From: Cognatilysobacter tabacisoli
GTDB taxonomy: Bacteria; Pseudomonadota; Gammaproteobacteria; Xanthomonadales; Xanthomonadaceae
DNA: 64,000 nt
Reading direction: 5' to 3'
Assembly: GCF_003586305.1 (NCBI RefSeq)
Contig: NZ_QXJI01000001.1
Coordinates: 434,001-498,000 of the forward strand
Of the stretch, positions 1 to 64,000 are shown piece by piece (the stretch's first letter is position 1; every line of letters starts with the position of its first letter). The notes beneath the pieces were generated by a model. It was not told the DNA's origin and made no database searches. It saw only the letters and a program-made list of their open reading frames with translations. The position numbers and the translations under genes are program-made.

Positions 1-132
1 ACGGATGAGGTCGCCGGCCCGAGCCTGTACCGCGAGGCCTTCCTGACCGCGTGCTTCGCCGTGCCGTGGTTCGCGTCGGCGTGGCTGTTCGAGCGCGCCG
101 CGTCGCGCGCCGTCGACGGCGCGGCGCCATGA
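1..132 (+). CDS. C-terminal end of an unidentified membrane protein (partial, cut by window start)
   Basis: Frame 1 is open from the first base to a TGA at 130-132 and encodes about 43 residues. It includes a hydrophobic stretch (AFLTACFAVPWFASAWLF) followed by a short basic and acidic tail, which looks like the last membrane helix of an integral membrane protein. Its stop overlaps the ATG of the next gene (ATGA at 129-132), so the two are probably translationally coupled. The family cannot be named from so short a piece. Confidence 0.55.
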   Translation, partial: TDEVAGPSLYREAFLTACFAVPWFASAWLFERAASRAVDGAAP

Positions 133-446
133 GCCGCGCGAATCGCGCGAAGAGCGCGCCGTCCGCGGCCGGATCCGCGCCCTTCGCGCGCGACCCGCTC
201 GACACCCTCGTCGACGCCGTGTTCGGCACCGTCGTGTTCGCGATCGGCGCAGCCAACCTGTGGCTCGTCCACCCCGTGCCCGGCGCGATCGGCCTCGTGC
301 TGTCGCTGGTCTATGTCCGGCCGGTGCGGCGCGCGCTCGAGCGCACGCTACGGCTGCGGATTCCGCGCGTCGTGCGCATCGCGCTCGGCGTCGCGGTCGT
401 GTGGTTCACCCTCGGCGTCAGCGACCTGGGCGACATGATCGATTGA
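129..446 (+). CDS. Small predicted inner-membrane protein
   Basis: A 105-residue protein whose ATG overlaps the upstream stop codon (ATGA), which is why this start is preferred over an upstream in-frame start at 51 that would run through the preceding gene. Residues 1-25 are polar and basic. Two or three hydrophobic segments follow (around VFGTVVFAIGAANLWLV, GAIGLVLSLVYV and IALGVAVVWFTLGV), separated by an Arg-rich loop. It ends with an acidic tail. No family is recognised; the overlap suggests it works with the truncated membrane protein upstream. Confidence 0.6.
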   Translation: MSRANRAKSAPSAAGSAPFARDPLDTLVDAVFGTVVFAIGAANLWLVHPVPGAIGLVLSLVYVRPVRRALERTLRLRIPRVVRIALGVAVVWFTLGVSDLGDMID

Positions 447-576
447 GCGGCGCTGCGCGATCCGCCTTCCGGCGATCCGCCCGGCACGGAGCTCTGTGAC
501 CGCCTGTACGATTGGCAGCGAGTCGAAGGGCACCGTCCGCACGCGACTGGACGATCGAAGCCACAGGGAGAGCGCA

Positions 577-2052
577 GTGAGACAAAGGGTCGGCATACGT
601 TGGGCAAGCACGCGCCTGTCATCGACATTCAAGCTGTTTGCGCTGGCGACTCTAGCGGGCAGCGTGTTCCTGTGGGGGCGATTCATTCCAGACGGGACCC
701 GTGCCGGGTCCGAAAGGGCGTCTCGCTCCGTGCTTCATACACACGAGAGCCTGAGGGGTCTGGCCCCGATCCCGCAGCCCGCTGCGTCGGCGGACGCCTA
801 CGAGTTGCTTGTGACGTCGATCTACCGGCTTCCGCCTCCTTGGGACTACTTGGGGAACGGCAGCAGCGAGCTCCAGCCCACGTATGTCGCGAGCGAGGTC
901 GCGGATTTCACCGGTGACGGACGGAACGATGTCCTGACCATCGCATACGAGATGCCGAGTCCGGGCAACGTACGTGCCTTCGTCTTGCCGCAAACGCCTG
1001 CGCAATCGCTGGGCACGCGCCTGGAGTTCCTTTTCCCGGATGGGTGGCAAACGTACGGCTCGCACGTCGGAACTGAAGTGGCCGACCTCAATCGAGACGG
1101 CGTGGCGGATCTGGTCCTGACCCGAACGTACTCGATTAACGTGATGCTCTCCGATGGGCGCGGCGGATGGACGGGGTCCAATCTCACCTGGTCCAACGAC
1201 TACCTCGCCGACGCACCGGCGGTCGCGCTTGACTTGAACAGCGACGGCAAGTTGGATCTCGTGACTCACCTCAGCAAGGCGTCCTCCACCTTGCCGCAGG
1301 ATCCGCGCAGCCATTTTCTCGTGGTTTCCGGCGATGGGGCGGGGGGGCTGGGGGAGCAGCGGAGGTTGTTTACCGGTATGACCCACCACTACGACATCCG
1401 TAAAGTGAAGTCCCTCGCCGCCGGGGACTTTAACGGGGACGGCAGGCGCGACGTCGCCGTGCTCATGCAGGAGTACGACTACGCGAACGCGGCGGCGGGC
1501 AGCCGTTATCCGGTCAAGGTGTTCACCAATGGCGGGGCAGGCGAGTTCGCCGAGCCGTACGTCGTGACCATCGATTTCACGCGGAATGGATTGGTGGCGG
1601 GAGACTTCAATGGCGACGGCGCGACCGATCTCGCCGCGGCGCACGAATCCGCGGGCGACTCCACGATTAACGTGTACTTGCAACGCGACGGCAAGGTGCA
1701 GGACAGCGGGATTCGATACCCTACCTACTCGTCGCCTGCCAGTCTCGACGCCGCGGATCTGGATGGGAACGGCAAACAGGATCTGGTCGTGAGTTACGAC
1801 GGACAGCAACGTACGGAGTATTACCTGCAGGAGAGCGGCGTGCTGCGCGCGCCGGTCTACATATGGATCAACCACCATCCCTCTGCTCGAGTGGGTCGGA
1901 CCGCGCAGGGCGTGAACGATTTCACCGGCGACCACTGCCCCGATGTCGCAATCGCGCTCACGTACGGCGCGTTGTGGCTGCTCGAAGGGCGCAACTGCCA
2001 GTTCGTCGCTCCGTCGATGTCGGCACCGCTACCTCCGCTTCCGGTAGATTGA
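577..2052 (+). CDS. FG-GAP/VCBS repeat protein with N-terminal signal anchor
   Basis: A 491-residue protein starting at a GTG placed 6 bases after an AGGGAG ribosome site at 565-570; an in-frame ATG at 496 has no such site. Residues 18-34 form a hydrophobic signal or anchor segment. From about residue 109 to 448 there are seven DxNxDGxxD-type FG-GAP motifs (DFTGDGRNDV, DLNRDGVADL, DLNSDGKLDL, DFNGDGRRDV, DFNGDGATDL, DLDGNGKQDL, DFTGDHCPDV). These are known to bind calcium in integrin-like beta-propellers. It is probably an exported propeller protein of unknown ligand. Base composition is visibly less GC-rich than its neighbours, with codons such as ATT, TTT and TTG, suggesting recent acquisition. 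Confidence 0.85.
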   Translation: MRQRVGIRWASTRLSSTFKLFALATLAGSVFLWGRFIPDGTRAGSERASRSVLHTHESLRGLAPIPQPAASADAYELLVTSIYRLPPPWDYLGNGSSELQPTYVASEVADFTGDGRNDVLTIAYEMPSPGNVRAFVLPQTPAQSLGTRLEFLFPDGWQTYGSHVGTEVADLNRDGVADLVLTRTYSINVMLSDGRGGWTGSNLTWSNDYLADAPAVALDLNSDGKLDLVTHLSKASSTLPQDPRSHFLVVSGDGAGGLGEQRRLFTGMTHHYDIRKVKSLAAGDFNGDGRRDVAVLMQEYDYANAAAGSRYPVKVFTNGGAGEFAEPYVVTIDFTRNGLVAGDFNGDGATDLAAAHESAGDSTINVYLQRDGKVQDSGIRYPTYSSPASLDAADLDGNGKQDLVVSYDGQQRTEYYLQESGVLRAPVYIWINHHPSARVGRTAQGVNDFTGDHCPDVAIALTYGALWLLEGRNCQFVAPSMSAPLPPLPVD

Positions 2053-2131
2053 GCTCGCGAACACCGGCGCCTTCGCGTACCACGCGTTCACACCGCTGGA
2101 CTAGCGTATAGCTTTCCCGAAGGCGCCTCGC

Positions 2132-4801
2132 ATGCCGCGCAAGTCCGAAGCCAGGCGTCCGCCGAAGCCGCCCACCGCCACGCCCGCCCGCACCATCGCG
2201 CCCGACACCGGCTTCGTCCGCGTGCGCGGGGCGCGCGAGCACAACCTGAAGGACGTCGACCTCGACGTACCGCGCGACCGATTGGTCGTGTTCTCTGGCG
2301 TGTCGGGTTCGGGCAAGTCGTCGCTGGCGTTCGGCACGATCTACGCCGAGGCGCAACGGCGGTACTTCGAGTCCGTTGCGCCGTACGCGCGGCGGCTGAT
2401 CGACCAAGCCGGCGTGCCGGACGTCGATTCGATCGAGGGCCTGCCGCCGGCGATCGCGCTGCAGCAGCAGCGCGCCGCCAGCAACGCGCGCTCAAGCGTC
2501 GGCAGCGTGACCACGCTGTCGAGCCTGGTGCGGATGATGTACTCGCGCGCCGGCGCCTACCCGCCGAAGCAGGCGATGCTGTACGCCGAGGACTTCTCGC
2601 CGAACACGCCGCAGGGCGCGTGCCCGCGTTGCCACGGGCTGGGCCACGTGTACGAGGTGACCGAGGCGCTGATGGTGCCGGACCGCTCGCTGAGCATCCG
2701 CGAGCGCGCGATCGCGAGCTGGCCGCCGGCGTGGCACGGGCAGAACCTGCGCGACATCCTGGTGACGCTCGGGTACGACGTCGACACGCCGTGGAAGGAT
2801 CTGCCGAAGAAAGACCGGGAGTGGATCCTGTTCACCGAGGAGACCCCGACCGTGCCGGTCTACGCCGGCTTCACTCCGGCCGAGACCCGCGCCGCGCTGC
2901 GCCGCAAGACCGAACCCAGCTACATGGGCACCTATACGGGCGCGCGCCGCTACGTGCTGCACACTTTCGCCACCACCCAGAGCGCGCTGATGAAGAAGCG
3001 CGTGTCTCGCTTCCTTGAAGGCCGCATGTGCCCGCAGTGCGACGGCAAGCGGCTCAAGCGTGAGGCGCTTTCGGTGACGTTCGCCGGCGTCGACATCGGC
3101 GCTCTGTCGCAGATGCCGCTCGACCGCGTCGCAGAACTCCTGGAGCCGATCGCACGCGGCGAATTCGATGCGCACGCAGGCGGCGAAACCGTCGACACCG
3201 CAGCGACCAGGCGCGACCGCGCCAAACGCGCCGCGGCCAAACAGGCCACCCACGCCGCCGCGCCCGACGTGCGCCGCACGCCGGCGCTGTCGGAGGAGAA
3301 GCGGCTGGCCGCGCAGCGTTTGGCCGAGGGAGTCGTCGCCCGCCTGCACACGCTGCAGGCGCTGGGGCTGGGCTACCTGTCGCTCGACCGCACCACGCCG
3401 ACGCTGTCGCCGGGCGAGCTTCAGCGCCTGCGCCTGGCCACCCAGCTGCGCTCGCATCTGTTCGGCGTGGTCTACGTGCTCGACGAACCATCCGCCGGCC
3501 TGCACCCGGCCGACAGCCAGGCGCTGTACGACGCGCTGGAGCAGCTGCGCGACGCCGGCAACTCGGTGTTCGTCGTCGAGCACGACCTCGAGCTGATGCG
3601 CCGTGCGCAGTGGCTGGTCGACGTCGGCCCCGACGCTGGCGAACGGGGCGGGCAGGTGCTGTACAGCGGCCCGCCGGACGGGCTCGCCGACGTGCCCGAC
3701 TCGCGCACCGCGCAGTACCTGTTCGGGACCACGCCGATGCCGGCCAGCCGCGAGCGCACGCCGTCGGGCTGGCTCGAGCTGCGCGGGCTGCACCGGCACA
3801 ACCTGCACGGCCTCGACGCGCGCGTTCCGCTCGGCGTGCTGACCGCGGTCACCGGCATCTCCGGCTCGGGCAAGTCCAGCCTGATCGCGCAGGCGCTGGC
3901 CGAACTCGTGCGCTTGCACCTCGGTCACGAGCCGGAGGACAGCGACGACGACGCGCCCGACGCGCCGACCGCGATCGAGCGCACGCGCGGCCACCTGGCC
4001 GGCGACGTCGACGCGGTGCAGCGGCTCGTGCAGGTCGACCAGAAGCCGATCGGCCGCACCCCGCGCTCGAACCTGGCCACCTACACCGGCCTGTTCGACC
4101 ACGTGCGCAAGTTGTTCGCCGCCACCCCCGACGCGCGCCGCCGCCGCTTCGACGCCGGGCGCTTCTCGTTCAACGTCGCCAAGGGCCGCTGCGCCACCTG
4201 CGAAGGCGAGGGCGTGGTCAGCGTCGAGTTGCTGTTCATGCCGAGCGTCCACGCCCCGTGCCCGACCTGCCACGGCGCGCGCTACAACGACGCGACGCTG
4301 CAGGTGCAGTGGAACCGCCGCAACATCGCCGAGGTGCTGCGGATGACGGTCGAGCAGGCCGGCGAGTTCTTCGCCGGCGAGGACGCCGTCGCCCGCCCGC
4401 TGCACCTGCTGCGCGAGATCGGCCTGGGCTACCTGCGCCTCGGCCAGCCGGCCACCGAGCTGTCCGGCGGCGAGGCCCAGCGCATCAAGCTGGCGACCGA
4501 ACTGCAGCGCAGCCAGCGCGGCCGCAGCCTGTACGTGCTCGATGAACCCACCACCGGCCTGCACGCCGCCGACGTCGACCGGTTGATGCTGCAGCTGCAT
4601 CGGCTCGTCGATGCCGGCAACACCGTCGTGGTGATCGAGCACGAGATGCGCGTCGTCGCCCAGGCCGACTGGGTCATCGACATGGGCCCGGGCGCGGGCG
4701 AGCGGGGCGGAAAGGTCGTGGCGGAGGGGAGGCCGGCCGAGGTCGCCCACGTGCGCGGGAGCCCGACGGCGGGGTATCTGGCGGCGACGCTCGCCGGCTG
4801 A
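2132..4801 (+). CDS. UvrA-like ABC ATPase, class II (UvrA2-type)
   Basis: An 889-residue tandem ABC ATPase of the UvrA family. Walker A sites lie at residues 56-64 and 575-583 (SGSGKSS in both). Signature motifs are LSPGE at 425-429 and canonical LSGGE at 777-781. Walker B segments VLDEPSAGLHP and VLDEPTTGLH follow each signature. Zinc-type Cys pairs occur as CPRCHG, CPQCDG, CATCEG (687-690) and CPTCHG (710-713). After the first ATPase core the chain goes straight to the CPRCHGLG region, and it is shorter than housekeeping UvrA (about 940-1000), so the UvrB-binding insertion appears to be missing. Class II UvrAs are linked to tolerance of DNA-damaging compounds or antibiotics rather than core excision repair. 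The Pro in the first signature is typical of this class as I recall it. Confidence 0.9.
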   Translation: MPRKSEARRPPKPPTATPARTIAPDTGFVRVRGAREHNLKDVDLDVPRDRLVVFSGVSGSGKSSLAFGTIYAEAQRRYFESVAPYARRLIDQAGVPDVDSIEGLPPAIALQQQRAASNARSSVGSVTTLSSLVRMMYSRAGAYPPKQAMLYAEDFSPNTPQGACPRCHGLGHVYEVTEALMVPDRSLSIRERAIASWPPAWHGQNLRDILVTLGYDVDTPWKDLPKKDREWILFTEETPTVPVYAGFTPAETRAALRRKTEPSYMGTYTGARRYVLHTFATTQSALMKKRVSRFLEGRMCPQCDGKRLKREALSVTFAGVDIGALSQMPLDRVAELLEPIARGEFDAHAGGETVDTAATRRDRAKRAAAKQATHAAAPDVRRTPALSEEKRLAAQRLAEGVVARLHTLQALGLGYLSLDRTTPTLSPGELQRLRLATQLRSHLFGVVYVLDEPSAGLHPADSQALYDALEQLRDAGNSVFVVEHDLELMRRAQWLVDVGPDAGERGGQVLYSGPPDGLADVPDSRTAQYLFGTTPMPASRERTPSGWLELRGLHRHNLHGLDARVPLGVLTAVTGISGSGKSSLIAQALAELVRLHLGHEPEDSDDDAPDAPTAIERTRGHLAGDVDAVQRLVQVDQKPIGRTPRSNLATYTGLFDHVRKLFAATPDARRRRFDAGRFSFNVAKGRCATCEGEGVVSVELLFMPSVHAPCPTCHGARYNDATLQVQWNRRNIAEVLRMTVEQAGEFFAGEDAVARPLHLLREIGLGYLRLGQPATELSGGEAQRIKLATELQRSQRGRSLYVLDEPTTGLHAADVDRLMLQLHRLVDAGNTVVVIEHEMRVVAQADWVIDMGPGAGERGGKVVAEGRPAEVAHVRGSPTAGYLAATLAG

Positions 4802-4904
4802 GCCACGAGGGAGCGGCCAGAAGTGCCACCAACCCCCCTCGCGGCCACCTCAAGCCTGGCCAGCCGAGGTAGCCTTAGGTGCTTTCGATAGCAGGACTCA
4901 ATGG

Positions 4905-5195
4905 ATGACCGTCTCCCCCAAAGCCACCGTCGTCGGTCTCGTGACGCCGCACCTGCTGCGGATCGTCGAACTTGCCAACAACGCTGAGAAGGGCGCGACG
5001 GTGGACTGGCACGTGCGCGACGCCGTGGCCAAGTCGATGGCCGAGATGGGCGACCAGTACAACGCTGCTGCGCTGGTCGCGGCGTATGTGGAGGGGCTGG
5101 AGAACGCGGCCGCACGGGCTCCCAGGGCACACCAGCTGTACGTGGGCGTGCTCCGGTCGGCGGCCGAGTCGGCGCGTCGTCTCCGGCGCGATTGA
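4905..5195 (+). CDS. Small hypothetical protein
   Basis: A 96-residue reading frame with an AGGA about 10 bases before the ATG. It is largely helical in appearance, with a conserved-looking middle (VTPHLLRIVELANNAEKG, then MGDQYNAAALVAAYVEGLENA) and a basic C-terminus. No signal peptide or membrane segment is visible and no family is recognised. It lies between uvrA and the convergent nei-like gene. Coding status rests on amino-acid composition and a usable ribosome site only. Confidence 0.45.
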   Translation: MTVSPKATVVGLVTPHLLRIVELANNAEKGATVDWHVRDAVAKSMAEMGDQYNAAALVAAYVEGLENAAARAPRAHQLYVGVLRSAAESARRLRRD

Positions 5196-5245
5196 CCGGG
5201 GGGGGCGCCCGGATCGCGCTTGCGCGCCGGAGCGCGCGATGTCGC

Positions 5246-5989
5246 TCAGCCGGCCCCGTAGCGCCGCTGGCACGTGTCGCACCAGAACGCGCGCCGCTTC
5301 GCCTGGCCCAGCTGCTTGCGGTAGCTCAGGCGCGTGCCATCGCGCGGGCACAGCTGCCTGGTGTGCACCTGGTAGTGCTTGCGCAGCACGTAGGCCCTCT
5401 TCCAGCGGTAGAAGTCGAAACTGTACTCGCGCGCCTGCGCGACGAGCTCGGCGAGCTTGCGCGCCGGCAGGGCGCCGGCGCGGCTCTCGGGGTGGACGCG
5501 GATGCGGTGCAGCACCTCGTTCTTGATGATGTTGCCGACCCCGGCGAACAGGTCCTGGTCGAGCAGGGCGTCGGCGACCAGCGTCTCGGGGCGCGCGCGC
5601 AGCTTGCGGCGCGCGGCGGCCGGGTCCCAGTCGTCGGCCATCACGTCAGCGGTCCAGTCGTAGTGCTCGTCGAGGTCGCCCTCAAGGAACTTCACCGAGC
5701 ACGCGTAGAAGTTGAGCGCCTCGCCCTTGCTGAACCCCAGCGACAGCCGCGCCGGCGTGCCCTTGTCCTCGTCGATGCGGTAGCTGCCGAACAGCAGGAA
5801 GTGGATGCGCACGCTGAAGCCGCTGAACTCGAGCAGGAAGTGCTTGCCCCAGCTGCGCACCGCCTTCAGCGTCCTGTTTCGCAGCCGGTCGATGTCCTGC
5901 TTCGTGTTGCCGGACACGCGCAGCACCTTGCGGCCGGCGAACTTCGCCGCGGCCTCGCGCAGGATGACGATCGACGGACCCTCGGGCAT
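5246..5989 (-). CDS. Fpg/Nei-family DNA glycosylase/AP lyase (endonuclease VIII-like)
   Basis: A 247-residue protein. The start is fixed by the motif MPEGPS, because enzymes of this family use Pro2 (after Met removal) as the Schiff-base nucleophile and Glu3 in catalysis; upstream in-frame codons are therefore not part of the gene. The helix-two-turns-helix region is recognisable (DLFAGVGNIIKNEVL, with the DNA-binding Asn). The C-terminal zinc finger reads CPRDGTRL...WCDTCQRRY, so one of the usual four Cys positions is Asp. Expected role: base excision repair of oxidised pyrimidines. It is convergent with the small gene before it and divergent from the dipeptidase. Confidence 0.88.
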   Translation of the reverse strand: MPEGPSIVILREAAAKFAGRKVLRVSGNTKQDIDRLRNRTLKAVRSWGKHFLLEFSGFSVRIHFLLFGSYRIDEDKGTPARLSLGFSKGEALNFYACSVKFLEGDLDEHYDWTADVMADDWDPAAARRKLRARPETLVADALLDQDLFAGVGNIIKNEVLHRIRVHPESRAGALPARKLAELVAQAREYSFDFYRWKRAYVLRKHYQVHTRQLCPRDGTRLSYRKQLGQAKRRAFWCDTCQRRYGAG

Positions 5990-6191
5990 GGCCGCACCAT
6001 CGCGGTCCGGGCATGAGGCAGGCGTCAATGCGCGGGCCCGTGGCCGACGGGCACGGGAGGCGGCGGCGGACCTCCGCCGACGCCTCCTCGTGGTCTGTTG
6101 CGGCGAAGGGCAGCGACCCTCCGACTGGCCGCCCACCGGATCGGGAAACGTAACCTTACCGGCGGTGCTCCGCCGTCCAGAGGAATTCGCC

Positions 6192-7421
6192 ATGGCTCGT
6201 CCCGTCATTGCAGCCGCTTCGGTCTTGCTTCTCGCCGCGTGTGCCTCTCTGACGGAGCGTGGAGGGGATATCCGCACCGCCGCCGCGCCGGAGGAGCGCA
6301 TCGCGCGCCTGCTGCGGGCCAATCCGCTGGTCGATGGGCACAACGACCTGCTGGGCAGGTACCACGCCTGCGGAAGGGACTGTCCACGCGGGCTGGAAGG
6401 CTACGACATCCGCGCGGATGCGGCGGGCGATACCGACATTGCGCGCTGGCGCGCCGGTGGCGTGGGCGGCCAACTGTTGAACGCGGGATGGCGGGCCGAC
6501 GAGCCGGGCCTCGATGGCACCTTGAAGGGACTGGCTTTCGCGCGCGCCTTGGTGGCCCGCCACCCCGGCGATCTGGCATTGGCCGTTACCGCCGCCGACG
6601 TGCGTGCGCGTCATGCCGAGGGCAGGATCGCCGTGCTGCTGGCGCTGGAGGATCCCGGGCGTCTGGGCCGTGACGAGGGCACCGTGCAGCGCCTGGCGGG
6701 CGAGGGGGTTCGCGCCAACCTGCTCGCGTATTCCGCAGCCACCGAGTTCGCGGACGGTCACGCCGGTCCGCCTACCCATGGCGGGCTGTCGGCGGAGGGC
6801 GTGGCGATGGTCGGATGGATGGAACGCGCGGGCATGCTGGTCGACCTGTCCCATGCCTCGGCCGACACGGCCCGCGACGTGCTGGACGTCGCGCGGGCGC
6901 CGGTCATCTTCAGTCACTCCAATGCGGCCGCTTTGGCCGACGTCCCGCGCAATGTTCCGGACGACGTGTTGCGTCGCCTGCCCGCGAACGGTGGGGTCGT
7001 CATGGTCGGTTTCGTGCCGTATTTCGCCAGCAAGCCCTTCGCCGAGTGGATGGCGCGCGGTGATAACCAGTGGGAGACACTGCTCTCACGCCACGGCGGC
7101 GATCGGGCGAAGGCTGGCGCCGAGATGGCGCGATGGGAGGCCGATCACCCACCCCCGCGCGTCGCAATTGCCGACATCGCCGACCACATCGAGCACATCC
7201 GCGACGTGGCCGGCGTCGACCACGTGGGCCTCGGTGCCGATTTCGACGGGGTCGCGTTCAAGGTCGAGGGGCTGGAGGACGTGGCCAGCTACCGGCGCCT
7301 GCTCGTCGAACTCGCCCGCCGCGGATGGAGCGACACCGACCTCGCAAAACTGGCCGGCGGAAACTTCCTGCGCGTGCTCGCAATTGCGGATGCGCAGCGG
7401 GTGGCGATGTCGCCGCGTTGA
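6192..7421 (+). CDS. Membrane dipeptidase (peptidase family M19), lipoprotein
   Basis: A 409-residue protein with an AGAGGAA ribosome site just upstream of ATG 6192. Residues 1-17 are a lipoprotein signal with lipobox LAAC and lipidated Cys17. The M19 (renal dipeptidase) zinc motif HND is at 50-52 (VDGHNDLL), followed by ALEDPG, the LSHAS segment, VIFSHSNA and GLGADFDG near the C-terminus, all typical of the family. It should hydrolyse dipeptides, including those with D-residues, at the cell envelope. Its composition is slightly less GC-biased than neighbours. It fits the peptide-scavenging theme of the window. Confidence 0.92.
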   Translation: MARPVIAAASVLLLAACASLTERGGDIRTAAAPEERIARLLRANPLVDGHNDLLGRYHACGRDCPRGLEGYDIRADAAGDTDIARWRAGGVGGQLLNAGWRADEPGLDGTLKGLAFARALVARHPGDLALAVTAADVRARHAEGRIAVLLALEDPGRLGRDEGTVQRLAGEGVRANLLAYSAATEFADGHAGPPTHGGLSAEGVAMVGWMERAGMLVDLSHASADTARDVLDVARAPVIFSHSNAAALADVPRNVPDDVLRRLPANGGVVMVGFVPYFASKPFAEWMARGDNQWETLLSRHGGDRAKAGAEMARWEADHPPPRVAIADIADHIEHIRDVAGVDHVGLGADFDGVAFKVEGLEDVASYRRLLVELARRGWSDTDLAKLAGGNFLRVLAIADAQRVAMSPR

Positions 7422-7493
7422 CAGGCCGATCCGGGCGGCACGACCCGCGCCGGGCGCTGCGGCGCCCGGGCTGGCCGCCGCTATCATCCCGAC

Positions 7494-7859
7494 ATGGCCA
7501 AACTCCTGCTCAACCTGCGGCACGTGCCCGACGACGAAGCCGACGACGTGCGCGCCATGCTCGAGGCGGCGCGCATCGACTTCTATGAAACCCCGCCGAG
7601 CGTGTTCGGCATTTCGGCCGGGGGGATCTACGTCAGGGAGAACGACGACGTGCCCGAGGCCAAGCGACTGATGGCCGACTACCAGGCGCAGCGTGGCGCG
7701 CGCGTGCGCGCCGAGCGCGAGGCCGCGGTGCGCGACGGCACCGCGGAGACGTTCTGGACCGTGCTGCGCGCCGAGCCCGTGCGCGTGGTGCTGACGGTGC
7801 TCGCGATCCTGTTCCTGCTCGGCCTGGTGGGTCTGCCGTTCGTCCTGTTCAACGGCTGA
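7494..7859 (+). CDS. DUF6164-type small membrane-anchored protein
   Basis: A 121-residue protein with a soluble N-terminal part beginning MAKLLLNLRHVPDDEADDVR, an alpha/beta pattern including GISAGGIYV, and one or two tightly spaced C-terminal membrane segments at about residues 98-119 (VVLTVLAILFLLGLVGLPFVLF). The layout and N-terminal motif match the DUF6164 family as I recall it, which has no known function. It probably sits in the inner membrane with the N-terminal domain in the cytoplasm. It lies 72 bases after the dipeptidase and may share its transcript. Confidence 0.75.
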   Translation: MAKLLLNLRHVPDDEADDVRAMLEAARIDFYETPPSVFGISAGGIYVRENDDVPEAKRLMADYQAQRGARVRAEREAAVRDGTAETFWTVLRAEPVRVVLTVLAILFLLGLVGLPFVLFNG

Positions 7860-7917
7860 GGCCGCGCCGCGCAGTCGTGGGTCGGTTCACCTAAGGGCGC
7901 AGCGAGAATGCGCATCG

Positions 7918-8155
7918 GCGATGGGTGTCGCTTTCGGCTCGACCCATCCTACGCAGGCGCCACGGAAGCTCGCGCGGCCTAGCGGCGCGACCGCGCGCTG
8001 GGCGATGGGTATCGCCTTCGGCTCGACCCATCCTACGCAGGCTCCACGGCAACTCGCCCAATCAAGCGGCGCCGTAGGAAGCGTTGTGCGCAAGCGACCC
8101 ACCGCCGCGGCATCGGGCGGATGGGATCGCCGAGGGTTCATCCCATCCTGACGCG
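7918..8155. repeat. REP-like palindromic repeat cluster (three copies)
   Basis: Two near-identical copies of about 46 bases begin at 7918 and 8002, 84 bases apart, each with GATGGGT...ACCCATC as inverted arms around a TTCGGCTCG core, then CCTACGCAGG. A third, diverged copy at 8117-8155 has arms GGATGGGAT (8119-8127) and ATCCCATCC (8140-8148). They fill the gap between two convergent genes. This is typical of repetitive extragenic palindromes in proteobacteria, which are usually mobilised by a RayT-type transposase elsewhere and may end transcripts. Confidence 0.8.
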
Positions 8156-8190
8156 CTGCGGATCCGCGTCCGGCGCCAGGCCTCGTGCAC

Positions 8191-10740
8191 CTACCGCAGC
8201 TGCGCCGCCAGGCCGTCGAGCGCCGCCGACAGCTTCGCGTGGCGCTGGGCGTTCGGGCCCTTGGCGCCGGCGGCGGTGTTGACCGACGTGGCCAGCGCGC
8301 CGAGGCGGCCGGCCAGCGCGGCCTTGTCGCCCGACGCGGCAGGCTGCGCGAGCGCGCTGCGGGCGGCATCGAGCGCCGCGCGCAGGTCGCGCTCGAGTCC
8401 GGCGTCGAGCGCGCCGCCCCGCGCCAGCTGGTCGACGTAGGCCGCGGCGACGACCGGCGCATCCGGCCAGCGCACGGCGAACTGCTGCTGCGGGTTGAAC
8501 ACCGCGCCGCCGGTGGCCAGCGCGGCGGCGGCGATTTCATTGGCGGTGATGAACTCACTCGGCTGCAGCGCCAGCACGTCCAGCCCGCGCGTGATCTCCG
8601 AGCCGTAGATCCGGCCGCCGTGGTAGTACGCGGACCAGAAGCCGCCGGTGACCAGCTTCTCGGCGTTGATCGGCCCGCGGTCGAAGTAGGCGATCTCGAA
8701 CGGGTTGGCCGAATCGGTGAAGTCGATCAGCGACAGCCCGCCCTGGTACCAGGCCTGCACGAACACGTCGCGGCCCGGCACCGGCACGACCGAGCCGTTG
8801 TGCGCGACGCAGTTCTCGGTCACCGCCTGCGGTGCGGGGATCTTGTAGTAGCTGCGGAACACCAGCTTGCCGTCGACGATGTCGTAGATGGCGTTGGCCC
8901 CGTAGTTGCGCGGGTCCGACGCGCGGCAGCGCGGGCGCGTGCCGCCGCCCCATTCGTCGGTGAAGATCACCTTGGTGCCGTCGTTGTTGAAGGTCGCCGA
9001 GTGCCAGTACGCGAAGCCCGGGTCGATCACCGCGTCCAGGCGCCGCGGTTTCATCGGGTCGGTGATGTCGAACAGGATGCCGTTGCCCGAGCACGCGCCG
9101 GCCGCGATCCGGCGCTCCGGGAACACGGTGATGTCGTGGCAGTGGTCGGTCTTGTTGGTCTTCTGCGTGCGCTCGCCGTGGTCGCCGCCGCGCCACAGGC
9201 CGGCCAGCGTGCCGGTCTCGGGGTCGGCGAACACCGCCGGGCTGTCGACGATGCGCGCCTTCGACGGGTCGGCGAGCGGGATCTCGATGACGTCGATGCG
9301 GAACAGCGCGGTGCGCTCGTCGCCGGGCAGGTCGTCGATGCAGCGCTCGAGCTCCTTCTGCTTGCGGATCGAGCTGGTGCCCGAGTTGTAGACGACGATG
9401 CGGCGGTCGTCGCTGGACACCACCGAATGCGTGTGCGAGCCGCGGCAGGTCTGCACCGCGGCGACCTGCTTCGGCCGCGCCAGGTCGCTGATGTCGAACA
9501 CGCGCAGGCCGCGGAAGCGCTCCTTCGAGACGTCCTCGAGCACGCCCTGCAGGCCGCAGTCGAGCCGGCCGCGGGTTTCCTCGACCGACATCAGCAGCAG
9601 GTTGCCGACGATCGACACGTCGCCCTGGCCGCCGGGGCAGACCACCGAGCTGACCAGCGTCGGCACGCCGTTGTCGTCCATCCGGTACGCGTTGAAGCCG
9701 TGATAGTTGCCGACCACCAGCACGTCGCCGGAAAACGCCATGTCGGTGTTGGCGAAGCTCAGCAGCCCGCTGCGGCCCTTGCCGGTGGACTCGCCGCGGA
9801 AGCGCTTGAGCGCCTGCTCGCGCTGCTGCTTGGCGCGCGCCTCGGCGGCCTTCTTCTTGTCCTTGTCCTCGTCCTTCTTCTCGTCGTCGCTCGGCTCCAG
9901 CGGGAGGCCGGCCGGGTTCTCGGGGTCGAAGAAGCCCGGCGGCTTCGGCAGCGACGCCACCCGGCGCAGGTTGGCGATGGCTTCCTTGGCGTCGCGGAAG
10001 CCGGCGGCCAGGCCGGTGCGCGGATCGCCGCTGACCGTCGCCAGCAGCGCGGTCATGCGCTCGATCTCGGCGGCCTGGTCGTTGCCGACGTCGTCGACGA
10101 ACTCCATCAGCGTCGGGTCGTACGCCGAGCCGGACTGCTCGAGCAGCTTCTCGACCATCGTCAGCGCGCCGGCGTGGTGGTTGATCATCAGCTGCAGGAA
10201 GCGCCGGTCGAAGTCCGTGCCTTCGGCCGCGGCCAGCGCCGCCATTTCGGCGGGCGTGGCCATGCCGGCCATCGTGTGCGATGCGCTCGGCGCGTTCGCG
10301 GCGTCGCCATGCGCGGCATGCATGCCGGCATGGGCCTGCGGGTCCGGCGCGGTTTCGCCGCGTGCGGCCAGCCACTGCCGCATGAACGCGATCTCGTCGC
10401 GCTGCGATGCCTCGATGCGACCGGCGGCCTCGACCACGCCGGGCGAGTTGGTGCGCGTGCCGACCAGCGCCGCCATCTCCAGCGCCTGCTGGTGGTGCGG
10501 AATCATGTCGCGCATGAAGCGCACGTCGGCGGCCGAGTAGCGCGACGCGGCGATCTTCACCGCCTCGTCGGGCGACAGGCTGCGCGGGGCCGCGCCCGGC
10601 GCGCCCGGGTTGACGATGCTGACCTGTGCCGCGGCCGGCGCGATCGGCACGGCCAGCAGCGCGGCGAGCAGCAGCGTCGGGCGCATGCGCGTCGCGCGGG
10701 CCGGGGTCGAGGCGGGGCGTGGCGTGCGCAGACGGGTCAT
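8191..10740 (-). CDS. Exported protein with two DUF305 four-helix units and LVIVD-type repeats
   Basis: An 849-residue protein. The ATG at 10740 has an AGGA 8 bases upstream; residues about 19-39 form a signal peptide ending in APAAAQ. Two DUF305-like units follow, with paired His at 82-83 (MIPHHQQALEMA) and 188-189 (MINHHAGALTMV), a pattern of ferritin-like helical domains often linked to metals such as copper. A highly charged Lys/Asp/Glu linker lies at about 275-305. The rest is an LVIVD-type beta-propeller (for example LRVFDISDLARP, GILFDITDPMKP, LSLIDFTDSANP). It ends with an Ala-rich helical tail. Likely a periplasmic or surface protein; its activity is unknown. Confidence 0.85.
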   Translation of the reverse strand: MTRLRTPRPASTPARATRMRPTLLLAALLAVPIAPAAAQVSIVNPGAPGAAPRSLSPDEAVKIAASRYSAADVRFMRDMIPHHQQALEMAALVGTRTNSPGVVEAAGRIEASQRDEIAFMRQWLAARGETAPDPQAHAGMHAAHGDAANAPSASHTMAGMATPAEMAALAAAEGTDFDRRFLQLMINHHAGALTMVEKLLEQSGSAYDPTLMEFVDDVGNDQAAEIERMTALLATVSGDPRTGLAAGFRDAKEAIANLRRVASLPKPPGFFDPENPAGLPLEPSDDEKKDEDKDKKKAAEARAKQQREQALKRFRGESTGKGRSGLLSFANTDMAFSGDVLVVGNYHGFNAYRMDDNGVPTLVSSVVCPGGQGDVSIVGNLLLMSVEETRGRLDCGLQGVLEDVSKERFRGLRVFDISDLARPKQVAAVQTCRGSHTHSVVSSDDRRIVVYNSGTSSIRKQKELERCIDDLPGDERTALFRIDVIEIPLADPSKARIVDSPAVFADPETGTLAGLWRGGDHGERTQKTNKTDHCHDITVFPERRIAAGACSGNGILFDITDPMKPRRLDAVIDPGFAYWHSATFNNDGTKVIFTDEWGGGTRPRCRASDPRNYGANAIYDIVDGKLVFRSYYKIPAPQAVTENCVAHNGSVVPVPGRDVFVQAWYQGGLSLIDFTDSANPFEIAYFDRGPINAEKLVTGGFWSAYYHGGRIYGSEITRGLDVLALQPSEFITANEIAAAALATGGAVFNPQQQFAVRWPDAPVVAAAYVDQLARGGALDAGLERDLRAALDAARSALAQPAASGDKAALAGRLGALATSVNTAAGAKGPNAQRHAKLSAALDGLAAQLR

Positions 10741-11156
10741 CGGTACGATCCTGTGGACGGTGGGTCGAACGGCGCACCACGCGCCGCGGCCCGCGAACGT
10801 AGCAGAACGGCACGCGCGAAAAACGCGCTGTCGACGACCGATTCCGGAACGCAGCGGTCGGGATTCGCGTGCACTTCGACGCGACGATTGATCGCGTCAA
10901 TGGCGGGCGGCGGAGCACGGGCGCAGAGGATGCCGCTTCCAGGCGATGCAGGTGAGCGTCGCAAGCTCCTGGCGCGCACTGCGCGGTCAATGCAATGGGT
11001 TCGGTCGGCAAAATCAGCGAGAGCCGACACGCCGGTGCTGAGCACCACACGCCTGGGCGCGACCAAATCGAAGGCCGCGCGTTTGCCGGTTCCCGGACAC
11101 CGTACTGCGCATCCGGCTCGGTAGACTTCGGGTTTGCCGCCACGGAGCCGCGACCG
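10741..11156. other. Intergenic region between divergent genes
   Basis: About 416 bases between two divergently transcribed exported-protein genes. No convincing coding frame is seen on either strand. It must hold both promoters, but no clear -35/-10 pair can be assigned by eye. A near-palindrome TTGATCGCGTCAA at 10888-10900 resembles a CRP/FNR half-site pair but has a 5-base instead of 6-base spacer. Confidence 0.5.
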
Positions 11157-12005
11157 ATGCAGCGCATTCTTTTCATCATGTGCAGCCTGCTGGCTTTCGC
11201 CGCGCCCGCCGCGTCGGCGCAGCAGCCGGTCTTCGACACCCACGTCCACCTGCGCGACGGCGAGGCGTCGTTGCGCGAGTACCGTGCCGACGTCGCCAAG
11301 TCGGGCGCCGCGCTGTCGGGGCTCGCGGCGATGTGGTTCGGCGGCCCGCACCAGGCGTTGCAGGGGCAGCTCGACAAGGTGCGCGCCGGCAACGATTCGA
11401 TCATCGCGCTGGCCGCGAAGCACGCCGACGTGGTGCCGGTGGCGACGGTGCATCCGTATGACGGGCAGGCCGCGCTGGACGAGGTCACGCGCGTCGCCGC
11501 GCGCGGCGTCCGGGTGCTGAAGATCCACCCGCATACGCAGCGCTTCGACGCCGCCGACCCACGCGTGCTCGCGCTGGTGCGCCACGCCGGGGCCAGCGGC
11601 ATGGCCGTGCTGATGGACAACGCCAACATCCTGCCGGGCGACAGCGAGCGACTGTTCAACCTGGCGCTGCAGGCGCCGAAGACGAAGTTCATCTTCGCCC
11701 ACATCGGCGGCATGAACTTCCGCTTCTGGAACATCCTCGCGCTGGCGCGCACCGCCGACGGCCTGTTCGCCAACAACATCCACTTCGAGGTGTCGGGCGC
11801 CGTGGTGCTGGCGGCGGACTCGCCGATCGAGGACGAGTTCGTCTGGACGCTGCGCAACGTCGGCATCGACCAGGTGATGCTCGGGTCCGACTACCCGCAG
11901 ATGGGCCTGGGCCAGGCCGCCGATGCGCTCGAGCGGCTGGACCTCACGGACGACGAGAAGGCGAAGATCCGCTCGGGCAACGCGCGCAAGCTGTTCGGCC
12001 GGTAG
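11157..12005 (+). CDS. Periplasmic amidohydrolase-family TIM-barrel protein
   Basis: A 282-residue protein; a GGAG about 9 bases before ATG 11157 supports this start. Residues 1-21 are a cleavable signal peptide (...AAPAASA). The amidohydrolase-2 metal motif HVH is at residues 29-31 (FDTHVHL), and later blocks VLKIHPHTQ, IFAHIGG and MLGSDYPQ give the expected second-shell His and the terminal Asp of the barrel. Length fits small single-domain members. The substrate cannot be told from sequence. It is transcribed away from the DUF305/LVIVD gene. Confidence 0.85.
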   Translation: MQRILFIMCSLLAFAAPAASAQQPVFDTHVHLRDGEASLREYRADVAKSGAALSGLAAMWFGGPHQALQGQLDKVRAGNDSIIALAAKHADVVPVATVHPYDGQAALDEVTRVAARGVRVLKIHPHTQRFDAADPRVLALVRHAGASGMAVLMDNANILPGDSERLFNLALQAPKTKFIFAHIGGMNFRFWNILALARTADGLFANNIHFEVSGAVVLAADSPIEDEFVWTLRNVGIDQVMLGSDYPQMGLGQAADALERLDLTDDEKAKIRSGNARKLFGR

Positions 12006-12170
12006 GGCGTGTCGCCCGTCGGCCGGGTGCCGCCGCGGCCGTGAGTTTGCGACGCCCGGCGCGCGCCGGCGGCGCGCAGCGGCGCGAACGACTCGACGGG
12101 TCCGAGGCCGCAGCAGCCCAGGCCCCCATCACCCGCGCCCCCCAAGCCGCCGGGGTGCGCTCGAGCCGGA

Positions 12171-12863
12171 TCAGTCGCCGCGCACGAAGGCGTCGGGAAT
12201 CTCGTAGCGTTCGCTGCCGATCGTGGCGACGGTGGTGTCGCCCTCGCGGCTGGACGCGATCGGCATTGCGGCCGTGCCGTCGGCCTCGGCGGTCGAGAAC
12301 GACAGGAAGCTGCCGTCGGCGTTGAAGAAGATCGTGCGGGTGCGGCCGTCGGGCAGTGCGACCTCGACGTAGGTTCCGGTCTCGGTGCCGCGCACGACGC
12401 CGGCCTCGCACATCCCCGCCGCCGCGCCGCGGTAGCCGGAGCAGCGCACCTGCGCGGTCGCGTGGTACGGGGTGCCGGCGACCTTGGCGTCGCCCTGGCC
12501 GTCTCCGTCGCCCGGCACGGCCGCGCGGCCCGGGACGGATACCAGGGTCACGCCATCGACCGTGGCGACGACGGTGCCGCCGAGCGCGGCCGCGTCGTCG
12601 GCGGACAGGCAGCCGGCGAGCGCGGCGCTGTCGTCGAGGAAGGTCGCCGTCGCCGCGCTTTCGCCGATGCGGCGGCAGGGATCGCCCGGGTTCGGGAAGC
12701 CGTCGCCGACGACGACCAGGCTGGCCGGCCATGCCGATGCCGCGGCGGCGGCGCTTGCGGCTGGGGCGGCCGTTGCCGGCGCGGGATCCGCTGGCTTCTG
12801 GCACGCGGCAAGCGACGCGGCGACGGCGATCGACAGCACGGCGGTGTGGGCAATGGCGCGCAT
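12171..12863 (-). CDS. Hypothetical lipoprotein
   Basis: A 230-residue protein with a GGGAG about 10 bases before ATG 12863. The signal peptide ends in lipobox SLAAC with Cys21, followed by a long Pro/Ala-rich linker. The rest is a beta-rich domain containing GDGFPNPGDPCRRIG, a segment with several Gly-Asp turns and a C-terminal TIGSERYEIPDAF. Four Cys beyond the lipidated one could form disulfides in the periplasm. No family is recognised. It is divergent from the lipoprotein at 13051. Confidence 0.75.
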   Translation of the reverse strand: MRAIAHTAVLSIAVAASLAACQKPADPAPATAAPAASAAAAASAWPASLVVVGDGFPNPGDPCRRIGESAATATFLDDSAALAGCLSADDAAALGGTVVATVDGVTLVSVPGRAAVPGDGDGQGDAKVAGTPYHATAQVRCSGYRGAAAGMCEAGVVRGTETGTYVEVALPDGRTRTIFFNADGSFLSFSTAEADGTAAMPIASSREGDTTVATIGSERYEIPDAFVRGD

Positions 12864-13050
12864 GGTTCGGCGACTCCCGGATCGTGGGTAGGCGAGGGCG
12901 GCTGCGGCGGACTGTAGCGCGCGGTCGCGGCGGCGGACCACCGCGGGCGGGCCCCACGGCCCTGCGCCGCCACGGCGCTGGATTCCCCTCCGCCACTGTG
13001 CGCTCACGCCCCGAGGCGCATACGGGAAGCCCAAGCTCCGGGAGCCTGCC

Positions 13051-13737
13051 GTGAACCCGTTTACTCGCGTATTCGCACTGATGGTCGCCACCAGTGCCGC
13101 CCTGCTGCTCGCCGGCTGCGTCACGCCCGGCGGCTACGGCGGCTATCCCGGTGGCGTCGGGCAGCCGGCCCCCGGCTACCCGTCCGGCGGCTACCCGCCG
13201 GCCTATGGCAGCCAGATGGAAGGCACGGTCGCCGGCGTCGATCCCGGCTACGGCCGCATCCTCGTCGACGTGTACGACCCGCGAAGCGGCCGCATGCAGC
13301 AGATGGAAGTGCGCTACGACCAGCGCACGCGGCTGTTCTACCAGGGCCGCGAGCTGGCAGTCGAAGGCCTGGAGCGCGGCGACGTGATCCGCTTCGACGC
13401 CGTGCAGTCGGGCCGCGAATGGTGGGTGCGCCAGATCGAAGTCGTGCGCGACGTGCGCCAGGGCGGGTCGGGCTACGGCGGTGCCTACGGCAACGACCTG
13501 CGTGGCTCGGTCGCCTACGTTGACACGCGCAACCGCACGATCCGCCTCGACGGCGCCGTCTACGGCAGCAACACGCAGGTGATCTATGACGCGCGCACCA
13601 TGGTCGAGTACCAGGGCCGCAGCTACCGCCCGGAAGACCTCGAACGCGGCGACCTCGTGCGCATCCAGGCGCGCCAGATCGGCAGCAACCAGTGGCTGGC
13701 CGAACGGATCATCGTGGAGCGCTCCGTCCGGTATTGA
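13051..13737 (+). CDS. Lipoprotein with two tandem DUF5666-like beta-barrel units
   Basis: A 228-residue protein starting at GTG 13051, six bases after GGGAG. Lipobox LLAGC places lipidated Cys at 23. A Gly/Pro/Tyr-rich linker (about residues 26-52) leads to two repeats of an OB-like unit: each has a 'G.V..VD...R.I..D' strand pattern, 'T.....QG' and 'LERGD.(I/V)R' (about 55-130 and 150-228). The internal duplication is plain from YQGRELAVEGLERGDVIR versus YQGRSYRPEDLERGDLVR. It is likely an outer-membrane-attached periplasmic protein of unknown role. Confidence 0.8.
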   Translation: MNPFTRVFALMVATSAALLLAGCVTPGGYGGYPGGVGQPAPGYPSGGYPPAYGSQMEGTVAGVDPGYGRILVDVYDPRSGRMQQMEVRYDQRTRLFYQGRELAVEGLERGDVIRFDAVQSGREWWVRQIEVVRDVRQGGSGYGGAYGNDLRGSVAYVDTRNRTIRLDGAVYGSNTQVIYDARTMVEYQGRSYRPEDLERGDLVRIQARQIGSNQWLAERIIVERSVRY

Positions 13738-14140
13738 CCGGTACGTGGAAGCGGGGCGATTGCGGGACGTCGCGCTTCGGCGCACCGACCTGCCAGCGCT
13801 CGAACGTAGAGCGCGGCGGCTCGCCCAATCGCGCTTCGAGGCAGAGGCGCGGAGCCCTCACGGTCCAGGGTTCGACCCTCCCGGGTCCAGTCGCGACCCT
13901 TGGGGGTCGACGCGCCGACCTTGGGGCGCGGGAGGCGGGGCCCAACGCTCGGGGCGCCGGGCCTCGGGGATTCGAGCGCCGACTCGGGAGCTCGGCGCCT
14001 CGACCGTGGACGGTCGACGCGCGGCCCCCGGCGGGGTGACGTCCGCACCCCCACCGCTCTAACCACCGAGCGGCTTGCCCGACCCGTGCACCCCGCCACG
14101 TCCACGCGCGCCGGGTCGCCGTGCGGATACCGCCGGCCGT
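13738..14140. other. Non-coding stretch with GC-rich hairpins
   Basis: No reading frame here has a ribosome site or protein-like composition. The stretch is rich in short inverted repeats: CGACCC-TTGG-GGGTCG at 13894-13909 and CGACCGT-GG-ACGGTCG at 14001-14016, both followed by ACGCG, plus a D-arm-like hairpin (arms CCGCTC and GAGCGG) around 14058-14078. It may be a degraded element or a structured leader upstream of the FNR-like box at 14141. Confidence 0.5.
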
Positions 14141-14154
14141 TTGACCCCGATCAA
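14141..14154 (+). promoter_or_regulatory. FNR/ANR-type binding box
   Basis: The sequence TTGACCCCGATCAA matches the CRP/FNR consensus TTGAT-N4-ATCAA with one mismatch. It ends 54 bases before the ATG of the DUF2892 gene at 14208. A nearly identical box sits the same distance upstream of the cytochrome b561 gene at 22556. The position would suit activation by an oxygen- or redox-responsive FNR/ANR-type regulator, or by the related Clp/CRP proteins. Confidence 0.65.
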
Positions 14155-14207
14155 GCTCGCGCGCCACCAACGCGCGACGCTGGACTCCCATCGCCGGAGG
14201 CAGCGCC

Positions 14208-14390
14208 ATGAACGCCAACGTAGGTCGCATCGACAAATGGTTCCGCATTGCACTCGGGCTGGGCCTGATCGCCTGGGCCGTCAGCGGCGGGCCGGCGTGG
14301 GCGTGGATCGGCGTCGTGCCGCTGGCCACGGGCCTGTTCAACTTCTGCCCGCTGTACCGGCTGCTCGGCATCAATACCTGCGGGCGCTAG
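14208..14390 (+). CDS. DUF2892 (YgaP transmembrane-like) small inner-membrane protein
   Basis: A 60-residue protein with GGAGG 8 bases before the ATG. It begins MNANVGRIDKWFRI, the usual DUF2892 opening, followed by two membrane helices (IALGLGLIAWAV and WAWIGVVPLATGLF) and the closing CPLYRLLGINTC motif with its two Cys. In YgaP this domain dimerises and anchors a rhodanese, but here it stands alone. The upstream FNR-like box suggests expression at low oxygen or under reactive-nitrogen conditions. Confidence 0.88.
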   Translation: MNANVGRIDKWFRIALGLGLIAWAVSGGPAWAWIGVVPLATGLFNFCPLYRLLGINTCGR

Positions 14391-14475
14391 CCCGTCGCCG
14401 TGCGCGGCGGCTGCGCATGGCCCCGGCCACCGGTGCAGCTGCCGGACGCGCGGGTCGCTTGCAACCGTGCAGCCG

Positions 14476-15624
14476 CTAGCGCGCGCTGGCGCCCGCCCGG
14501 AAGAAGCGCGCGGCCAGCTCGTTGGCGAAGCGGCCGATCGCGCCCGGTGGCTGGTCGGCGTTGGCCAGCACGACCACGGTCACCCCGTGGTCGGGGAAGT
14601 GGGTGAACGCCGTCGAGAAGCCGAGCCCGCCGCCGCCCATGTGTCCGTAGCGCGCGTGGCCCTCGTAAGGAGTCACGCCGAGGCCGAAGCCGTATGTGGT
14701 GGCCGTGCCGTCGGTGAGCACGGCCGGCTGCCACATGCGCTCGCGGTGGCCGCGGTCCAGCACCGCGTCGGTGGTGAACGCCCGCAGCAGCCGCGTCATG
14801 TCGTCGAGCGTCGAGACGAGGCCGCCGTTTGCGAATTCGTCGAGCTCGAAGCGCGGCGCGTTGGCGAAGCCGTCCGCGACCGGTGCGTAGCCGTCGACAC
14901 GCTGCGGCAGCACGGCGCGGTAGTCGAGCACGCCGGTGGCGGTCATGCCGAGCGGGCCGGTGATCCAGCGCGCGAGCGCGTCCTCGTAGCGGCCGTTCGA
15001 CGCGCGTTCGACTAGCAGCCCGAGCAGGTAGTAGCCGGTGTCGCCGTAGGCCCAGTCGCTGCCGGGCGCGAATTCGAGCGGGTGGCAGGCCACCTCGCGC
15101 AGCACGTCGCCGCGGCGGTAGTCGGCGACGGCCTCGTTCGGGTTGCAGCGGCGCCCGGCGTGCGCGCTGAAGCTGGGGATGCCGCTGGTGTGCGACAGCA
15201 ACTGCGCGACGGTGATGCCGCGCCACGCCGCCGGGAGCGAGGCGAGGTGGCGCTCGATCGGATTGTCCAGCGCCAGCTTGCCGTCCTGCACCAGCCGCAT
15301 CACCAGCAGCGCGGTGAACGTCTTGCTGATCGAGGCGATGTTGAAGTTCGAGCGCGTGGTGACCGGCGTGCCCAGTTCGAGATTGCCCACGCCGTATCCA
15401 CGCGCATGGACGACCTCGCCATCGACCAGCACCGCGACGGCGAGCCCCGGCAGGCGACGCGCCTGCAGCTGCGAGGCAAGGTAGGCGTCGAGCCCGACGG
15501 TTCCATCGCGTCGCGGCGCGGCGACGGCGTCGCCGGCCGCCTTCGCCCCGGGCGCTTGGGCGCGCAGAACGGGCGGAACCGTGACGAGCACCAGCAGTGA
15601 CAGGCACAGCGCAAGACGGCGCAT
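14476..15624 (-). CDS. Exported serine hydrolase, beta-lactamase/class C PBP fold
   Basis: A 382-residue protein with GGGGAG 6 bases before ATG 15624 and a signal peptide through about residue 22. The serine-lysine dyad SxxK is at 98-101 (SISK) and the second motif is YGD at 193-195, where many relatives have YxN. HTSGIP follows the active site as in esterase/EstB and Pab87-type members, and the third motif region reads YGHMGGGGLG (H-x-G type). It is more likely an esterase or D-aminopeptidase-like enzyme than a true beta-lactamase; the substrate is unknown. Confidence 0.85.
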   Translation of the reverse strand: MRRLALCLSLLVLVTVPPVLRAQAPGAKAAGDAVAAPRRDGTVGLDAYLASQLQARRLPGLAVAVLVDGEVVHARGYGVGNLELGTPVTTRSNFNIASISKTFTALLVMRLVQDGKLALDNPIERHLASLPAAWRGITVAQLLSHTSGIPSFSAHAGRRCNPNEAVADYRRGDVLREVACHPLEFAPGSDWAYGDTGYYLLGLLVERASNGRYEDALARWITGPLGMTATGVLDYRAVLPQRVDGYAPVADGFANAPRFELDEFANGGLVSTLDDMTRLLRAFTTDAVLDRGHRERMWQPAVLTDGTATTYGFGLGVTPYEGHARYGHMGGGGLGFSTAFTHFPDHGVTVVVLANADQPPGAIGRFANELAARFFRAGASAR

Positions 15625-15822
15625 GGGCGACTCCCCGGTGGATCGGCGACGAGTGTCGCACGCGGGCGGCGGGCGCCGTCGGCGACGTTGCGCCGTGACG
15701 GGGGTGGGAGGGCAGCCTCGGCGTGCAGGCGCACCGGTGACTGCGTGCGACGGCATAGGTCGCGGCCCGACCTATCATCGGCAACTCCAGCCGATGCTGG
15801 CCGATCATGAGGAGTCGCACCG

Positions 15823-16404
15823 ATGACGATCCCGCTGCAATGCCGCTGCGGCGCGGTGCAAGGCACGCTGGACCTCGACCGCGCGTACGCGCGGGCGACG
15901 TGCTACTGCAAGGACTGCCGTGCGTTCGCGCGGTACCTCGGCGCGGCCGAGGTGCTCGACGCCGCCGGCGGCACCGACATCGTGCCGGTGGCGCCGTCCG
16001 CGGTGCGCATCACCGACGGGGTCGAGCACGTGGCCTGCATGTCGTTGAGCCCGAAGGGCCTGCTGCGCTGGTACGCGTCGTGCTGCCGGACGCCGCTGGC
16101 CAATACGCCGCGCGAATCGAAGCTGCCGTACGTCGGCGTGGTGGCGGCGTGCCTCGATGCCACCGCGCCGGCCTTCGACGCGGCGCTGGGGCCGCGCGGC
16201 CGCGTGGCGATCGCGGCGCCGTCGGCAACCGCGCCGGTCAAGCCGACGCCGCTGGCGTACGCGCTCGCCGTCGCGCGCATCGTGGCCGGCGTGGCGGGCG
16301 CGCGGCTGCGCCGCGACCGGGTGTCGCCGTTTTTCGATGCCAGTGGCCGGCCGCTCCGCGCGCCGCACGTGATCACCCGCGAGGAGCGCGCGGCTCTGCA
16401 GTAA
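15823..16404 (+). CDS. GFA/CENP-V-like zinc protein (DUF6151-type)
   Basis: A 193-residue soluble protein, with GAGGAG-like spacing upstream (atgaggagtcgcaccgATG). The N-terminus has CRCG (Cys7, Cys9) and CYCKDC (Cys27, Cys29, Cys32), and a later CCRTPL completes the zinc-binding pattern of the glutathione-dependent formaldehyde-activating (GFA) fold. The C-terminal third (PVKPTPLAYALAVARIV...) is specific to this subgroup, which I recall as DUF6151. The metal-binding role is likely; the enzymatic role is unknown. Confidence 0.75.
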   Translation: MTIPLQCRCGAVQGTLDLDRAYARATCYCKDCRAFARYLGAAEVLDAAGGTDIVPVAPSAVRITDGVEHVACMSLSPKGLLRWYASCCRTPLANTPRESKLPYVGVVAACLDATAPAFDAALGPRGRVAIAAPSATAPVKPTPLAYALAVARIVAGVAGARLRRDRVSPFFDASGRPLRAPHVITREERAALQ

Positions 16405-16561
16405 AGGCCCGGCGCGTCCCGCCACGGGGGCGCCGTCTGCCGGGGCCGCGGCTCGGAAGCGGGGTTGGCGCAGGGACGTCCGTCGCGCGGGCACGCCTCG
16501 CTGCGTCCTGCGCCCGGCGCCAATCCGCGACAATGGGCCTCCACTTCGAGCCGGCCACGCC

Positions 16562-17440
16562 ATGCCCCCACTGCGCGCGATCCTGATGTTCCTGCTGCTC
16601 GCGGCCAATACCGTGCTGCACGTCGTGCCGCTGCTGCTGGTCGCACTGGTCAAGGCGCTGCTGCCGTCCGATCGCCTGCGCCGCGCCGCCGACCCGCTGC
16701 TGACCGGGATCGCCGAGAGGTGGATCGGCATCAACAGCGCGATGCTGGACCGCTTGACCGGCACCTGCGTGCACGTGCAGATGGATGCGTCGCTGCGCCG
16801 CGACGGCCACTACCTGGTGCTGGCCAACCACCAGAGCTGGGTCGACATCGTCGTGCTGCAGAAGGTGTTCAACCGGCGCATCCCGTTCATGCGCTTCTTC
16901 CTCAAGCGCCAGCTGATCTGGGTGCCGCTGCTCGGGCTAGCGTGGTGGGCGCTGGATTTCCCGTTCATGGGCCGCTACACGAAGAAGCAGATCGCGCGGC
17001 GACCGGAGCTGGCCGGCCGCGACATCGTCGCCACCCGGCGCGCATGCGAGAAGTTCCGTTCGATCCCGGTGTCGATCATGAACTTCGTCGAGGGCACGCG
17101 TTTCACGCCGGCCAAGCACGCCAAGCAGGGCGCGCCGTACCGCCACCTGCTGAAGCCCAAGTCCGGTGGCGTCGCGTTCGTGCTCGACGCGATGGGCGAC
17201 GGCCTGCACGCGATCGTCGACGTGACCATCGCGTACCCGGGCGGACGGCCGTCGCTGGTCGACCTGGTTGCCAATCGCGTGCCGCAGATCCGCGTGCAGG
17301 TGCGCGAGCGGCCGATCCCCGTCGAACTGCTTGGCGGCGACTACCAGAACGACCGCGCGTTCCGCGTGCGCTTCCAGCAGTGGATGAACGCGCTGTGGCA
17401 GCAGAAGGACGAGGACCTGGCGCGGCTGTTGGGGGAGTAG
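16562..17440 (+). CDS. PlsC-type 1-acyl-glycerol-phosphate acyltransferase-like membrane protein (YihG-like)
   Basis: A 292-residue protein with an N-terminal membrane helix (about 6-32) and the acyltransferase motifs NHQSWVD (His90...Asp95) and FVEGTRFTP (EGTR at 177-180). Length and the strongly basic insert TKKQIARRPEL resemble the YihG/LPLAT group of the inner membrane. Expected to transfer an acyl chain to a lysophospholipid. It stands alone between a GFA-like and a VOC gene. Confidence 0.87.
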   Translation: MPPLRAILMFLLLAANTVLHVVPLLLVALVKALLPSDRLRRAADPLLTGIAERWIGINSAMLDRLTGTCVHVQMDASLRRDGHYLVLANHQSWVDIVVLQKVFNRRIPFMRFFLKRQLIWVPLLGLAWWALDFPFMGRYTKKQIARRPELAGRDIVATRRACEKFRSIPVSIMNFVEGTRFTPAKHAKQGAPYRHLLKPKSGGVAFVLDAMGDGLHAIVDVTIAYPGGRPSLVDLVANRVPQIRVQVRERPIPVELLGGDYQNDRAFRVRFQQWMNALWQQKDEDLARLLGE

Positions 17441-17526
17441 GGCGCCGGACGATCCGCCCGCCGGTGTTCACCGGCTGCTTCCGCGCTCGGGCATAGGGTC
17501 ACCCGACCCCCGAGGGAGGACGACCG

Positions 17527-18012
17527 ATGATCGCGAAGATCCAGCCGTGCCTGTGGTTCGACGGCAACGCGGAAGACGCCGCGCGCTTTTACGCCGACAC
17601 CTTTCCTGACACGCGCATCGGCGCGGTCATGCGCGCGCCGGGCGACTACCCGGCCGGCCAGCAGGGCGACGTGCTGACGGTGGAGATGACGCTGCTCGGC
17701 ATGCCGTTCCTGCTGTTGAACGGCGGGCCAGAGTTCACGTTCAACGAAGCGGTCAGCTTCCAGGTGGCGACCGACGACCAGGCCGAGACCGACCGCTACT
17801 GGGACGCGATCGTCGGCAACGGCGGGCAGGCAAGCGTGTGCGGCTGGTGCAAGGACCGCTTTGGGCTGTCGTGGCAGATCACCCCGCGCCGCCTGACCGA
17901 GTTGATGGCCGCCGGCGGCGACACCGCCGCGCGCGCGTTCAAGGCGATGATGGAGATGACGAAGATCGACATCGCCGCGCTCGAGCGGGCGGTGGCCGGC
18001 ACCGGCGCGTAA
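17527..18012 (+). CDS. VOC-superfamily protein (PhnB / 3-demethylubiquinone methyltransferase-like)
   Basis: A 161-residue single glyoxalase-fold protein: KIQPCLWFDGNAEDAARFYADTFP at the N-terminus, FTFNEAVSFQV in the middle, and CGWCKDRFGLSWQ before the C-terminal helix. A GAGGGAGGA ribosome site precedes ATG 17527. It is clearly related to each half of the double-domain protein at 28805. Members often bind a metal and small ligands; no substrate can be assigned. Confidence 0.88.
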   Translation: MIAKIQPCLWFDGNAEDAARFYADTFPDTRIGAVMRAPGDYPAGQQGDVLTVEMTLLGMPFLLLNGGPEFTFNEAVSFQVATDDQAETDRYWDAIVGNGGQASVCGWCKDRFGLSWQITPRRLTELMAAGGDTAARAFKAMMEMTKIDIAALERAVAGTGA

Positions 18013-18073
18013 CTCCCAAGCGCGGCTAGCGCGCAGGATCGGCGGCGCGAATGGGACCGCGGACCATCGTCTG

Positions 18074-18805
18074 CTAGTGCCAATCCCGCCGCGCCAGCCA
18101 CCAGCAGCCGGCGATGAGCACCGCGACACCGCCGACCGCGCCGGACAGCGTGGCCTGCAGCGCGCGGTCGCCCTCCGCGGCGAGGATGTTGACCGGCAGC
18201 AGCCACGGGAAGTAGATCCCCGCCTTGGCCGACGTCGCGGCCACCGCGAAGAAGGTGCCGGTGATGCCGACGATCACCGGTGCGGCGAAGTTGGGCGTGG
18301 CCATCGCCACGACGAACTGGATCGCCACGACCAGCAGGCCGGCCAGCCACATGCGCCCGAGCACGCTGGCGAGCAGCGCGGCCGGGATCGGGCCGGTGGG
18401 CGCGGCGTCGGCGTCGAGCGCGCCGGACAACAGCCCGCTGGCGAGGATCGCGGCGCCCAGCAGCACCGAGATCACCGCCATCAGCGCGACGGCGAGCAGC
18501 GCCTTGGCGGCGAACACGCGGTCTTTCGGAATCGGCATCGACAGCAGCGACGACCACGCGCGCGGCCCATGCTCGATCTGCGCGAGCAGGGCGGTGAGCG
18601 CGGTCGCGGTCAACGGCAGCAACAGGAACGCCCAGATCGCCGCGCCGCTCAGCGCGTGCCGCTCCCAGTCGGGCGCGGCGTGGCCCGACAGCCGCATGAA
18701 GCACTGCATCACCAGCACCATCGCCGGGATCGCGAGCACGATCACCAGGCTGAGCGAGCGGCGCAGCTTCATCAGGTCGGCCTGCACCAGTCGCCACAGG
18801 CTCAT
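18074..18805 (-). CDS. ABC-2 type transporter permease
   Basis: A 243-residue membrane protein starting MSLWRLVQADLMKLRRS, with about six hydrophobic segments, including AIPAMVLVMQCF, AIWAFLLLPLTATALTALL and a C-terminal VGGVAVLIAGCWWLA. Its ATG overlaps the TGA of the ATPase gene (ATGA at 18802-18805). The pattern 'Q.EHGPRAWSSLLSMPI' is typical of BcrB/lantibiotic-immunity-like permeases. It forms an exporter with the adjacent ATPase. Confidence 0.85.
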   Translation of the reverse strand: MSLWRLVQADLMKLRRSLSLVIVLAIPAMVLVMQCFMRLSGHAAPDWERHALSGAAIWAFLLLPLTATALTALLAQIEHGPRAWSSLLSMPIPKDRVFAAKALLAVALMAVISVLLGAAILASGLLSGALDADAAPTGPIPAALLASVLGRMWLAGLLVVAIQFVVAMATPNFAAPVIVGITGTFFAVAATSAKAGIYFPWLLPVNILAAEGDRALQATLSGAVGGVAVLIAGCWWLARRDWH

Positions 18806-19734
18806 GCCGGGACCTCCGATGCGCGGGTCATCTGCAGGAACAGCGCCTCGAGCCCGGGCCGGTCGACGCTGAGCCCGCTGACGCCGACGCGCGCGTGCAC
18901 CAGTGCGGCCGTGAGCGCGGCGCGCTCGCCGGCGTCGAGGTCGGCCAGCGCGTGCACGCTGTCGCCGTCGGCCACCGCTTCGAATCCGCGCTCGCGGAAC
19001 CACGCGAGCGTCGTGCCGGGGTCGTCGGTTTCGACCCGGATCCGCGGCGTCGCGCGCTGCAGCAGGCGGTCGAGCGGGCCCTGGTAGACCAGCCGGCCGG
19101 CGTCGACCAGCGCGCAGTGGTCGGCAGTCTGTTCGATCTCCGACAGCAGGTGGCTCGACAGCAGCACCGTGGTGCCGAAGCGCGCCGGCAGCTCGCGGAT
19201 CAGCGCGCGCATCTGGGTGATGCCGGCCGGGTCCAGACCGTTGGTGGGCTCGTCGAGGATCAGCAGTCGCGGCTGCCCGACCAGCGCGCGCGCCAGCGCG
19301 AGCCGCTGGCGCATGCCGAGCGAGTAGCCGCGCACCGGCCGGTCGGCGGCATCGCGCAGCGCCACCAGCGCGAGCAGCTCGTCGACGACGGCCGCCGGAC
19401 GCTGCAGGAGGTGCGTGCCGACCCGCAGGTTCTCGCGGCCGGTGAGGTTGGGGTACAGCGCGGGCGCCTCGACGATGGCGCCGACGCCCGACAGCGCCTG
19501 GGCGCGCTCGCGGTGCAGGTCGTGCCCGGCCAGCTCGATGCGCCCGTCGTCGGGCCGCACCAGCCCGAGCAGCAGGCGGATCGTGGTGGTCTTGCCGGCG
19601 CCGTTCGGGCCGAGGAAGCCGAACACCGAGCCGGCCGGCACGGCGAGGTGGAGCCCGTCGACGGCGGCGACCGCGCCGAACGATTTCGCGAGCGCGTGCG
19701 TGCGCACGGCGTGGGTCGGGGACGGTGACGGCAT
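18802..19734 (-). CDS. ABC transporter ATP-binding protein (BcrA-like)
   Basis: A 310-residue ATPase with Walker A GPNGAGKTT at 42-50, signature YSLGMRQRLALA near 137-148, Walker B LLILDEP at 157-163 and the H-loop SSHLLSE. The C-terminal region after about residue 220 is the extra domain of BcrA-type subunits. With the overlapping permease it makes an ABC-2 exporter of the kind used for antibiotic or peptide resistance; the real substrate is unknown. Confidence 0.9.
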   Translation of the reverse strand: MPSPSPTHAVRTHALAKSFGAVAAVDGLHLAVPAGSVFGFLGPNGAGKTTTIRLLLGLVRPDDGRIELAGHDLHRERAQALSGVGAIVEAPALYPNLTGRENLRVGTHLLQRPAAVVDELLALVALRDAADRPVRGYSLGMRQRLALARALVGQPRLLILDEPTNGLDPAGITQMRALIRELPARFGTTVLLSSHLLSEIEQTADHCALVDAGRLVYQGPLDRLLQRATPRIRVETDDPGTTLAWFRERGFEAVADGDSVHALADLDAGERAALTAALVHARVGVSGLSVDRPGLEALFLQMTRASEVPA

Positions 19735-20038
19735 GGCGGCCTCGGCAGCGGACGGTCCCTTGTAGCCCGCGGCGCGCCCGCCCGGATGCGCCGGAAGTCA
19801 GTGTGCCGGCGCGCCTGCGCGCGTGGCGAGCGGGGGAGGAGCGCGCCGCACGGTGTGTCGACGGCCATGCGCCGGGGCGGGAATCGCGGTGGAGTCGCCG
19901 CGGAATGCACAGGCGCACGCCTCGCGCCCTGCATGTGCCTGCCGCGTCGACCCTGCCGATCGTTGGCTGACTTCCGGGCGCTCCGCGCGTGCGCGCTCGA
20001 CCCGACAATGCACCCACGTTCTTCGAAGGGGAGCCGTC

Positions 20039-20887
20039 GTGACGGCGTCGTTCGTCCCGCATCCATCGGTGCGCTCCCCGTGGCCGGCGCTGCTGCTGCT
20101 GGCCGCGTGGATCGGCGTCGCCGGCCCGTGGTTCGTCTCGCCGATGTTTCCGATGGAGACGCTGCGGCAGTGGCAGCAGGCCAGCGGCGGCTGGGTGCCG
20201 GTGACGCTGGTCGCGTCGGTCGGCATCGGGCTGGTCCAGCTGGCGATCGTGTTCGGGCCGGGCCGGCAGTCGTTCTCCGACGTCGGCTGGCGCGCCCGCG
20301 CCTTGCTGCCCGCGCTGCTGGCGACGGCGCTGCTGTGGGCGCTGATGCAGGGCGCGACGGTACTGTCCGCCGCGGCGTCGGGCACGCCCCTCGTCGCGGC
20401 GCCCGCGTGGGCGCGCGGGCTGGGGATCGCGCTCGGGCCGCTGCTCGCCCAGCTGCTCGGCACGGCGCTGATGGAGGAGACCGTGTTCCGCGGCTACCTG
20501 TGGCCGCAGTTGGCGCTATGGCTGCGGACGCGGCTGTCGTCGACGCCGGCGGCGGTCGTCGCGCTGCTGCTGTCGCAGGCCTTGTTCGCGCTGGTCCACG
20601 TGCCGGTGCTGCTGTACGCCGGCACCGACGCGGCCGCGCTCGGCGGACCGCTGGCGATGCTGTTCGTCGTCGGGATCGTGTTCGCGCTGGTGTACGCGGC
20701 CACCGGCAACCTGTTCGTCGCCGTCGGCGCGCACGCGCTGGGCAACGCCACCACGCTGCTTTACCAGCCGCAGGGCCCGGCGCCGACGCTGGTCATGCTG
20801 GCGGCGCTCCTCACCGTCGTGACGACGGGATGGCTGTTTCGACGCCAAGGCCAGGCCGCGATGCGCGGCATGGAAGCGATGCCGTGA
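20039..20887 (+). CDS. CPBP-family intramembrane metalloprotease (CAAX protease-like)
   Basis: A 282-residue polytopic membrane protein starting at GTG 20039, five to six bases after AAGGGGAG. CPBP motifs are all present: EETVFR (Glu146, Glu147, Arg151), FALVH (His187) and HALGN (His232, Asn236). About eight hydrophobic segments are visible. Such proteins act as intramembrane proteases in bacteriocin self-immunity or envelope signalling; its location beside an exporter fits but does not prove this. Confidence 0.87.
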   Translation: MTASFVPHPSVRSPWPALLLLAAWIGVAGPWFVSPMFPMETLRQWQQASGGWVPVTLVASVGIGLVQLAIVFGPGRQSFSDVGWRARALLPALLATALLWALMQGATVLSAAASGTPLVAAPAWARGLGIALGPLLAQLLGTALMEETVFRGYLWPQLALWLRTRLSSTPAAVVALLLSQALFALVHVPVLLYAGTDAAALGGPLAMLFVVGIVFALVYAATGNLFVAVGAHALGNATTLLYQPQGPAPTLVMLAALLTVVTTGWLFRRQGQAAMRGMEAMP

Positions 20888-20958
20888 CCGTGCCGGGCCC
20901 GCGCCAGTGCCGCCCCAGGCTGCGCCGGTGAGGCCCGAGCGTCGCGCCGGGATCGCGG

Positions 20959-22167
20959 TCAGGCCTTCGGCGTCAGCTTCATCAGCCGGCCGTTGCTGCC
21001 GCGGTTGCCGTCCTCGAGCAGCCACAGCGCGCCGTCGGGGCCCTGTTCGACCTCGCGGATGCGCGTGCCCATGTCGAAGCGCTCGGCCTCGCGCGCGCTG
21101 GTGCCGTTGAACTCGACGCGCACCAGCGCCTTCGACGACAGGCCGCCGATGAAGCCGCTGCCGTTCCACGCCGGGAACTGGCTGCCGCTGTAGATCACGA
21201 AGCCGGCCGGCGAGATCACCGGGTTCCAGGTGATCACCGGCGCCGGGAATTCCGGGCGGGTCGGGTGGTCGGGGATCACGCGCCCGTCGTAGTGGTCGCC
21301 GTTGGAGACGATCGGGTAGCCGTAGTTGGCGCCCTTGGTGACAAGGTTCAGCTCGTCGCCGCCCTTCGGACCCATCTCGTGCGCCCACAGCCGGCCCTGC
21401 GCATCGAATGCGACGCCGAGGATGTTGCGGTGGCCGAGCGACCACACCTGCGCGGCCACGCCGCCGCGGCTGGCGAACGGGTTGTCGGCCGGCAGGCTGC
21501 CGTCGTCGTTGAGCCGGATCATCTTGCCGAGGTTCGACGCCATGTCCTGCGCGGGGTCGAACTTCTGCCGCTCGCTCGAGCTGATCCACAGCTTGCCGTC
21601 GCGGTCGAACGCGATGCGGTAGCCGAAGTGCCCGCCGCCGGTCTGCTTCGGCACCTGGCGCCAGATCGTCTGCAGGTTCTCCAGCCGGCCGCCGTCGCCG
21701 TCGAGCACCAGCTTCGCCCGCGCGACCGCGCCGCCGAACAGCTCGCCATCGCCGGGCTCGACGTAGCTCAGGTACACCAGACCGTTGCGCGTGAACTGCG
21801 GGTGCAGCACCACGTCGCCGAGACCGCCCTGCGAGACCTTCTGCGTGGCCGGCGTGCCGGTCACGGTGCCGGTGCGTTTGCTCGCCGGATCGAACACCTT
21901 CAGCGCGCCGGCCATTTCGGTCACGAGCAGGCGGCCGTCGGGCAGGAAGGTCATCGCCCATGGCAGGTCGAACTTCGCGAACTCGGTCGCGTCGAACGGC
22001 GCGCCGGCCGGCGCCAGCGACGGGCTGCCGGACGTGCCTGCCGATGCCGTGGCGGCCGGCGCGCTCGCCGGCGGGGCATCGGCCGCGCCCACGGCGGCGG
22101 CGCCGGCGCAGGCGGACAGCAGGCCGGCGGCGGTGCCGGTGACGAACAGACGCGTGAAGCGGACCAT
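20959..22167 (-). CDS. PQQ-dependent aldose sugar dehydrogenase-type lipoprotein
   Basis: A 402-residue protein with AAGGAG 6 bases before ATG 22167. Lipobox LLSAC gives lipidated Cys20, followed by an Ala/Ser/Pro linker to about residue 55. The beta-propeller shows soluble glucose/aldose dehydrogenase blocks: LPWAMTFLPDGRLLVTEMAG, GGLGDVVLHPQF, GGHFGYRIAFDRDG, WSLGHRNILGVAFD, WAHEMGPKGGDELN and GANYGYP. It probably oxidises sugars in the periplasm with PQQ and passes electrons to the respiratory chain. The cytochrome b561 gene is its divergent neighbour. Confidence 0.87.
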   Translation of the reverse strand: MVRFTRLFVTGTAAGLLSACAGAAAVGAADAPPASAPAATASAGTSGSPSLAPAGAPFDATEFAKFDLPWAMTFLPDGRLLVTEMAGALKVFDPASKRTGTVTGTPATQKVSQGGLGDVVLHPQFTRNGLVYLSYVEPGDGELFGGAVARAKLVLDGDGGRLENLQTIWRQVPKQTGGGHFGYRIAFDRDGKLWISSSERQKFDPAQDMASNLGKMIRLNDDGSLPADNPFASRGGVAAQVWSLGHRNILGVAFDAQGRLWAHEMGPKGGDELNLVTKGANYGYPIVSNGDHYDGRVIPDHPTRPEFPAPVITWNPVISPAGFVIYSGSQFPAWNGSGFIGGLSSKALVRVEFNGTSAREAERFDMGTRIREVEQGPDGALWLLEDGNRGSNGRLMKLTPKA

Positions 22168-22555
22168 GGCGACTCCTTGGGCGGTCGGGACAGAAGGCGA
22201 ACCCGCCGACGTTAGCGCGGCGGTTGTTAGCGGGGTTTGCACGGTCCGTCAGGTTCGCAGCCGCGGGCCGTCGGGATGCGGCCGGACGCGAATTGCGCCG
22301 GGCGCGCGCGCCGATCGAGCCGCGAAAACACACGGCGCCGAGGCCAGGGATCACGCGCGCGATGCAGGCGAGTGACCGGCCACACGCGCGGGAAGCGTCC
22401 GGGCGTCGACGGTGGTGTTCGCGCAGACCGCGTTACCGCCGCGGGCCCCACGTCGTGCCGACCGGCGGCCGTCGCATCACGCCGTGCTTGACCGCGATCA
22501 AGGCGTGGGGGCGAGCGCAGCCCAGACTGGCACCGTCACCTGAAGGAGACGCACC
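22168..22555. other. Divergent intergenic region
   Basis: About 388 bases between the sugar dehydrogenase and cytochrome b561 genes, with no plausible coding frame. It holds the FNR-like box at 22488-22501 and the AAGGAG ribosome site at 22543-22548. Nothing else distinctive was seen. Confidence 0.5.
22488..22501 (+). promoter_or_regulatory. FNR/ANR-type binding box
   Basis: The sequence TTGACCGCGATCAA differs from the box at 14141-14154 at one spacer base. It ends 55 bases before the GTG start of the cytochrome b561 gene. It matches TTGAT-N4-ATCAA with a single mismatch, in a position suited to class II-type activation. It suggests low-oxygen induction of the cytochrome. Confidence 0.65.
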
Positions 22556-23074
22556 GTGGCCACGCCGAGTCCCTTCCGCTACTCCGCGCCGGTGCGCTGG
22601 ATCCACTGGCTCACCGTGCTGCTCGTCGCCGTCGCCTACCTGACGTCTGAGTCCGCCGAGGAGCTAGGCGACGGCGGTGGAGGGCAGTGGCACGTGTTCG
22701 CCGGGCTGGTGCTGCTGCTGGTGTTCGTGCCGCGATTGATCGTGCGGCTCGGTTCCGCGCACCCGCCGGCGCCCGCGTCGGTGTTCGAGGTGTGGTCGGG
22801 GCGCCTCGTCCACGTCGCGCTGCTGCTGTTCGTCGTCGTGCAGCCCCTGCTCGGCGTGCTGATGGTATGGGCGGAGGGCGACGCGCTGCCGATTCCGTTC
22901 ACGGCCTGGCAGCTGCCGCCGCTGGTGGTGCTCGGCGAGGCGTGGGGCGAGTCGCTCGAGGAGATCCACGAGTCCGTCGGCAACGCCTTCTACGCGGTGA
23001 TCGCGCTGCACGCGCTGGCGGCGCTGTGGCACCAGTTCGTGCGTCGCGACGGGCTGCTGAGGCGCATGGGCTGA
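22556..23074 (+). CDS. Cytochrome b561-family protein
   Basis: A 172-residue protein starting at GTG 22556, seven bases after AAGGAG. It has four membrane helices and candidate haem-ligand His residues at 17 (VRWIHWLT), 46 (GQWHVFAG), 86 (GRLVHVAL), 138 and 152/159 (IHESVGNAFYAVIALHALAALWHQF). This is the layout of the prokaryotic di-haem cytochrome b561 group that moves electrons across the inner membrane. Upstream control by an FNR-like box is predicted. Confidence 0.9.
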   Translation: MATPSPFRYSAPVRWIHWLTVLLVAVAYLTSESAEELGDGGGGQWHVFAGLVLLLVFVPRLIVRLGSAHPPAPASVFEVWSGRLVHVALLLFVVVQPLLGVLMVWAEGDALPIPFTAWQLPPLVVLGEAWGESLEEIHESVGNAFYAVIALHALAALWHQFVRRDGLLRRMG

Positions 23075-23381
23075 CACGCGACGGGGCCACGTCGCGCCTT
23101 GGTCGCACAGCGCCGACCGCGGCCGGGGAGGCGCACCGCGCCGCGCACCTTGTGTCAGCACCGCGATGGGGTCGGGCGGCGGTCGCCGGAGGCCCGCGGC
23201 CCCGGATCAGAGCGGACAGAGGCTGCGCCCGGACGCGTGACACGCCTCTGAGGGGATCCACTGCGGGACAAGCGAACCTCCGGGCGCCCGCGATCCGGGG
23301 CCTACCCCTGACGACCGGCCTAGAGACCTTAGGTGTGCTACATCACTACACTACCAGCACGATTCGGACGGAGCGTGCGGG
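23075..23381. other. Intergenic region upstream of ABC exporter
   Basis: About 307 bases with no good coding frame. The last 60 bases are clearly less GC-rich than the rest and carry the promoter-like and operator-like element described separately at 23332-23355, followed by GGAG about 8 bases before the ATG. Confidence 0.45.
23332..23355 (+). promoter_or_regulatory. Candidate operator, partial dyad, upstream of ABC exporter
   Basis: A 24-base element begins GGTGTGCTA and ends TACACTACC; outer GGT/ACC and inner TA/TA pairs are symmetric, the rest is not. The layout recalls operators of GntR/YtrA-type repressors that control ABC-2 exporters. TACACT at 23347-23352 could be a -10 element. No GntR gene lies next to it in this window, so the assignment is tentative. 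Confidence 0.3.
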
Positions 23382-24266
23382 ATGAGCGTCGAGCTGGTGA
23401 TGGAGTCGGTCGGATTCGCCTACCCGGGCGGGCACCGCGCGGTGGACGGCGTCGGCATGCGGCTGGGGGCGGGCGTGGTCGGCCTGCTCGGCCCGAATGG
23501 CGCCGGCAAGTCGAGCCTGATGCGGGTGCTGGCGACGCTGGCCCGCGCCAGCAGCGGCAAGGTCTTGTGGCGCGGCGAGGACATCGCGCGCCGGCCGGAC
23601 GCACTGCGCGCCGAGCTGGGCTACCTGCCGCAGGACTTCGGCGTGTACGACGCGCTGTCGGCGCGCGAGTTCCTGGCGTTCCTGGCCGCGGTCAAGGGCG
23701 TGCCGTCGCGCCGGGTCGGCGAGCGCGTGGCCGAGTGCCTGGCGCAGGTCGGGCTGGCCGAGGTCGCCGACCGTCGCCTCGGCGGCTTCTCCGGCGGCAT
23801 GCGCCAGCGCGTCGGCATCGCCCAGGCGCTGCTCAACGACCCGCGGCTGCTGATCGTCGACGAGCCGACGGTCGGCCTCGACCCCGAGGAGCGCGTGCGC
23901 TTCCGCCACCTGCTGGCCGAGCTGGCGGCCGACCGGCTGGTGATGCTGTCGACGCACATCGTCTCGGACATCGAGGCCAGCGCCGGCGAGCTCGCGGTGC
24001 TGGCCGGCGGCCGGCTGCGCTTCCACGGCACGCCGGAGGCGCTGATGGCCCAGGCCGACGGCCACGTGTGGTCGTGGACGGTGCCGTCGGAGCGCCTCGC
24101 CGAGGTGCGCGCGGCGCACCGGATCAGCCGCGCGCAGCGCCGCGCGGACGGCGTCGAGGTGCGCGTGGTCGGCGAGTGCGTCCCGTCCGCCGACGCGCGC
24201 GCGGTCGCGCCCGACCTCGAGGACGCGTACCTGTGGCGCCTGCACCGCGCCGAGCTGGCCGCATGA
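23382..24266 (+). CDS. ABC transporter ATP-binding protein
   Basis: A 294-residue ATPase with Walker A GPNGAGKSS at 37-45, Q-loop YLPQDFG, signature FSGGMRQRVGIA at 136-147 and Walker B LLIVDEPTVGLDP at 157-169. The C-terminal 70 residues are a small extra domain. Its TGA overlaps the ATG of the permease gene (ATGA at 24263-24266), so the two subunits are translationally coupled. Confidence 0.9.
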   Translation: MSVELVMESVGFAYPGGHRAVDGVGMRLGAGVVGLLGPNGAGKSSLMRVLATLARASSGKVLWRGEDIARRPDALRAELGYLPQDFGVYDALSAREFLAFLAAVKGVPSRRVGERVAECLAQVGLAEVADRRLGGFSGGMRQRVGIAQALLNDPRLLIVDEPTVGLDPEERVRFRHLLAELAADRLVMLSTHIVSDIEASAGELAVLAGGRLRFHGTPEALMAQADGHVWSWTVPSERLAEVRAAHRISRAQRRADGVEVRVVGECVPSADARAVAPDLEDAYLWRLHRAELAA

Positions 24267-25792
24267 GCGCGCTGCGCATCGTCGCCGCGATCGGCCTGGC
24301 CGACCTGCGCCAGCGCCTGCGCGCGCCGCGCACGTGGGTGCTGCTGGCGGTGCTCGCCGCCGCGTCGTGGTGGAGCTTTCCGCCGGTCGACGCCGACTAC
24401 CTGACGGTGTCGTTCGGCGACGGCGCGCGGGCGCGCTACTCGAGCGCGTGGATCGGGCTGGTGATCGCGTCGATCTACGGCGCGCTGCTGTCGCTGGCCG
24501 GCTTCTACGTGGTGCGCGGCACGGTGGTGCGCGACCTCGAGACCGGCGTGTGGCAGCTGCTGGTCGCCACGCCGATGCACCGGGCCGGCTACCTGCTGGC
24601 GAAGTGGGCCAGCCACATGGCGGTGTTTGCGCTGGTGCTGGCCGCGGGCGTCGGCGTCGGCGTCGTCGCGCAGTTCGTGCGCGGCGAGGTGCAGGCGTTC
24701 GACCCGGTCGAGCTGCTGAAGCCGATCGCGGTGGTGGCGATGCCGGCGCTGGCGCTGAGCGCGACGTTCGCGGTGTGGTTCGACCTGGTGCCGTGGCTGC
24801 GCCGCAGCGTCGGCAACGTCGCGTACTTCTTCGCGTGGGTGTTCCTGATGGCCGGCGGCATCGGCCGCGGCGAAGGCTGGCCGGGCGACCCGCAGGGCAT
24901 GCTCGCGGTCGAGCGCGCGCTGGCCGACGGCGCGGGCGTGCCGAGGCAGTTCGGCAAGGGCGGGCTGAGCGTCGGCTCGCAGGCGCTGGAGGGCGCGGCA
25001 CCGGTGCTGTTCGATTGGACGCAGTGGAACGTGGCCATCGACGTGCTGGCCGCGCGCGGCTTCTGGTTCGCGCTGGCGCTGGTCGCGCTGCTGGCCGCCG
25101 CGCCGCTGCTGGACCGCTTCGCCGCGCACCGCGGCGGCGCGCGCGCGGCGTCGACCGAGGGCCGCGACCTGCGCTGGCTCGACGGGCTGCTGGCGCCGCT
25201 GCGGCGCACGGCGTTCGGCGCGCTGGCCAGCGCCGAGGTGCGGCTGGCGCTGCGCCCGCGGCGGCGGCGCTGGTTCGTCGCGATGGCCGCGGTGTTGGTG
25301 GCGCAGGCGGTCGCGCCGGACAAGGGCCTGGTCGCGGCGATCCTCGCCGGCTGGCTGCTGTCGATGGACGTGTTCGCACGCGCCGTGCTGCGCGAGCACG
25401 ACACCCGCACCGGCGGGCTGGTGTTCACCGCGTCGGGCATGCGCCACCGGCTGCTGGCCGCGCGCGTGCTGGTCGGCGTCGGCTTCGCGTGGCTCGTCGT
25501 GCTGCCGGCGCTGCTGCGGCTGGCGGTTCAGCAGCCCGCGGCGGCGCTGGCGCTGGCGGTGGCCGGCGTGTCGGTCGCGCTGTGGGGCATGGCGCTCGGC
25601 GCGCTGTTCCGCAACGCGCGGCCGTTCGAACTGGCGCTGGTCGGCGCGGCGTACATCAGCGTGCAGGGCGCACTGGTGCTCAACACGCTGGTCGCGCCGG
25701 CGCAGACCCTAACCGGGCATCTGCTCGCGATGCCGCTGGCGCTGCTGGTGCTCGGCGCGGCGTGGCGGCCGCTGACGCAGCGGGCGCGCTGA
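24263..25792 (+). CDS. ABC-2 type transporter permease, double-length
   Basis: A 509-residue membrane protein with an N-terminal permease-like half (WVLLAVLAAASWWSF, IASIYGALLSLAGFYVVRG, SHMAVFALVLAAGVGVGVV, up to VGNVAYFFAWVFLMAGG), a hydrophilic loop of about 100 residues, then a second membrane half (about 340-509). This is roughly twice the size of the permease at 18074 and may provide both membrane halves in one chain. It starts inside the stop of its ATPase. Confidence 0.85.
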   Translation: MSALRIVAAIGLADLRQRLRAPRTWVLLAVLAAASWWSFPPVDADYLTVSFGDGARARYSSAWIGLVIASIYGALLSLAGFYVVRGTVVRDLETGVWQLLVATPMHRAGYLLAKWASHMAVFALVLAAGVGVGVVAQFVRGEVQAFDPVELLKPIAVVAMPALALSATFAVWFDLVPWLRRSVGNVAYFFAWVFLMAGGIGRGEGWPGDPQGMLAVERALADGAGVPRQFGKGGLSVGSQALEGAAPVLFDWTQWNVAIDVLAARGFWFALALVALLAAAPLLDRFAAHRGGARAASTEGRDLRWLDGLLAPLRRTAFGALASAEVRLALRPRRRRWFVAMAAVLVAQAVAPDKGLVAAILAGWLLSMDVFARAVLREHDTRTGGLVFTASGMRHRLLAARVLVGVGFAWLVVLPALLRLAVQQPAAALALAVAGVSVALWGMALGALFRNARPFELALVGAAYISVQGALVLNTLVAPAQTLTGHLLAMPLALLVLGAAWRPLTQRAR

Positions 25793-25870
25793 GCGCCGGC
25801 GGCACCCCGGCGGGCCGCATCGACGACGGGCCGCGCGCGGGCCTGGCGCGCGCCCCGGAGCGCCGCGCCA

Positions 25871-26470
25871 TCAGTGCACCGCGTAGACCTGTCCGGTGTC
25901 GGCACCTTCGACCGAGCGGCTGTAGCCCAGCGCCACCCGCGCCGACGGCACCGGTTCGAAACCCCGGAAGAACGGACCCAGCGCGTCCATCGATTCGAGC
26001 AGCACGCCGGGGCTGACCGCGTTGATCCGGATGCCGCGGGGCAGTTCGATCGCGGCAGCGCGCACGAAGGCCTCGATGCCGCCGTTGGCGAGGCTCGCCG
26101 CGGCGCCATAGGGCACGGGCTGGTCGCGAAGCACCCCCGAGGTCAGCGTGATCGAGCCGCCGTCAACGAGGAACTCCTGGCCGACCAGCGCCAGGTTGAC
26201 CTGGCCCATCAGCTTGTTGGCGACGCTGAACGCCCACTGGTCCGGCGTGAGTGCCAGCAGCGGCGCCCAGCCGACCTGGCCGGCCGCGCTGACGATCGCG
26301 TCCAGCGGCCCGAGCGCGGCCAGTGCACGGCGCAGGCCCGCGGGGTCGGCGAGGTCCAGGGTCACCTCCCCGCCGGTGCGGCCGGCGGCGATGACCTCGT
26401 GCCGCGTGCCCAGTTCGGCGGCCACGCCGCGTCCGACGGTGCCGCGCGCACCGATCAGCAGGATCTTCAT
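25871..26470 (-). CDS. Short-chain dehydrogenase/reductase, short atypical form
   Basis: A 199-residue Rossmann protein with the nucleotide motif GARGTVGRGVA at its N-terminus, VSAAGQVGW (NAG-equivalent) and SITLTSGVLRD containing the catalytic-type Ser. The usual YxxxK is not present: the aligned segment reads PYGAAASLANGGIEAF, with Tyr but no Lys four residues later. It is shorter than classical SDRs (about 250). It lies divergent from a LysR gene that probably regulates it. The reaction is unknown. Confidence 0.87.
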   Translation of the reverse strand: MKILLIGARGTVGRGVAAELGTRHEVIAAGRTGGEVTLDLADPAGLRRALAALGPLDAIVSAAGQVGWAPLLALTPDQWAFSVANKLMGQVNLALVGQEFLVDGGSITLTSGVLRDQPVPYGAAASLANGGIEAFVRAAAIELPRGIRINAVSPGVLLESMDALGPFFRGFEPVPSARVALGYSRSVEGADTGQVYAVH

Positions 26471-26519
26471 CGTTGGAGCTCCGTTTTGCCCGGATTGGTC
26501 GTGACGGAGACTCTAGTCC

Positions 26520-26544
26520 GGCCGATTCGTCGGAATCATCGGCC
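26520..26544. promoter_or_regulatory. LysR-type operator candidate
   Basis: A perfect inverted repeat GGCCGAT-N11-ATCGGCC in the 98-base gap between the divergent SDR and LysR genes. Length, symmetry and position are as expected for the recognition site of a LysR-type regulator controlling both its own gene and the neighbour. Confidence 0.65.
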
Positions 26545-26568
26545 TCGGAGTTGATAGTCTGTTCACGC

Positions 26569-27495
26569 ATGGAAACAAACAGCGGACGATTCGACCAGGC
26601 CCTCGCCCTGCTCACGGTGGTCGAGTGCGGCAGCTTCACCCGCGCCGCCGGCCGGCTCGGCGTGTCCAAGGCGCTGGTCAGCAAGCAGGTGCAGGCGCTG
26701 GAGGCCGCGCTCGGCGTGCGGCTGCTCCACCGCACCACGCGCCGCATCGCGCTGACCGACGCCGGCCGGCTGTACCTCGACCACGTGCGCCAGGCGCGGG
26801 ACCTGCTCGGCGACGGCGAGCGTGCGGTGTCGGCAGTGCGCACCGAAGTCGACGGGCTGCTGCGCCTGACCGCGCCGACCTCGTTCGGTGACGCCTTCCT
26901 GGTCGACCTGCTGGCCGACTTCCGCGCGCGCCACCCGCAGGTGCGGTTCGACATCGATCTCTCGATCGAACAGCGCGACCTGGTCGGCGAAGGCTTCGAT
27001 TTCGCCCTGCGGATGGCGCGCACGCACGACCCGTCGTTGATTGCGCGCCCGCTCGGCGTGGTCCGCGAACGCATCGTCGCCAGCCCGGATTACCTGGCCC
27101 GCCACGCGCCCGGCGGCCTCGACGATCCGGTACAGCTTTCATCGCTCGAGGCCCTGCGCAACCGCGCGTTCCGCGACGAGGGCCAGTGGACGCTCCAGCG
27201 CGGCGAGGACAGCGTCACCGTGCCGGTGCACGGCGGGCTGGCGATCAACCACTTCATCGGCATGCGCCGCGCGGCGCTGCGCGGCGTCGGCATCGCCCGG
27301 CTGCCGAGCTACCTGGTGATCGATGAGCTCGCCAGCGGCCGCCTGGTGGCGCTGCTGCCGGACTGGCAGTTGCCCACCGCGCCCGTCGCGCTGGTGTACC
27401 CCGGTCGCGAGCACCTCCCGTTGCGCGCGCGCGCATTCCGCGACTTCGTCGTCGCGTGGTTCGACGATCCGGCCCATGCGGCGCTGTTGCGCTAG
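26569..27495 (+). CDS. LysR-family transcriptional regulator
   Basis: A 308-residue protein. The winged helix-turn-helix occupies about residues 15-60 (SFTRAAGRLGVSKALVSKQV, then LEAALGVRLLHRTTRRIALT), followed by a periplasmic-binding-like effector domain with the typical DLVGEGFDFALRM stretch. It belongs to the CrgA/PtxR-like group. It is transcribed away from the short SDR gene, which together with the palindrome between them points to autoregulation and control of that gene. Confidence 0.9.
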   Translation: METNSGRFDQALALLTVVECGSFTRAAGRLGVSKALVSKQVQALEAALGVRLLHRTTRRIALTDAGRLYLDHVRQARDLLGDGERAVSAVRTEVDGLLRLTAPTSFGDAFLVDLLADFRARHPQVRFDIDLSIEQRDLVGEGFDFALRMARTHDPSLIARPLGVVRERIVASPDYLARHAPGGLDDPVQLSSLEALRNRAFRDEGQWTLQRGEDSVTVPVHGGLAINHFIGMRRAALRGVGIARLPSYLVIDELASGRLVALLPDWQLPTAPVALVYPGREHLPLRARAFRDFVVAWFDDPAHAALLR

Positions 27496-27627
27496 CGCCG
27501 TGCCGGCGCTGCGCGATGGCGCGCGCGGCGGTCTGCCGGCGCCGCCGCGGGGACGTGCCCGCGGCGGTTTCCCCGCGTGCTCGACGCGCTTGGCTCGATA
27601 ATGGGCGACCCACCGCCGGCCCGCTGC

Positions 27628-28185
27628 ATGTCCATCGTCCTCACCGAATTCGCCCGCGCCCGCCTGTTCCCGCGTGAGCCGCGGCGCAACACGATCCAGG
27701 ACTGCACGCCGGCGCAGTTCGAGCGCCACCTCAACGAGGTGGCGCCGCTGCACGTGCTCGACGGCTACGCGCCGTTCTGCAAGCTGCACGTGCATCGCAA
27801 CTGGACCTCCACGCGGTGCCTGGCGCTGCCGATCACCGACGCCAACAGGGCCCTGCTGCGCTCCGACTACGAAGCCCGCACGCGCGACGAACTGCCGGTG
27901 CTCGTGCGCTGGTTCGAGGGGATCGAGCCGCCGGTGGCCGACTACCTGATCGCCATCCTCTACAGCCGCGAGCAGCTGGCGAAAGAGGGCAGTGCCATCA
28001 CCGCCGAATGGGGCGTGGTCGGCTGCATGTACACCGCGGAGCCGGTCGAGACCCCGATGGCGCCGGTCACGATGATGCGCAATGCGCTCGGCGTTGCGGA
28101 AGGTGGTTCCGGCGTGTCGCTGGATCGCGACGCCTACCGTCGAAGCGTCGAGTTCTGGCGCACGCACGCGAACTGGCGCGGCTGA
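27628..28185 (+). CDS. DUF3228-family protein
   Basis: A 185-residue soluble protein with the block FARARLFPREPRRNTIQDCT followed by HVLDGYAPFCKLHVHRNWT and a C-terminal AEPVETPMAPVTMMRNALG, which I recognise as DUF3228. The ATG at 27628 is chosen because homologs begin just before the conserved block; in-frame ATGs at 27577 and 27601 are possible. Function unknown. A strong terminator follows 37 bases after the stop. Confidence 0.8.
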   Translation: MSIVLTEFARARLFPREPRRNTIQDCTPAQFERHLNEVAPLHVLDGYAPFCKLHVHRNWTSTRCLALPITDANRALLRSDYEARTRDELPVLVRWFEGIEPPVADYLIAILYSREQLAKEGSAITAEWGVVGCMYTAEPVETPMAPVTMMRNALGVAEGGSGVSLDRDAYRRSVEFWRTHANWRG

Positions 28186-28222
28186 GCGCGGCTGTGCGTG
28201 CTGCGCGCGCCGCCGATACGTG

Positions 28223-28249
28223 AAAAGGCCCCGCATGGCGGGGCCTTTT
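28223..28249. terminator. Rho-independent terminator
   Basis: A perfect 12-base stem AAAAGGCCCCGC / GCGGGGCCTTTT with a 3-base loop. It lies after the DUF3228 gene and just beyond the convergent small gene at 28288, and its A/T-ended arms make it usable in both directions. Confidence 0.9.
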
Positions 28250-28287
28250 CGTGTGGGCTTGCGCGGGGGAAAACCCGGCGTCGACCG

Positions 28288-28470
28288 TCAGCGGCGCGCG
28301 TCGCCCGTGCGGATGCGGCTGTTGAGCAGGGCGATGATGTCCTCGGCCTTGCTGGCCGATGGCGACGCGGCGCGCTCGAAACGGGGCGTGGTGGGGGCCG
28401 CGGCGTGGTCGGGGCCGTGCGAGCTGCGTGGGTAGGCGTCGTCATGGCGGGCGTCGGTGCGATGCATCAT
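28288..28470 (-). CDS. Small hypothetical protein
   Basis: A 60-residue protein. An AGGAG lies six bases before ATG 28470, a strong reason to believe it is translated. The first half is His/Asp/Pro-rich and looks disordered (MMHRTDARHDDAYPRSSHGP). The second half (SKAEDIIALLNSRIRTGDARR) could form one amphipathic helix. No family is recognised. It ends next to the terminator at 28223-28249. Confidence 0.6.
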   Translation of the reverse strand: MMHRTDARHDDAYPRSSHGPDHAAAPTTPRFERAASPSASKAEDIIALLNSRIRTGDARR

Positions 28471-28804
28471 CGGTGACTCCTGAGAAGTGCCGTCATCCGG
28501 CGGTAGGTCGACCTTCGCCGAGCGCGTGTTAGCGATCCATGACTGGCGCGCGCGTCAGTTCAGGAAGTCGAACGCTTGGCAAACGCGATGTGCCCGCGTT
28601 GCGCATCCGCCGGCTGGCGCCGCCACGGAGCGCCCGCCGGGCGATGCGCGCCCTACGATCGACGCGCACTACGCTCGACGTACATGCGGAGCGCAGCCGC
28701 GACGCTGCACGGCGCGGCGCGCGTGTCGATTCCGCCACGTCGGTTTCGTCGGGTAAGGACCGACCGTCCTTCCACGGCCCGTGGCCCACACCAGGAGCGT
28801 CGTC
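28471..28804. other. Intergenic region, no gene seen
   Basis: About 334 bases between the small minus-strand gene and the double VOC gene. Reading frames here have no ribosome sites and unnatural Arg/Ala-rich composition. It presumably contains two divergent promoters. An AGGAG just before 28805 belongs to the next gene. Confidence 0.45.
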
Positions 28805-29737
28805 ATGTCCCTCGTCAAGCCGATCACCCCGCACCTGTGGTTCGACACGCACGCACGCGAAGCGGCCGAGTTCTACTGCACGGTCTTCCCCGGCTCGCGC
28901 ATCGAGTCGGTCGTGCGCCTGCACGACACGCCGTCGGGCGAGTGCGACGTGGTGTCGTTCGTGCTGCACGGCCAGCCGTTCATGGCGATCAGTGCCGGGC
29001 CGATGTTCACGTTCAATCCGTCGGTCTCGTTCATCGTCACGTTCGACCCGTCGCGCGATCCGCTCGCGCGCGAGCAGCTGGATGCGGCGTGGGCGCGGCT
29101 GTCCGACGGCGGGCAGGCGCTGATGCCGCTGGACGCGTACCCCTTCAGCCCACGGTACGGGTGGGTGCAGGACCGCTACGGCCTGTCATGGCAGCTGCGG
29201 CTGGCCGATCCGGCCGGCGAGCCGCGGCCGGCGATCCTCCCGGCGCTGATGTTCACCGGCGACGTGCACGGCCGGGCCGAGGAGGCCGGGGAGTTCTACC
29301 GATCGGTGTTCGACGGCTCGCGTGCGGGCCAGCTGGTCCGCTATCCGGACGGCACGCCGCCGGACGCGGCCGGGGCGGAGATGGCGGGCCGCGTGATGTA
29401 CTCGGACTTCCGGCTCGACCAGACCTGGTTCGCCGCGATGGACAGCGGCGCGATGCACCCGTTCGGCTTCAACGAGGCGGTCTCGTTCGTCGTGACCTGC
29501 CGCGACCAGGCGGAGATCGACCGCCACTGGGCACGGCTGTCGAGCGTGCCGGAGGCCGAGCAGTGCGGCTGGTGCAAGGACCGCTACGGCCTGTCGTGGC
29601 AGGTCACCGCGCTTGCGCTGGAGCGGTTGATGACGTCGGGCGACCGGGCACTCGTCGACCGGGTCACCCAGGCTTTGCTCGGCATGCACAAGCTCGACGT
29701 CTCCGCGATCGAGTCGGCCGCGAGGCGCGACGCGTAG
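28805..29737 (+). CDS. Tandem-domain VOC-superfamily protein
   Basis: A 310-residue protein made of two PhnB/3-demethylubiquinone-methyltransferase-like VOC domains. Domain 1 starts KPITPHLWFDTHAREAAEFY and contains FTFNPSVSFIVTF and WVQDRYGLSWQ. Domain 2 starts PALMFTGDVHGRAEEAGEFY and contains FGFNEAVSFVVTC and CGWCKDRYGLSWQ. An AGGAG precedes ATG 28805. It looks like a gene duplication and fusion related to the single-domain gene at 17527. Substrate unknown. Confidence 0.87.
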   Translation: MSLVKPITPHLWFDTHAREAAEFYCTVFPGSRIESVVRLHDTPSGECDVVSFVLHGQPFMAISAGPMFTFNPSVSFIVTFDPSRDPLAREQLDAAWARLSDGGQALMPLDAYPFSPRYGWVQDRYGLSWQLRLADPAGEPRPAILPALMFTGDVHGRAEEAGEFYRSVFDGSRAGQLVRYPDGTPPDAAGAEMAGRVMYSDFRLDQTWFAAMDSGAMHPFGFNEAVSFVVTCRDQAEIDRHWARLSSVPEAEQCGWCKDRYGLSWQVTALALERLMTSGDRALVDRVTQALLGMHKLDVSAIESAARRDA

Positions 29738-29806
29738 CCGGCACGCTCACGCGTCGGAGACCGGCGTTCTGCAAACCTGCCGTCATCGCAGTCGTGGAGA
29801 AGGTCC

Positions 29807-30340
29807 ATGTCGGAAACCTCCCCGATCACCGGCGAGTTGTCCAACAGCAAAGTCGCCGCCGTATTCCCGTTCGAGGCCGCCGCGCGCGATGCCGCACAGG
29901 CCGTCGCGGCCACGCTGTCGCTCGGCGCCGCGCAGGTGCACGTCATCACCCCGGACGACAAGCATCCCGGGCGCAAGCTGGAGCCGGAGTCGCACGGCAT
30001 CTGGCGCACGATCGTGGTCGCGCACGTCCGCCTCGGTATCGCGGGCGCCGTCGTCGGTCTGCTCGCGTTCGCGGCGCTGTATGCCAGCGACATCCTGTTC
30101 ATCGTCAACTCGCCGCTGGCCGCGGCGCTGGTGCTGCTGTTCTTCGGCGCGGTCGCCGGGCTGATGCTCGGCGGACTGGTGTCGCTGCGGCCGGACCACG
30201 ACCGCTACGTCGAGGCGACGCGCGACGCCATGGGCGCCGGCGACACGACCGTCGTCGTGCACGCATTCTCGGCAGAGCAGGCCGACCAGGCCGCCGCGTT
30301 TCTGCGCGCGCAGGGCGGCGTCGTGACCTCGACCCTCTAG
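29807..30340 (+). CDS. Membrane protein with split alpha/beta domain (YflT-like)
   Basis: A 177-residue protein with a soluble N-terminal region (KVAAVFPFEAAARDAAQAV...AAQVHVITPDD), two central membrane helices (GIAGAVVGLLAFAALY and ALVLLFFGAVAGLMLGGLV) and a soluble C-terminal region (TTVVVHAFSAEQADQAAAFLRAQGG). The two soluble parts resemble each other and the general-stress YflT-type fold, so they may pair across a helical hairpin. GGAGAAGG precedes the ATG. No confirmed function. Confidence 0.65.
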   Translation: MSETSPITGELSNSKVAAVFPFEAAARDAAQAVAATLSLGAAQVHVITPDDKHPGRKLEPESHGIWRTIVVAHVRLGIAGAVVGLLAFAALYASDILFIVNSPLAAALVLLFFGAVAGLMLGGLVSLRPDHDRYVEATRDAMGAGDTTVVVHAFSAEQADQAAAFLRAQGGVVTSTL

Positions 30341-30461
30341 CCGCGCCGCGGGTGGGTCCGACGCCCGGCGGACGGCGCGGCGGTTTTGTCCGGCAGCGGC
30401 GTCGCGCGGCTTGCTAACGTCGGCGCCGTGGCCGCCCCGCAGGCGCGCCGGAGCCCAGCCG

Positions 30462-30845
30462 ATGACCCCCCTCGCCGCCACCGACCTGCGCCCCTTCATT
30501 CCCGCCCGTGACTACGGTCTGAGCAAGCGGTTCTACGCCGCGCTCGGGTGGGAGACGCGCGACGTCGCCGACGGCATGGCGCTGGTCACGCTCGGGCCGC
30601 AGCAGCACTTCTACATCCAGGACTACTACCTCAAGGAAGTCGCCGAGAACGCGATGCTGCACGTCACCGTGGACGACGCGCTCGCATGGCACCGGCACGT
30701 CGCGTCCGCGCTGTCCGGCGACGCGTTCCCCGGCGCCCGCGTGCAGCCGCCGACGCCGCAGTCCTACGGCGCGCTGGTCACCTTCGTGCACGATCCGTCG
30801 GGCGTGCTGCTGCACCTGTGCCAGTGGTTGCCGACAGCACCCTGA
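30462..30845 (+). CDS. VOC/glyoxalase-like protein
   Basis: A 127-residue protein, ATG 30462 about nine bases after GGAG. It has the single-unit VOC layout: TDLRPFIPARDYGLSKRFYAALG at the N-terminus, QQHFYIQDYY in the middle and VTFVHDPSGVLLHLCQW at the end. It is the third VOC-type gene in 14 kb but is not closely similar to the PhnB-like pair. Substrate unknown. Confidence 0.8.
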   Translation: MTPLAATDLRPFIPARDYGLSKRFYAALGWETRDVADGMALVTLGPQQHFYIQDYYLKEVAENAMLHVTVDDALAWHRHVASALSGDAFPGARVQPPTPQSYGALVTFVHDPSGVLLHLCQWLPTAP

Positions 30846-30890
30846 CGGTCGATCGCGCGGGGAGTGCGCCGGCGCGCCGACGGATGCGGG

Positions 30891-31766
30891 TCAGCGGGCC
30901 TGCGAGCGCGTGTCGAGCTGGCGGCCGCGGCGCTTGGAGGCGTACATCGCGCGATCGGCATGCGTGAGCAGCGCGTCGGGGTCGGTGCCGTCGTCCGGGT
31001 AGGACGCGACGCCGATGCTGACGTCGAGGTGGATCGCTCCGTCCGGCAGCAGGACGGGCGGGTGCAGCGCCGCGCGCAGCCCGTCGGCGATCAGTTGCGA
31101 GGCCGCGGCGTCGCGGCACCCCGGCAGCAGGACGACGAACTCGTCGCCTCCGACGCGCGCCACCAGGTCGCCCTGCCGCAGCGATTGCTGCAGGCGCTGG
31201 GCCACGTCCCGCAGCACCCGGTCGCCGACGTCGTGGCCGGCTCGGTCGTTGACCTGCTTGAAGCCGTCGAGGTCCAGGTACAGGACCGCCAGCCCGCCGC
31301 CGGTCTGTTCGGCGTGGGCGATGGCCTGTCCGAGTTCGCGCTGGAGGCGGTGGCGGTTGGGGAGGCCGGTCAGCGCGTCGTGGCTGGCGCGGTACTCGAG
31401 CTCGCGCTCCGCCCGGCGCAGTTCGGTCACTTCGCGCGCCACGCCGATCCGCACGCCGTACTGGGGCAGCCAGTGCGCCGACCACTGGATGTCGACGGCG
31501 TGACCGTCGCGGTGCACGTAGCGGTTGCGGAAGTGGCGCTGGGGGACGCCATCGGTTACCGCGCGGGCCTGCCGCAGCGTTTCGTCGCGGTCCTCGACAT
31601 GGACCAGGTCGAAGATCAGGCGGCCGACCACGTCGGCGGGCGGGTAGCCGAGGATCCGTTCGAAGCTGGCGCTGGCGAACAGCAGTCGGCCGTCCACGTC
31701 GACGATGCAGACGGCATCCGGCAGCAGGTCCAGCACCTCGGCCAGCGGCGGCAGCGTCGACGTCAT
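30891..31766 (-). CDS. PAS-GGDEF diguanylate cyclase
   Basis: A 291-residue cytoplasmic protein. A PAS domain fills about residues 8-115 (LLPDAVCIVDVDGRLLFAS...), followed by a linker and GGDEF domain (SHDALTGLPNRHRL, LDLDGFKQVND). The active-site motif GGDEF is intact at 206-210 and an inhibitory I-site RQGD lies at 197-200, five residues before it. It should make cyclic di-GMP with product feedback inhibition. It starts 28 bases after the DUF885 gene and may share its transcript. Confidence 0.92.
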   Translation of the reverse strand: MTSTLPPLAEVLDLLPDAVCIVDVDGRLLFASASFERILGYPPADVVGRLIFDLVHVEDRDETLRQARAVTDGVPQRHFRNRYVHRDGHAVDIQWSAHWLPQYGVRIGVAREVTELRRAERELEYRASHDALTGLPNRHRLQRELGQAIAHAEQTGGGLAVLYLDLDGFKQVNDRAGHDVGDRVLRDVAQRLQQSLRQGDLVARVGGDEFVVLLPGCRDAAASQLIADGLRAALHPPVLLPDGAIHLDVSIGVASYPDDGTDPDALLTHADRAMYASKRRGRQLDTRSQAR

Positions 31767-31794
31767 GGGGGTCCCGGCGTTGGCGCGCGCGTCG

Positions 31795-33657
31795 TCAGCG
31801 GCGCGCCGTCGCGCGCGGCTGCCGCCCGATCCACGCGTCGACTTCCTTCTCGAGCAGCGTCAGTGGCACGGTGCCGGTGAGCAGCAGCAGGTTGTGGAAC
31901 TCGCGCGGGTTGAACCGGTCGCCGAGCGCCGCGCGGGCCTTGTCGCGCAGCCGGATGATCTCGAGCTGGCCGATCTTGTACGACGTGGCCTGGCCCGGGT
32001 TGACGACGTAGCGGTCGACCTCCGACGGCGGGATGCCGTAGTCGATCGCCTGCTGGCGGGTCCAGCGCTTGGCGTGCAGGCCGGTGTCGACGACCAGCCG
32101 GCGGGCGCGGAACAGCTCCGCGTCGAGCTGCCCGAGCAAGCCTTCCGGATCGCCGGCGTACCAGTCGTTCTCCTTGGCGATGCGCTCGGCGTACAGCGCC
32201 CAGCCTTCGCTGAAGGCCGAGATGCCGCCGAACGCGCGGATCTGGCGGAACGCCGGCAGCGCCTTGTTCTCCACCGCAAGCGCGCCCTGGAAGTGATGGC
32301 CGGGCACCGTCTCGTGGTAGACCAGCGTACGCAGGCCGAAGCGGGTCAGCCGGTCCTTGCGCAGCGGCATCTGGTACACGCCCGGACGCGACCCGTCGAG
32401 CGGCGGCGCGGTGTAGCTGGCGGCGGCCGAGGCCCAGCGGTACTCGGGGTAGGGCCGGGCGATGACCGGGGTTTTCGGGCGGATGTCGAACAGCGCGTCG
32501 GCGCGCTTCTCGGCGTCGCGGATCATCGTGTCGATGTCGGCCATGATCGCCGCGCGGCCCGCGTCGGTTTCCGGGTACGCCAGGTCGGCTTCGAGCTTTT
32601 CGACCCGCTGCTGCACGGTGCCGTCGGTGCGGCCGATCGAACGCAGGATCGTGTCCATCTCCGCCTCGATCCGCGCGACCTCGCGCAGCCCCAGCGCGTG
32701 GATCTGTTCGGCGTCGAGCGAGGTCGAAGTGAACTGGCGCAGGCGATGCGCGTACACCTCGGCGCCGTTGGGCAGGCGCCACAGGCCGGCGTCGTCGGTC
32801 GACTTGGGCAGCTGCTGCTCGAGCGCCGCGATCGCCTCGCGCCACGCCGGGTACACGCCGTCGCCGACGATGGCGGTGGCCTCGGCGACCAGCGCCTGCC
32901 GACGCGCGGCGTCGACGTCCTTCACCGCGCCGAGCTTCTCGGCCAGCGTGGTCACCAGCGGATTGGCGCCCGGCGCCGGCGCGATGAACTGGCGCATCTG
33001 CGCGATCGTGGCCTGCAGGATGAAGCGCGGCGGCAGGATGCCCTTGGCGGCCTGCGCGCGCGATTCGGACACGGCCTCGGCCATCCGCTCGTCGAACAGC
33101 GCGAGGCGGGCGACGTAGTTTTCCGCGTCGCGCGCGCTGCCGACCGGGTGGATCACCGTCATCAGGTTCGGCAGGTTCACGTTGGCCCCGCCGAACTGGT
33201 TCAGCGGGAACTGGGTGTCGTCGTAGCGCTCGCCGTCGACCAGCATCTGCAGCTGCCACTGCATCAGCTCGGCCGACACGCGCTCGGTGTCGCTCATCGC
33301 GGCGCGGTCGAACGTGGCGAGCCGGGCCAGTCCGCGGCGGGCGAGGGCGACCGTCTCGCGCTCGTAGGCGTCGGTTCGGGGCGTGATCTGGCGGTCGAGC
33401 GCGTCCTGCACGTCGCCCTTGAAGTACCGGCTCGCCCCGGCCGAAGACGGGTTGCGGCGCATCCACTCGTCGGTGAACTCGTCGAAGAAGGCTGCGACCG
33501 TGGCGGCCTCGCGCGTGGCCGCGGCCGGCTCGGAGGGCGGCGTCGAGGCCGTGGGCCCGGTGCCGGCGCATGCGGCCAGCAGCGCGGTCAGCAGCACCGC
33601 GGGGATCGCCGGCGCGATCCGCGATGGCAGGGAGGCAGGGCGGTCGGACTGGGCCAC
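31795..33657 (-). CDS. DUF885-family lipoprotein, predicted metallopeptidase
   Basis: A 620-residue protein starting at GTG 33657. The signal peptide has lipobox LLAAC with Cys30. The DUF885 hallmark YHETVPGHHFQ (Tyr447 to Gln457) contains an HExxxGHH zinc-type motif, and a later EGWALYAERI supplies the third ligand Glu as expected. Members of this family are thought to be peptidases of the M32-like (oligopeptidase) clan. Probably acts on peptides in the periplasm. Confidence 0.88.
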   Translation of the reverse strand: MAQSDRPASLPSRIAPAIPAVLLTALLAACAGTGPTASTPPSEPAAATREAATVAAFFDEFTDEWMRRNPSSAGASRYFKGDVQDALDRQITPRTDAYERETVALARRGLARLATFDRAAMSDTERVSAELMQWQLQMLVDGERYDDTQFPLNQFGGANVNLPNLMTVIHPVGSARDAENYVARLALFDERMAEAVSESRAQAAKGILPPRFILQATIAQMRQFIAPAPGANPLVTTLAEKLGAVKDVDAARRQALVAEATAIVGDGVYPAWREAIAALEQQLPKSTDDAGLWRLPNGAEVYAHRLRQFTSTSLDAEQIHALGLREVARIEAEMDTILRSIGRTDGTVQQRVEKLEADLAYPETDAGRAAIMADIDTMIRDAEKRADALFDIRPKTPVIARPYPEYRWASAAASYTAPPLDGSRPGVYQMPLRKDRLTRFGLRTLVYHETVPGHHFQGALAVENKALPAFRQIRAFGGISAFSEGWALYAERIAKENDWYAGDPEGLLGQLDAELFRARRLVVDTGLHAKRWTRQQAIDYGIPPSEVDRYVVNPGQATSYKIGQLEIIRLRDKARAALGDRFNPREFHNLLLLTGTVPLTLLEKEVDAWIGRQPRATARR

Positions 33658-33868
33658 GGGCGTCTCGCGTTCGGCGTCGGGGCCTCGATTCTAGTCAGCC
33701 GGCGCGCGGCGCAGCGCGGTGGGGGCGGCGCGGGGCGGGCGCGTGGGGCGGGGCAGGCCTACGTGAGGCACGCGCAAGCGGGGCCGGTCCGTCCGCGCCG
33801 GCGCCCGACGACGGCACCGCGACGCCGCACCGGGCACGGTGGACGCCCCGCAACGACGCGAGCCCGTG

Positions 33869-34864
33869 ATGCCCAAGCGTCCGTCACGCAAAGCCGGCAC
33901 CGGCGCGTCCCGCACAAAGGCCCCCGCGGCGGCCCCAGCGACCGCGCTGAAGAAGCCGCTGGCGAAGCTCGACCCGACCAAACCGCGCGCGTCGCGTGCA
34001 GCCAGCGGCCGGTCCGCGCGCAAGCCGGCGATCGAGGCGTTCATCCGCCGCGCGCAGGGCAGCCTGCCGGTGGCGCTGTTCCGGCGCTTCGTCGATGCCG
34101 ACCTGCTCGCGCAGGCCGCGGCGCTCGCGTTCTACGCGGTGCTGTCGCTGGCGCCGCTGCTGCTGATCCTGCTGTGGCTGACCTCGCAGGTGCTGCCGGT
34201 GACCCAGGACGCGCTGATGCAGCAGATCGCGCTGCTGGCCGGCGGCGACGCCGAGCGGCTCGCGCGGGCGATCGTCGACAACGCGCGCGACCGGCCCGAC
34301 ACCGGCTCGATCGCCGGCTGGTGGAGCCTGGCGCTGCTGTTCGTCGGCGCGACCGCGGTGTTCGCGCAGCTGCAGGACGTGCTCAACAAGATCTTCCGCA
34401 CCGACGCGACCCGGCTGCCCGGCATCGTCGCGTGGCTGCGCAAGCGGGTGTTTTCGTTCGGGCTGGTGTTCGCGCTGGGCTTCCTGCTGCTGGTGTCGAT
34501 GACGATCAACACCGTGCTGCAGCTCGCGTTCGCGCGCTTCGAATGGATGCTGCCGCTGGTGGCGCAGCTGGCGGCCGGGCTCGTGTACGCGCTCGGCTTC
34601 GGGCTGATGTACCACTACCTGCCGGACCGCTCGGTCGGCTGGCGGCGCGCGCTGGCCGGCGGCGCGGCGACGGCGGGGCTGTTCCTGCTCGGCCGTGCGG
34701 CGATCGGCTGGTACCTGGCGCGCGCCGATCCCGGCTCGGCGTACGGCTCAATGGGCAGCCTGGTGCTGGCGCTGGTGTGGGTCTACTACGCGGCGCTGAT
34801 CGTGTTCGTCGGCGCGATGGCGACGGCCGTCGTCGACGAGCGCGCCAAGGCGCCGGCGAAATGA
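33869..34864 (+). CDS. YihY/BrkB-family inner-membrane protein
   Basis: A 331-residue protein with a basic, disordered N-terminus of about 60 residues (Lys/Ala/Pro-rich), unusual for the family, followed by six membrane helices. Family blocks include LLAQAAALAFYAVLSLAPLLL, IFRTDATR, LGFLLLVSMTINTVL and a final SLVLALVWVYYAALIVFVGA. ATG 33869 is taken; a GTG three bases earlier is possible. The stop overlaps the next gene (ATGA). Function of BrkB proteins is unsettled. Confidence 0.88.
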   Translation: MPKRPSRKAGTGASRTKAPAAAPATALKKPLAKLDPTKPRASRAASGRSARKPAIEAFIRRAQGSLPVALFRRFVDADLLAQAAALAFYAVLSLAPLLLILLWLTSQVLPVTQDALMQQIALLAGGDAERLARAIVDNARDRPDTGSIAGWWSLALLFVGATAVFAQLQDVLNKIFRTDATRLPGIVAWLRKRVFSFGLVFALGFLLLVSMTINTVLQLAFARFEWMLPLVAQLAAGLVYALGFGLMYHYLPDRSVGWRRALAGGAATAGLFLLGRAAIGWYLARADPGSAYGSMGSLVLALVWVYYAALIVFVGAMATAVVDERAKAPAK

Positions 34865-35616
34865 TGACGACGCGTCGCCCCACGGTGCGCGTCGGCTGTG
34901 CGGGGTGGTCGATCCCGTCGCCGCACGCGCACCTGTTCGGCGACGGCGACAGCCACCTGGCGCGCTACGCGACGCGCTTCGACGTCGTTGAGATCAACTC
35001 GACCTTCCACCGCCCGCACCGCCGCGAGACGTTCGAGCGGTGGGCGGCGATCGTGCCGGCGCGGTTCCGGTTCTCGGTGAAGCTGCAGCGCGCGATCACC
35101 CACGACGCGCGACTGCGCGGCACCGGCGACGCGCTGACGGCGTTCTTCGACCAGGTCGCCGGGCTCGGCGCCAAGCTCGGCGGCGTTCTGGTGCAGCTGC
35201 CGCCGAGCCTGGCGTACGACGCGCGCGTCGCCGAGACGTTCTTCGCGATGCTGCGCCGGCGCAGCGCGGCGCCGGTGGCGTGCGAGCCGCGCCATGCCAG
35301 CTGGTTCGCACCGGCCGTCGATGCGCTGTGGGCGCGGCACGCCATCGCCCGCGTGGCCGCCGACCCCGCGCGGCTGCCGGAGGCTGCACGGCCCGGCGGC
35401 GCCGGCGCGCCGGCACGCTGGCGCTACTGGCGCTGGCACGGCTCGCCGCGGATCTACTACAGCCGCTATGACGACGAGGTGCTGCGCGACCTCGCCCGGT
35501 CGCTGCGCGTGCACGCGATCGGGCGGGCGCCGTCGTGGTGCATTTTCGACAACACCGCCCACGGCCACGCGATGGCCGACGCGGCGCGCCTGCAGGCGCT
35601 CATCGACGCGCGCTGA
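34861..35616 (+). CDS. DUF72-family TIM-barrel protein
   Basis: A 251-residue soluble protein with DUF72 blocks RVGCAGWSIP, VVEINSTFHRPHRRETFERWA, FRFSVKLQRAITHD, GGVLVQLPPSL and WCIFDNTAHGHA. The start overlaps the stop of the BrkB gene, so they are co-translated; a second ATG follows immediately. The DUF72 family has a UxuA-like barrel and no established reaction. Confidence 0.9.
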   Translation: MMTTRRPTVRVGCAGWSIPSPHAHLFGDGDSHLARYATRFDVVEINSTFHRPHRRETFERWAAIVPARFRFSVKLQRAITHDARLRGTGDALTAFFDQVAGLGAKLGGVLVQLPPSLAYDARVAETFFAMLRRRSAAPVACEPRHASWFAPAVDALWARHAIARVAADPARLPEAARPGGAGAPARWRYWRWHGSPRIYYSRYDDEVLRDLARSLRVHAIGRAPSWCIFDNTAHGHAMADAARLQALIDAR

Positions 35617-35646
35617 GTCGATCCGACGGGGCGCGCGCCCAGGGCG

Positions 35647-36195
35647 CTAGTCGATTCCGGCGCGCTCGCGCAGGTAGCCCGGCACCTCGTCGTCGGCGCA
35701 GCGCCGGAATCCCGCGCTGCCTCCGTCGGTGGCCAACGTGAACGCATGGGCATCGTGCACGGTGATCGTCTGCGCCTCGACCGTGCGCGGGCCGTCGCCG
35801 CGCGGCGCGTCGATGCACGACTGTTCGATGCGGAAGGTGTCGGCGTCGGTCGAAAGCACCGTTGCCACGCAGTCGTGTGTCGCGGTGCCGCTGATGCCAC
35901 GGCCGTCGTAGAAGCGCAGGCCGGCGTTGGATGGCGCGCGGCAGTCGGCTCCCGCGAGGACGTACACCCCGGGCGCCAGCGGCAGCGGGCCGGCGGGGCC
36001 GGGCCTGGCTTGCGAAGGCCCGGTGGCGGCCACCGGTTCAGTTGCCGGCGCGGGCGCGGAGGCCCCCGGCGCCGCCGCGGCGGCACGTGCTTCGGGCGGG
36101 CTCGAAGCCGCGGGCGCCCGCGTCGACGGCTCCGGGGTGCACGCGGCGGCCAGCAGTGCGGTGGCCATCGCAAGTGCAGTCGTCGTGCGGAACAT
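35647..36195 (-). CDS. Hypothetical lipoprotein
   Basis: A 182-residue protein with AGGAG about eight bases before ATG 36195. Signal peptide with Cys19 (LLAAAC), then a 60-residue Ala/Pro-rich linker. The C-terminal 110 residues start PLAPGVYVLAGADC and hold four Cys that could form disulfides. No family is recognised. The architecture of lipobox, long linker and small Cys-rich domain resembles the lipoprotein at 12171. Confidence 0.72.
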   Translation of the reverse strand: MFRTTTALAMATALLAAACTPEPSTRAPAASSPPEARAAAAAPGASAPAPATEPVAATGPSQARPGPAGPLPLAPGVYVLAGADCRAPSNAGLRFYDGRGISGTATHDCVATVLSTDADTFRIEQSCIDAPRGDGPRTVEAQTITVHDAHAFTLATDGGSAGFRRCADDEVPGYLRERAGID

Positions 36196-36394
36196 TCGTG
36201 CGACTCCTGTCGGGGTGGGCGTTCGGTCCGCGGTCCACATGGCCGGGGCGGGTCCACGCTAGGCGACGCCCGGCGACGGCGGCGTCGTCTTGCCCGCCGC
36301 CCCGATGCGCGGCTTGCGCGTGCCCGGTCCTCACCCGTGGCCACGCGCGGCGCGGTCGCATAGGCTCGATCGCAGCCCGCATCGACGCCGCCCC

Positions 36395-37018
36395 ATGACC
36401 GCCGCCTTCGTCATCCTGCTCGACTTCATCGGCACGTTTGCGTTCGCGATCAGCGGCGCGCTCGTCGCGGTGCGGCACCGGCTCGACCTGTTCGGCGTGC
36501 TGGTGCTGTCGTTCGCGGCGGCCACGGCCGGCGGCATCGTGCGCGACGTGCTGCTCGGCGCGACGCCGCCGGTCGCGCTGGTCGACTGGCGCTACTTCGG
36601 CGTGTCGGTGATGGCAGGGTTCCTGACGTTCTACCGGCACGCGCAGGTCGAGCGCATGCGCAACCCGGTGCAGCTGTCGGACGCGGTCGGCCTGGGCCTG
36701 TTCGCGGTGCTCGGCGCTGACAAGGCGCTCGCCGCCGGCCTCGGCCCGGTCGCGGCGGTGATGCTTGGCGTGTTGTCCGGCGTCGGCGGCGGAATCGCGC
36801 GCGACGTGCTGGTGGCGCAGGTGCCGAGCGTGCTGCGGCGCGAGCTGTACGCCATCGCGGCCTTGGCCGGCGCGGTCGTGGTCGTCGTGGGCGACGCCCT
36901 CGCGCTGCCGGCGGCGCCGGTTGCGGTCGCGGGCGCCGCGCTGTGCTTCGCGCTGCGCTGGCTGGCAATCCGCCGCGGCTGGCGGTTGCCGGTGGCGGGT
37001 GGCGGCGCCCCGACGTAG
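36395..37018 (+). CDS. TRIC/UPF0126-family membrane channel-like protein (YicG-type)
   Basis: A 207-residue protein with seven predicted helices and an internal repeat: FIGTFAFAISGALVAV...GGIVRDVLLG in the first half and DAVGLGLFAVLGADKAL...GGGIARDVLV in the second. This matches bacterial trimeric intracellular cation (TRIC) channel homologs. The start is ATG 36395, just before the first helix. Predicted cation channel or glycine-transport-like activity; unproven for this subgroup. Confidence 0.88.
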   Translation: MTAAFVILLDFIGTFAFAISGALVAVRHRLDLFGVLVLSFAAATAGGIVRDVLLGATPPVALVDWRYFGVSVMAGFLTFYRHAQVERMRNPVQLSDAVGLGLFAVLGADKALAAGLGPVAAVMLGVLSGVGGGIARDVLVAQVPSVLRRELYAIAALAGAVVVVVGDALALPAAPVAVAGAALCFALRWLAIRRGWRLPVAGGGAPT

Positions 37019-37102
37019 CGCGCACAGGTTGACCGGCCGGGGGACGCAGGCGCGTTGGCCCTGCAGACGGGCTGCCCCCGGCCCGAGCTCCGGAGCGTCG
37101 CC

Positions 37103-38419
37103 ATGGCCATGACCCGTCGCGGGTTCCTCGCTGCACCGCCCGCGCTGGCCGCGATGGCGCTGATGCCGTCGCCGCTGCTGGCCGCCGTCGCCGCGCAGAC
37201 GCCGGCGCTGCCGGACCTGTCCGACTGGGAGGCGGTCCGCGCCCAGTTCACGCTCGATCCGGCCTACATGCACTTCGCCAGCTTCTTCATCGCCAGCCAT
37301 CCGGCGCCGGTGCGCGACGCGATCGAGGGCTACCGGCGCGCGATCGACGCCAATCCGTTCCTGGTGATCGAGCGCGGGCTGTTCGAGGACGAGGCCCACA
37401 ACGTCCCGCTGCAGGTTCAGACCGAAATCGCCGACTACCTGGGTGGACGCGCGGCGGACGTGTGCCTGACGCCGAACACCACCACCGGCCTGGCGCTGGT
37501 CTACCACGGCCTGCCGCTGACGCCGGGCGACGAGGTGCTGTGCACGACGCACGACCACTATTCGCACCACGAATCGATCCGTCTGGCCACCGAGCGCGCC
37601 GGCGCGAGCATGCGCAAGATCCCGCTGTTCACCGACGCGGCGACCGCCAGCACCGATTCGCTCGTCGACGCGCTGCTAGCCGGCATCGGGCCGAAGACGC
37701 GCGTGGTCGGCCTCACCTGGGTGCACTCGGCCAGCGGCATCCGCCTGCCGATCCGCGAGCTGGCCGCCGCGCTGCGCGCGCGCCGCGGCCCGCCGCTGCT
37801 GCTGGTCGTCGACGGCGTGCATGGGCTGGGCAGCACCGACGAAACGGTGGCCGAGCTGGGCTGCGACTACTTCTGCGCCGGCACTCACAAGTGGATGTTC
37901 GCGCCGCGCGGCACCGGGCTTGTATGGGCGAACGCCGAAAACTGGGCACGGCTGAGCCCGACGGTGCCGAGCTTCAGCGACTTCGACCAGTACGACGCTT
38001 GGGAGAAGGGCACTGCGCCGGCGTCGCCGACCAACGCCAACCGCGTGAGCCCCGGCGGCTTCGTCGCGTACGACCACCAGTGGGCCACCGCGGCCGCGTT
38101 CCGCATGCACCGGCAGATGGGCAGGGCGCGCGTGGCCGCGCGCATCCGCGCCCTCAACGACCAGTGCAAGGCCGGGCTGGCCGAGAACCGCAAGGTCAAG
38201 CTGCACACGCCGATGCCGGGCGAACTGTCCGCGGGCCTGGTTGCGTTCGAAGTCGAAGGGCTGAGCCCGGCGCAGGTCGTCAAGCAGCTGCTGGCACGCA
38301 ACATCATTGCCAGCACCAGCCCGTACGCGGTGACCTACGCGCGCTTGGCGCCAAGCCTGGTCAACACGCCGGAGCAGGTCGAACGCGCCGTGCGCGCCGT
38401 GCGCGAAGTATCGGGCTAG
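37103..38419 (+). CDS. Tat-exported class V aminotransferase-fold PLP enzyme
   Basis: A 438-residue protein, GGAG eight bases before ATG 37103. The N-terminus AMTRRGFLAAPP is a twin-arginine signal, so the folded cofactor-bearing protein should be exported. The core is isopenicillin-N-epimerase/CefD-like: PNTTTGLALVYHGL, THDHYSHHESI, PLLLVVDGVHGLG with Asp237, and Lys263 in GTHKWMFAPRGTG as the Schiff-base residue. Possible roles are racemase, desulfurase-like or lyase; no substrate can be given. Confidence 0.87.
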   Translation: MAMTRRGFLAAPPALAAMALMPSPLLAAVAAQTPALPDLSDWEAVRAQFTLDPAYMHFASFFIASHPAPVRDAIEGYRRAIDANPFLVIERGLFEDEAHNVPLQVQTEIADYLGGRAADVCLTPNTTTGLALVYHGLPLTPGDEVLCTTHDHYSHHESIRLATERAGASMRKIPLFTDAATASTDSLVDALLAGIGPKTRVVGLTWVHSASGIRLPIRELAAALRARRGPPLLLVVDGVHGLGSTDETVAELGCDYFCAGTHKWMFAPRGTGLVWANAENWARLSPTVPSFSDFDQYDAWEKGTAPASPTNANRVSPGGFVAYDHQWATAAAFRMHRQMGRARVAARIRALNDQCKAGLAENRKVKLHTPMPGELSAGLVAFEVEGLSPAQVVKQLLARNIIASTSPYAVTYARLAPSLVNTPEQVERAVRAVREVSG

Positions 38420-38638
38420 CGGCGTCGCGGCCCGACCCGATCGGGTGATCCGCACGCGCACGCCGCTGCTGCACCGCAGATTGCGCCGTGCGGGACCGTA
38501 CGCTAGCGTCCGGCGGGCGATGACAGGGAAGGGTCGCCCCGGGCGTTACGGGCGTCCCCATCGCGAGATTGGTTTCGTCGCTTTCCGTCGGGCACCGGCC
38601 GGTGCCCATGGCGCACACCATTTCGAAGGGGCATCAGG

Positions 38639-39727
38639 ATGAAGACTCTGTTCCGAAGCATGGCCGGCCGGTGGCTGTCGGCAGTGGCGATGCTGGCGCT
38701 CGCGGCACCGTCCGTGGCCAGCACCATCAACCAGAACGTGTCGTGGACGATCGACCGCGCCGGCACGACCGCCAAGTACCGCGTCGTGGCCTACGGCGAC
38801 TCGATCTATGCCGGCTACAACGGCTCGATCAGCAACGCCGCGCGCTACTCGGCGCCGACGGTCGACGCCGAATACCTCTCCGCGCGCTGGAACGCCGACA
38901 TCGAGAGCGTGCGCCGGGCCAAGTCGGGCGCGGTCGCGCGCGACGTCTACGAGAACAAGATCGTCGCCGAGCGCTCGTACATGCAGGCGACATCGACGCG
39001 CGTGGTGACGTTCGAGATGTGCGGCAACGACGGCCTGCAGGCGCGCTCGAGCTTCAAGTCGCAGACCGGCACCTGCAGCTACGGCGGGCTCGACGCGGCG
39101 GTTAACTCGTGCAAGACCTACGTGGCCGCGGCGATGGACTTCATCAACGCCAACGCGCATCCGAACACCCGGCTCAAGGTGATCTCGAATCTGTACTACC
39201 CGGGCTACAACGCCGACAACGTGCAGAGCTCGTGCCGCGACGCGACCACCGGACAGACGGTCAACCTGCGCGACCGCTTCCTGCCGGCGCTGGCGAAGAT
39301 GAACTACTGGATGTGCGAGTACGCGCGCCAGAAGGGCTTCCAGTGCACCGACAGCTTCGCCCAGTACATGGGCGCGGACTACGACAGCAACGGCGACGGA
39401 CTGGTCGACTCCGACGCGCTGCGCTACGTCGCCGGCGAAAGCGAGGCCAGCTACCTCAACCGCACCACCGTGACGCTGCGCTCGACGCTGCGGGATGCGA
39501 ACGCGAAGTTCGTGACTTCGTCGAGCACGTTCGACTACATCCAGTCCGACGACGTGCACCCGACCTACACCGGCGGCACGGTCACGGCCGGGATCTGGGG
39601 CGGCAGCAGCGGCACCGGCGCGCCGCGCTACACCAGCTTCACCGACGGCAAGAGCCCGGTCTGGAATCGCTACGGCCACGACCGCATGGGCTGGGCGCTG
39701 TCGGTCTACAACCCCGCGAGCCCGTGA
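38639..39727 (+). CDS. Secreted SGNH/GDSL-type hydrolase
   Basis: A 362-residue protein, AAGGGG eight bases before the ATG, signal peptide to about residue 28 (PSVAS). SGNH blocks: GDSIYAGY with nucleophile Ser55, CGND with Asn130, and SDDVHPT with Asp304 and His307. A calcium-loop-like DSNGDGLVDSD lies between blocks. Six Cys suggest disulfides. It is followed after 23 bases by a single-pass protein and then an Lnt-like acyltransferase on the same strand. Probably an esterase acting outside the cytoplasm. Confidence 0.85.
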   Translation: MKTLFRSMAGRWLSAVAMLALAAPSVASTINQNVSWTIDRAGTTAKYRVVAYGDSIYAGYNGSISNAARYSAPTVDAEYLSARWNADIESVRRAKSGAVARDVYENKIVAERSYMQATSTRVVTFEMCGNDGLQARSSFKSQTGTCSYGGLDAAVNSCKTYVAAAMDFINANAHPNTRLKVISNLYYPGYNADNVQSSCRDATTGQTVNLRDRFLPALAKMNYWMCEYARQKGFQCTDSFAQYMGADYDSNGDGLVDSDALRYVAGESEASYLNRTTVTLRSTLRDANAKFVTSSSTFDYIQSDDVHPTYTGGTVTAGIWGGSSGTGAPRYTSFTDGKSPVWNRYGHDRMGWALSVYNPASP

Positions 39728-39750
39728 GCGCCGGACGGGCGGACTGAGCA

Positions 39751-40416
39751 GTGGCCACGCCGCGCGAATCCGATGCCCCGCCGTCCGGTCCGGACGGCGA
39801 GGGCGTGCGCGTCGTGCGCAAGTCGGGAGGGGCGCGCGCCCGCGCGTGGCCATGGGCGCTGGCGGCGATCGCGGTCGTCGGCGTCGTCGCGTGGTGGCTG
39901 CGCGTGCCGGCGATGCGCGGCGGCGATGCCGTCGCGTCGGCGGCCCCCCGGGACGGCGCGAACGTGTCGGGCCCCATCGGCCCGTCCGCATCGGCGGATC
40001 CGTCGCGGCCGCCGGTGTCGCACCACAAGCAGGCGCCGATGCCCGGCGACGACCCGAACGACCTGGCCTCGTACATTGGCCCCGGCGACCCGGAGCCGAC
40101 CGGCGCCGAAGTGATCGAGGCGCTGCACGAGGCCGGCGTGCGCACCGGCATCGGCGCGTTCAATCCGCCGGGCACGAGTCCGCCGCTGGTCGGCCTCGCC
40201 GTGCCCGACGACTTCGATCTGCCCGAGGGCTACGTGCGCCACCACCAGGTCACCGACGAGGGCGTTCCGATCGAACCGATCCTGATGTTCTCGCCCGACT
40301 TCACCCTGTACGACGACCGCGGCCGACCGGTCGCGATGCCGTCCGACCGCGTCGTGCCGCCGTCGCTCGCGCCGCCGGGACTGCCGCTGCGGCGTATCCA
40401 GATCCCCCCGCGCTGA
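39751..40416 (+). CDS. Hypothetical single-pass membrane protein
   Basis: A 221-residue protein starting at GTG 39751. Short polar N-terminus, one membrane helix at about residues 32-50 (AWPWALAAIAVVGVVAWWL), then a Pro/Gly/Asp-rich periplasmic region with SYIGPGDPEPTGAEVIEALHEAG and paired-strand segments toward the end. No family is recognised. It sits in a tight three-gene run (gaps of 23 and 22 bases) between an SGNH hydrolase and an Lnt-like acyltransferase, so a helper role for either is possible. Confidence 0.65.
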   Translation: MATPRESDAPPSGPDGEGVRVVRKSGGARARAWPWALAAIAVVGVVAWWLRVPAMRGGDAVASAAPRDGANVSGPIGPSASADPSRPPVSHHKQAPMPGDDPNDLASYIGPGDPEPTGAEVIEALHEAGVRTGIGAFNPPGTSPPLVGLAVPDDFDLPEGYVRHHQVTDEGVPIEPILMFSPDFTLYDDRGRPVAMPSDRVVPPSLAPPGLPLRRIQIPPR

Positions 40417-40438
40417 CGCGGCCACGGAGCGTGTCGAT

Positions 40439-42907
40439 TTGACCACGGAGCGGTTGTCCCTCCGCCGCGGGCTGAGCCTCGTCGGCATCCTCGTCAGTGC
40501 GTTGCTGTTCGGCCTGTACGCCCGCGGTGGCATGGCGTGGCCGTTGGGTTTCGTCGCGCTGGTGCCATGGCTGCTGGGGCTCGATCGCGGCGTCAGCTGG
40601 CGCGCGGCGCTGTGGAGCGGCGTGCTGATGAGCGTCGCGTTCGCCGCGGCGGTGTTCCACTGGTTCGGCGCGGCGATCGGCGCGTACACCGGCGTGGGCG
40701 TGATTCCGGCCACCGTCGCGCTTCTGGTGCTGGCGCCGCTGCTGCAGCTGCCGTTCGTCGCGTTCGCGCTGGTGCGCCATGCGGTCGGTGTTCGCCACGG
40801 CCCGGTGCTGCGCGCGCTGGCCGCGGCCTCGGCGTGGGTGGCGTGCGAGTGGGCGGTGCCGAAGCTGCTCGGCGACACGCTCGGGCACGGGCTGTACCCG
40901 TCGTCTGTGCTGCGCCAGGCGGCCGATCTCGGCGGCGCGGCCGGTCTGACCTTTCTCCTGCTGCTGGTCAACGAGGCGGTGGCCGCGGCGCTCGGCCGGC
41001 GCGAGCGCGGCTGGCGCGCGGCCGCGCAGCCGATGGCGCTGGCCGTGGCGGTGGTTGCCGGCGCGGCGGCGTACGGCTTCATGCGGCTGTCGGGGCTGCA
41101 GGCGCCGCCGTCCGACGATGCGGCGACGCTGCGCGTGGCGATGGTGCAGGCGAGCATCACCGACTACGAGCGGCGCCGGCGCGAGCAGGGCGCGTACGCC
41201 GTCGTGCGGCACGTGCTGGACACGCACTACGCGCTGTCGTGGTCGGCCATCCGCGACCACGGTGCCGACGTGCTGCTGTGGTCGGAGACGGTCTATCCGA
41301 CCACGTTCGGCAGTCCGCGCAGCGAAGACGGCGCCGCGCTCGACGCCGAAATCCAGGGCTTCGTCGACGCGGCCGGCGTGCCGCTGGTGTTCGGCACGTA
41401 CGACCGCGACGCCGACGGCGAGTACAACGCGGCCACGTTCCTCGAGCCCGGACGCGGCCGGCTCGGCATCTACCGCAAGACCCACCCGTTTCCGCTGACC
41501 GAGTTCGTGCCGGCGTGGCTCGACGGCCCGTGGCTGCGCCGCGCGCTGCCGTGGGCCGGCACGTGGCGCGCCGGCGACGGCGCGCGCGTGCTGCCGCTGC
41601 GCAGCGCCGACGGGCGCGAGGTCAACGTGGTCCCGCTGATCTGCCTCGACGACGTGCGCACCGGCCTGGCCATCGACGGCGCGCGCCTCGGTGCGCAGGC
41701 GATCGTCGGGATGTCGAACGACTCGTGGTTCACGGGCTATCCGCTCGGCGCGCGACTGCACCTGTCAGTGGCCGCGTTCCGCAGCATCGAGACGCGGCTG
41801 CCGCAGGTGCGCGTCACCACCAACGGCCTGAGCGCGATCATCGACGACACCGGCCAGGTGCTGGCCAGCACCGGGATGGGCGACCAGGCGGTGCTGACCG
41901 CGTTCGTCAGCGCGCGCGATCCGGCGCCGACGCTGATGGTGCGCTGGGGCGACTGGGTCGGGCGGGCCGGCGCGGGGTTCCTGCTCGCGCTGGCGATCGT
42001 CGCCGGGTGGCGCGCGCTCGGTCGCCGCGCGGTGACGGTCGACGCACGCACCGAGGCGATGCTGCCGGTTACCGTCCTGCCGCGCGCGTGGCGCGCCGCG
42101 GCCGGCGCGCTGCGCGTCGTGGCCGGCGCCGGCCTGGCGTGGCTTGCCGCGGAGATGCTGCTGCGCGTCGGCTGGCAGGTGCAGTCGCTGTCGCAGCTTA
42201 GGGGGTTCGGCCTCGCCGTCGTGGCGCCGCTCGCGCTCGCGTGGGTGATCCGGCGCGCATTCGCGGGTCAGGCCCGCGCGGAAGGAGGCGCGCTCGTCCT
42301 CGACCAGCGCCGGCAGCGCATCGAGGTTCCGCTCGCCTCGATTGCCGCGTTGCAACCGTGGCGCGTGCCGCTGCCCGGCAGCGGCGTCGACCTGCAGCTG
42401 GCGTCCGGACGCCCGTGGAGCCGCGGCGTCGCCATCGACGATCCGCTGGCGCTGCAGCGGCTGCTTCGCGCCGGCGGCGCGCGCGCCGAGCTGCAGGGAC
42501 CGTTCGCCGCAGGCCTGGCCCGCGTCGCGCAGCTGCGCGCCGCCACCCGGCGACCGTGGCTCGACCATCCGCTGGTCAAGTTCATCGCCTTCCCGCTGCT
42601 GCCGGCGCTGGTCGCATTCCGCCTGCACCAGGTGATCGCGTTCGGCGGGCCGTTCGGCGAGTACTACAGCTACGGATTGGGCGCGTACCTGACCGGCCTG
42701 CTGATCTGGTGGGCGTCGTGGTCGATCGGCCTGATGCTGTTTGCCGCGGCGCTGCGCATCGGGATCGAAGCGGCCGCGGGACTGGCCGCGTGGCGGTCCC
42801 CTTCGCGCGCGCTGGCGCTGCGAGACGGACTGGAATGGCTGGGCCGGGCGGCGTACTACGTCGGCGTGCCGGCGTGGCTGGTGCTTCGGCTGGTCGCGGC
42901 GGGGTGA
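40439..42907 (+). CDS. Lnt-like apolipoprotein N-acyltransferase with extra C-terminal membrane domain
   Basis: An 822-residue protein with a TTG start at 40439, ACGGAG upstream. Residues 1-525 follow Lnt: several N-terminal helices, a nitrilase domain from about 228 and a closing helix near 508-525. The catalytic residues are visible: Glu283 (WSETVYPT), Lys347 (YRKTHPF), Glu355 (LTEFVP) and Cys402 (LICLDD). E. coli Lnt has Tyr-Glu after the Cys; here they are Leu-Asp. About 295 further residues (530-822) add a soluble segment and roughly four to five helices not found in Lnt (about 510 residues). It may be a specialised paralog rather than the housekeeping enzyme. Confidence 0.85.
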   Translation: MTTERLSLRRGLSLVGILVSALLFGLYARGGMAWPLGFVALVPWLLGLDRGVSWRAALWSGVLMSVAFAAAVFHWFGAAIGAYTGVGVIPATVALLVLAPLLQLPFVAFALVRHAVGVRHGPVLRALAAASAWVACEWAVPKLLGDTLGHGLYPSSVLRQAADLGGAAGLTFLLLLVNEAVAAALGRRERGWRAAAQPMALAVAVVAGAAAYGFMRLSGLQAPPSDDAATLRVAMVQASITDYERRRREQGAYAVVRHVLDTHYALSWSAIRDHGADVLLWSETVYPTTFGSPRSEDGAALDAEIQGFVDAAGVPLVFGTYDRDADGEYNAATFLEPGRGRLGIYRKTHPFPLTEFVPAWLDGPWLRRALPWAGTWRAGDGARVLPLRSADGREVNVVPLICLDDVRTGLAIDGARLGAQAIVGMSNDSWFTGYPLGARLHLSVAAFRSIETRLPQVRVTTNGLSAIIDDTGQVLASTGMGDQAVLTAFVSARDPAPTLMVRWGDWVGRAGAGFLLALAIVAGWRALGRRAVTVDARTEAMLPVTVLPRAWRAAAGALRVVAGAGLAWLAAEMLLRVGWQVQSLSQLRGFGLAVVAPLALAWVIRRAFAGQARAEGGALVLDQRRQRIEVPLASIAALQPWRVPLPGSGVDLQLASGRPWSRGVAIDDPLALQRLLRAGGARAELQGPFAAGLARVAQLRAATRRPWLDHPLVKFIAFPLLPALVAFRLHQVIAFGGPFGEYYSYGLGAYLTGLLIWWASWSIGLMLFAAALRIGIEAAAGLAAWRSPSRALALRDGLEWLGRAAYYVGVPAWLVLRLVAAG

Positions 42908-43009
42908 CGTGGTGATCGTGCTTGCGCGTTGGTGACGCCGGTGCGCCGGCGGCGTCGCGTGCCCGCGGGACGGGGCTGCAGCCCGGGCGGTGATCCCGGG
43001 CGGCGCGCG

Positions 43010-43126
43010 TCAGACCGGGGCGAAGCCCTTGGTCGACTTCTTCTCTTTCTTCTCGGCCTTCTTTTCCTTCATCGTCTTGGCCGGTTTCTTCTTCTGCTCT
43101 TTCTTCTGGTCCATGCCCTTGCTCAT
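43010..43126 (-). CDS. Very small Lys-rich protein
   Basis: A 38-residue protein beginning MSKGMDQKKEQKKKPAKTMK and ending KSTKGFAPV. GAGGAG lies seven bases before ATG 43126. About half the residues are Lys or Glu, so it is probably a disordered or helical polycation that could bind nucleic acid. I recall similar short Lys-rich proteins in gammaproteobacteria with the PAKTxKEKK core. It was found by eye because it is shorter than usual gene-calling limits. Confidence 0.7.
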   Translation of the reverse strand: MSKGMDQKKEQKKKPAKTMKEKKAEKKEKKSTKGFAPV

Positions 43127-43218
43127 GTGCCGCTCCTCGCTGCGTGTGGTGTGGGCCGCTGCGGTTGCAGTCGGGCCAGGCAAGTATGCGCCCGATGGCG
43201 CGCGGCACGCGCCGGCCG

Positions 43219-44061
43219 TCAGCGCCGGGTGGCGAGCACCCCGTCCAGCGCGAGGTGCGCGCGGAAGCCGGCCTTCTCCAGGCGCTTGAGCACTTCGCGC
43301 GGGACATCGCGGCCGCTGGTCAGCTTGTTCGGGCTGCCGGTGTAGTGGAACAGCCGCCCGCCGCGCCGCAGCACCCGGGCGAGCTGCTCGTAGAAGGCCT
43401 GCGAATACAGCTCGCCGGCGATGCCGAAGCGCGGCGGATCGTGGAGCACGGCATCGAACGAGGCATCGGGAATCGCCACGATGGCGTGCGACACGTCCGC
43501 GTGCTCGAGCCGCAGGCGCCCGCCGTAGTCCGGTGCGTCGGGATCGGGTGACCACGGATTCAGCGTGCGCAGCCACAGCACGTCGGCGTTCTTCTCGAAC
43601 GACTGGATGTGCGCGACGCCGGCGTCGAGGCAGCACGCGGCGAAGTAGCCGAGCCCACCGCAGGTGTCGAGCACGGCCTTGCCGCGGGGCTCGACCAGCG
43701 CAACCTTGCGCCGCGCGTCGTCGACCGGCGACTCCTTCGACGTCGGCAGCATCTTGATGCCGTCGATCTCGAACGTCGGCGCACCCCAGGCGGTCGGGAT
43801 CAGCTTGATCAGCGCGCCGCTGTAGCGCGACACCGCGGCGAATTCGTCGCCGTCCCAGTGGTAGATCGTGCGGTCCTTGAGCTTGCCGGGGTACGGGTAC
43901 CGCACTCCGCGCCACCCCCAGTCCTCCGGCCCGAGCTCCGCGGCGCCCGAACTGCGGCCGAGGTCGAGCGACCCCGTCCACGCGGCATCGCCCCGCGAGC
44001 GCGCGGCCAGCAGCGCCTCGGCGGCATCGCGGGTGAGCAGGGGGCCGGCGTAGTGCGACAC
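43219..44061 (-). CDS. SAM-dependent methyltransferase (COG2521-like)
   Basis: A 280-residue protein starting at GTG 44061 after AGGAA. The N-terminal half carries GVRYPYPGKLKDRTIYHWDG and FEIDGIKMLPTSKESPVDDA. The Rossmann core follows: KAVLDTCGGLGYFAACCL (SAM loop), IQSFEKNADVLWL, ASFDAVLHDPPRFG and GGRLFHYTG. The DGxKMLPT plus DPPR arrangement resembles COG2521-type methyltransferases, more often described in archaea. Target unknown. Confidence 0.78.
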   Translation of the reverse strand: MSHYAGPLLTRDAAEALLAARSRGDAAWTGSLDLGRSSGAAELGPEDWGWRGVRYPYPGKLKDRTIYHWDGDEFAAVSRYSGALIKLIPTAWGAPTFEIDGIKMLPTSKESPVDDARRKVALVEPRGKAVLDTCGGLGYFAACCLDAGVAHIQSFEKNADVLWLRTLNPWSPDPDAPDYGGRLRLEHADVSHAIVAIPDASFDAVLHDPPRFGIAGELYSQAFYEQLARVLRRGGRLFHYTGSPNKLTSGRDVPREVLKRLEKAGFRAHLALDGVLATRR

Positions 44062-44282
44062 GGAGGATTCCTGGTGGGCGCCGGGTGGAGGGCGCGAATG
44101 ACCGCCATTGTCGGTCACCGGCGCGCCGATGCGCCGGCTGGCGGGCGCGCGCAAGCAGGCAGCGGCTGCATCCGCGCGATGGACGCCGGCGTAGCCACTG
44201 CTGAAGCCTGCCCCGACCGCCATCCCTCGCCCATCCGGCCGACTGCCGTGGCTTCGCCCACTCTTCAACATGGAGTTCCGAG

Positions 44283-44834
44283 ATGACATCCCCTGTCCAG
44301 AAGGTAGGTCTGCCCGTCGTCCTCGCCGCACTGCTCGCGTCTCCCGCCGCAATGGCCGGTCACCTCAACGTGGTGCTCGAAGCCGACCTCAGCGGGCGGC
44401 AGGAAGTGGGGCCCGGCCCCGACAGCCGGATCGCCGGCGATCCGAACGGCCGCGGCGAGGCGTACGTGTTCGGGATCGACGGCAGCGCGACGACGTTCTG
44501 CTACGTGCTGCAGGTCCAGGGCATCGGCGAGCTCGACCAGGCCCCCGGCAACGGTCGCATGGCGCACATCCACCGCGGCGCGCCGGGCCAGAACGGACCG
44601 GTGGTCGTCACGCTGGCGTGGCCGCAGGACGGCGCCTCGGCCGACTGCATCGACGAGAGCCGGATCCTGCCGAACGGCGCGCCGGCCTTCGCGCGCGACC
44701 CGGCCACCGGCGCGCTGCGCGCGACCGCGCTCGAGATCCTCACCGAGCCGGGCGAGTACTACGTCAACGTGCACAACGCCGAGTACCCGTCGGGCGTCGT
44801 GCGCGGTCAGCTGCGCGACGCACTCGAGCCCTGA
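44283..44834 (+). CDS. CHRD-domain exported protein
   Basis: A 183-residue protein with a signal peptide to about residue 25 (LLASPAAMAG). The CHRD fold is recognised from LEADLSGRQEVGPG, GRGEAYVFGIDG, MAHIHRGAPGQNGPVVVTL and the closing GEYYVNVHNAEYPSGVVRGQL. GGAG-type ribosome site just upstream. CHRD domains occur in chordin and many secreted bacterial proteins; no activity is established. Confidence 0.9.
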   Translation: MTSPVQKVGLPVVLAALLASPAAMAGHLNVVLEADLSGRQEVGPGPDSRIAGDPNGRGEAYVFGIDGSATTFCYVLQVQGIGELDQAPGNGRMAHIHRGAPGQNGPVVVTLAWPQDGASADCIDESRILPNGAPAFARDPATGALRATALEILTEPGEYYVNVHNAEYPSGVVRGQLRDALEP

Positions 44835-45063
44835 CCGACGTGATCGGCCGCGCCGGGGCCACGGCCCCGGCGCGGCATCGACCGTCTGCACAACGTCCCC
44901 GGCCGCGCCGCGCCGATCGGCAGGGTGCCGCTTGGCAGGTTCGCCCCGCGTCCGCCCGACTAGCATGTCGGGTGAGCCACGGCGGTCGTCGCCGTGCAGG
45001 CGGCAGGTCCGCCAGGACGGGAGAAAGCGCGTGCGCGGATCGAAGTCGAACGGGACGCACCGA

Positions 45064-45621
45064 ATGCGCCTGCGCTGGATGGGAACCGCGGCCGTCGCTG
45101 CGTTCGTCTGGGCGCTGCTCGCATGGGAGTACACCCACGGCGGCGTGGTGACGCACCGGATCATGGCGCGGGACGACCTGCCGGGCCTGTCGAACGCCTG
45201 GGGCGGGGTGCTGCTGCCGGCGCTGGCGTGGTTCCTGCTCGGCCGCATGCAGCGGCGCCTTGGCGCGGGCCGCGATGCGCGGCACCGGTCGGGCCGGGCG
45301 ATGCTTGCGGCGTTCATCGGCGCCGCGGCCTACGGCGCGGCGATCGCGTACACCTTCACCCGCGGCCCGGCGGAGGCGCCCGGCGTGCTCGCCCAGGCGC
45401 TGCCGGTGATCGCGCTGCTGCTGCCGATCTACCGCGCCGAGTACGTGCTCGGCTTCGTCCTGGCGATGGCGTACACCTTCGGCGGGATCCTGCCGGTGGC
45501 GTTCGCCTGCGTCGTCGCGCTGCTCGCGTTCGTGATCCACCACTGCGCGCGGTGGACGCTGCGCGTACTCGGCGCGCGGATCGGACGGCGCCCGCGCGCG
45601 TCGGCCCATTCGCTGCACTGA
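45064..45621 (+). CDS. Hypothetical inner-membrane protein
   Basis: A 185-residue protein from ATG 45064; an in-frame GTG at 45031 with GGGAG seven bases upstream is an alternative start adding 11 residues. Five hydrophobic segments: AAVAAFVWALLAW, LLPALAWFLLG, LAAFIGAAAYGAAIAY, ALPVIALLLPIY and ILPVAFACVVALLAFVIHH. Basic loops face the cytoplasm by the positive-inside rule. No family is recognised. Confidence 0.65.
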   Translation: MRLRWMGTAAVAAFVWALLAWEYTHGGVVTHRIMARDDLPGLSNAWGGVLLPALAWFLLGRMQRRLGAGRDARHRSGRAMLAAFIGAAAYGAAIAYTFTRGPAEAPGVLAQALPVIALLLPIYRAEYVLGFVLAMAYTFGGILPVAFACVVALLAFVIHHCARWTLRVLGARIGRRPRASAHSLH

Positions 45622-45689
45622 TCGGAGCGGGCACCGGCGCCGCCCGGTGCTAGAGTCGGCGCCCCACCGCACCGCCCGAGGCGAACGAC

Positions 45690-46628
45690 GTGAGCACGGC
45701 CAACTACCTACCTGCCATCGGTGTCCCCGGCACGCCGTGGGGCGACGCGGAACGCGCGCAGTGGCGCTCGCAGCGCACGCGCCAGCGCAGCCATGCCGAC
45801 GACGTGGTGGCCGCGATCGATCGGCTGCGCGAGCGCTTCGACGTGGTCCAGTACGGCGAGCTCGACTACCCGCCCGACCGCTACCCGCTGCTGGCGATCC
45901 GCAGCCGCGACTGGCGCGACGACCTCCCGGTGGCGCTGGTCACCGGCGGCGTGCACGGCTACGAGACCAGCGGCGTGCACGGCGCGCTGCAGTTCGCTGA
46001 CCAGCGCGCGGCCGACTACGCCGGCCGCGTCAACCTGATGATCGTCCCGTGCGTCAGCCCGTGGGCGTACGAGCGCATCCAGCGCTGGAATGCCGACGCG
46101 ATCGATCCGAACCGCTCGTTCCGCGACGGCAGCCCGGCGCAGGAATCGGCCGCGCTGATGCGGCTGGTCGCGCCGATCCGCGACCGCGTGCTGCTGCACA
46201 TCGACCTGCACGAGACCACCGACACGGACGAATCCGAGTTCCGCCCGGCCCTGGCCGCGCGCGACGGCAAGCCGTTCGAGCCCGGCACCATTCCCGACGG
46301 CTTCTACACCGTCGGCGACACCCGCAATCCGCAGCTCGATTTCCAGCGCGCCGTGATCGCGGCGGTCGAGCAGGTGACCCACATCGCGCCGCCCGATGCC
46401 GGCGGCGAGATCATCGGCTCGCCGGTGGTCGCCCACGGCGTGATCCTGTACCCGCTGAAGGAACTGGGCCTGTGCGCCGGGCTCACCGACGCCCGCTACA
46501 CGACCACGACTGAGGTCTATCCGGACAGCCCGCGCGCGACGCCAGCGCAGTGCAACGCCGCGCAGGTGACCGCCGTGTGCGCCGCGCTCGATCACTCGCT
46601 GGCGCATGCCGGCGCCACCGCGTCCTGA
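45690..46628 (+). CDS. M14-family metallocarboxypeptidase
   Basis: A 312-residue protein starting at GTG 45690. Zinc ligands are His89 and Glu92 (GGVHGYE) and His174 (LHIDLHETTD). Arg142 (DPNRSF) would bind the substrate carboxylate, and Glu275 in TTTTEVYP is the general base. No signal peptide is visible, so it probably acts in the cytoplasm on imported peptides or on modified amino-acid conjugates. The next gene, ghrA, begins 27 bases later. Confidence 0.88.
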   Translation: MSTANYLPAIGVPGTPWGDAERAQWRSQRTRQRSHADDVVAAIDRLRERFDVVQYGELDYPPDRYPLLAIRSRDWRDDLPVALVTGGVHGYETSGVHGALQFADQRAADYAGRVNLMIVPCVSPWAYERIQRWNADAIDPNRSFRDGSPAQESAALMRLVAPIRDRVLLHIDLHETTDTDESEFRPALAARDGKPFEPGTIPDGFYTVGDTRNPQLDFQRAVIAAVEQVTHIAPPDAGGEIIGSPVVAHGVILYPLKELGLCAGLTDARYTTTTEVYPDSPRATPAQCNAAQVTAVCAALDHSLAHAGATAS

Positions 46629-46655
46629 GTCCGCGCGCGGGGTAGGGCGAGCCGC

Positions 46656-47573
46656 ATGGACGTCGTGATCTGCACCGCCGTGGTCCAGGACGCCTGGCGC
46701 GAGGCGCTGGCCGAGCACCTGCCCGAGGCGCGCATCCACATCGGCGCGGACGCGCCGCCGAGCGATTACGCCGTCGTGTGGAAGCCGCCGGCGGAGTTCT
46801 TCGCGCGCCAGCCGCGCCTGAAGGCGCTGTTCTCGCTCGGGGCCGGCGTCGACAGCCTGCTCGCGATTCCCACCTTGCCGCGCGACGTGCCGCTGGTGCG
46901 GATGGAAGACGCCGGCATGGCCGACCAGATGGTCGAGTACGCGCTGTACGTCGCGCTGCGCGAGTTCCGGCGCATGCCCGAGTACGAAGCGGCGCAGGCC
47001 GCCGGCCGCTGGGCGCCGCGCCACGCGCGCACGCGCGGCGGGTTCACCGTCGGCGTGCTCGGACTCGGCGTGCTCGGCGGCGAAGTCGCGCGCGCGCTGT
47101 CCGCGTTCGGCTTCGATGTCGCGGGGTGGAGCCGCGCGCCGAAGACTATCGACGGCGTCCACACCGAGCATGGCGAGGCCGGGCTCGACGCCGTGCTGGC
47201 CCGCAGCCGCGTGCTGCTGTGCTTCCTGCCGCGCACCCCGCACACCGAGCGCATCCTCGACGCCGCCCGCCTCGCGCGCCTGCCGGCCGGTGCGGCCGTC
47301 GTCAACCTCGCGCGCGGCGAGCTGATCGACGACGCCGCGCTGCTCGAGGCGCTCGACCGCGGCCACGTGGCCCGCGCCTACCTCGACGTGTTCGCGCAGG
47401 AGCCGTTGCCGGCCGACCACCGCTACTGGCACCACCCCGGCGTCCACATCACGCCGCACGTCGCGGCGCTGACCGACGTGGCGATCGCCAGTGCCCAGGT
47501 CGCCGACAAGATCCGCCGGTTCGAAGCCGGCGAGGCGGTCGGCGGCATCGTCGATCCGGGGCGGGGCTACTGA
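46656..47573 (+). CDS. ghrA: Glyoxylate/hydroxypyruvate reductase A
   Basis: A 305-residue D-2-hydroxyacid dehydrogenase. The NAD(P)-binding motif GLGVLGG is at 136-142. Catalytic residues Arg220 (NLARGELID), Glu249 (DVFAQEPLP) and His268 (ITPHVAA) are all present. The N-terminal substrate domain has LFSLGAGVDSLL, and the size matches GhrA rather than the longer GhrB. It reduces glyoxylate or hydroxypyruvate with NAD(P)H. A GC-rich hairpin follows the stop. Confidence 0.92.
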   Translation: MDVVICTAVVQDAWREALAEHLPEARIHIGADAPPSDYAVVWKPPAEFFARQPRLKALFSLGAGVDSLLAIPTLPRDVPLVRMEDAGMADQMVEYALYVALREFRRMPEYEAAQAAGRWAPRHARTRGGFTVGVLGLGVLGGEVARALSAFGFDVAGWSRAPKTIDGVHTEHGEAGLDAVLARSRVLLCFLPRTPHTERILDAARLARLPAGAAVVNLARGELIDDAALLEALDRGHVARAYLDVFAQEPLPADHRYWHHPGVHITPHVAALTDVAIASAQVADKIRRFEAGEAVGGIVDPGRGY

Positions 47574-47579
47574 TCGGTT

Positions 47580-47606
47580 CCCGCGACCGCCGTGCGCGGT
47601 CGCGGG
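47580..47606. terminator. GC-rich hairpin after ghrA, possible terminator
   Basis: A perfect 11-base stem CCCGCGACCGC / GCGGTCGCGGG with a 5-base loop, seven bases after the ghrA stop. No T-run follows, so intrinsic termination is uncertain. Confidence 0.4.
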
Positions 47607-47672
47607 CGTGGGACGCGGCGTCCCCGTGTACGCTGGCGGCTGCCTTAGACCGCACGACCCACACGAGTTCCG

Positions 47673-48275
47673 ATGCCGACGTCACTGCTGGTGGTAGACG
47701 ATTTCCTCGACCAGCCGCAGGTGCTGCGCGAAGCCGCGCTGCAGCTGGAGTACCCCGAGCAGCAGGGTGCATTTCCCGGCCGCAACTCCGAGGAGCGCAT
47801 CGAGCTCGACGGGCTGCTGCCGCACGTGTCGCGGCTGGTCGGCGAGCGCCTGAAGCCGATCGAGCCGTCCGGCTCGCACGCCAAGTTCCGGATCACGCTG
47901 GCCTCCGACGTGGGGCGCGGCAAGGTCCACGTCGACCCCGGCTACTGGTCCGGCGTGCTGTACCTGAGCCGGCCGGAGGACTGCCGAGGCGGCACGGACT
48001 TCTTCCGGCATCGGCGGACCAACACCGATCGCCGTCCGATGAACCCGCAGGAGCTGGCGGCGCTGGGCTATGCCTCGATCGACCAAGCGCATGCCGACAT
48101 CGTCGAGCGCGATGGCCTCGACGAGCGCTGCTGGGAAACCACGATGAGCGTGCCGATGCGCTTCAACCGGCTGGTCCTGCTGCGGCCGTGGCTGTGGCAC
48201 ACCGCGGGCGCCGGCTTCGGCGACCGCCTCGAGAACGGACGGCTGGTGTACCTGATGTTCTTCGCCGCCGGCTGA
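47673..48275 (+). CDS. DUF6445-type 2-oxoglutarate/Fe(II) oxygenase-like protein
   Basis: A 200-residue soluble protein. A double-stranded beta-helix pattern is suggested by His86 and Asp88 (VHVDPGYWSGVLYLS), His176 (PWLWHTAGAG) and Arg190 (ENGRLV), the order of metal and oxoglutarate ligands in prolyl-hydroxylase-like enzymes. I recall this family (DUF6445) near TonB receptors and tryptophan halogenases; a TonB receptor gene lies 750 bases away on the other strand. Substrate unknown. Confidence 0.78.
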   Translation: MPTSLLVVDDFLDQPQVLREAALQLEYPEQQGAFPGRNSEERIELDGLLPHVSRLVGERLKPIEPSGSHAKFRITLASDVGRGKVHVDPGYWSGVLYLSRPEDCRGGTDFFRHRRTNTDRRPMNPQELAALGYASIDQAHADIVERDGLDERCWETTMSVPMRFNRLVLLRPWLWHTAGAGFGDRLENGRLVYLMFFAAG

Positions 48276-48339
48276 CGGCCCGACTCGGCGACTGGGCCCG
48301 ACGTCCGCGAACCAGAACGCCGCGGCGTCGCGCAAACGA

Positions 48340-48366
48340 GAACGGCCCGGACTAGCCGGGCCGTTC
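48340..48366. terminator. Bidirectional terminator hairpin
   Basis: A perfect 11-base stem GAACGGCCCGG / CCGGGCCGTTC with a 5-base loop lies between two convergent genes. Read on the minus strand it is followed by TCTCGTTTG, so it may serve both genes. Confidence 0.75.
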
Positions 48367-48406
48367 GAGCGTCACTGTCACTCGCCGCGAGCGCGGGAGC
48401 GTGGCG

Positions 48407-48856
48407 TTACTGGCGCGTCCACACCTGCGTGCGGCCCAGCAGCGAGAAGCCCATGAAGCCGCGGACTTCGAGCTTGCGGCCGCCGTCGATCGGACGGACC
48501 TTCACCGAGTACACCTTGCCGGTCGCCGGATCGAGGATCTGGCCGCCTTCCCACGAGTCGCCGACCTTCTTGATGCCCCACAGGATCACCATGCCCTTGA
48601 CCGGCTTGCCCTTGCGGTCGCCAGAGCACTTGTCGCACACCGGGTTCGGGCCGCGGTCGGAGCTGAGCACCTCGGTGACGCGACCGCCGAGGGCGCCGTT
48701 GCTCGACTCGTAGATCTCGACCACCGACTTGGGCTTCTTGGTCTTGTCGTCGATCGTGGTCCAGGTGCCGACCGGCGTGTTCTGCGCGAACGCGGCCGTC
48801 GACGCGAAGACCAGCGGCAGGGCGAGCAGCAGCAGGGCGAGCAGTTTGTTGCGCAT
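48407..48856 (-). CDS. DUF2147-family exported protein
   Basis: A 149-residue protein with GGGAGGGAA just before ATG 48856 and a signal peptide ending in AAFAQ (about residue 25). The DUF2147 pattern is clear: VGTWTTIDDKTKKPKSVVEIY, CDKCSGDRKGKPVKGMVIL, GQILDPATGKVYSVKV and LEVRGFMGFSLLGRTQVWTR. A small periplasmic beta-barrel protein of unknown role. Confidence 0.92.
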   Translation of the reverse strand: MRNKLLALLLLALPLVFASTAAFAQNTPVGTWTTIDDKTKKPKSVVEIYESSNGALGGRVTEVLSSDRGPNPVCDKCSGDRKGKPVKGMVILWGIKKVGDSWEGGQILDPATGKVYSVKVRPIDGGRKLEVRGFMGFSLLGRTQVWTRQ

Positions 48857-48980
48857 GGTTCCCTCCCGGGGATACGTGGAATCGCGCCCGTCATCGCGCG
48901 CGGCCGGGCTCCTTTATAGCGGCATCCGCAGGGGTACGGAAGCGGCGCGCATTACCCGTTCAGCTGCACGGACAAAAAAA

Positions 48981-49004
48981 GAAGCCCGGCTTTCGCCGGG
49001 CTTC
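48981..49004 (-). terminator. Rho-independent terminator of the TonB-receptor gene
   Basis: A 10-base stem GAAGCCCGGC / GCCGGGCTTC with a 4-base loop; on the minus strand it is followed directly by a run of seven T. It lies 22 bases after the receptor stop codon. Confidence 0.93.
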
Positions 49005-49026
49005 CAGTCTGGTGCGACTGCGTGGA

Positions 49027-51951
49027 TCAGAAGTTGTAGCTGACGCTCACGAAGAAGCGGCGGCCCAGCGGATCCGCACCCAGGAACGGGTTGAAGAACG
49101 GATAGCCGGTCAGGCTGTTGTCTTCGCGGTACTGGTTGTTGGTGACGTTGACGATCGTGAAGTCCGCACGCAGGTTCTCGCCGAAGCGCTTGCCGACCTG
49201 GACGTTGTAGAGCATCCACGGCGCCAGGCGACGGCCGTACTCGCCACCGGCGGCATTGCGGCCCGGAACGGCGGCGTTGCTGTAGGCCGAACCGTAGCGC
49301 GTGCCGAACACGGTCGCGTTCCAGTCACCCTTGCTCCACGAAACCGAACCACGCGCGCGGCTGCGTTCGACGTAGTAGAACGTCGGCGGCAGGTCGCGGT
49401 AGTCGATCAGGGGATCGGCCAGCAGCAGCTTGTACTTGTCGGTCAGGGTCAGCGAGTAACCCAGGTCCGTGCTGAAGGTGCCGTAGCGGTCGGTGTCGAG
49501 GCGGTAGCGGAAGTTCGCATCGATACCGCTGAGGTCGCGCAGCGCGGTGTTGATGTAACCGTCGTTGATGGCCTCGATGCGGCCGTCGAGCGGCGAGCCC
49601 GGCGCGTTGGTGCGGGTGACCAGGTTGGCGACGCTGGCGCAGAACGCGTCGGTCGGAACCGGGCGGCCGTCGGAGTAGCTGCCCAGGCGGCAGGCGGCTT
49701 CCGAACGCAGGATGAAGTCCGAGCCGAGCTGGTCGGCGGCGTCCTCGAGCTTGATGCGGTAGTAGTCGACCGACATGTTCATGCTGTCGGTGATGTCCCA
49801 CACGAAGCCGGCGGTGAACGACTCGCCTTCTTCTTCCTTCAGCTGCGAGTTGCCGGCGATGCGCGTCTGCACCGTGTAGATCGTCGGGTCGCCCGCGACG
49901 TTGCACTGGGTGCGCGTACGCGGACCGGCCGCGGCGCCGGCGCCGGTGCCCGAACGGCAGGCGTACTCGTCGAGCGCGCCGGCGAACGACGCGGCGCCCT
50001 CGGCGTAGACGAGCTGCAGGTCGGGCGCGCGGAAGCTGGTGGCCGCCGAGGCGCGCAGCAGCAGGCTGTCGAACACGCGCCACTTCAGGCCGAGGTTGTA
50101 CGTGATCGCGTCGTCGACCTGGGTGATGTCGTCGTACTTGTCGTAACGCGCGGCCAGCTGGGCGTCGAAGTTCGTGAACACCGGCACCGCGAACTCGACG
50201 CCGACGGCGTAGCGGTCGCGCTCGCCCTGCGTGCGGCCCGAGCTGACCAGGTTGTAGACGGTCTGCTCATCGGCCGGACGCAGCGGGTTGGTGCGCGGAT
50301 CGCTGCGCAGGTCGACCGACTGGCGGTTGGCCTCGAGCACGCCGGCGAAGCCGACGCTACCGGCCGGCAGGTCGAACAGGTCGCCGGCCACGTTGAAGTT
50401 CATCGACGACGACTCGGTCGTGCCCTCGTTGATCACGCGGGTCGAGACGGCCTTGTACTGCTCGGCGGTGAACGGCGTGGTCCAGCGGTTGAGGTCCAGC
50501 CGGTGGATCGGGAAGTTGCTCGTGCTCAGGCCCTGGACGCCGGTGTTCGTGGCGAAGCCCAGGCGCGGTCCAAGGAAGTAGTCGTGCACGGCCTTGGCGA
50601 GCAGGCGCGGGCGATCCTGGGTGTAGTCGTACTCACCGTGCTGGATCGACGCTTCCCAGTCGAATCGCTCGCCGAACACGCCGGTGGCGCCGGCCTGCAG
50701 GTCGAAGGTCGACTCCTCGAAGATCGTCGTCACGGCCTCGGCGCCGCCGAGCTCGAACGGGTTGAACACGCGCTGCAGCTGGATCAGCGAGCCGAACTGC
50801 GGGTCGTAGTAGAACGCCGTCGTGCCGCCGGTGCGCGTGGTGTTGAAGCGATCACCCGACGTGCCCCAGAACTCCGTGCCCGAGCTGGCCTTGGCCTCGC
50901 TGTCGTAGTACGTGGCGCTGGCGAACAGCTGGGTCGTGTCGGTCAGGTCGAACGTGCCGTAGCCGTAGGCCGAGTAGTACTGGTTCTTGTTCGAGATCGA
51001 ACGCGAAGCCGGCTGGGTGAACGAGCCGCAGTAGGTGCCGCGCGCGGCGGTGGTGCGGGTCGTGTAGCCGAAGCGGTCGCAGACGGCCTGGCCCGGGTAG
51101 TACGCGTTCTGGTTGACCAGGCCGTTGGCGGTCGTGTTGCCGCGGATGGCGATCAGCGACAGCGCCGGATTGGTGAAGTCCGGGCCCAGCGGCCCCTTGC
51201 GCGTGTCGGAGAGGAAGTCGCGCTGCGAGGCGAACACCGGCTCGTTGTTGCCGTACTGGAAGGCGTACGTGGTGCTCCAGCGGTCGCCGCTGCGGCCGCC
51301 CGTGTACTCGAGCTTGACGCTGTCGCCGCCGCCTTCGGCCGTCGTGCCGACGGTGCCGCGCAGGTTGTTGCCCTCGTAGTTCTTGCGCAGGACGATGTTG
51401 ACCACGCCCGCGATCGCGTCCGAACCGTAGATCGCCGACGCGCCGCCGGTGAGCACTTCGACGCGCTCGATGATCGACGACGGAATCGCGCGCACGTTGA
51501 CCACGTTGTTGTCGCGGTTGTACGGCTGCGGGTACTGCGCCGGGCGACGGCCGTTGATCAGCGTCAGCGTGTAGCCCGGGCCGAGGTTGCGCAGGTTGAC
51601 CACCTGGGCATTCGGGGTGAAGCCGGTGACCGCGAGGTCGCCAGTGAACGAGCTGTTGGTGTTCTGGGTCAGCGTCTGCAGCATGTCGCCGACGGTCTGG
51701 AAACCTTCGCGGTCGATGTCGGCGCGCGTGATCACGGTGACCGGTGCGGGGCCTTCGATCTCGGCGCGCTTGATGCGCGAGCCGACGACGGTGACCTTGT
51801 CGATATCGGTGGGCTGGCTGGACGACGGCTGCGGCTGGGTCTGCGTTGCCGCGTCCTGCGCCAGCGCCACGCCCGCGAAGGGCACGACCATGGCAGCGAA
51901 CAGCGCAGAGCTGAGGCGGCTGCGACGCAGCCGGATCTGGGTGTCACTCAT
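49027..51951 (-). CDS. TonB-dependent receptor
   Basis: A 974-residue outer-membrane protein. The start at ATG 51951 has AGGGGA about ten bases upstream and gives a normal signal peptide ending GVALAQ (about 31). A TonB-box-like segment DIDKVTVVGSRI precedes the plug (VITRADIDREGFQTVGDML, NLRNLGPGYTLTLINGRR, IERVEVLTGGASAIYGSDA). The remainder is a 22-strand-type barrel ending in FFVSVSYNF with terminal Phe. The group is the Oar/large-receptor type common in Xanthomonadales that imports peptides or glycans; the substrate is not readable from sequence. Confidence 0.93.
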   Translation of the reverse strand: MSDTQIRLRRSRLSSALFAAMVVPFAGVALAQDAATQTQPQPSSSQPTDIDKVTVVGSRIKRAEIEGPAPVTVITRADIDREGFQTVGDMLQTLTQNTNSSFTGDLAVTGFTPNAQVVNLRNLGPGYTLTLINGRRPAQYPQPYNRDNNVVNVRAIPSSIIERVEVLTGGASAIYGSDAIAGVVNIVLRKNYEGNNLRGTVGTTAEGGGDSVKLEYTGGRSGDRWSTTYAFQYGNNEPVFASQRDFLSDTRKGPLGPDFTNPALSLIAIRGNTTANGLVNQNAYYPGQAVCDRFGYTTRTTAARGTYCGSFTQPASRSISNKNQYYSAYGYGTFDLTDTTQLFASATYYDSEAKASSGTEFWGTSGDRFNTTRTGGTTAFYYDPQFGSLIQLQRVFNPFELGGAEAVTTIFEESTFDLQAGATGVFGERFDWEASIQHGEYDYTQDRPRLLAKAVHDYFLGPRLGFATNTGVQGLSTSNFPIHRLDLNRWTTPFTAEQYKAVSTRVINEGTTESSSMNFNVAGDLFDLPAGSVGFAGVLEANRQSVDLRSDPRTNPLRPADEQTVYNLVSSGRTQGERDRYAVGVEFAVPVFTNFDAQLAARYDKYDDITQVDDAITYNLGLKWRVFDSLLLRASAATSFRAPDLQLVYAEGAASFAGALDEYACRSGTGAGAAAGPRTRTQCNVAGDPTIYTVQTRIAGNSQLKEEEGESFTAGFVWDITDSMNMSVDYYRIKLEDAADQLGSDFILRSEAACRLGSYSDGRPVPTDAFCASVANLVTRTNAPGSPLDGRIEAINDGYINTALRDLSGIDANFRYRLDTDRYGTFSTDLGYSLTLTDKYKLLLADPLIDYRDLPPTFYYVERSRARGSVSWSKGDWNATVFGTRYGSAYSNAAVPGRNAAGGEYGRRLAPWMLYNVQVGKRFGENLRADFTIVNVTNNQYREDNSLTGYPFFNPFLGADPLGRRFFVSVSYNF

Positions 51952-52193
51952 CGGTTTGGAATCCCCTGATTGCAAAGAAAGACAAAAGTTGCGCGGCCTT
52001 CCTGGACTGTCGTTGTCAACCCCCTGACGACCCGACATTAACATGCACTTAACGCAGTTGTCGCACGGCCGTCACAATGATTTCGGTGATAGCTCACGCC
52101 TATGGATGCTGCCGTTGGACAGGCATCGGCCCGCCGCGCGCGTACCATTCGCGCCCTGGCCGCGGCATGCGGCGCGCACGAGAGAGGACAACG

Positions 52194-53279
52194 TTGAACG
52201 ACTCCCTGCAGGCCCGGATCGGCGCGCTGGTTCTTCCCGGCACCGACACCCGACTCGACCAGACCGGCGCGCGGATCCGGATCGCGCGCGCGCCCGCAGG
52301 CGTCGCCGTCGACATCGTGCTCGGCTTCCCGTCGGCGCCGTGGACCGCGTGGCTGCACGACCAGGTCGCGGCGCTCGCGGGCGCCGACGGCACGGCGCTC
52401 GGTGCGCTGGCGGTGAGCCACCGGATCGCCAGCCATGCAGTGCAGGGCACGCTTGCGCCGCTGGCCAGCGTGCGCAACGTCATCGCCATCGGCTCGGGCA
52501 AGGGCGGCGTCGGCAAGTCCACGACCGCCGTGAACCTGGCGCTGGCGCTGGCGGCCGACGGCGCACGGGTCGGTGTGCTCGATGCCGACATCTACGGCCC
52601 GAGCATCCCGATGATGCTCGGGCTGCACGGGCGTCCGGACAGCCCGGACGGCAAGTCGATCGAGCCGATGCGCGCGCACGGGGTCGAGGCGATGTCGATC
52701 GGGCTGCTGGTCGAGGCGGACACGCCGATGATCTGGCGCGGGCCGATGGCGACGTCCGCGCTGACCCAGCTGCTCAACGACACCCGCTGGGGCGGCGATG
52801 AGGGGCAGGGGCTGGACTACCTAGTCGTCGACCTGCCGCCCGGGACCGGCGACATCCAGCTGACCCTGGCGCAGAAGATCCCGGTCGCCGGCGCGGTGAT
52901 CGTCACCACGCCGCAGGACGTGGCCACGCTGGACGCGCGCAAGGCGCTGAAGATGTTCGAGAAGGTCGAGGTGCCGGTGCTCGGCCTCATCGAGAACATG
53001 GCCGTGCACACGTGCCGGCAGTGCGGGCACGTCGAGCACGTGTTCGGCGAGGGCGGCGGCGAGCGGATGGCCGCGCAGTACGGCGTCGCGATGCTCGGCA
53101 GCCTGCCGCTGGAGCTGGGCATCCGTGAACAGGGGGACGCGGGAGTGCCGATAGTCTCGGCGCGCCCTGAATCGGCCACCGCCCATGCCTATAAATCGGC
53201 CGCCCGTCGGCTATCGATCGCGCTTTCGCGGCGCCCGCCCGTCGCAACTCCCCTTTCCGTCTCGCTTTTGTCTCCCTGA
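52194..53279 (+). CDS. apbC: Iron-sulfur cluster carrier protein ApbC (Mrp)
   Basis: A 361-residue P-loop protein starting at TTG 52194, five bases after AGAGAGGA. After a MIP18-like N-terminal region (about 1-90) comes the deviant Walker A GKGGVGKST at 102-110, then DADIYGPSIP and VVDLPPGTGD. The cluster-binding pair Cys274/Cys277 lies in CRQCGHVEHVFGEGG. It carries and delivers [4Fe-4S] clusters. In relatives it commonly adjoins dcd; here a secreted protease gene lies between them. Confidence 0.93.
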   Translation: MNDSLQARIGALVLPGTDTRLDQTGARIRIARAPAGVAVDIVLGFPSAPWTAWLHDQVAALAGADGTALGALAVSHRIASHAVQGTLAPLASVRNVIAIGSGKGGVGKSTTAVNLALALAADGARVGVLDADIYGPSIPMMLGLHGRPDSPDGKSIEPMRAHGVEAMSIGLLVEADTPMIWRGPMATSALTQLLNDTRWGGDEGQGLDYLVVDLPPGTGDIQLTLAQKIPVAGAVIVTTPQDVATLDARKALKMFEKVEVPVLGLIENMAVHTCRQCGHVEHVFGEGGGERMAAQYGVAMLGSLPLELGIREQGDAGVPIVSARPESATAHAYKSAARRLSIALSRRPPVATPLSVSLLSP

Positions 53280-53394
53280 GGCGGTTCGCGGCTGCTGCGT
53301 CGCAGCATGGAACGCAAGGACTGTGCCACTTAGATTCGACGGGCGCGGTCGTTCGGCCGCGTTTCATTGCCATCTATTTCGGGGAGTTGTGTAG

Positions 53395-54750
<1,356 letters not shown>

Positions 54751-54780
54751 TCGACCCGGCAACGCTTCCTCGTGGTACTT

Positions 54781-54808
54781 CGAAGGCCCGGTTTCGACCG
54801 GGCCTTCG
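54781..54808 (+). terminator. Rho-independent terminator
   Basis: An 11-base perfect stem CGAAGGCCCGG / CCGGGCCTTCG with a 6-base loop, followed by TCGTCGTTTC. It ends the S8 protease transcript 30 bases after its stop. Confidence 0.85.
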
Positions 54809-54935
54809 TCGTTTCGGCGCGCCGGCGCCGGCCACCGCGTCGACGCCGCGCCGATGCCGCGCAGGGCGCGCGGCGCGGCCCGGCCGTCGTGCCCGCTAGA
54901 ATTGACGACCACGAACCCTGGGACGCCACCCCCGC

Positions 54936-55505
54936 ATGAGCATCAAGTCCGACCGCTGGATCCGCCGGATGTCCGAGCAGCACGGCATGATCGAGCCGTT
55001 CGAGCCCGGCCAGGTCAAGACCGCCGCCGACGGCCAGCGCATCGTCAGCTACGGCACCTCCAGCTACGGCTACGACGTGCGCTGCTCGCGCGAGTTCAAG
55101 GTGTTCACCAACATCAACTCGACCATCGTCGACCCGAAGCACTTCGACCCCGGCAGCTTCGTCGACATCGAGAACGACGTGTGCATCATCCCGCCGAACT
55201 CGTTCGCGCTGGCGCGCACCGTCGAGTACTTCCGCATTCCGCGCGACACGCTGGTGGTGTGCCTGGGCAAGAGCACGTACGCGCGCTGCGGCATCATCGT
55301 CAACGTGACGCCGCTCGAGCCGGAGTGGGAGGGCCACGTCACGCTGGAGTTCAGCAACACCACGCCGCTGCCGGCGCGCATCTACGCCAACGAGGGCGTC
55401 GCCCAGATGCTGTTCTTCCAGTCCGACGAAGTCTGCGAGACGTCGTACAAGGACCGCGGCGGCAAGTACCAGGGCCAGACTGGCGTGACGCTGCCGAAGA
55501 CCTGA
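54936..55505 (+). CDS. dcd: dCTP deaminase
   Basis: A 189-residue protein of usual Dcd length. Hallmarks: [18 protein letters not shown], the catalytic stretch [38 protein letters not shown] with the essential Glu, and [25 protein letters not shown]. It deaminates dCTP to dUTP in thymidylate synthesis. It probably has its own promoter after the protease terminator. Confidence 0.96.
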
Positions 55506-55571
55506 GTCGGCCGGGCCCCCTCGCGCGGCGGCCCTGCTGCCCGCGGCTGACCGCCGCCTTGCCGCGCGCGG

Positions 55572-56270
55572 TCAGTGCTCGGCGCCGCCGGTGATCCGGG
55601 CGTCTTCTCCCGATTGCAGGGCGACGCGCAGCGCGAGCCGCAGCGCGTCGACGACCCGTTCCACCGGAAGGCTCGGCACGCCGGGGCGATCCGCGACCTG
55701 CGTCGGCGCGTATGGAATGTGGACGAATCCGCCGCCGACACCCGGCTGCTCGCGGAGCGCGTGCATCAGACCGTAGAAGACGTGGTTGCACACGTAGGTG
55801 CCGGCCGTCTGCGACACCTCGGCCGGAATGCCCGCGTCGCGCAGCGCGACGAGCATCGCCTTGATCGGCAGGGTCGTGAAATACGCGGCGGGGCCGTCGT
55901 CGGCGATCGGCGCGTCGATCGGCTGGGTGCCGGCGTTGTCGGGGATGCGCGCGTCGTCGACGTTGATCGCCACGCGCTCGAGCGACAGGCGCTCGCGGCC
56001 GCCGGCCTGGCCGACGCACATCACCAGCGCCGGCTGCAGTTCGTCGATCGCCGCGCGCAGCGCGTCGAGCGAGCCGCCGAACGTCACCGGCAGCTCGCGC
56101 GCGACGACCAGGTGGCCGGCGATGCGCTTGCCATGCAGCGCCCGCACGGCCTCCCAGCTCGGGTTGGTGGTTTCGCCGCCGAACGGGGCGAAGCCGGTCA
56201 ACAGCACCCGCGGCGCCCTGCTGCGGCGGCGTGGCGTCGCGGAATGCGTGTGGGAGGCCGCGCGCGCCAT
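55572..56270 (-). CDS. pcp: Pyroglutamyl-peptidase I
   Basis: A 232-residue C15 peptidase with Glu98 (LERVAIN), Cys161 (TAGTYVCNH) and His184 (GFVHIPY) as the catalytic triad, plus [11 protein letters not shown] at the N-terminus. An Arg/Ser-rich N-terminal extension of about 20 residues is longer than usual, so the true start may lie further in. It removes N-terminal 5-oxoproline from peptides. It is the last gene of the minus-strand 5-oxoproline operon, starting three bases after the DUF979 gene. Confidence 0.93.
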
Positions 56271-56273
56271 CGC

Positions 56274-57227
56274 TCAGCGGAACGCGATCAGGTACATCAG
56301 CGCGATGTTGCACGCCAGCAGCAGCGCGCCGGTCGCCCACTGCGCGCGGATCACGCCGTAGGGATCCTTGAGCTCGAGCAGCGCGGCCGGGACCAGGTTG
56401 AAGTTGGCGGCCATCGGCGTCATCAGCGTGCCGCAGTAGCCCGACAGCATGCCGATCGCCGCCAGCGAGGCGGGCTCGGCGCCGTGCAGCTGCACCAGCA
56501 GCGGCAGCGCGATGCCGGCCGTCATGACCGGGAACGCGGCGAACGCGTTGCCCATGATGATCGTGAACAGCGCCATGCCCAGCGCGTAGGCGACGACCAC
56601 GACGAACGGGTTGTCGACCGGAATCACGCTGCGCACGACGCCGGCCACGGCCTGGCCGACGCCGGCCGCCTCGAACACGCTGCCGAGCGTGGCCAGCAGC
56701 AGCGGCAGCAGCGCGGCCCAGCCGATCGCATCGACCAGCCGGCGCGACTGCTCGACCGCACTCCACGGCGACTGCCGGGTCAGCCGGCACGCCGCGGCCA
56801 GGGCCACGGTGCACGCGATCGCGAGCGACACGAGGGTGACGTTGGTCGGCTCCAGCAGCGGCGTGCCGCCGAATGCGACGTGCTTGAGGCCGAGCGCGCC
56901 AAGCAGGGTGACCGCGGGAATCAACAGCGCCGGCCAGAACAGCCGGTTGCCGAGCCGCGCGGCCTCGGCCCGCTTCTCGTCGACGCCGCTCTCGGCGTAG
57001 CGGCCCATCCTCAGGCCGCCGAAGCCTGCCAGCAGCGCCAGCGCGACGACGACCACGCCGACCGCGCGCGGCGGCAGGTGTTCGGCGCCGAACAGCATCA
57101 GCGCGAGCAGGCCCCAGAACAGCGCGGTGGTGTGCCGGCGCGGGTTGCCGCGGTCGCGCCAGCCGCGCACGGCGAGCGAGGCGAGGTAGGCGCCGAGCAG
57201 CCAGTACACGTGGGTCAGCGTGATCAT
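56274..57227 (-). CDS. DUF979-family membrane protein, putative 5-oxoproline transport component
   Basis: A 317-residue polytopic protein (about nine helices) with the DUF979 segments AEHLPPRAVGVVVVALAL, GNAFAAFPVMTAGIALPLL and GYCGTLMTPMAANFNLVPAALLELKDPYGVI. Its ATG overlaps the stop of the DUF969 gene (ATGA). The pair is known to cluster with pxpABC and pcp, and a role in pyroglutamate uptake has been proposed from such clustering; it is not shown biochemically to my knowledge. Confidence 0.87.
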   Translation of the reverse strand: MITLTHVYWLLGAYLASLAVRGWRDRGNPRRHTTALFWGLLALMLFGAEHLPPRAVGVVVVALALLAGFGGLRMGRYAESGVDEKRAEAARLGNRLFWPALLIPAVTLLGALGLKHVAFGGTPLLEPTNVTLVSLAIACTVALAAACRLTRQSPWSAVEQSRRLVDAIGWAALLPLLLATLGSVFEAAGVGQAVAGVVRSVIPVDNPFVVVVAYALGMALFTIIMGNAFAAFPVMTAGIALPLLVQLHGAEPASLAAIGMLSGYCGTLMTPMAANFNLVPAALLELKDPYGVIRAQWATGALLLACNIALMYLIAFR

Positions 57228-57928
57228 GCGTCGCCGCCCGGCTCGGCGGCCTGCGTCGCCGCGCGGCGACGCGCAAGCGCGCGTTCGAAACGCATCACGC
57301 GCACCGAGTGGATGGCGAACGCGCAGATCGCGGTCGGGATGCCCCACAGCGCGATCTGCAGCGGCTCGAGCACGATGCCGTTCTCGGCGAAGAAGCCCTG
57401 GATCAGCAGGACCGCGCCGAACGCGATGAAGATGTCCTCGCCGAAGAACAGGCCGACGTTGTCGGTGCCGGCCGCCATCGCGCGGATGCGCTGGCGCTCG
57501 TCGTCCGGCAGCGCGCCGTGGCGCGTCTCGGCCGCGCCCTCGGCCATCGGCGCCAGCAGCGGGCGCACGGTCTGCGGGTGGCCGCCCAGGCTGGTCAGGC
57601 CGAGCGCGGCGGCGAGCTGGCGCATCAGCAGGTAGGCCACCAGCAACCGGCCCATCGTCGCGCCGCGCAGCCGCGCGACCCAGGCCTGCGCGTGTTCCTT
57701 CAGGCCGTGGCGTTCGAGGAGTCCGATGACCGGCAGCGTCAGCAGGAACAGCAGCAGATAGCGCTTGTCGGTGAACGCGCGCCCGAGCACGTCGAGCATC
57801 TCGAGCGGGTCCAGCCCGGCCGCCGCGCCGGTGATGAAGCCGGCCACGACGACGACCATCGCCGGGTTGAGCCGCAGCACGAAGCCGAGCACCACTGCGG
57901 CGACGCCGAGCAGCGGCCAGTAGTTCAT
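57224..57928 (-). CDS. DUF969-family membrane protein, partner of DUF979
   Basis: A 234-residue polytopic protein with the DUF969 blocks RYLLLFLLTLPVIGLLERHG, LTSLGGHPQTVRPLLAPMAEGA and GTDNVGLFFGEDIFIAFGAVLLI. ATGA overlaps at both ends couple it to pxpA upstream and the DUF979 gene downstream. It probably forms a two-subunit permease with DUF979. The conserved Asn/Glu residues in the membrane segments are candidate transport residues. Confidence 0.88.
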   Translation of the reverse strand: MNYWPLLGVAAVVLGFVLRLNPAMVVVVAGFITGAAAGLDPLEMLDVLGRAFTDKRYLLLFLLTLPVIGLLERHGLKEHAQAWVARLRGATMGRLLVAYLLMRQLAAALGLTSLGGHPQTVRPLLAPMAEGAAETRHGALPDDERQRIRAMAAGTDNVGLFFGEDIFIAFGAVLLIQGFFAENGIVLEPLQIALWGIPTAICAFAIHSVRVMRFERALARRRAATQAAEPGGDA

Positions 57929-58728
57929 GCGGCGTGTCCCGAAACGTTGCCGCGTGCGGCGAGGGCGGTGACCTGCACGCCGTCGGCGTCGAGCGCTGCG
58001 CGCAGGGCGCGCGCGAACGCCGCGGCGTCGGCGCGGTCGCCATGCAGGCACAGGGTGTCGGCGCGCAGGTGCAGCGTGTGGCCGTCGGCGGTGGCGACTT
58101 CGCCGCGCGTCGCCAGCCGCCGCGCCTGCGCGACCGCGCCGTCGAGCGATTCGATCACCGCGCCCGGCGTGCCGCGCGGCAGCAGGCGGCCGTCGGGGCC
58201 GTAGCCGCGCTCGGCGAAGACCTCGTGGGCCACGCGCAGGCCGGCGCGTGCGCCCGCCTCGGTCAGCGCGCTGCCGGACAGGCCGAACAGCACCAGCGAT
58301 GGATTGAACGCGGCCACGGCGTCGGCGATCGCGCGGGCGACGTCGGCGTCGCGCGCGGCGAGGTTGTACAGCGCGCCGTGCGGCTTGACGTGCGCCAGCG
58401 GCACGCCTTCGTCGGCGGCGATCGCGGCGATGCGGCGCAGCTGCGCCGTCACCGTGGCGGCGATCCCGGCCGGCGGCAGCGACAGCTCGCGCCGGCCGAA
58501 GTGGTCGCGGTCGTCGAAGCTCGGGTGCGCGCCGGCGGCGACGCCGTGGGCGCGGCACAGCCGCAGCGTCGCGCGCATGGTGGCCTCGTCGCCGGCGTGG
58601 CCGCCGCACGCGATGCTGGCCGAGGTGATCAGCGGCAGGATCGCGGCGTCGTCGCCGCAGCCTTCGCCGAGGTCGCAGTTGAAGTCGATGCGCGGCGCGG
58701 ACCGCCGCGGGGTCGGGGTGGTGATCAT
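57925..58728 (-). CDS. pxpA: 5-oxoprolinase subunit PxpA (LamB/YcsF family)
   Basis: A 267-residue protein with DFNCDLGEGCGDDAAILPLITSASIACGGHAGD, GAHPSFDDRDHFGRR, HVKPHGALYN and LCLHGD, the standard LamB/YcsF blocks. With PxpB and PxpC it forms the ATP-dependent prokaryotic 5-oxoprolinase that opens pyroglutamate to glutamate. It lies 50 bases after pxpC and overlaps the DUF969 gene. Confidence 0.95.
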   Translation of the reverse strand: MITTPTPRRSAPRIDFNCDLGEGCGDDAAILPLITSASIACGGHAGDEATMRATLRLCRAHGVAAGAHPSFDDRDHFGRRELSLPPAGIAATVTAQLRRIAAIAADEGVPLAHVKPHGALYNLAARDADVARAIADAVAAFNPSLVLFGLSGSALTEAGARAGLRVAHEVFAERGYGPDGRLLPRGTPGAVIESLDGAVAQARRLATRGEVATADGHTLHLRADTLCLHGDRADAAAFARALRAALDADGVQVTALAARGNVSGHAA

Positions 58729-58778
58729 GGAAGCGCCAGCGTAGCGTAGGCCACGCTCGTCACGGGCGCTGGGGCGCG

Positions 58779-59732
58779 TCAGCGCGATCGCTGCGCTGCG
58801 GCCAGCGCTGCGCGTGCATGGCGATGCCGGCGTGCCAGCAGCAGCGCATGCGCCGCGTCGGCATCGATCGGGGTGAACCGCAGCGCGTCGCCGGGGCGGC
58901 ACTGGGCCAGCCGCGGCAGGTCGGCCGACGCGACGTGGCCGAGCCGCGGATAGCCGCCGACGGTCTGCGCATCGGCGAGCAGCACGATCGGCTGGCCGTC
59001 CGGCGGCAGCTGGACGGTGCCGGGCGCCACCGGCGCGGACACTCCGTCGGGTGCATCGGCCGCCAGCGCCGTGCCGGCCAGCCGCAGGCCCTGGCGGTTG
59101 CTGCGCGCGTCGACGCGCCACGCGCCGCGGGCGAGCGCGCCGCTGGCGGGGTGCAGGCTCGCCACGTAGCGGATCGGCGCTTCGCGCGGTTCGTCGGCAT
59201 CGGGGTCGACCCACCACGCCGGCAGCTGCACGGCGGTTGCGTCGTGCTGGCGCGCCGTGCCCAGCGGAAGCTCGTCTCCACGCTGCAGCGCGCGGCCGTT
59301 GCAGCCACCGAAGCCGCCGCGCAGGTCGGTGCTGCGGCTGTCGAGGACCACCGGCACGTCGATGCCGCCGTCGATCGCCAGCCATGCGCGCGCGCCGCCG
59401 CGCACCGGGCCGAGCATCAGTTCGCCGGGCGGCAACGCGATCGGGCGCCGCGTGGCGAGCGCGATCGTTTCGCCGCCGGCCGGGCGGAAGGCGGCGTCGA
59501 CGTCTGCGCCACAGATCGCAACGCGGCTCGTCCGGTCGATGGCGAGCGTGGGCCCGTGCAGGGTGAACTCGAGCACCGCGTCTCCGGCGGCGTTGCCGAC
59601 CAGCCGGTTCGCCAGCGCCGCCGCGTCGGGATCGAGTGCGCCGGCCTGTGCGACGCCGAGGTGGCGCCAGCCGTGGCGGCCGAGGTCCTGCACCGTGGTC
59701 AGCGGCCCGGCGGCGAGCACGCGCAGGCTCAC
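58779..59732 (-). CDS. pxpC: 5-oxoprolinase subunit PxpC (carboxyltransferase domain, subunit 2)
   Basis: A 317-residue protein starting at GTG 59732, which overlaps the pxpB stop (GTGA). Family blocks: GPLTTVQDLGRHGWRHLGVAQAGALDP, NAAGDAVLEFTLHGP, RAWLAIDGGIDVP and SDLPRLAQCRPGDALRF-like end (ASADLPRL). Similar to urea-carboxylase/allophanate hydrolase C-half domains. Forms the catalytic complex with PxpA and PxpB. Confidence 0.94.
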   Translation of the reverse strand: MSLRVLAAGPLTTVQDLGRHGWRHLGVAQAGALDPDAAALANRLVGNAAGDAVLEFTLHGPTLAIDRTSRVAICGADVDAAFRPAGGETIALATRRPIALPPGELMLGPVRGGARAWLAIDGGIDVPVVLDSRSTDLRGGFGGCNGRALQRGDELPLGTARQHDATAVQLPAWWVDPDADEPREAPIRYVASLHPASGALARGAWRVDARSNRQGLRLAGTALAADAPDGVSAPVAPGTVQLPPDGQPIVLLADAQTVGGYPRLGHVASADLPRLAQCRPGDALRFTPIDADAAHALLLARRHRHARAALAAAQRSR

Positions 59733-60454
59733 TTCGCGCCGTCCGTTCGCACGGTGAGCGCGTCGAAAGTGGTCGCGTCGACGGGGCGGAACCGCACCCG
59801 GTCGCCCGGGAACAGCAGGCTCGGCGCCGCGCGCTGGGGGTCGAACAGCACGCAGGGGGTGCGGCCGATCAGCCGCCAGCCGCCCGGGCTTTCGCGCGGG
59901 TAGATGCCGGTCTGCGCGCCGCCGATCGCGACGCTGCCGGCCGGCACGCGCGTGCGCGGCGTGGCCAGTCGCGGCAGCGCCAGCGCCGGGTCGAGTCCCG
60001 ACAGGTACGGGAATCCGGGGGCGAACCCGATCATCGCGACGGTGTAGATCGGCGCGGCGTGCCGTGCGACCAGTTCGTCGGCGTCGAGGCCGAGTTCGCG
60101 CGCCGCGGCGGCGAGGTCCGGGCCGGCGTCGCCGCCGTACAGCACCGGGATCTCGATCGCGCTGCGCGCTCCGCCGGTCCCTGGCGCGGCGACCGCGCCG
60201 GCGGCGACGTGCGTGGCGACCCAGTCGCGGGCGGCCGGAGGATCGATCTGCAGCGGGTCGACGAACACCGCCAGGCTCGCGTACGCCGGCACGACGTCGC
60301 GCAGCCACGGCGGCGCGTTGCCGCGCAGGCGCGCGGCGAGTGCGTGCACGGCGGCGTTGGTGGCCGCGTCGATGGACGTGCCGAGCGTCACCAGCCACGC
60401 GTCGTCGGCCAGCGCCTCGATCCGCGGCGGAGAGGCCGGCACGGCGTTGCCCAT
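59729..60454 (-). CDS. pxpB: 5-oxoprolinase subunit PxpB (carboxyltransferase domain, subunit 1)
   Basis: A 241-residue protein with the KipI/PxpB blocks YASLAVFVDP, IEIPVLYGGDAGPDL, IGFAPGFPYLSGLDP and QTGIYPRESPGGWRLIGRTP. Its ATG overlaps the stop of the HIT gene by one base (TGATG) and its stop overlaps pxpC. Working complex as for PxpA and PxpC. Confidence 0.94.
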   Translation of the reverse strand: MGNAVPASPPRIEALADDAWLVTLGTSIDAATNAAVHALAARLRGNAPPWLRDVVPAYASLAVFVDPLQIDPPAARDWVATHVAAGAVAAPGTGGARSAIEIPVLYGGDAGPDLAAAARELGLDADELVARHAAPIYTVAMIGFAPGFPYLSGLDPALALPRLATPRTRVPAGSVAIGGAQTGIYPRESPGGWRLIGRTPCVLFDPQRAAPSLLFPGDRVRFRPVDATTFDALTVRTDGAK

Positions 60455-60882
60455 CAGGCGAATGCGGCGCCCAGGCGCTCGATCGTCCGGATCAGATGCT
60501 CGGGCTCGTACGGCCGCGCGGTGGCCATGCCCCACACCGGCCGGGGCCAGGCGATGTCGTCGCGGAACCGGGCAATCACGTGCACGTGCAGCTGCGGCAC
60601 GAGGTTGCCGAGCGCGGCGACGTTGAGCTTGTGCGGCTCGAACAGCTGCTGCAGCACGCGGCTGGCGGTGGCGATCTCGGCCATCAGCGCGGCCTGCTGG
60701 TTCGGGTCGAGATCGATCAGTTCGGTCGCGTCGACCACGCGCGGCACGAGGATCAGCCACGGGTGGTTGCTGTCGTCCATCAATCGCACGTCGCACAGCG
60801 GCAGGTGCGCGACCGGGTGGGTGTCGTCGGCCAGCTGCGGGTGGAGCTCGAAGCGGCCGGCGGGCGGGGTCTGCAGGGTCAC
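60454..60882 (-). CDS. HIT-family protein
   Basis: A 142-residue protein starting at GTG 60882. The HIT motif reads QLHVHVI (His99, His101), with Gln in place of the first of the usual three His. PWLILVPRVVDATELIDL is the family's N-terminal strand pair. Probably a nucleotide hydrolase or transferase. It is joined to pxpB by a TGATG overlap and lies nine bases after the dienelactone-hydrolase-like gene. Its link to 5-oxoproline is unclear. Confidence 0.88.
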   Translation of the reverse strand: MTLQTPPAGRFELHPQLADDTHPVAHLPLCDVRLMDDSNHPWLILVPRVVDATELIDLDPNQQAALMAEIATASRVLQQLFEPHKLNVAALGNLVPQLHVHVIARFRDDIAWPRPVWGMATARPYEPEHLIRTIERLGAAFA

Positions 60883-60891
60883 GGCGGGGCC

Positions 60892-61560
60892 TCAATAGGC
60901 CGGGCGCAGCGCCCGGCGCAGGAAGGACAGGGTGCGCTCGAGCGCGAGTTCGGCGCTCGTGCGGTGGTAGTCGTCGCGCTGGTCGCAGTTGAAGCCGTGC
61001 CCGGCGGGGTACACGTGCAGCTCGGCTTCCGGGTGGCGCTCGCGGTGCAGGTCGACGACCGACGCCGGGATGCTGGGATCGTGCTCGCCGAAGTGGAACA
61101 GCATCGGCGCGTCGAGCGCTTCGTCGATGAACTGCGCGGTGCGCGCCCCGTAGTAGCTGACCGCCGGCAGCGACAGCCGGGTGTTGGCCAGGTACGCCGC
61201 GGTGCCGCCCCAGCAGTAGCCGACCACGCCGACGCCGCCGTCGGCCTGCAGCACCGCGGCCGCCGCGGCGATGTCCTCGAGCGCGCGCTCGAAGCCCAGC
61301 CGGTCGACCAGATCCTTGCCGCGGCGGACGCCGTCGGCGTCGTACGCCAGCTGCACGTCGTGCTCGAAGTGGTCGAAGAACGCCGGCGCCAGCGCCACGT
61401 AGCCGTGCGCGGCGAACTCGGTGCAGACCGCGCGGATGTGGGCGTTGACGCCGAAGATCTCCTGCACGACCACCAGCGCGCCCTTCGGCGGGATCGCCGG
61501 GTCGGCGCGCCAGGCGCGGATGCGCCCGGTCGGGGTCTCGAGCGACAGCCACTGGCTCAT
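60892..61560 (-). CDS. Dienelactone hydrolase-family protein
   Basis: A 222-residue alpha/beta hydrolase of the DLH type, with nucleophile Cys116 (GYCWGG), Asp161 (GEHDPSIP), His188 (GHGFNCD) and Glu34 (QEIFGVN) that contacts the Cys in known DLH. ATG 61560 starts it. It is the first gene of the minus-strand operon ending in pcp. The natural substrate may be a lactone or ester other than dienelactone. Confidence 0.92.
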   Translation of the reverse strand: MSQWLSLETPTGRIRAWRADPAIPPKGALVVVQEIFGVNAHIRAVCTEFAAHGYVALAPAFFDHFEHDVQLAYDADGVRRGKDLVDRLGFERALEDIAAAAAVLQADGGVGVVGYCWGGTAAYLANTRLSLPAVSYYGARTAQFIDEALDAPMLFHFGEHDPSIPASVVDLHRERHPEAELHVYPAGHGFNCDQRDDYHRTSAELALERTLSFLRRALRPAY

Positions 61561-61642
61561 GCCGATGCACCGCGGGGGGATGCGCGGATGGTACGCCTGA
61601 CGCCGGTTACCCGGCAGCCGGCGGGGCGGTCGGCGCGGCCGG

Positions 61643-61648
61643 TATAAT
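61643..61648 (+). promoter_or_regulatory. Consensus -10 element upstream of rimO
   Basis: A perfect TATAAT, rare in this GC-rich sequence, lies about 100 bases before the rimO ATG. No good -35 is visible at 16-18 bases spacing, so it may use activator help or an extended contact. The intervening leader is GC-rich. Confidence 0.45.
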
Positions 61649-61750
61649 CGCGCGCTTTCCCGCCGACGCCGCCCGGGCCCGCCCACGCTGGCCAGCCCCG
61701 GCGCCGCCGGCTGCCTGCTGTCCCGCGCCCCAGTCGTCCGGTCGTCCCCC

Positions 61751-63121
61751 ATGTCCCTGCAGAACAAGCCGTTGAACGTCGGCAAAGTCGGCTTCGTCAG
61801 CCTCGGTTGCCCGAAGGCGCTGGTCGATTCCGAACGCATCCTCACCCAGCTGAAGGTCGAAGGCTACGACATCGTGCCCAGCTACGACGACGCCGACGTG
61901 GTCGTGGTCAACACCTGCGGCTTCATCGACTCGGCGGTGGCCGAATCGCTCGACGCGATCGGCGAGGCGATGGCCGAGAACGGCAAGGTCATCGTCACCG
62001 GGTGCCTGGGCAAGCGCGCCGAGCTGATCCGCGAGACCCACCCGGGCGTGCTGTCGATCAGCGGCCCGCAGGACTACCAGAGCGTGATGGGCGCCGTGCA
62101 CGTGGCGCTGCCGCCGAAGCACGATCCGTTCGTCGACCTGGTCCCGCGCCGCGCTGCCGACAACGACGCCGACATCGGAATCAAGCTGACGCCGAAGCAC
62201 TACGCGTACCTGAAGATTTCCGAGGGCTGCAACCACCGCTGCAGCTTCTGCATCATCCCGTCGATGCGCGGCGACCTGGTCAGCCGCCCGGTCGACGAGG
62301 TCCTGCGCGAAGCCGAGAAGCTGGCGATGGGCGGGGTCAAGGAGCTGCTGGTGATCTCGCAGGACACCTCGGCCTATGGCGTCGACCTGAAGTACGCGCC
62401 GCGCACGTGGCGCGGTCGCGAATACCAGACCCGGATGAAGGCCTTGTGCGAAGGGCTGTCCGAGCTTGGCCTGTGGACGCGGCTGCACTACGTGTACCCG
62501 TACCCGCACGTCGACGACATCATCCCGCTGATGGCGGACGGCAAGCTGCTGCCGTACCTCGACATCCCGTTCCAGCACGCCAGTCCGCGCGTGCTGAAGC
62601 TGATGAAGCGGCCCGGCGCGGTCGACAAGACGCTCGAGCGCATCCAGCGCTGGCGCGCGACGTGCCCGGAGCTGACGATCCGCAGCACGTTCATCGTCGG
62701 GTTTCCCGGCGAGACCGACGCCGAGTTCGAACAGCTGCTCGACTTCCTCGACGAGGCCCAACTCGACCGCGTCGGCGCGTTCGCGTACTCGCCGGTCGAC
62801 GGCGCGACCGCCAACGCGCTGCCCGACCCGGTGCCGGAGGAGGTCAAGCAGGAGCGCCTGGCACGCTTCATGGAGCGCCAGGCCGACATTTCGGCCGCGC
62901 GGCTCGAGGCCAAGGTCGGCACCGTGCAGCGCTGCCTCGTCGACGCACTCGACGGGGAGCTGGCGATCGCCCGCTCGATGGCCGACGCGCCGGAAATCGA
63001 CGGACTGGTGCAGGTCCAGAACGGCTTCGAGGCCGGGCTGAGGCCGGGCGAGTTCGTCGACGTGACGATCATGGGCAGCGACGAGCACGACCTGTACGGC
63101 GAGGTCGATTTCCGCGACTGA
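61751..63121 (+). CDS. rimO: Ribosomal protein S12 methylthiotransferase RimO
   Basis: A 456-residue radical-SAM enzyme. The N-terminal MTTase domain has cluster Cys20, Cys56 and Cys85 (SLGCPK, NTCGF, TGCLG). The radical-SAM motif CNHRCSFC holds Cys160, Cys164 and Cys167. A C-terminal TRAM domain (about 390-456) ends in [19 protein letters not shown] is typical of RimO rather than MiaB. It adds a methylthio group to the conserved Asp of ribosomal protein S12. Confidence 0.96.
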
Positions 63122-63191
63122 GGTCGCGCTGCGGCACGGCGGCGAAGCGCCGCCGGTGGCAAACCGCGCCGTTCGTGGTACATCGCTGCGC

Positions 63192-64000
63192 ATGCCGACA
63201 ATCCCCCGCCGCTGGCTGCCTGCCCTGCTGCTCGCCGCCTGCGCATGCGGGTGGGCGAGCGCGCAGGCGCCGGTATCGAACGCGCCCGCCGGGGCGGGAC
63301 GTGCTCCCGCGGCGGCGCCGGAGTTCCGCTCGCTCGGGCAGAGCCGCACGTTCCAGAGCGAGGTCGTCACCGAAGTCCTGCGGGACCGGGTCGGCTTCCT
63401 GTGGGTCGGCACGCGCGAGGGTCTGTTCCTCCACGACGGCCAGCGCTTCCGCAAGTTCGAGCACGCCGTGCAGGACGACACGTCCCTGTCGAGCAACGGC
63501 GTGCGCTCGCTGTTCGAGGACGACCGCGGGCGCCTGTGGGTGGCGACGATCACGGGCGGGCTGAACCTGCTCGATCGCGCAAGCTGGCGCTTTCGCCACT
63601 GGCGCACCGACGCGCCCGCCGGCCGCGGGCCCAGTCACGACGGGGTGTTCGCGCTCGCGCAGGGCGACGGCGGTCGCCTGTGGGTCGGGACGCAAGCCGG
63701 CCTCGACCTCTTCGACCCGGCCACGGACCGCTTCCGGAAGGTGGCGCTCGGCAAAGGCGGCGAGTTCGTGATGGCGCTGCTGCGCGACCGTCGCGGACGG
63801 CTGTGGGTCGGCACGTTTGGCGGCGGCCTGTTCCGAAGCGATGACGGCTCGCGTTTCGTCCGCGTCGATCGCAGCGCCGATGGCGCGCCGGTGCCGACCG
63901 ACGTGTTCACGCTCGAGCAGGACGTGCGCGGCCAGGTGTGGGTCGGTACCCGAGGCGGCCTGTACCGGGTCGGCGCGGACGGGGCGACACTGCATGCGGC
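63192..64000 (+). CDS. Exported two-component-regulator-type beta-propeller protein (partial, cut by window end)
   Basis: Frame open from ATG 63192 to the last base, about 269 residues with no stop. The signal peptide (residues 1-25, PALLLAACACGWASA) could be either type I or lipoprotein-like. At least five Reg_prop repeats of the form LWVGT..GL follow (GFLWVGTREGLFLHDG, GRLWVATITGGLNLLD, GRLWVGTQAGLDLFDP, GRLWVGTFGGGLFRSD, GQVWVGTRGGLYRV). Such N-terminal propellers usually precede a Y_Y_Y domain, membrane helix and a histidine kinase, GGDEF or DNA-binding output beyond the window. Confidence 0.85.
   Translation, partial: MPTIPRRWLPALLLAACACGWASAQAPVSNAPAGAGRAPAAAPEFRSLGQSRTFQSEVVTEVLRDRVGFLWVGTREGLFLHDGQRFRKFEHAVQDDTSLSSNGVRSLFEDDRGRLWVATITGGLNLLDRASWRFRHWRTDAPAGRGPSHDGVFALAQGDGGRLWVGTQAGLDLFDPATDRFRKVALGKGGEFVMALLRDRRGRLWVGTFGGGLFRSDDGSRFVRVDRSADGAPVPTDVFTLEQDVRGQVWVGTRGGLYRVGADGATLHA

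Follow-up and report, generated by a model that had tools for sequence, protein, structure and literature searches.

A known case of an apolipoprotein N-acyltransferase (Lnt) joined to a second protein is mycobacterial Rv2051c, in which Lnt is fused to Ppm, a polyprenol-phosphate mannosyl transferase. Lnt domains of this mycobacterial type occur joined to their partner in some lineages and as stand-alone proteins in others, and many enzymes of the wider nitrilase superfamily are hydrolases. For the Escherichia coli enzyme, the accessible part of PMC5500890 reports that the substitutions S78W, V339A, Y388W and E389A, the last two in the neighbouring Y388-E389 pair, abolish rescue while the acyl-enzyme is still formed, and its authors considered a role of these four positions in the second step to be the more likely one. 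The portion of PMC3850990 available to us, which mentions the Lnt domain of Rv2051c, states that functional mycobacterial Lnts conserve five of seven essential residues. Three further reports, each as excerpted, bear on the lineage and on the partners described below: the LolF system goes with tolerance of lnt loss (PMC11784454), a genome analysis of Xanthomonas campestris B100 found no Lnt (PMC10368991), and lysophospholipids are named as a likely substrate of E. coli YbbAP-TesA (PMC12646458).

Within a 64,000-nucleotide stretch of the Cognatilysobacter tabacisoli genome (hereafter the window), the reading frame at 40439..42907 (+; 822 aa) had been predicted to start with TTG and to encode an Lnt-like acyltransferase carrying an extra C-terminal membrane module, and this original observation is confirmed. 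TTG is the start codon in 10 of the 12 rows compared (the window and 11 close relatives), with ATG in the other two, and CGGAG lies upstream of the start in 11 of the same 12. Pfam places LNT_N at residues 21-178 (61.6 bits) followed by CN_hydrolase at residues 232-489 (61.4 bits), TIGR00546 assigns the protein 197.3 bits against a cut-off of 132.9, and an AlphaFold2 model computed from 73 rows (the window and relatives) contains a complete Lnt fold, with a mean pLDDT of 91.9 over the whole chain and a pTM of 0.82. The structural alignment (VIA) matches this model to E. coli Lnt with Z 35.2 and 3.0 A over 475 residues spanning 2-524, at approximately 22% identity. The Lnt domain, consisting of the LNT_N membrane part and the nitrilase domain, accordingly comprises residues 1-527 (40439..42019, +), and the codon of its catalytic Cys402, a member of the invariant tetrad, lies at 41642-41644 (+).

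The gene ends a tight run whose other members had been read as a secreted SGNH hydrolase and an unknown single-pass protein, and both readings stand. P0002 (38639..39727, +; 362 aa) exceeds the cut-off for PF00657 only (26.6 bits; cut-off 23.6) and presents the serine, Gly/Asn oxyanion and Asp-His blocks of an SGNH/GDSL hydrolase as GDS at 53-55, GND at 129-131 and DDVHP at 304-308, together with an EF-hand-like loop, DSNGDGLVD, at 249-257. S55, N130, D304, H307, D249, N251 and D253 are invariant in a 61-row alignment of this SGNH. Its N-terminus has a signal-like segment, as judged by eye, and no lipobox because no Cys precedes residue 128. P0003 (39751..40416, +; 221 aa) contains no Cys and is therefore not a lipoprotein; a TM helix predicted at 33-51 is followed by a low-confidence linker and a conserved domain at about 101-221 that is presumably periplasmic. 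The AlphaFold2 model of P0003 has an overall pLDDT of 77.0 and a pTM of 0.47, with block means above 90 for residues 151-220; the C-terminal half is conserved in a 71-row alignment, and the modelled core consists of one strand pair and mostly loops. Position and topology fit a lipase-specific foldase, without a reliable match in Pfam (best E 0.014, in 2 of 71 members) or PHROGs, and without a match in the PDB by fold search (below E 0.001) or sequence search (below E 0.1).

The predicted extra membrane module likewise proved real. It occupies residues 530-822 (42026..42904, +), is present in all 16 rows first aligned (the window and 15 relatives), and reads with high confidence in the AlphaFold2 model as TM-TM-beta domain-TM-TM-TM, with helices at 549-577 and 584-607 and, after the beta domain, at 711-735, 747-786 and 788-821. 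The small beta domain with its trailing helix (residues 609-678; 42263..42472, +) is modelled as six strands and then the helix, an order of elements by which it appears to resemble a bacterial PH-type domain, and it is presumably on the cytoplasmic side. A Pfam scan of this C-terminal region in 45 members gave no reliable family, only single-member matches with E 0.055 or worse, and the matches listed in a fold search of the long protein were Lnt and nitrilases, with the module barely probed. That the module might be a random extension was ruled out by 15 positions invariant in 45 rows and by its existence as a separate gene in three genomes.

In these three genomes, which belong to genus g44 of family f9 (L180, L181 and L182), a module gene of 291-308 aa follows the SGNH gene and the Lnt domain is encoded by a separate gene running towards it (525 and 535 aa in the two genomes where it is complete), the Lnt, module and SGNH genes lying together in one locus. 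P0003 precedes the split Lnt gene in the one genome whose contig reaches far enough. Two split Lnts scanned with TIGR00546 score 198.6 and 200.1 bits, and all three share 37-39% identity with the Lnt domain of the window, as against 25-29% over shorter stretches with standard Lnts. The SGNH proteins of the split loci (609-668 aa) have a C-terminal extension with a PKD match below cut-off (14.8-25.5 bits; cut-off 27). Encoded by a gene of its own in the locus that also holds the Lnt domain gene, the module is a genuine component, and the arrangement of these genes says that module and Lnt domain are probably two functional parts acting together.

To assess how constant this neighbourhood is, GTDB genomes were scanned, yielding 124 candidates of which the best 80 were kept as loci. 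Among these best 80 of 124, 74 have SGNH, P0003 and long Lnt in identical order and on the same strand, and in the other six the Lnt gene begins within 900 bases of a contig end; wherever there is room upstream, the long Lnt is third in the trio (74 of 74). Median intergenic gaps are 21.5 and 23.5 bases. The first set of relatives gave the same picture, with P0002 and P0003 upstream of the long Lnt in 14 of 15 and, in the fifteenth, a locus at a contig end and the SGNH on another contig. An SGNH profile found its target once each in 16 of 60 genomes (the window's own and 59 relatives), and these are identical to the 16 genomes with the long Lnt. Across 299 genomes of the order, the SGNH occurs in 28 and the module, counted at >100 bits, also in 28, with 27 shared and both unshared cases cut by contig ends; omitted are G510, G586, G701, G520 (<23 bits) and G499 (a 43-residue open frame) from the module counts, and the second, 60-residue SGNH match of G489 from the SGNH counts. 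A wider operon was considered and rejected, since clustering of neighbouring ORFs in the best 80 of 124 loci, many of which end at a contig edge, found the most recurrent gene in 7 of 80, and a role in anti-phage defence was unsupported, with no PADLOC match. Given so strict a co-occurrence and no other recurrent neighbour, the trio is an isolated unit that is present or absent whole.

Trio loci come from Lysobacterales and from Burkholderiales (among them Roseateles, Pelomonas, Rugamonas, Ramlibacter and Albitalea), as well as from two possibly misbinned metagenome bins that carry the labels Spirochaetia and Leptospirales. In wider surveys the SGNH occurs in two of 369 genomes in a class sample (the window's own and one of its order) and in five of 300 in the order of the Roseateles genome G060, that centre genome included; a plasmid collection gave no SGNH match. 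On one metagenome contig of 3129 bases (G485) a module fragment comes after P0003 and the Lnt domain is missing from between them, perhaps a decayed copy or an assembly fault. Distances computed for each of the separate genes correlate only moderately with one another (Spearman 0.41-0.57), a pattern that fits joint inheritance and is in itself no evidence of contact between the parts. Among the papers listed in literature searches, judged by titles or the starts of abstracts, none is on the trio.

Evolutionary relationships were assessed with a tree of 45 rows, a chosen subset of 28 of the 73 fused forms, 3 split forms, 8 standard Lnts (7 from relatives and that of E. coli) and 6 other Lnt-like proteins. 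The 8 standard Lnts fall on one side (support 100/99), the 28 fused forms make one group (100/99), and fused and split forms together also make one (99/98), such that the long Lnt lies outside the standard clade in this tree of 45 rows, 8 standard sequences and long branches. Its deep placement is unsure because several branches are long. The 8 Burkholderiales forms are nested within those of Lysobacterales, in a set of nine that includes the Leptospirales-labelled bin (100/100), and this nesting suggests a single transfer from Lysobacterales to Burkholderiales. For all four parts, the Burkholderiales forms are nearer to each other than to those of Lysobacterales.

Glu283, Lys347, Glu355 and Cys402, which the original prediction listed as kept, are invariant in all 73 aligned long forms, the window included, and all 31 trio Lnts aligned with E. 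coli Lnt (28 fused and 3 split) retain the equivalents, E267, K335, E343 and C387 in E. coli numbering. The Leu-Asp pair noted after the Cys is present here. Its Asp at residue 404 is constant (73 of 73 long forms), but the Leu is not: 64 of these have Leu at residue 403, 6 have Arg and 3 have Phe, and the split form has Tyr. We compared residues across 39 rows (28 fused, 3 split and 8 standard, the 6 other Lnt-like proteins being omitted). The position of S78 is Ala in 28 of 28 fused forms and, in the split forms, Met in two and a gap in one; that of V339 is Phe and that of E389 is Asp in all 31 trio Lnts; and that of Y388 is Leu in 22, Arg in 4 and Phe in 2 of the 28 fused forms, with Tyr retained in the 3 split forms. 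The acceptor-step set S78/V339/Y388/E389 is changed throughout in 28 of 28 fused forms, with Y388 alone retained in the split form. G145 is changed to Asp/Glu and G342 to Thr/Val in trio Lnts, the F146/W148 columns are gaps in fused forms, all 31 trio Lnts retain F416, which is essential in E. coli, and W237 and R352 are variable even within the 8 standard Lnts. The replacement of Glu by Asp at E389 is a conservative change. Because 39 of 80 positions conserved in standard Lnts differ in the fused clade overall, change at four of four acceptor positions is mildly unusual (~0.06 by that rate), and the altered acceptor-step residues are suggestive, rather than proof, of an acceptor other than a lipoprotein.

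On balance we lean towards a dedicated acyl-transfer machine in which the long Lnt is the catalytic part, embedded in the membrane, and the acceptor would be something other than an apolipoprotein. The original prediction had proposed a specialised acylation system for an exported substrate; the specialised acylation is what we retain, on the support of the strict trio, its all-or-none co-occurrence, the standard Lnt found alongside it in Burkholderiales (see below), the split form and the altered acceptor-step residues. An exported substrate is no more than a possibility, although all parts are predicted to work at the membrane or in the periplasm. The proposed machine would have four units, namely the Lnt domain, the C-terminal module, the SGNH hydrolase and the anchored P0003. 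Judging by the invariant centre and the fold, Cys402, together with Glu283, Lys347 and Glu355, would take a fatty acyl chain from a phospholipid to form a thioester; the acceptor-step residues, the partners and the coexisting standard Lnt suggest that this chain would then pass to a non-apolipoprotein acceptor. The SGNH, secreted alongside, would most likely handle the lipid side, either removing leftover lysophospholipid or trimming the acylated product, P0003 could tether or position the SGNH, and the C-terminal module may hold the complex together in the membrane. A fuller account, which we offer tentatively and place a little below even, is that this four-part envelope machine is inherited as a unit, with an Lnt-fold enzyme retooled for a non-lipoprotein acceptor, its own secreted hydrolase and anchor, and fatty acid derived from phospholipid, and that its origin lies in the mostly Lnt-less Lysobacterales, with a single later transfer to Burkholderiales, where it would work beside the standard Lnt. 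In Lysobacterales, the long form could also acylate lipoproteins.

The simplest alternative, which we consider unlikely, is that the long Lnt is the ordinary Lnt of its lineage, N-acylating lipoproteins, with the extension and the neighbours as lineage-typical extras. It would be consistent with the full Lnt fold and catalytic tetrad, with a score over the TIGR00546 equivalog cut-off, and with the window's own genome (rated 100% complete, 9 contigs), where the long Lnt is the only LNT_N match and the only lnt match over cut-off; a second, standard lnt was sought there and rejected, with no second LNT_N match and the other lnt match at 29.8 bits. The original prediction had taken the absence of any other lnt, together with full complementation, as the mark of an ordinary Lnt, and no other lnt over cut-off was found, but this absence does not make the long Lnt ordinary because relatives without the gene share it. 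Among the 60 genomes, 41 are without any over-cut-off lnt, the long form is found in 16 and a standard lnt in 3, and with the long form missing in 44 it is not required in the lineage. Some trio relatives (G033, G037 and G048) also have a weaker extra Lnt-like protein (59-88 bits). In 16 of 17 genomes tested (the window's own included) there is one over-cut-off LolC/E protein, as a LolF system would have, which is consistent with a pathway tolerant of diacyl lipoproteins, as described in the excerpt of PMC11784454. Xanthomonas campestris and Lysobacter share an order in NCBI taxonomy, and with X. campestris reported as Lnt-less, lnt absent in 41 of 60 genomes and a single LolC/E, the lineage apparently manages without Lnt whether or not the long form is present. 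A search for lnt covered the genomes of 28 of the 80 loci (best 80 of 124): the 10 Burkholderiales genomes, picked out of 20 loci with that label, all carry a standard lnt (255-316 bits) together with the long form (183-211 bits), and in the 18 others, Lysobacterales by name, the long form is the sole over-cut-off lnt. The constant SGNH and P0003 partners and the altered acceptor-step positions also speak against an ordinary Lnt. As for gene setting, ybeX adjoins the standard lnt in four of four standard loci read (L196-L199), and the predicted lack of the usual lnt neighbours beside the long form was borne out by tblastn, which found none of E. coli YbeX, YbeY or YbeZ in the window and 95 neighbourhood sequences of relatives. 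Some of these 95 sequences come from the same genome.

Two further readings, both of which we regard as quite improbable, place the acyl chain elsewhere. The acceptor could lie within the trio: once the signal peptide is removed, the freshly exposed SGNH N-terminus, or else a position in P0003, would be N-acylated to give a Cys-independent lipid anchor. In its usual reaction Lnt adds an acyl chain to the N-terminus that signal-peptide cleavage leaves on an exported protein (PMC8048626, in the part available), the SGNH occurs only together with the long Lnt among the 60 genomes, and its residues just past the signal-like segment are highly conserved, with T29, Q32, N33, S35, W36 and T37 invariant in 61 rows; however, the entire SGNH is highly conserved (79% mean column identity in the same alignment), and its N-terminus therefore does not stand out. 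Alternatively, and to the same low degree, the Lnt domain might be a phospholipase or thioesterase that uses water as acceptor and, with the SGNH, remodels or detoxifies membrane lipids. Kinship of Lnt with the nitrilase superfamily (PMC8048626, same portion) and the example of TesA, a periplasmic SGNH lysophospholipase that acts on lipids of the membrane jointly with a membrane complex (PMC12646458, as excerpted), would favour such a hydrolase, and the lost acceptor-site features would suit water, yet the transferase membrane part and the tetrad are fully retained and the changed positions have settled on other residues (Phe for V339, Asp for E389) instead of becoming variable. Returning to the dedicated acyl-transfer machine, several observations count against it: the long form exceeds the curated lnt cut-off, so that an annotator would name it Lnt; the split form retains Tyr at Y388, and F416 is retained throughout; functional mycobacterial Lnts themselves keep no more than five of the seven essential residues; and the G485 contig is without an Lnt domain, while G043, a fourth genome of genus g44, is without the trio.

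Because genes of this kind exceed the curated cut-off, they are likely to be annotated as apolipoprotein N-acyltransferase, a label that would put an Lnt in bacteria whose relatives reportedly lack it and would hide a conserved operon. If a dedicated machine does exist, the bacterial envelope would have a second, dedicated use for the chemistry of Lnt. Since both enzymes occur together in the Burkholderiales members, simply removing genes there could separate the two functions, and the split form supplies ready-made single parts. Lnt chemistry itself is known; what is new here is its predicted occurrence in a strictly conserved new gene setting.

Set against the known systems, the long form is most like E. 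coli Lnt (TIGR00546; PDB 8b0k/5n6h), with which it shares the whole fold over 2-524, the Glu-Lys-Glu-Cys centre and the combination of membrane and nitrilase parts. It differs in its roughly 22% identity and separate clade, in the Leu/Arg/Phe-Asp that replaces Y388-E389 in fused forms along with V339F, G342T, S78A, G145D and the lost F146/W148 columns, and in an extra 293-residue module, SGNH and P0003 partners and no ybeX/ybeY beside it. P0002 has the GDS, GND and DxxH blocks of SGNH/GDSL hydrolases (PF00657, PF13472) and is distinguished from them by its EF-hand-like loop and by belonging to a subfamily that occurs only with the long Lnt among 60 genomes. With YbbAP-TesA, as described in the part of that report available, the trio has in common a periplasmic SGNH (GDSL) lipid hydrolase and an inner-membrane complex, and Lnt produces lysophospholipids; there, however, the membrane complex is an ABC transporter rather than an Lnt-fold enzyme and P0003 has no counterpart, the two SGNHs being likened by description. 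As in mycobacteria, finally, some lineages have the Lnt domain fused to its partner and others have the two apart. There the partner is a polyprenol-phosphate mannosyl transferase and the Lnt is a proven lipoprotein acyltransferase; here the partner is a TM module with a beta domain, accompanied by an SGNH hydrolase.

The TTG start of the long Lnt gene at 40439 is the same in 10 of the 12 rows comprising the window and 11 close relatives, and CGGAG lies 5' of this start in 11 of the 12. Translation of the membrane enzyme may thereby be kept deliberately low.

Additional Lnt-like proteins of ~480-535 aa, scoring 59-89 bits and thus below the lnt cut-off (TIGR00546, 132.9 bits), occur in some genomes, including some that carry the trio. 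These are encoded at L055:6475-7923, L192:7058-8584, L194:7219-8706, L195:7086-8573, L193:7087-8691 and L057:7756-9312 (loci in other genomes), with the start of the gene overlapped by a TetR regulator ORF in L055 and L192.

The trio genes are also present in metagenome bins labelled Leptospirales (L129) and Spirochaetia (L097). L129, the one of these two placed in the tree, clusters with Burkholderiales forms, and both contigs are perhaps misbinned. On a short contig (L184:20-1500), part of the C-terminal membrane module comes straight after the single-pass protein P0003, with no Lnt domain between them.

Immediately upstream of the trio in the window lies a PvdN-like PLP-dependent protein (37097-38419), whose score of 378.3 bits falls short of the equivalog cut-off, 650. 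Where the Lnt domain and module are separate genes, the SGNH proteins (L180:6473-8302, L181:4003-5913 and L182:50-2056) reach 609-668 aa, with a C-terminal extension that matches PKD below cut-off. The SGNH hydrolase of the window (38639-39727) contains an EF-hand-like loop at residues 249-257, in which D249, N251, D253 and D257 are invariant across the 61 aligned rows; the enzyme may be calcium dependent.
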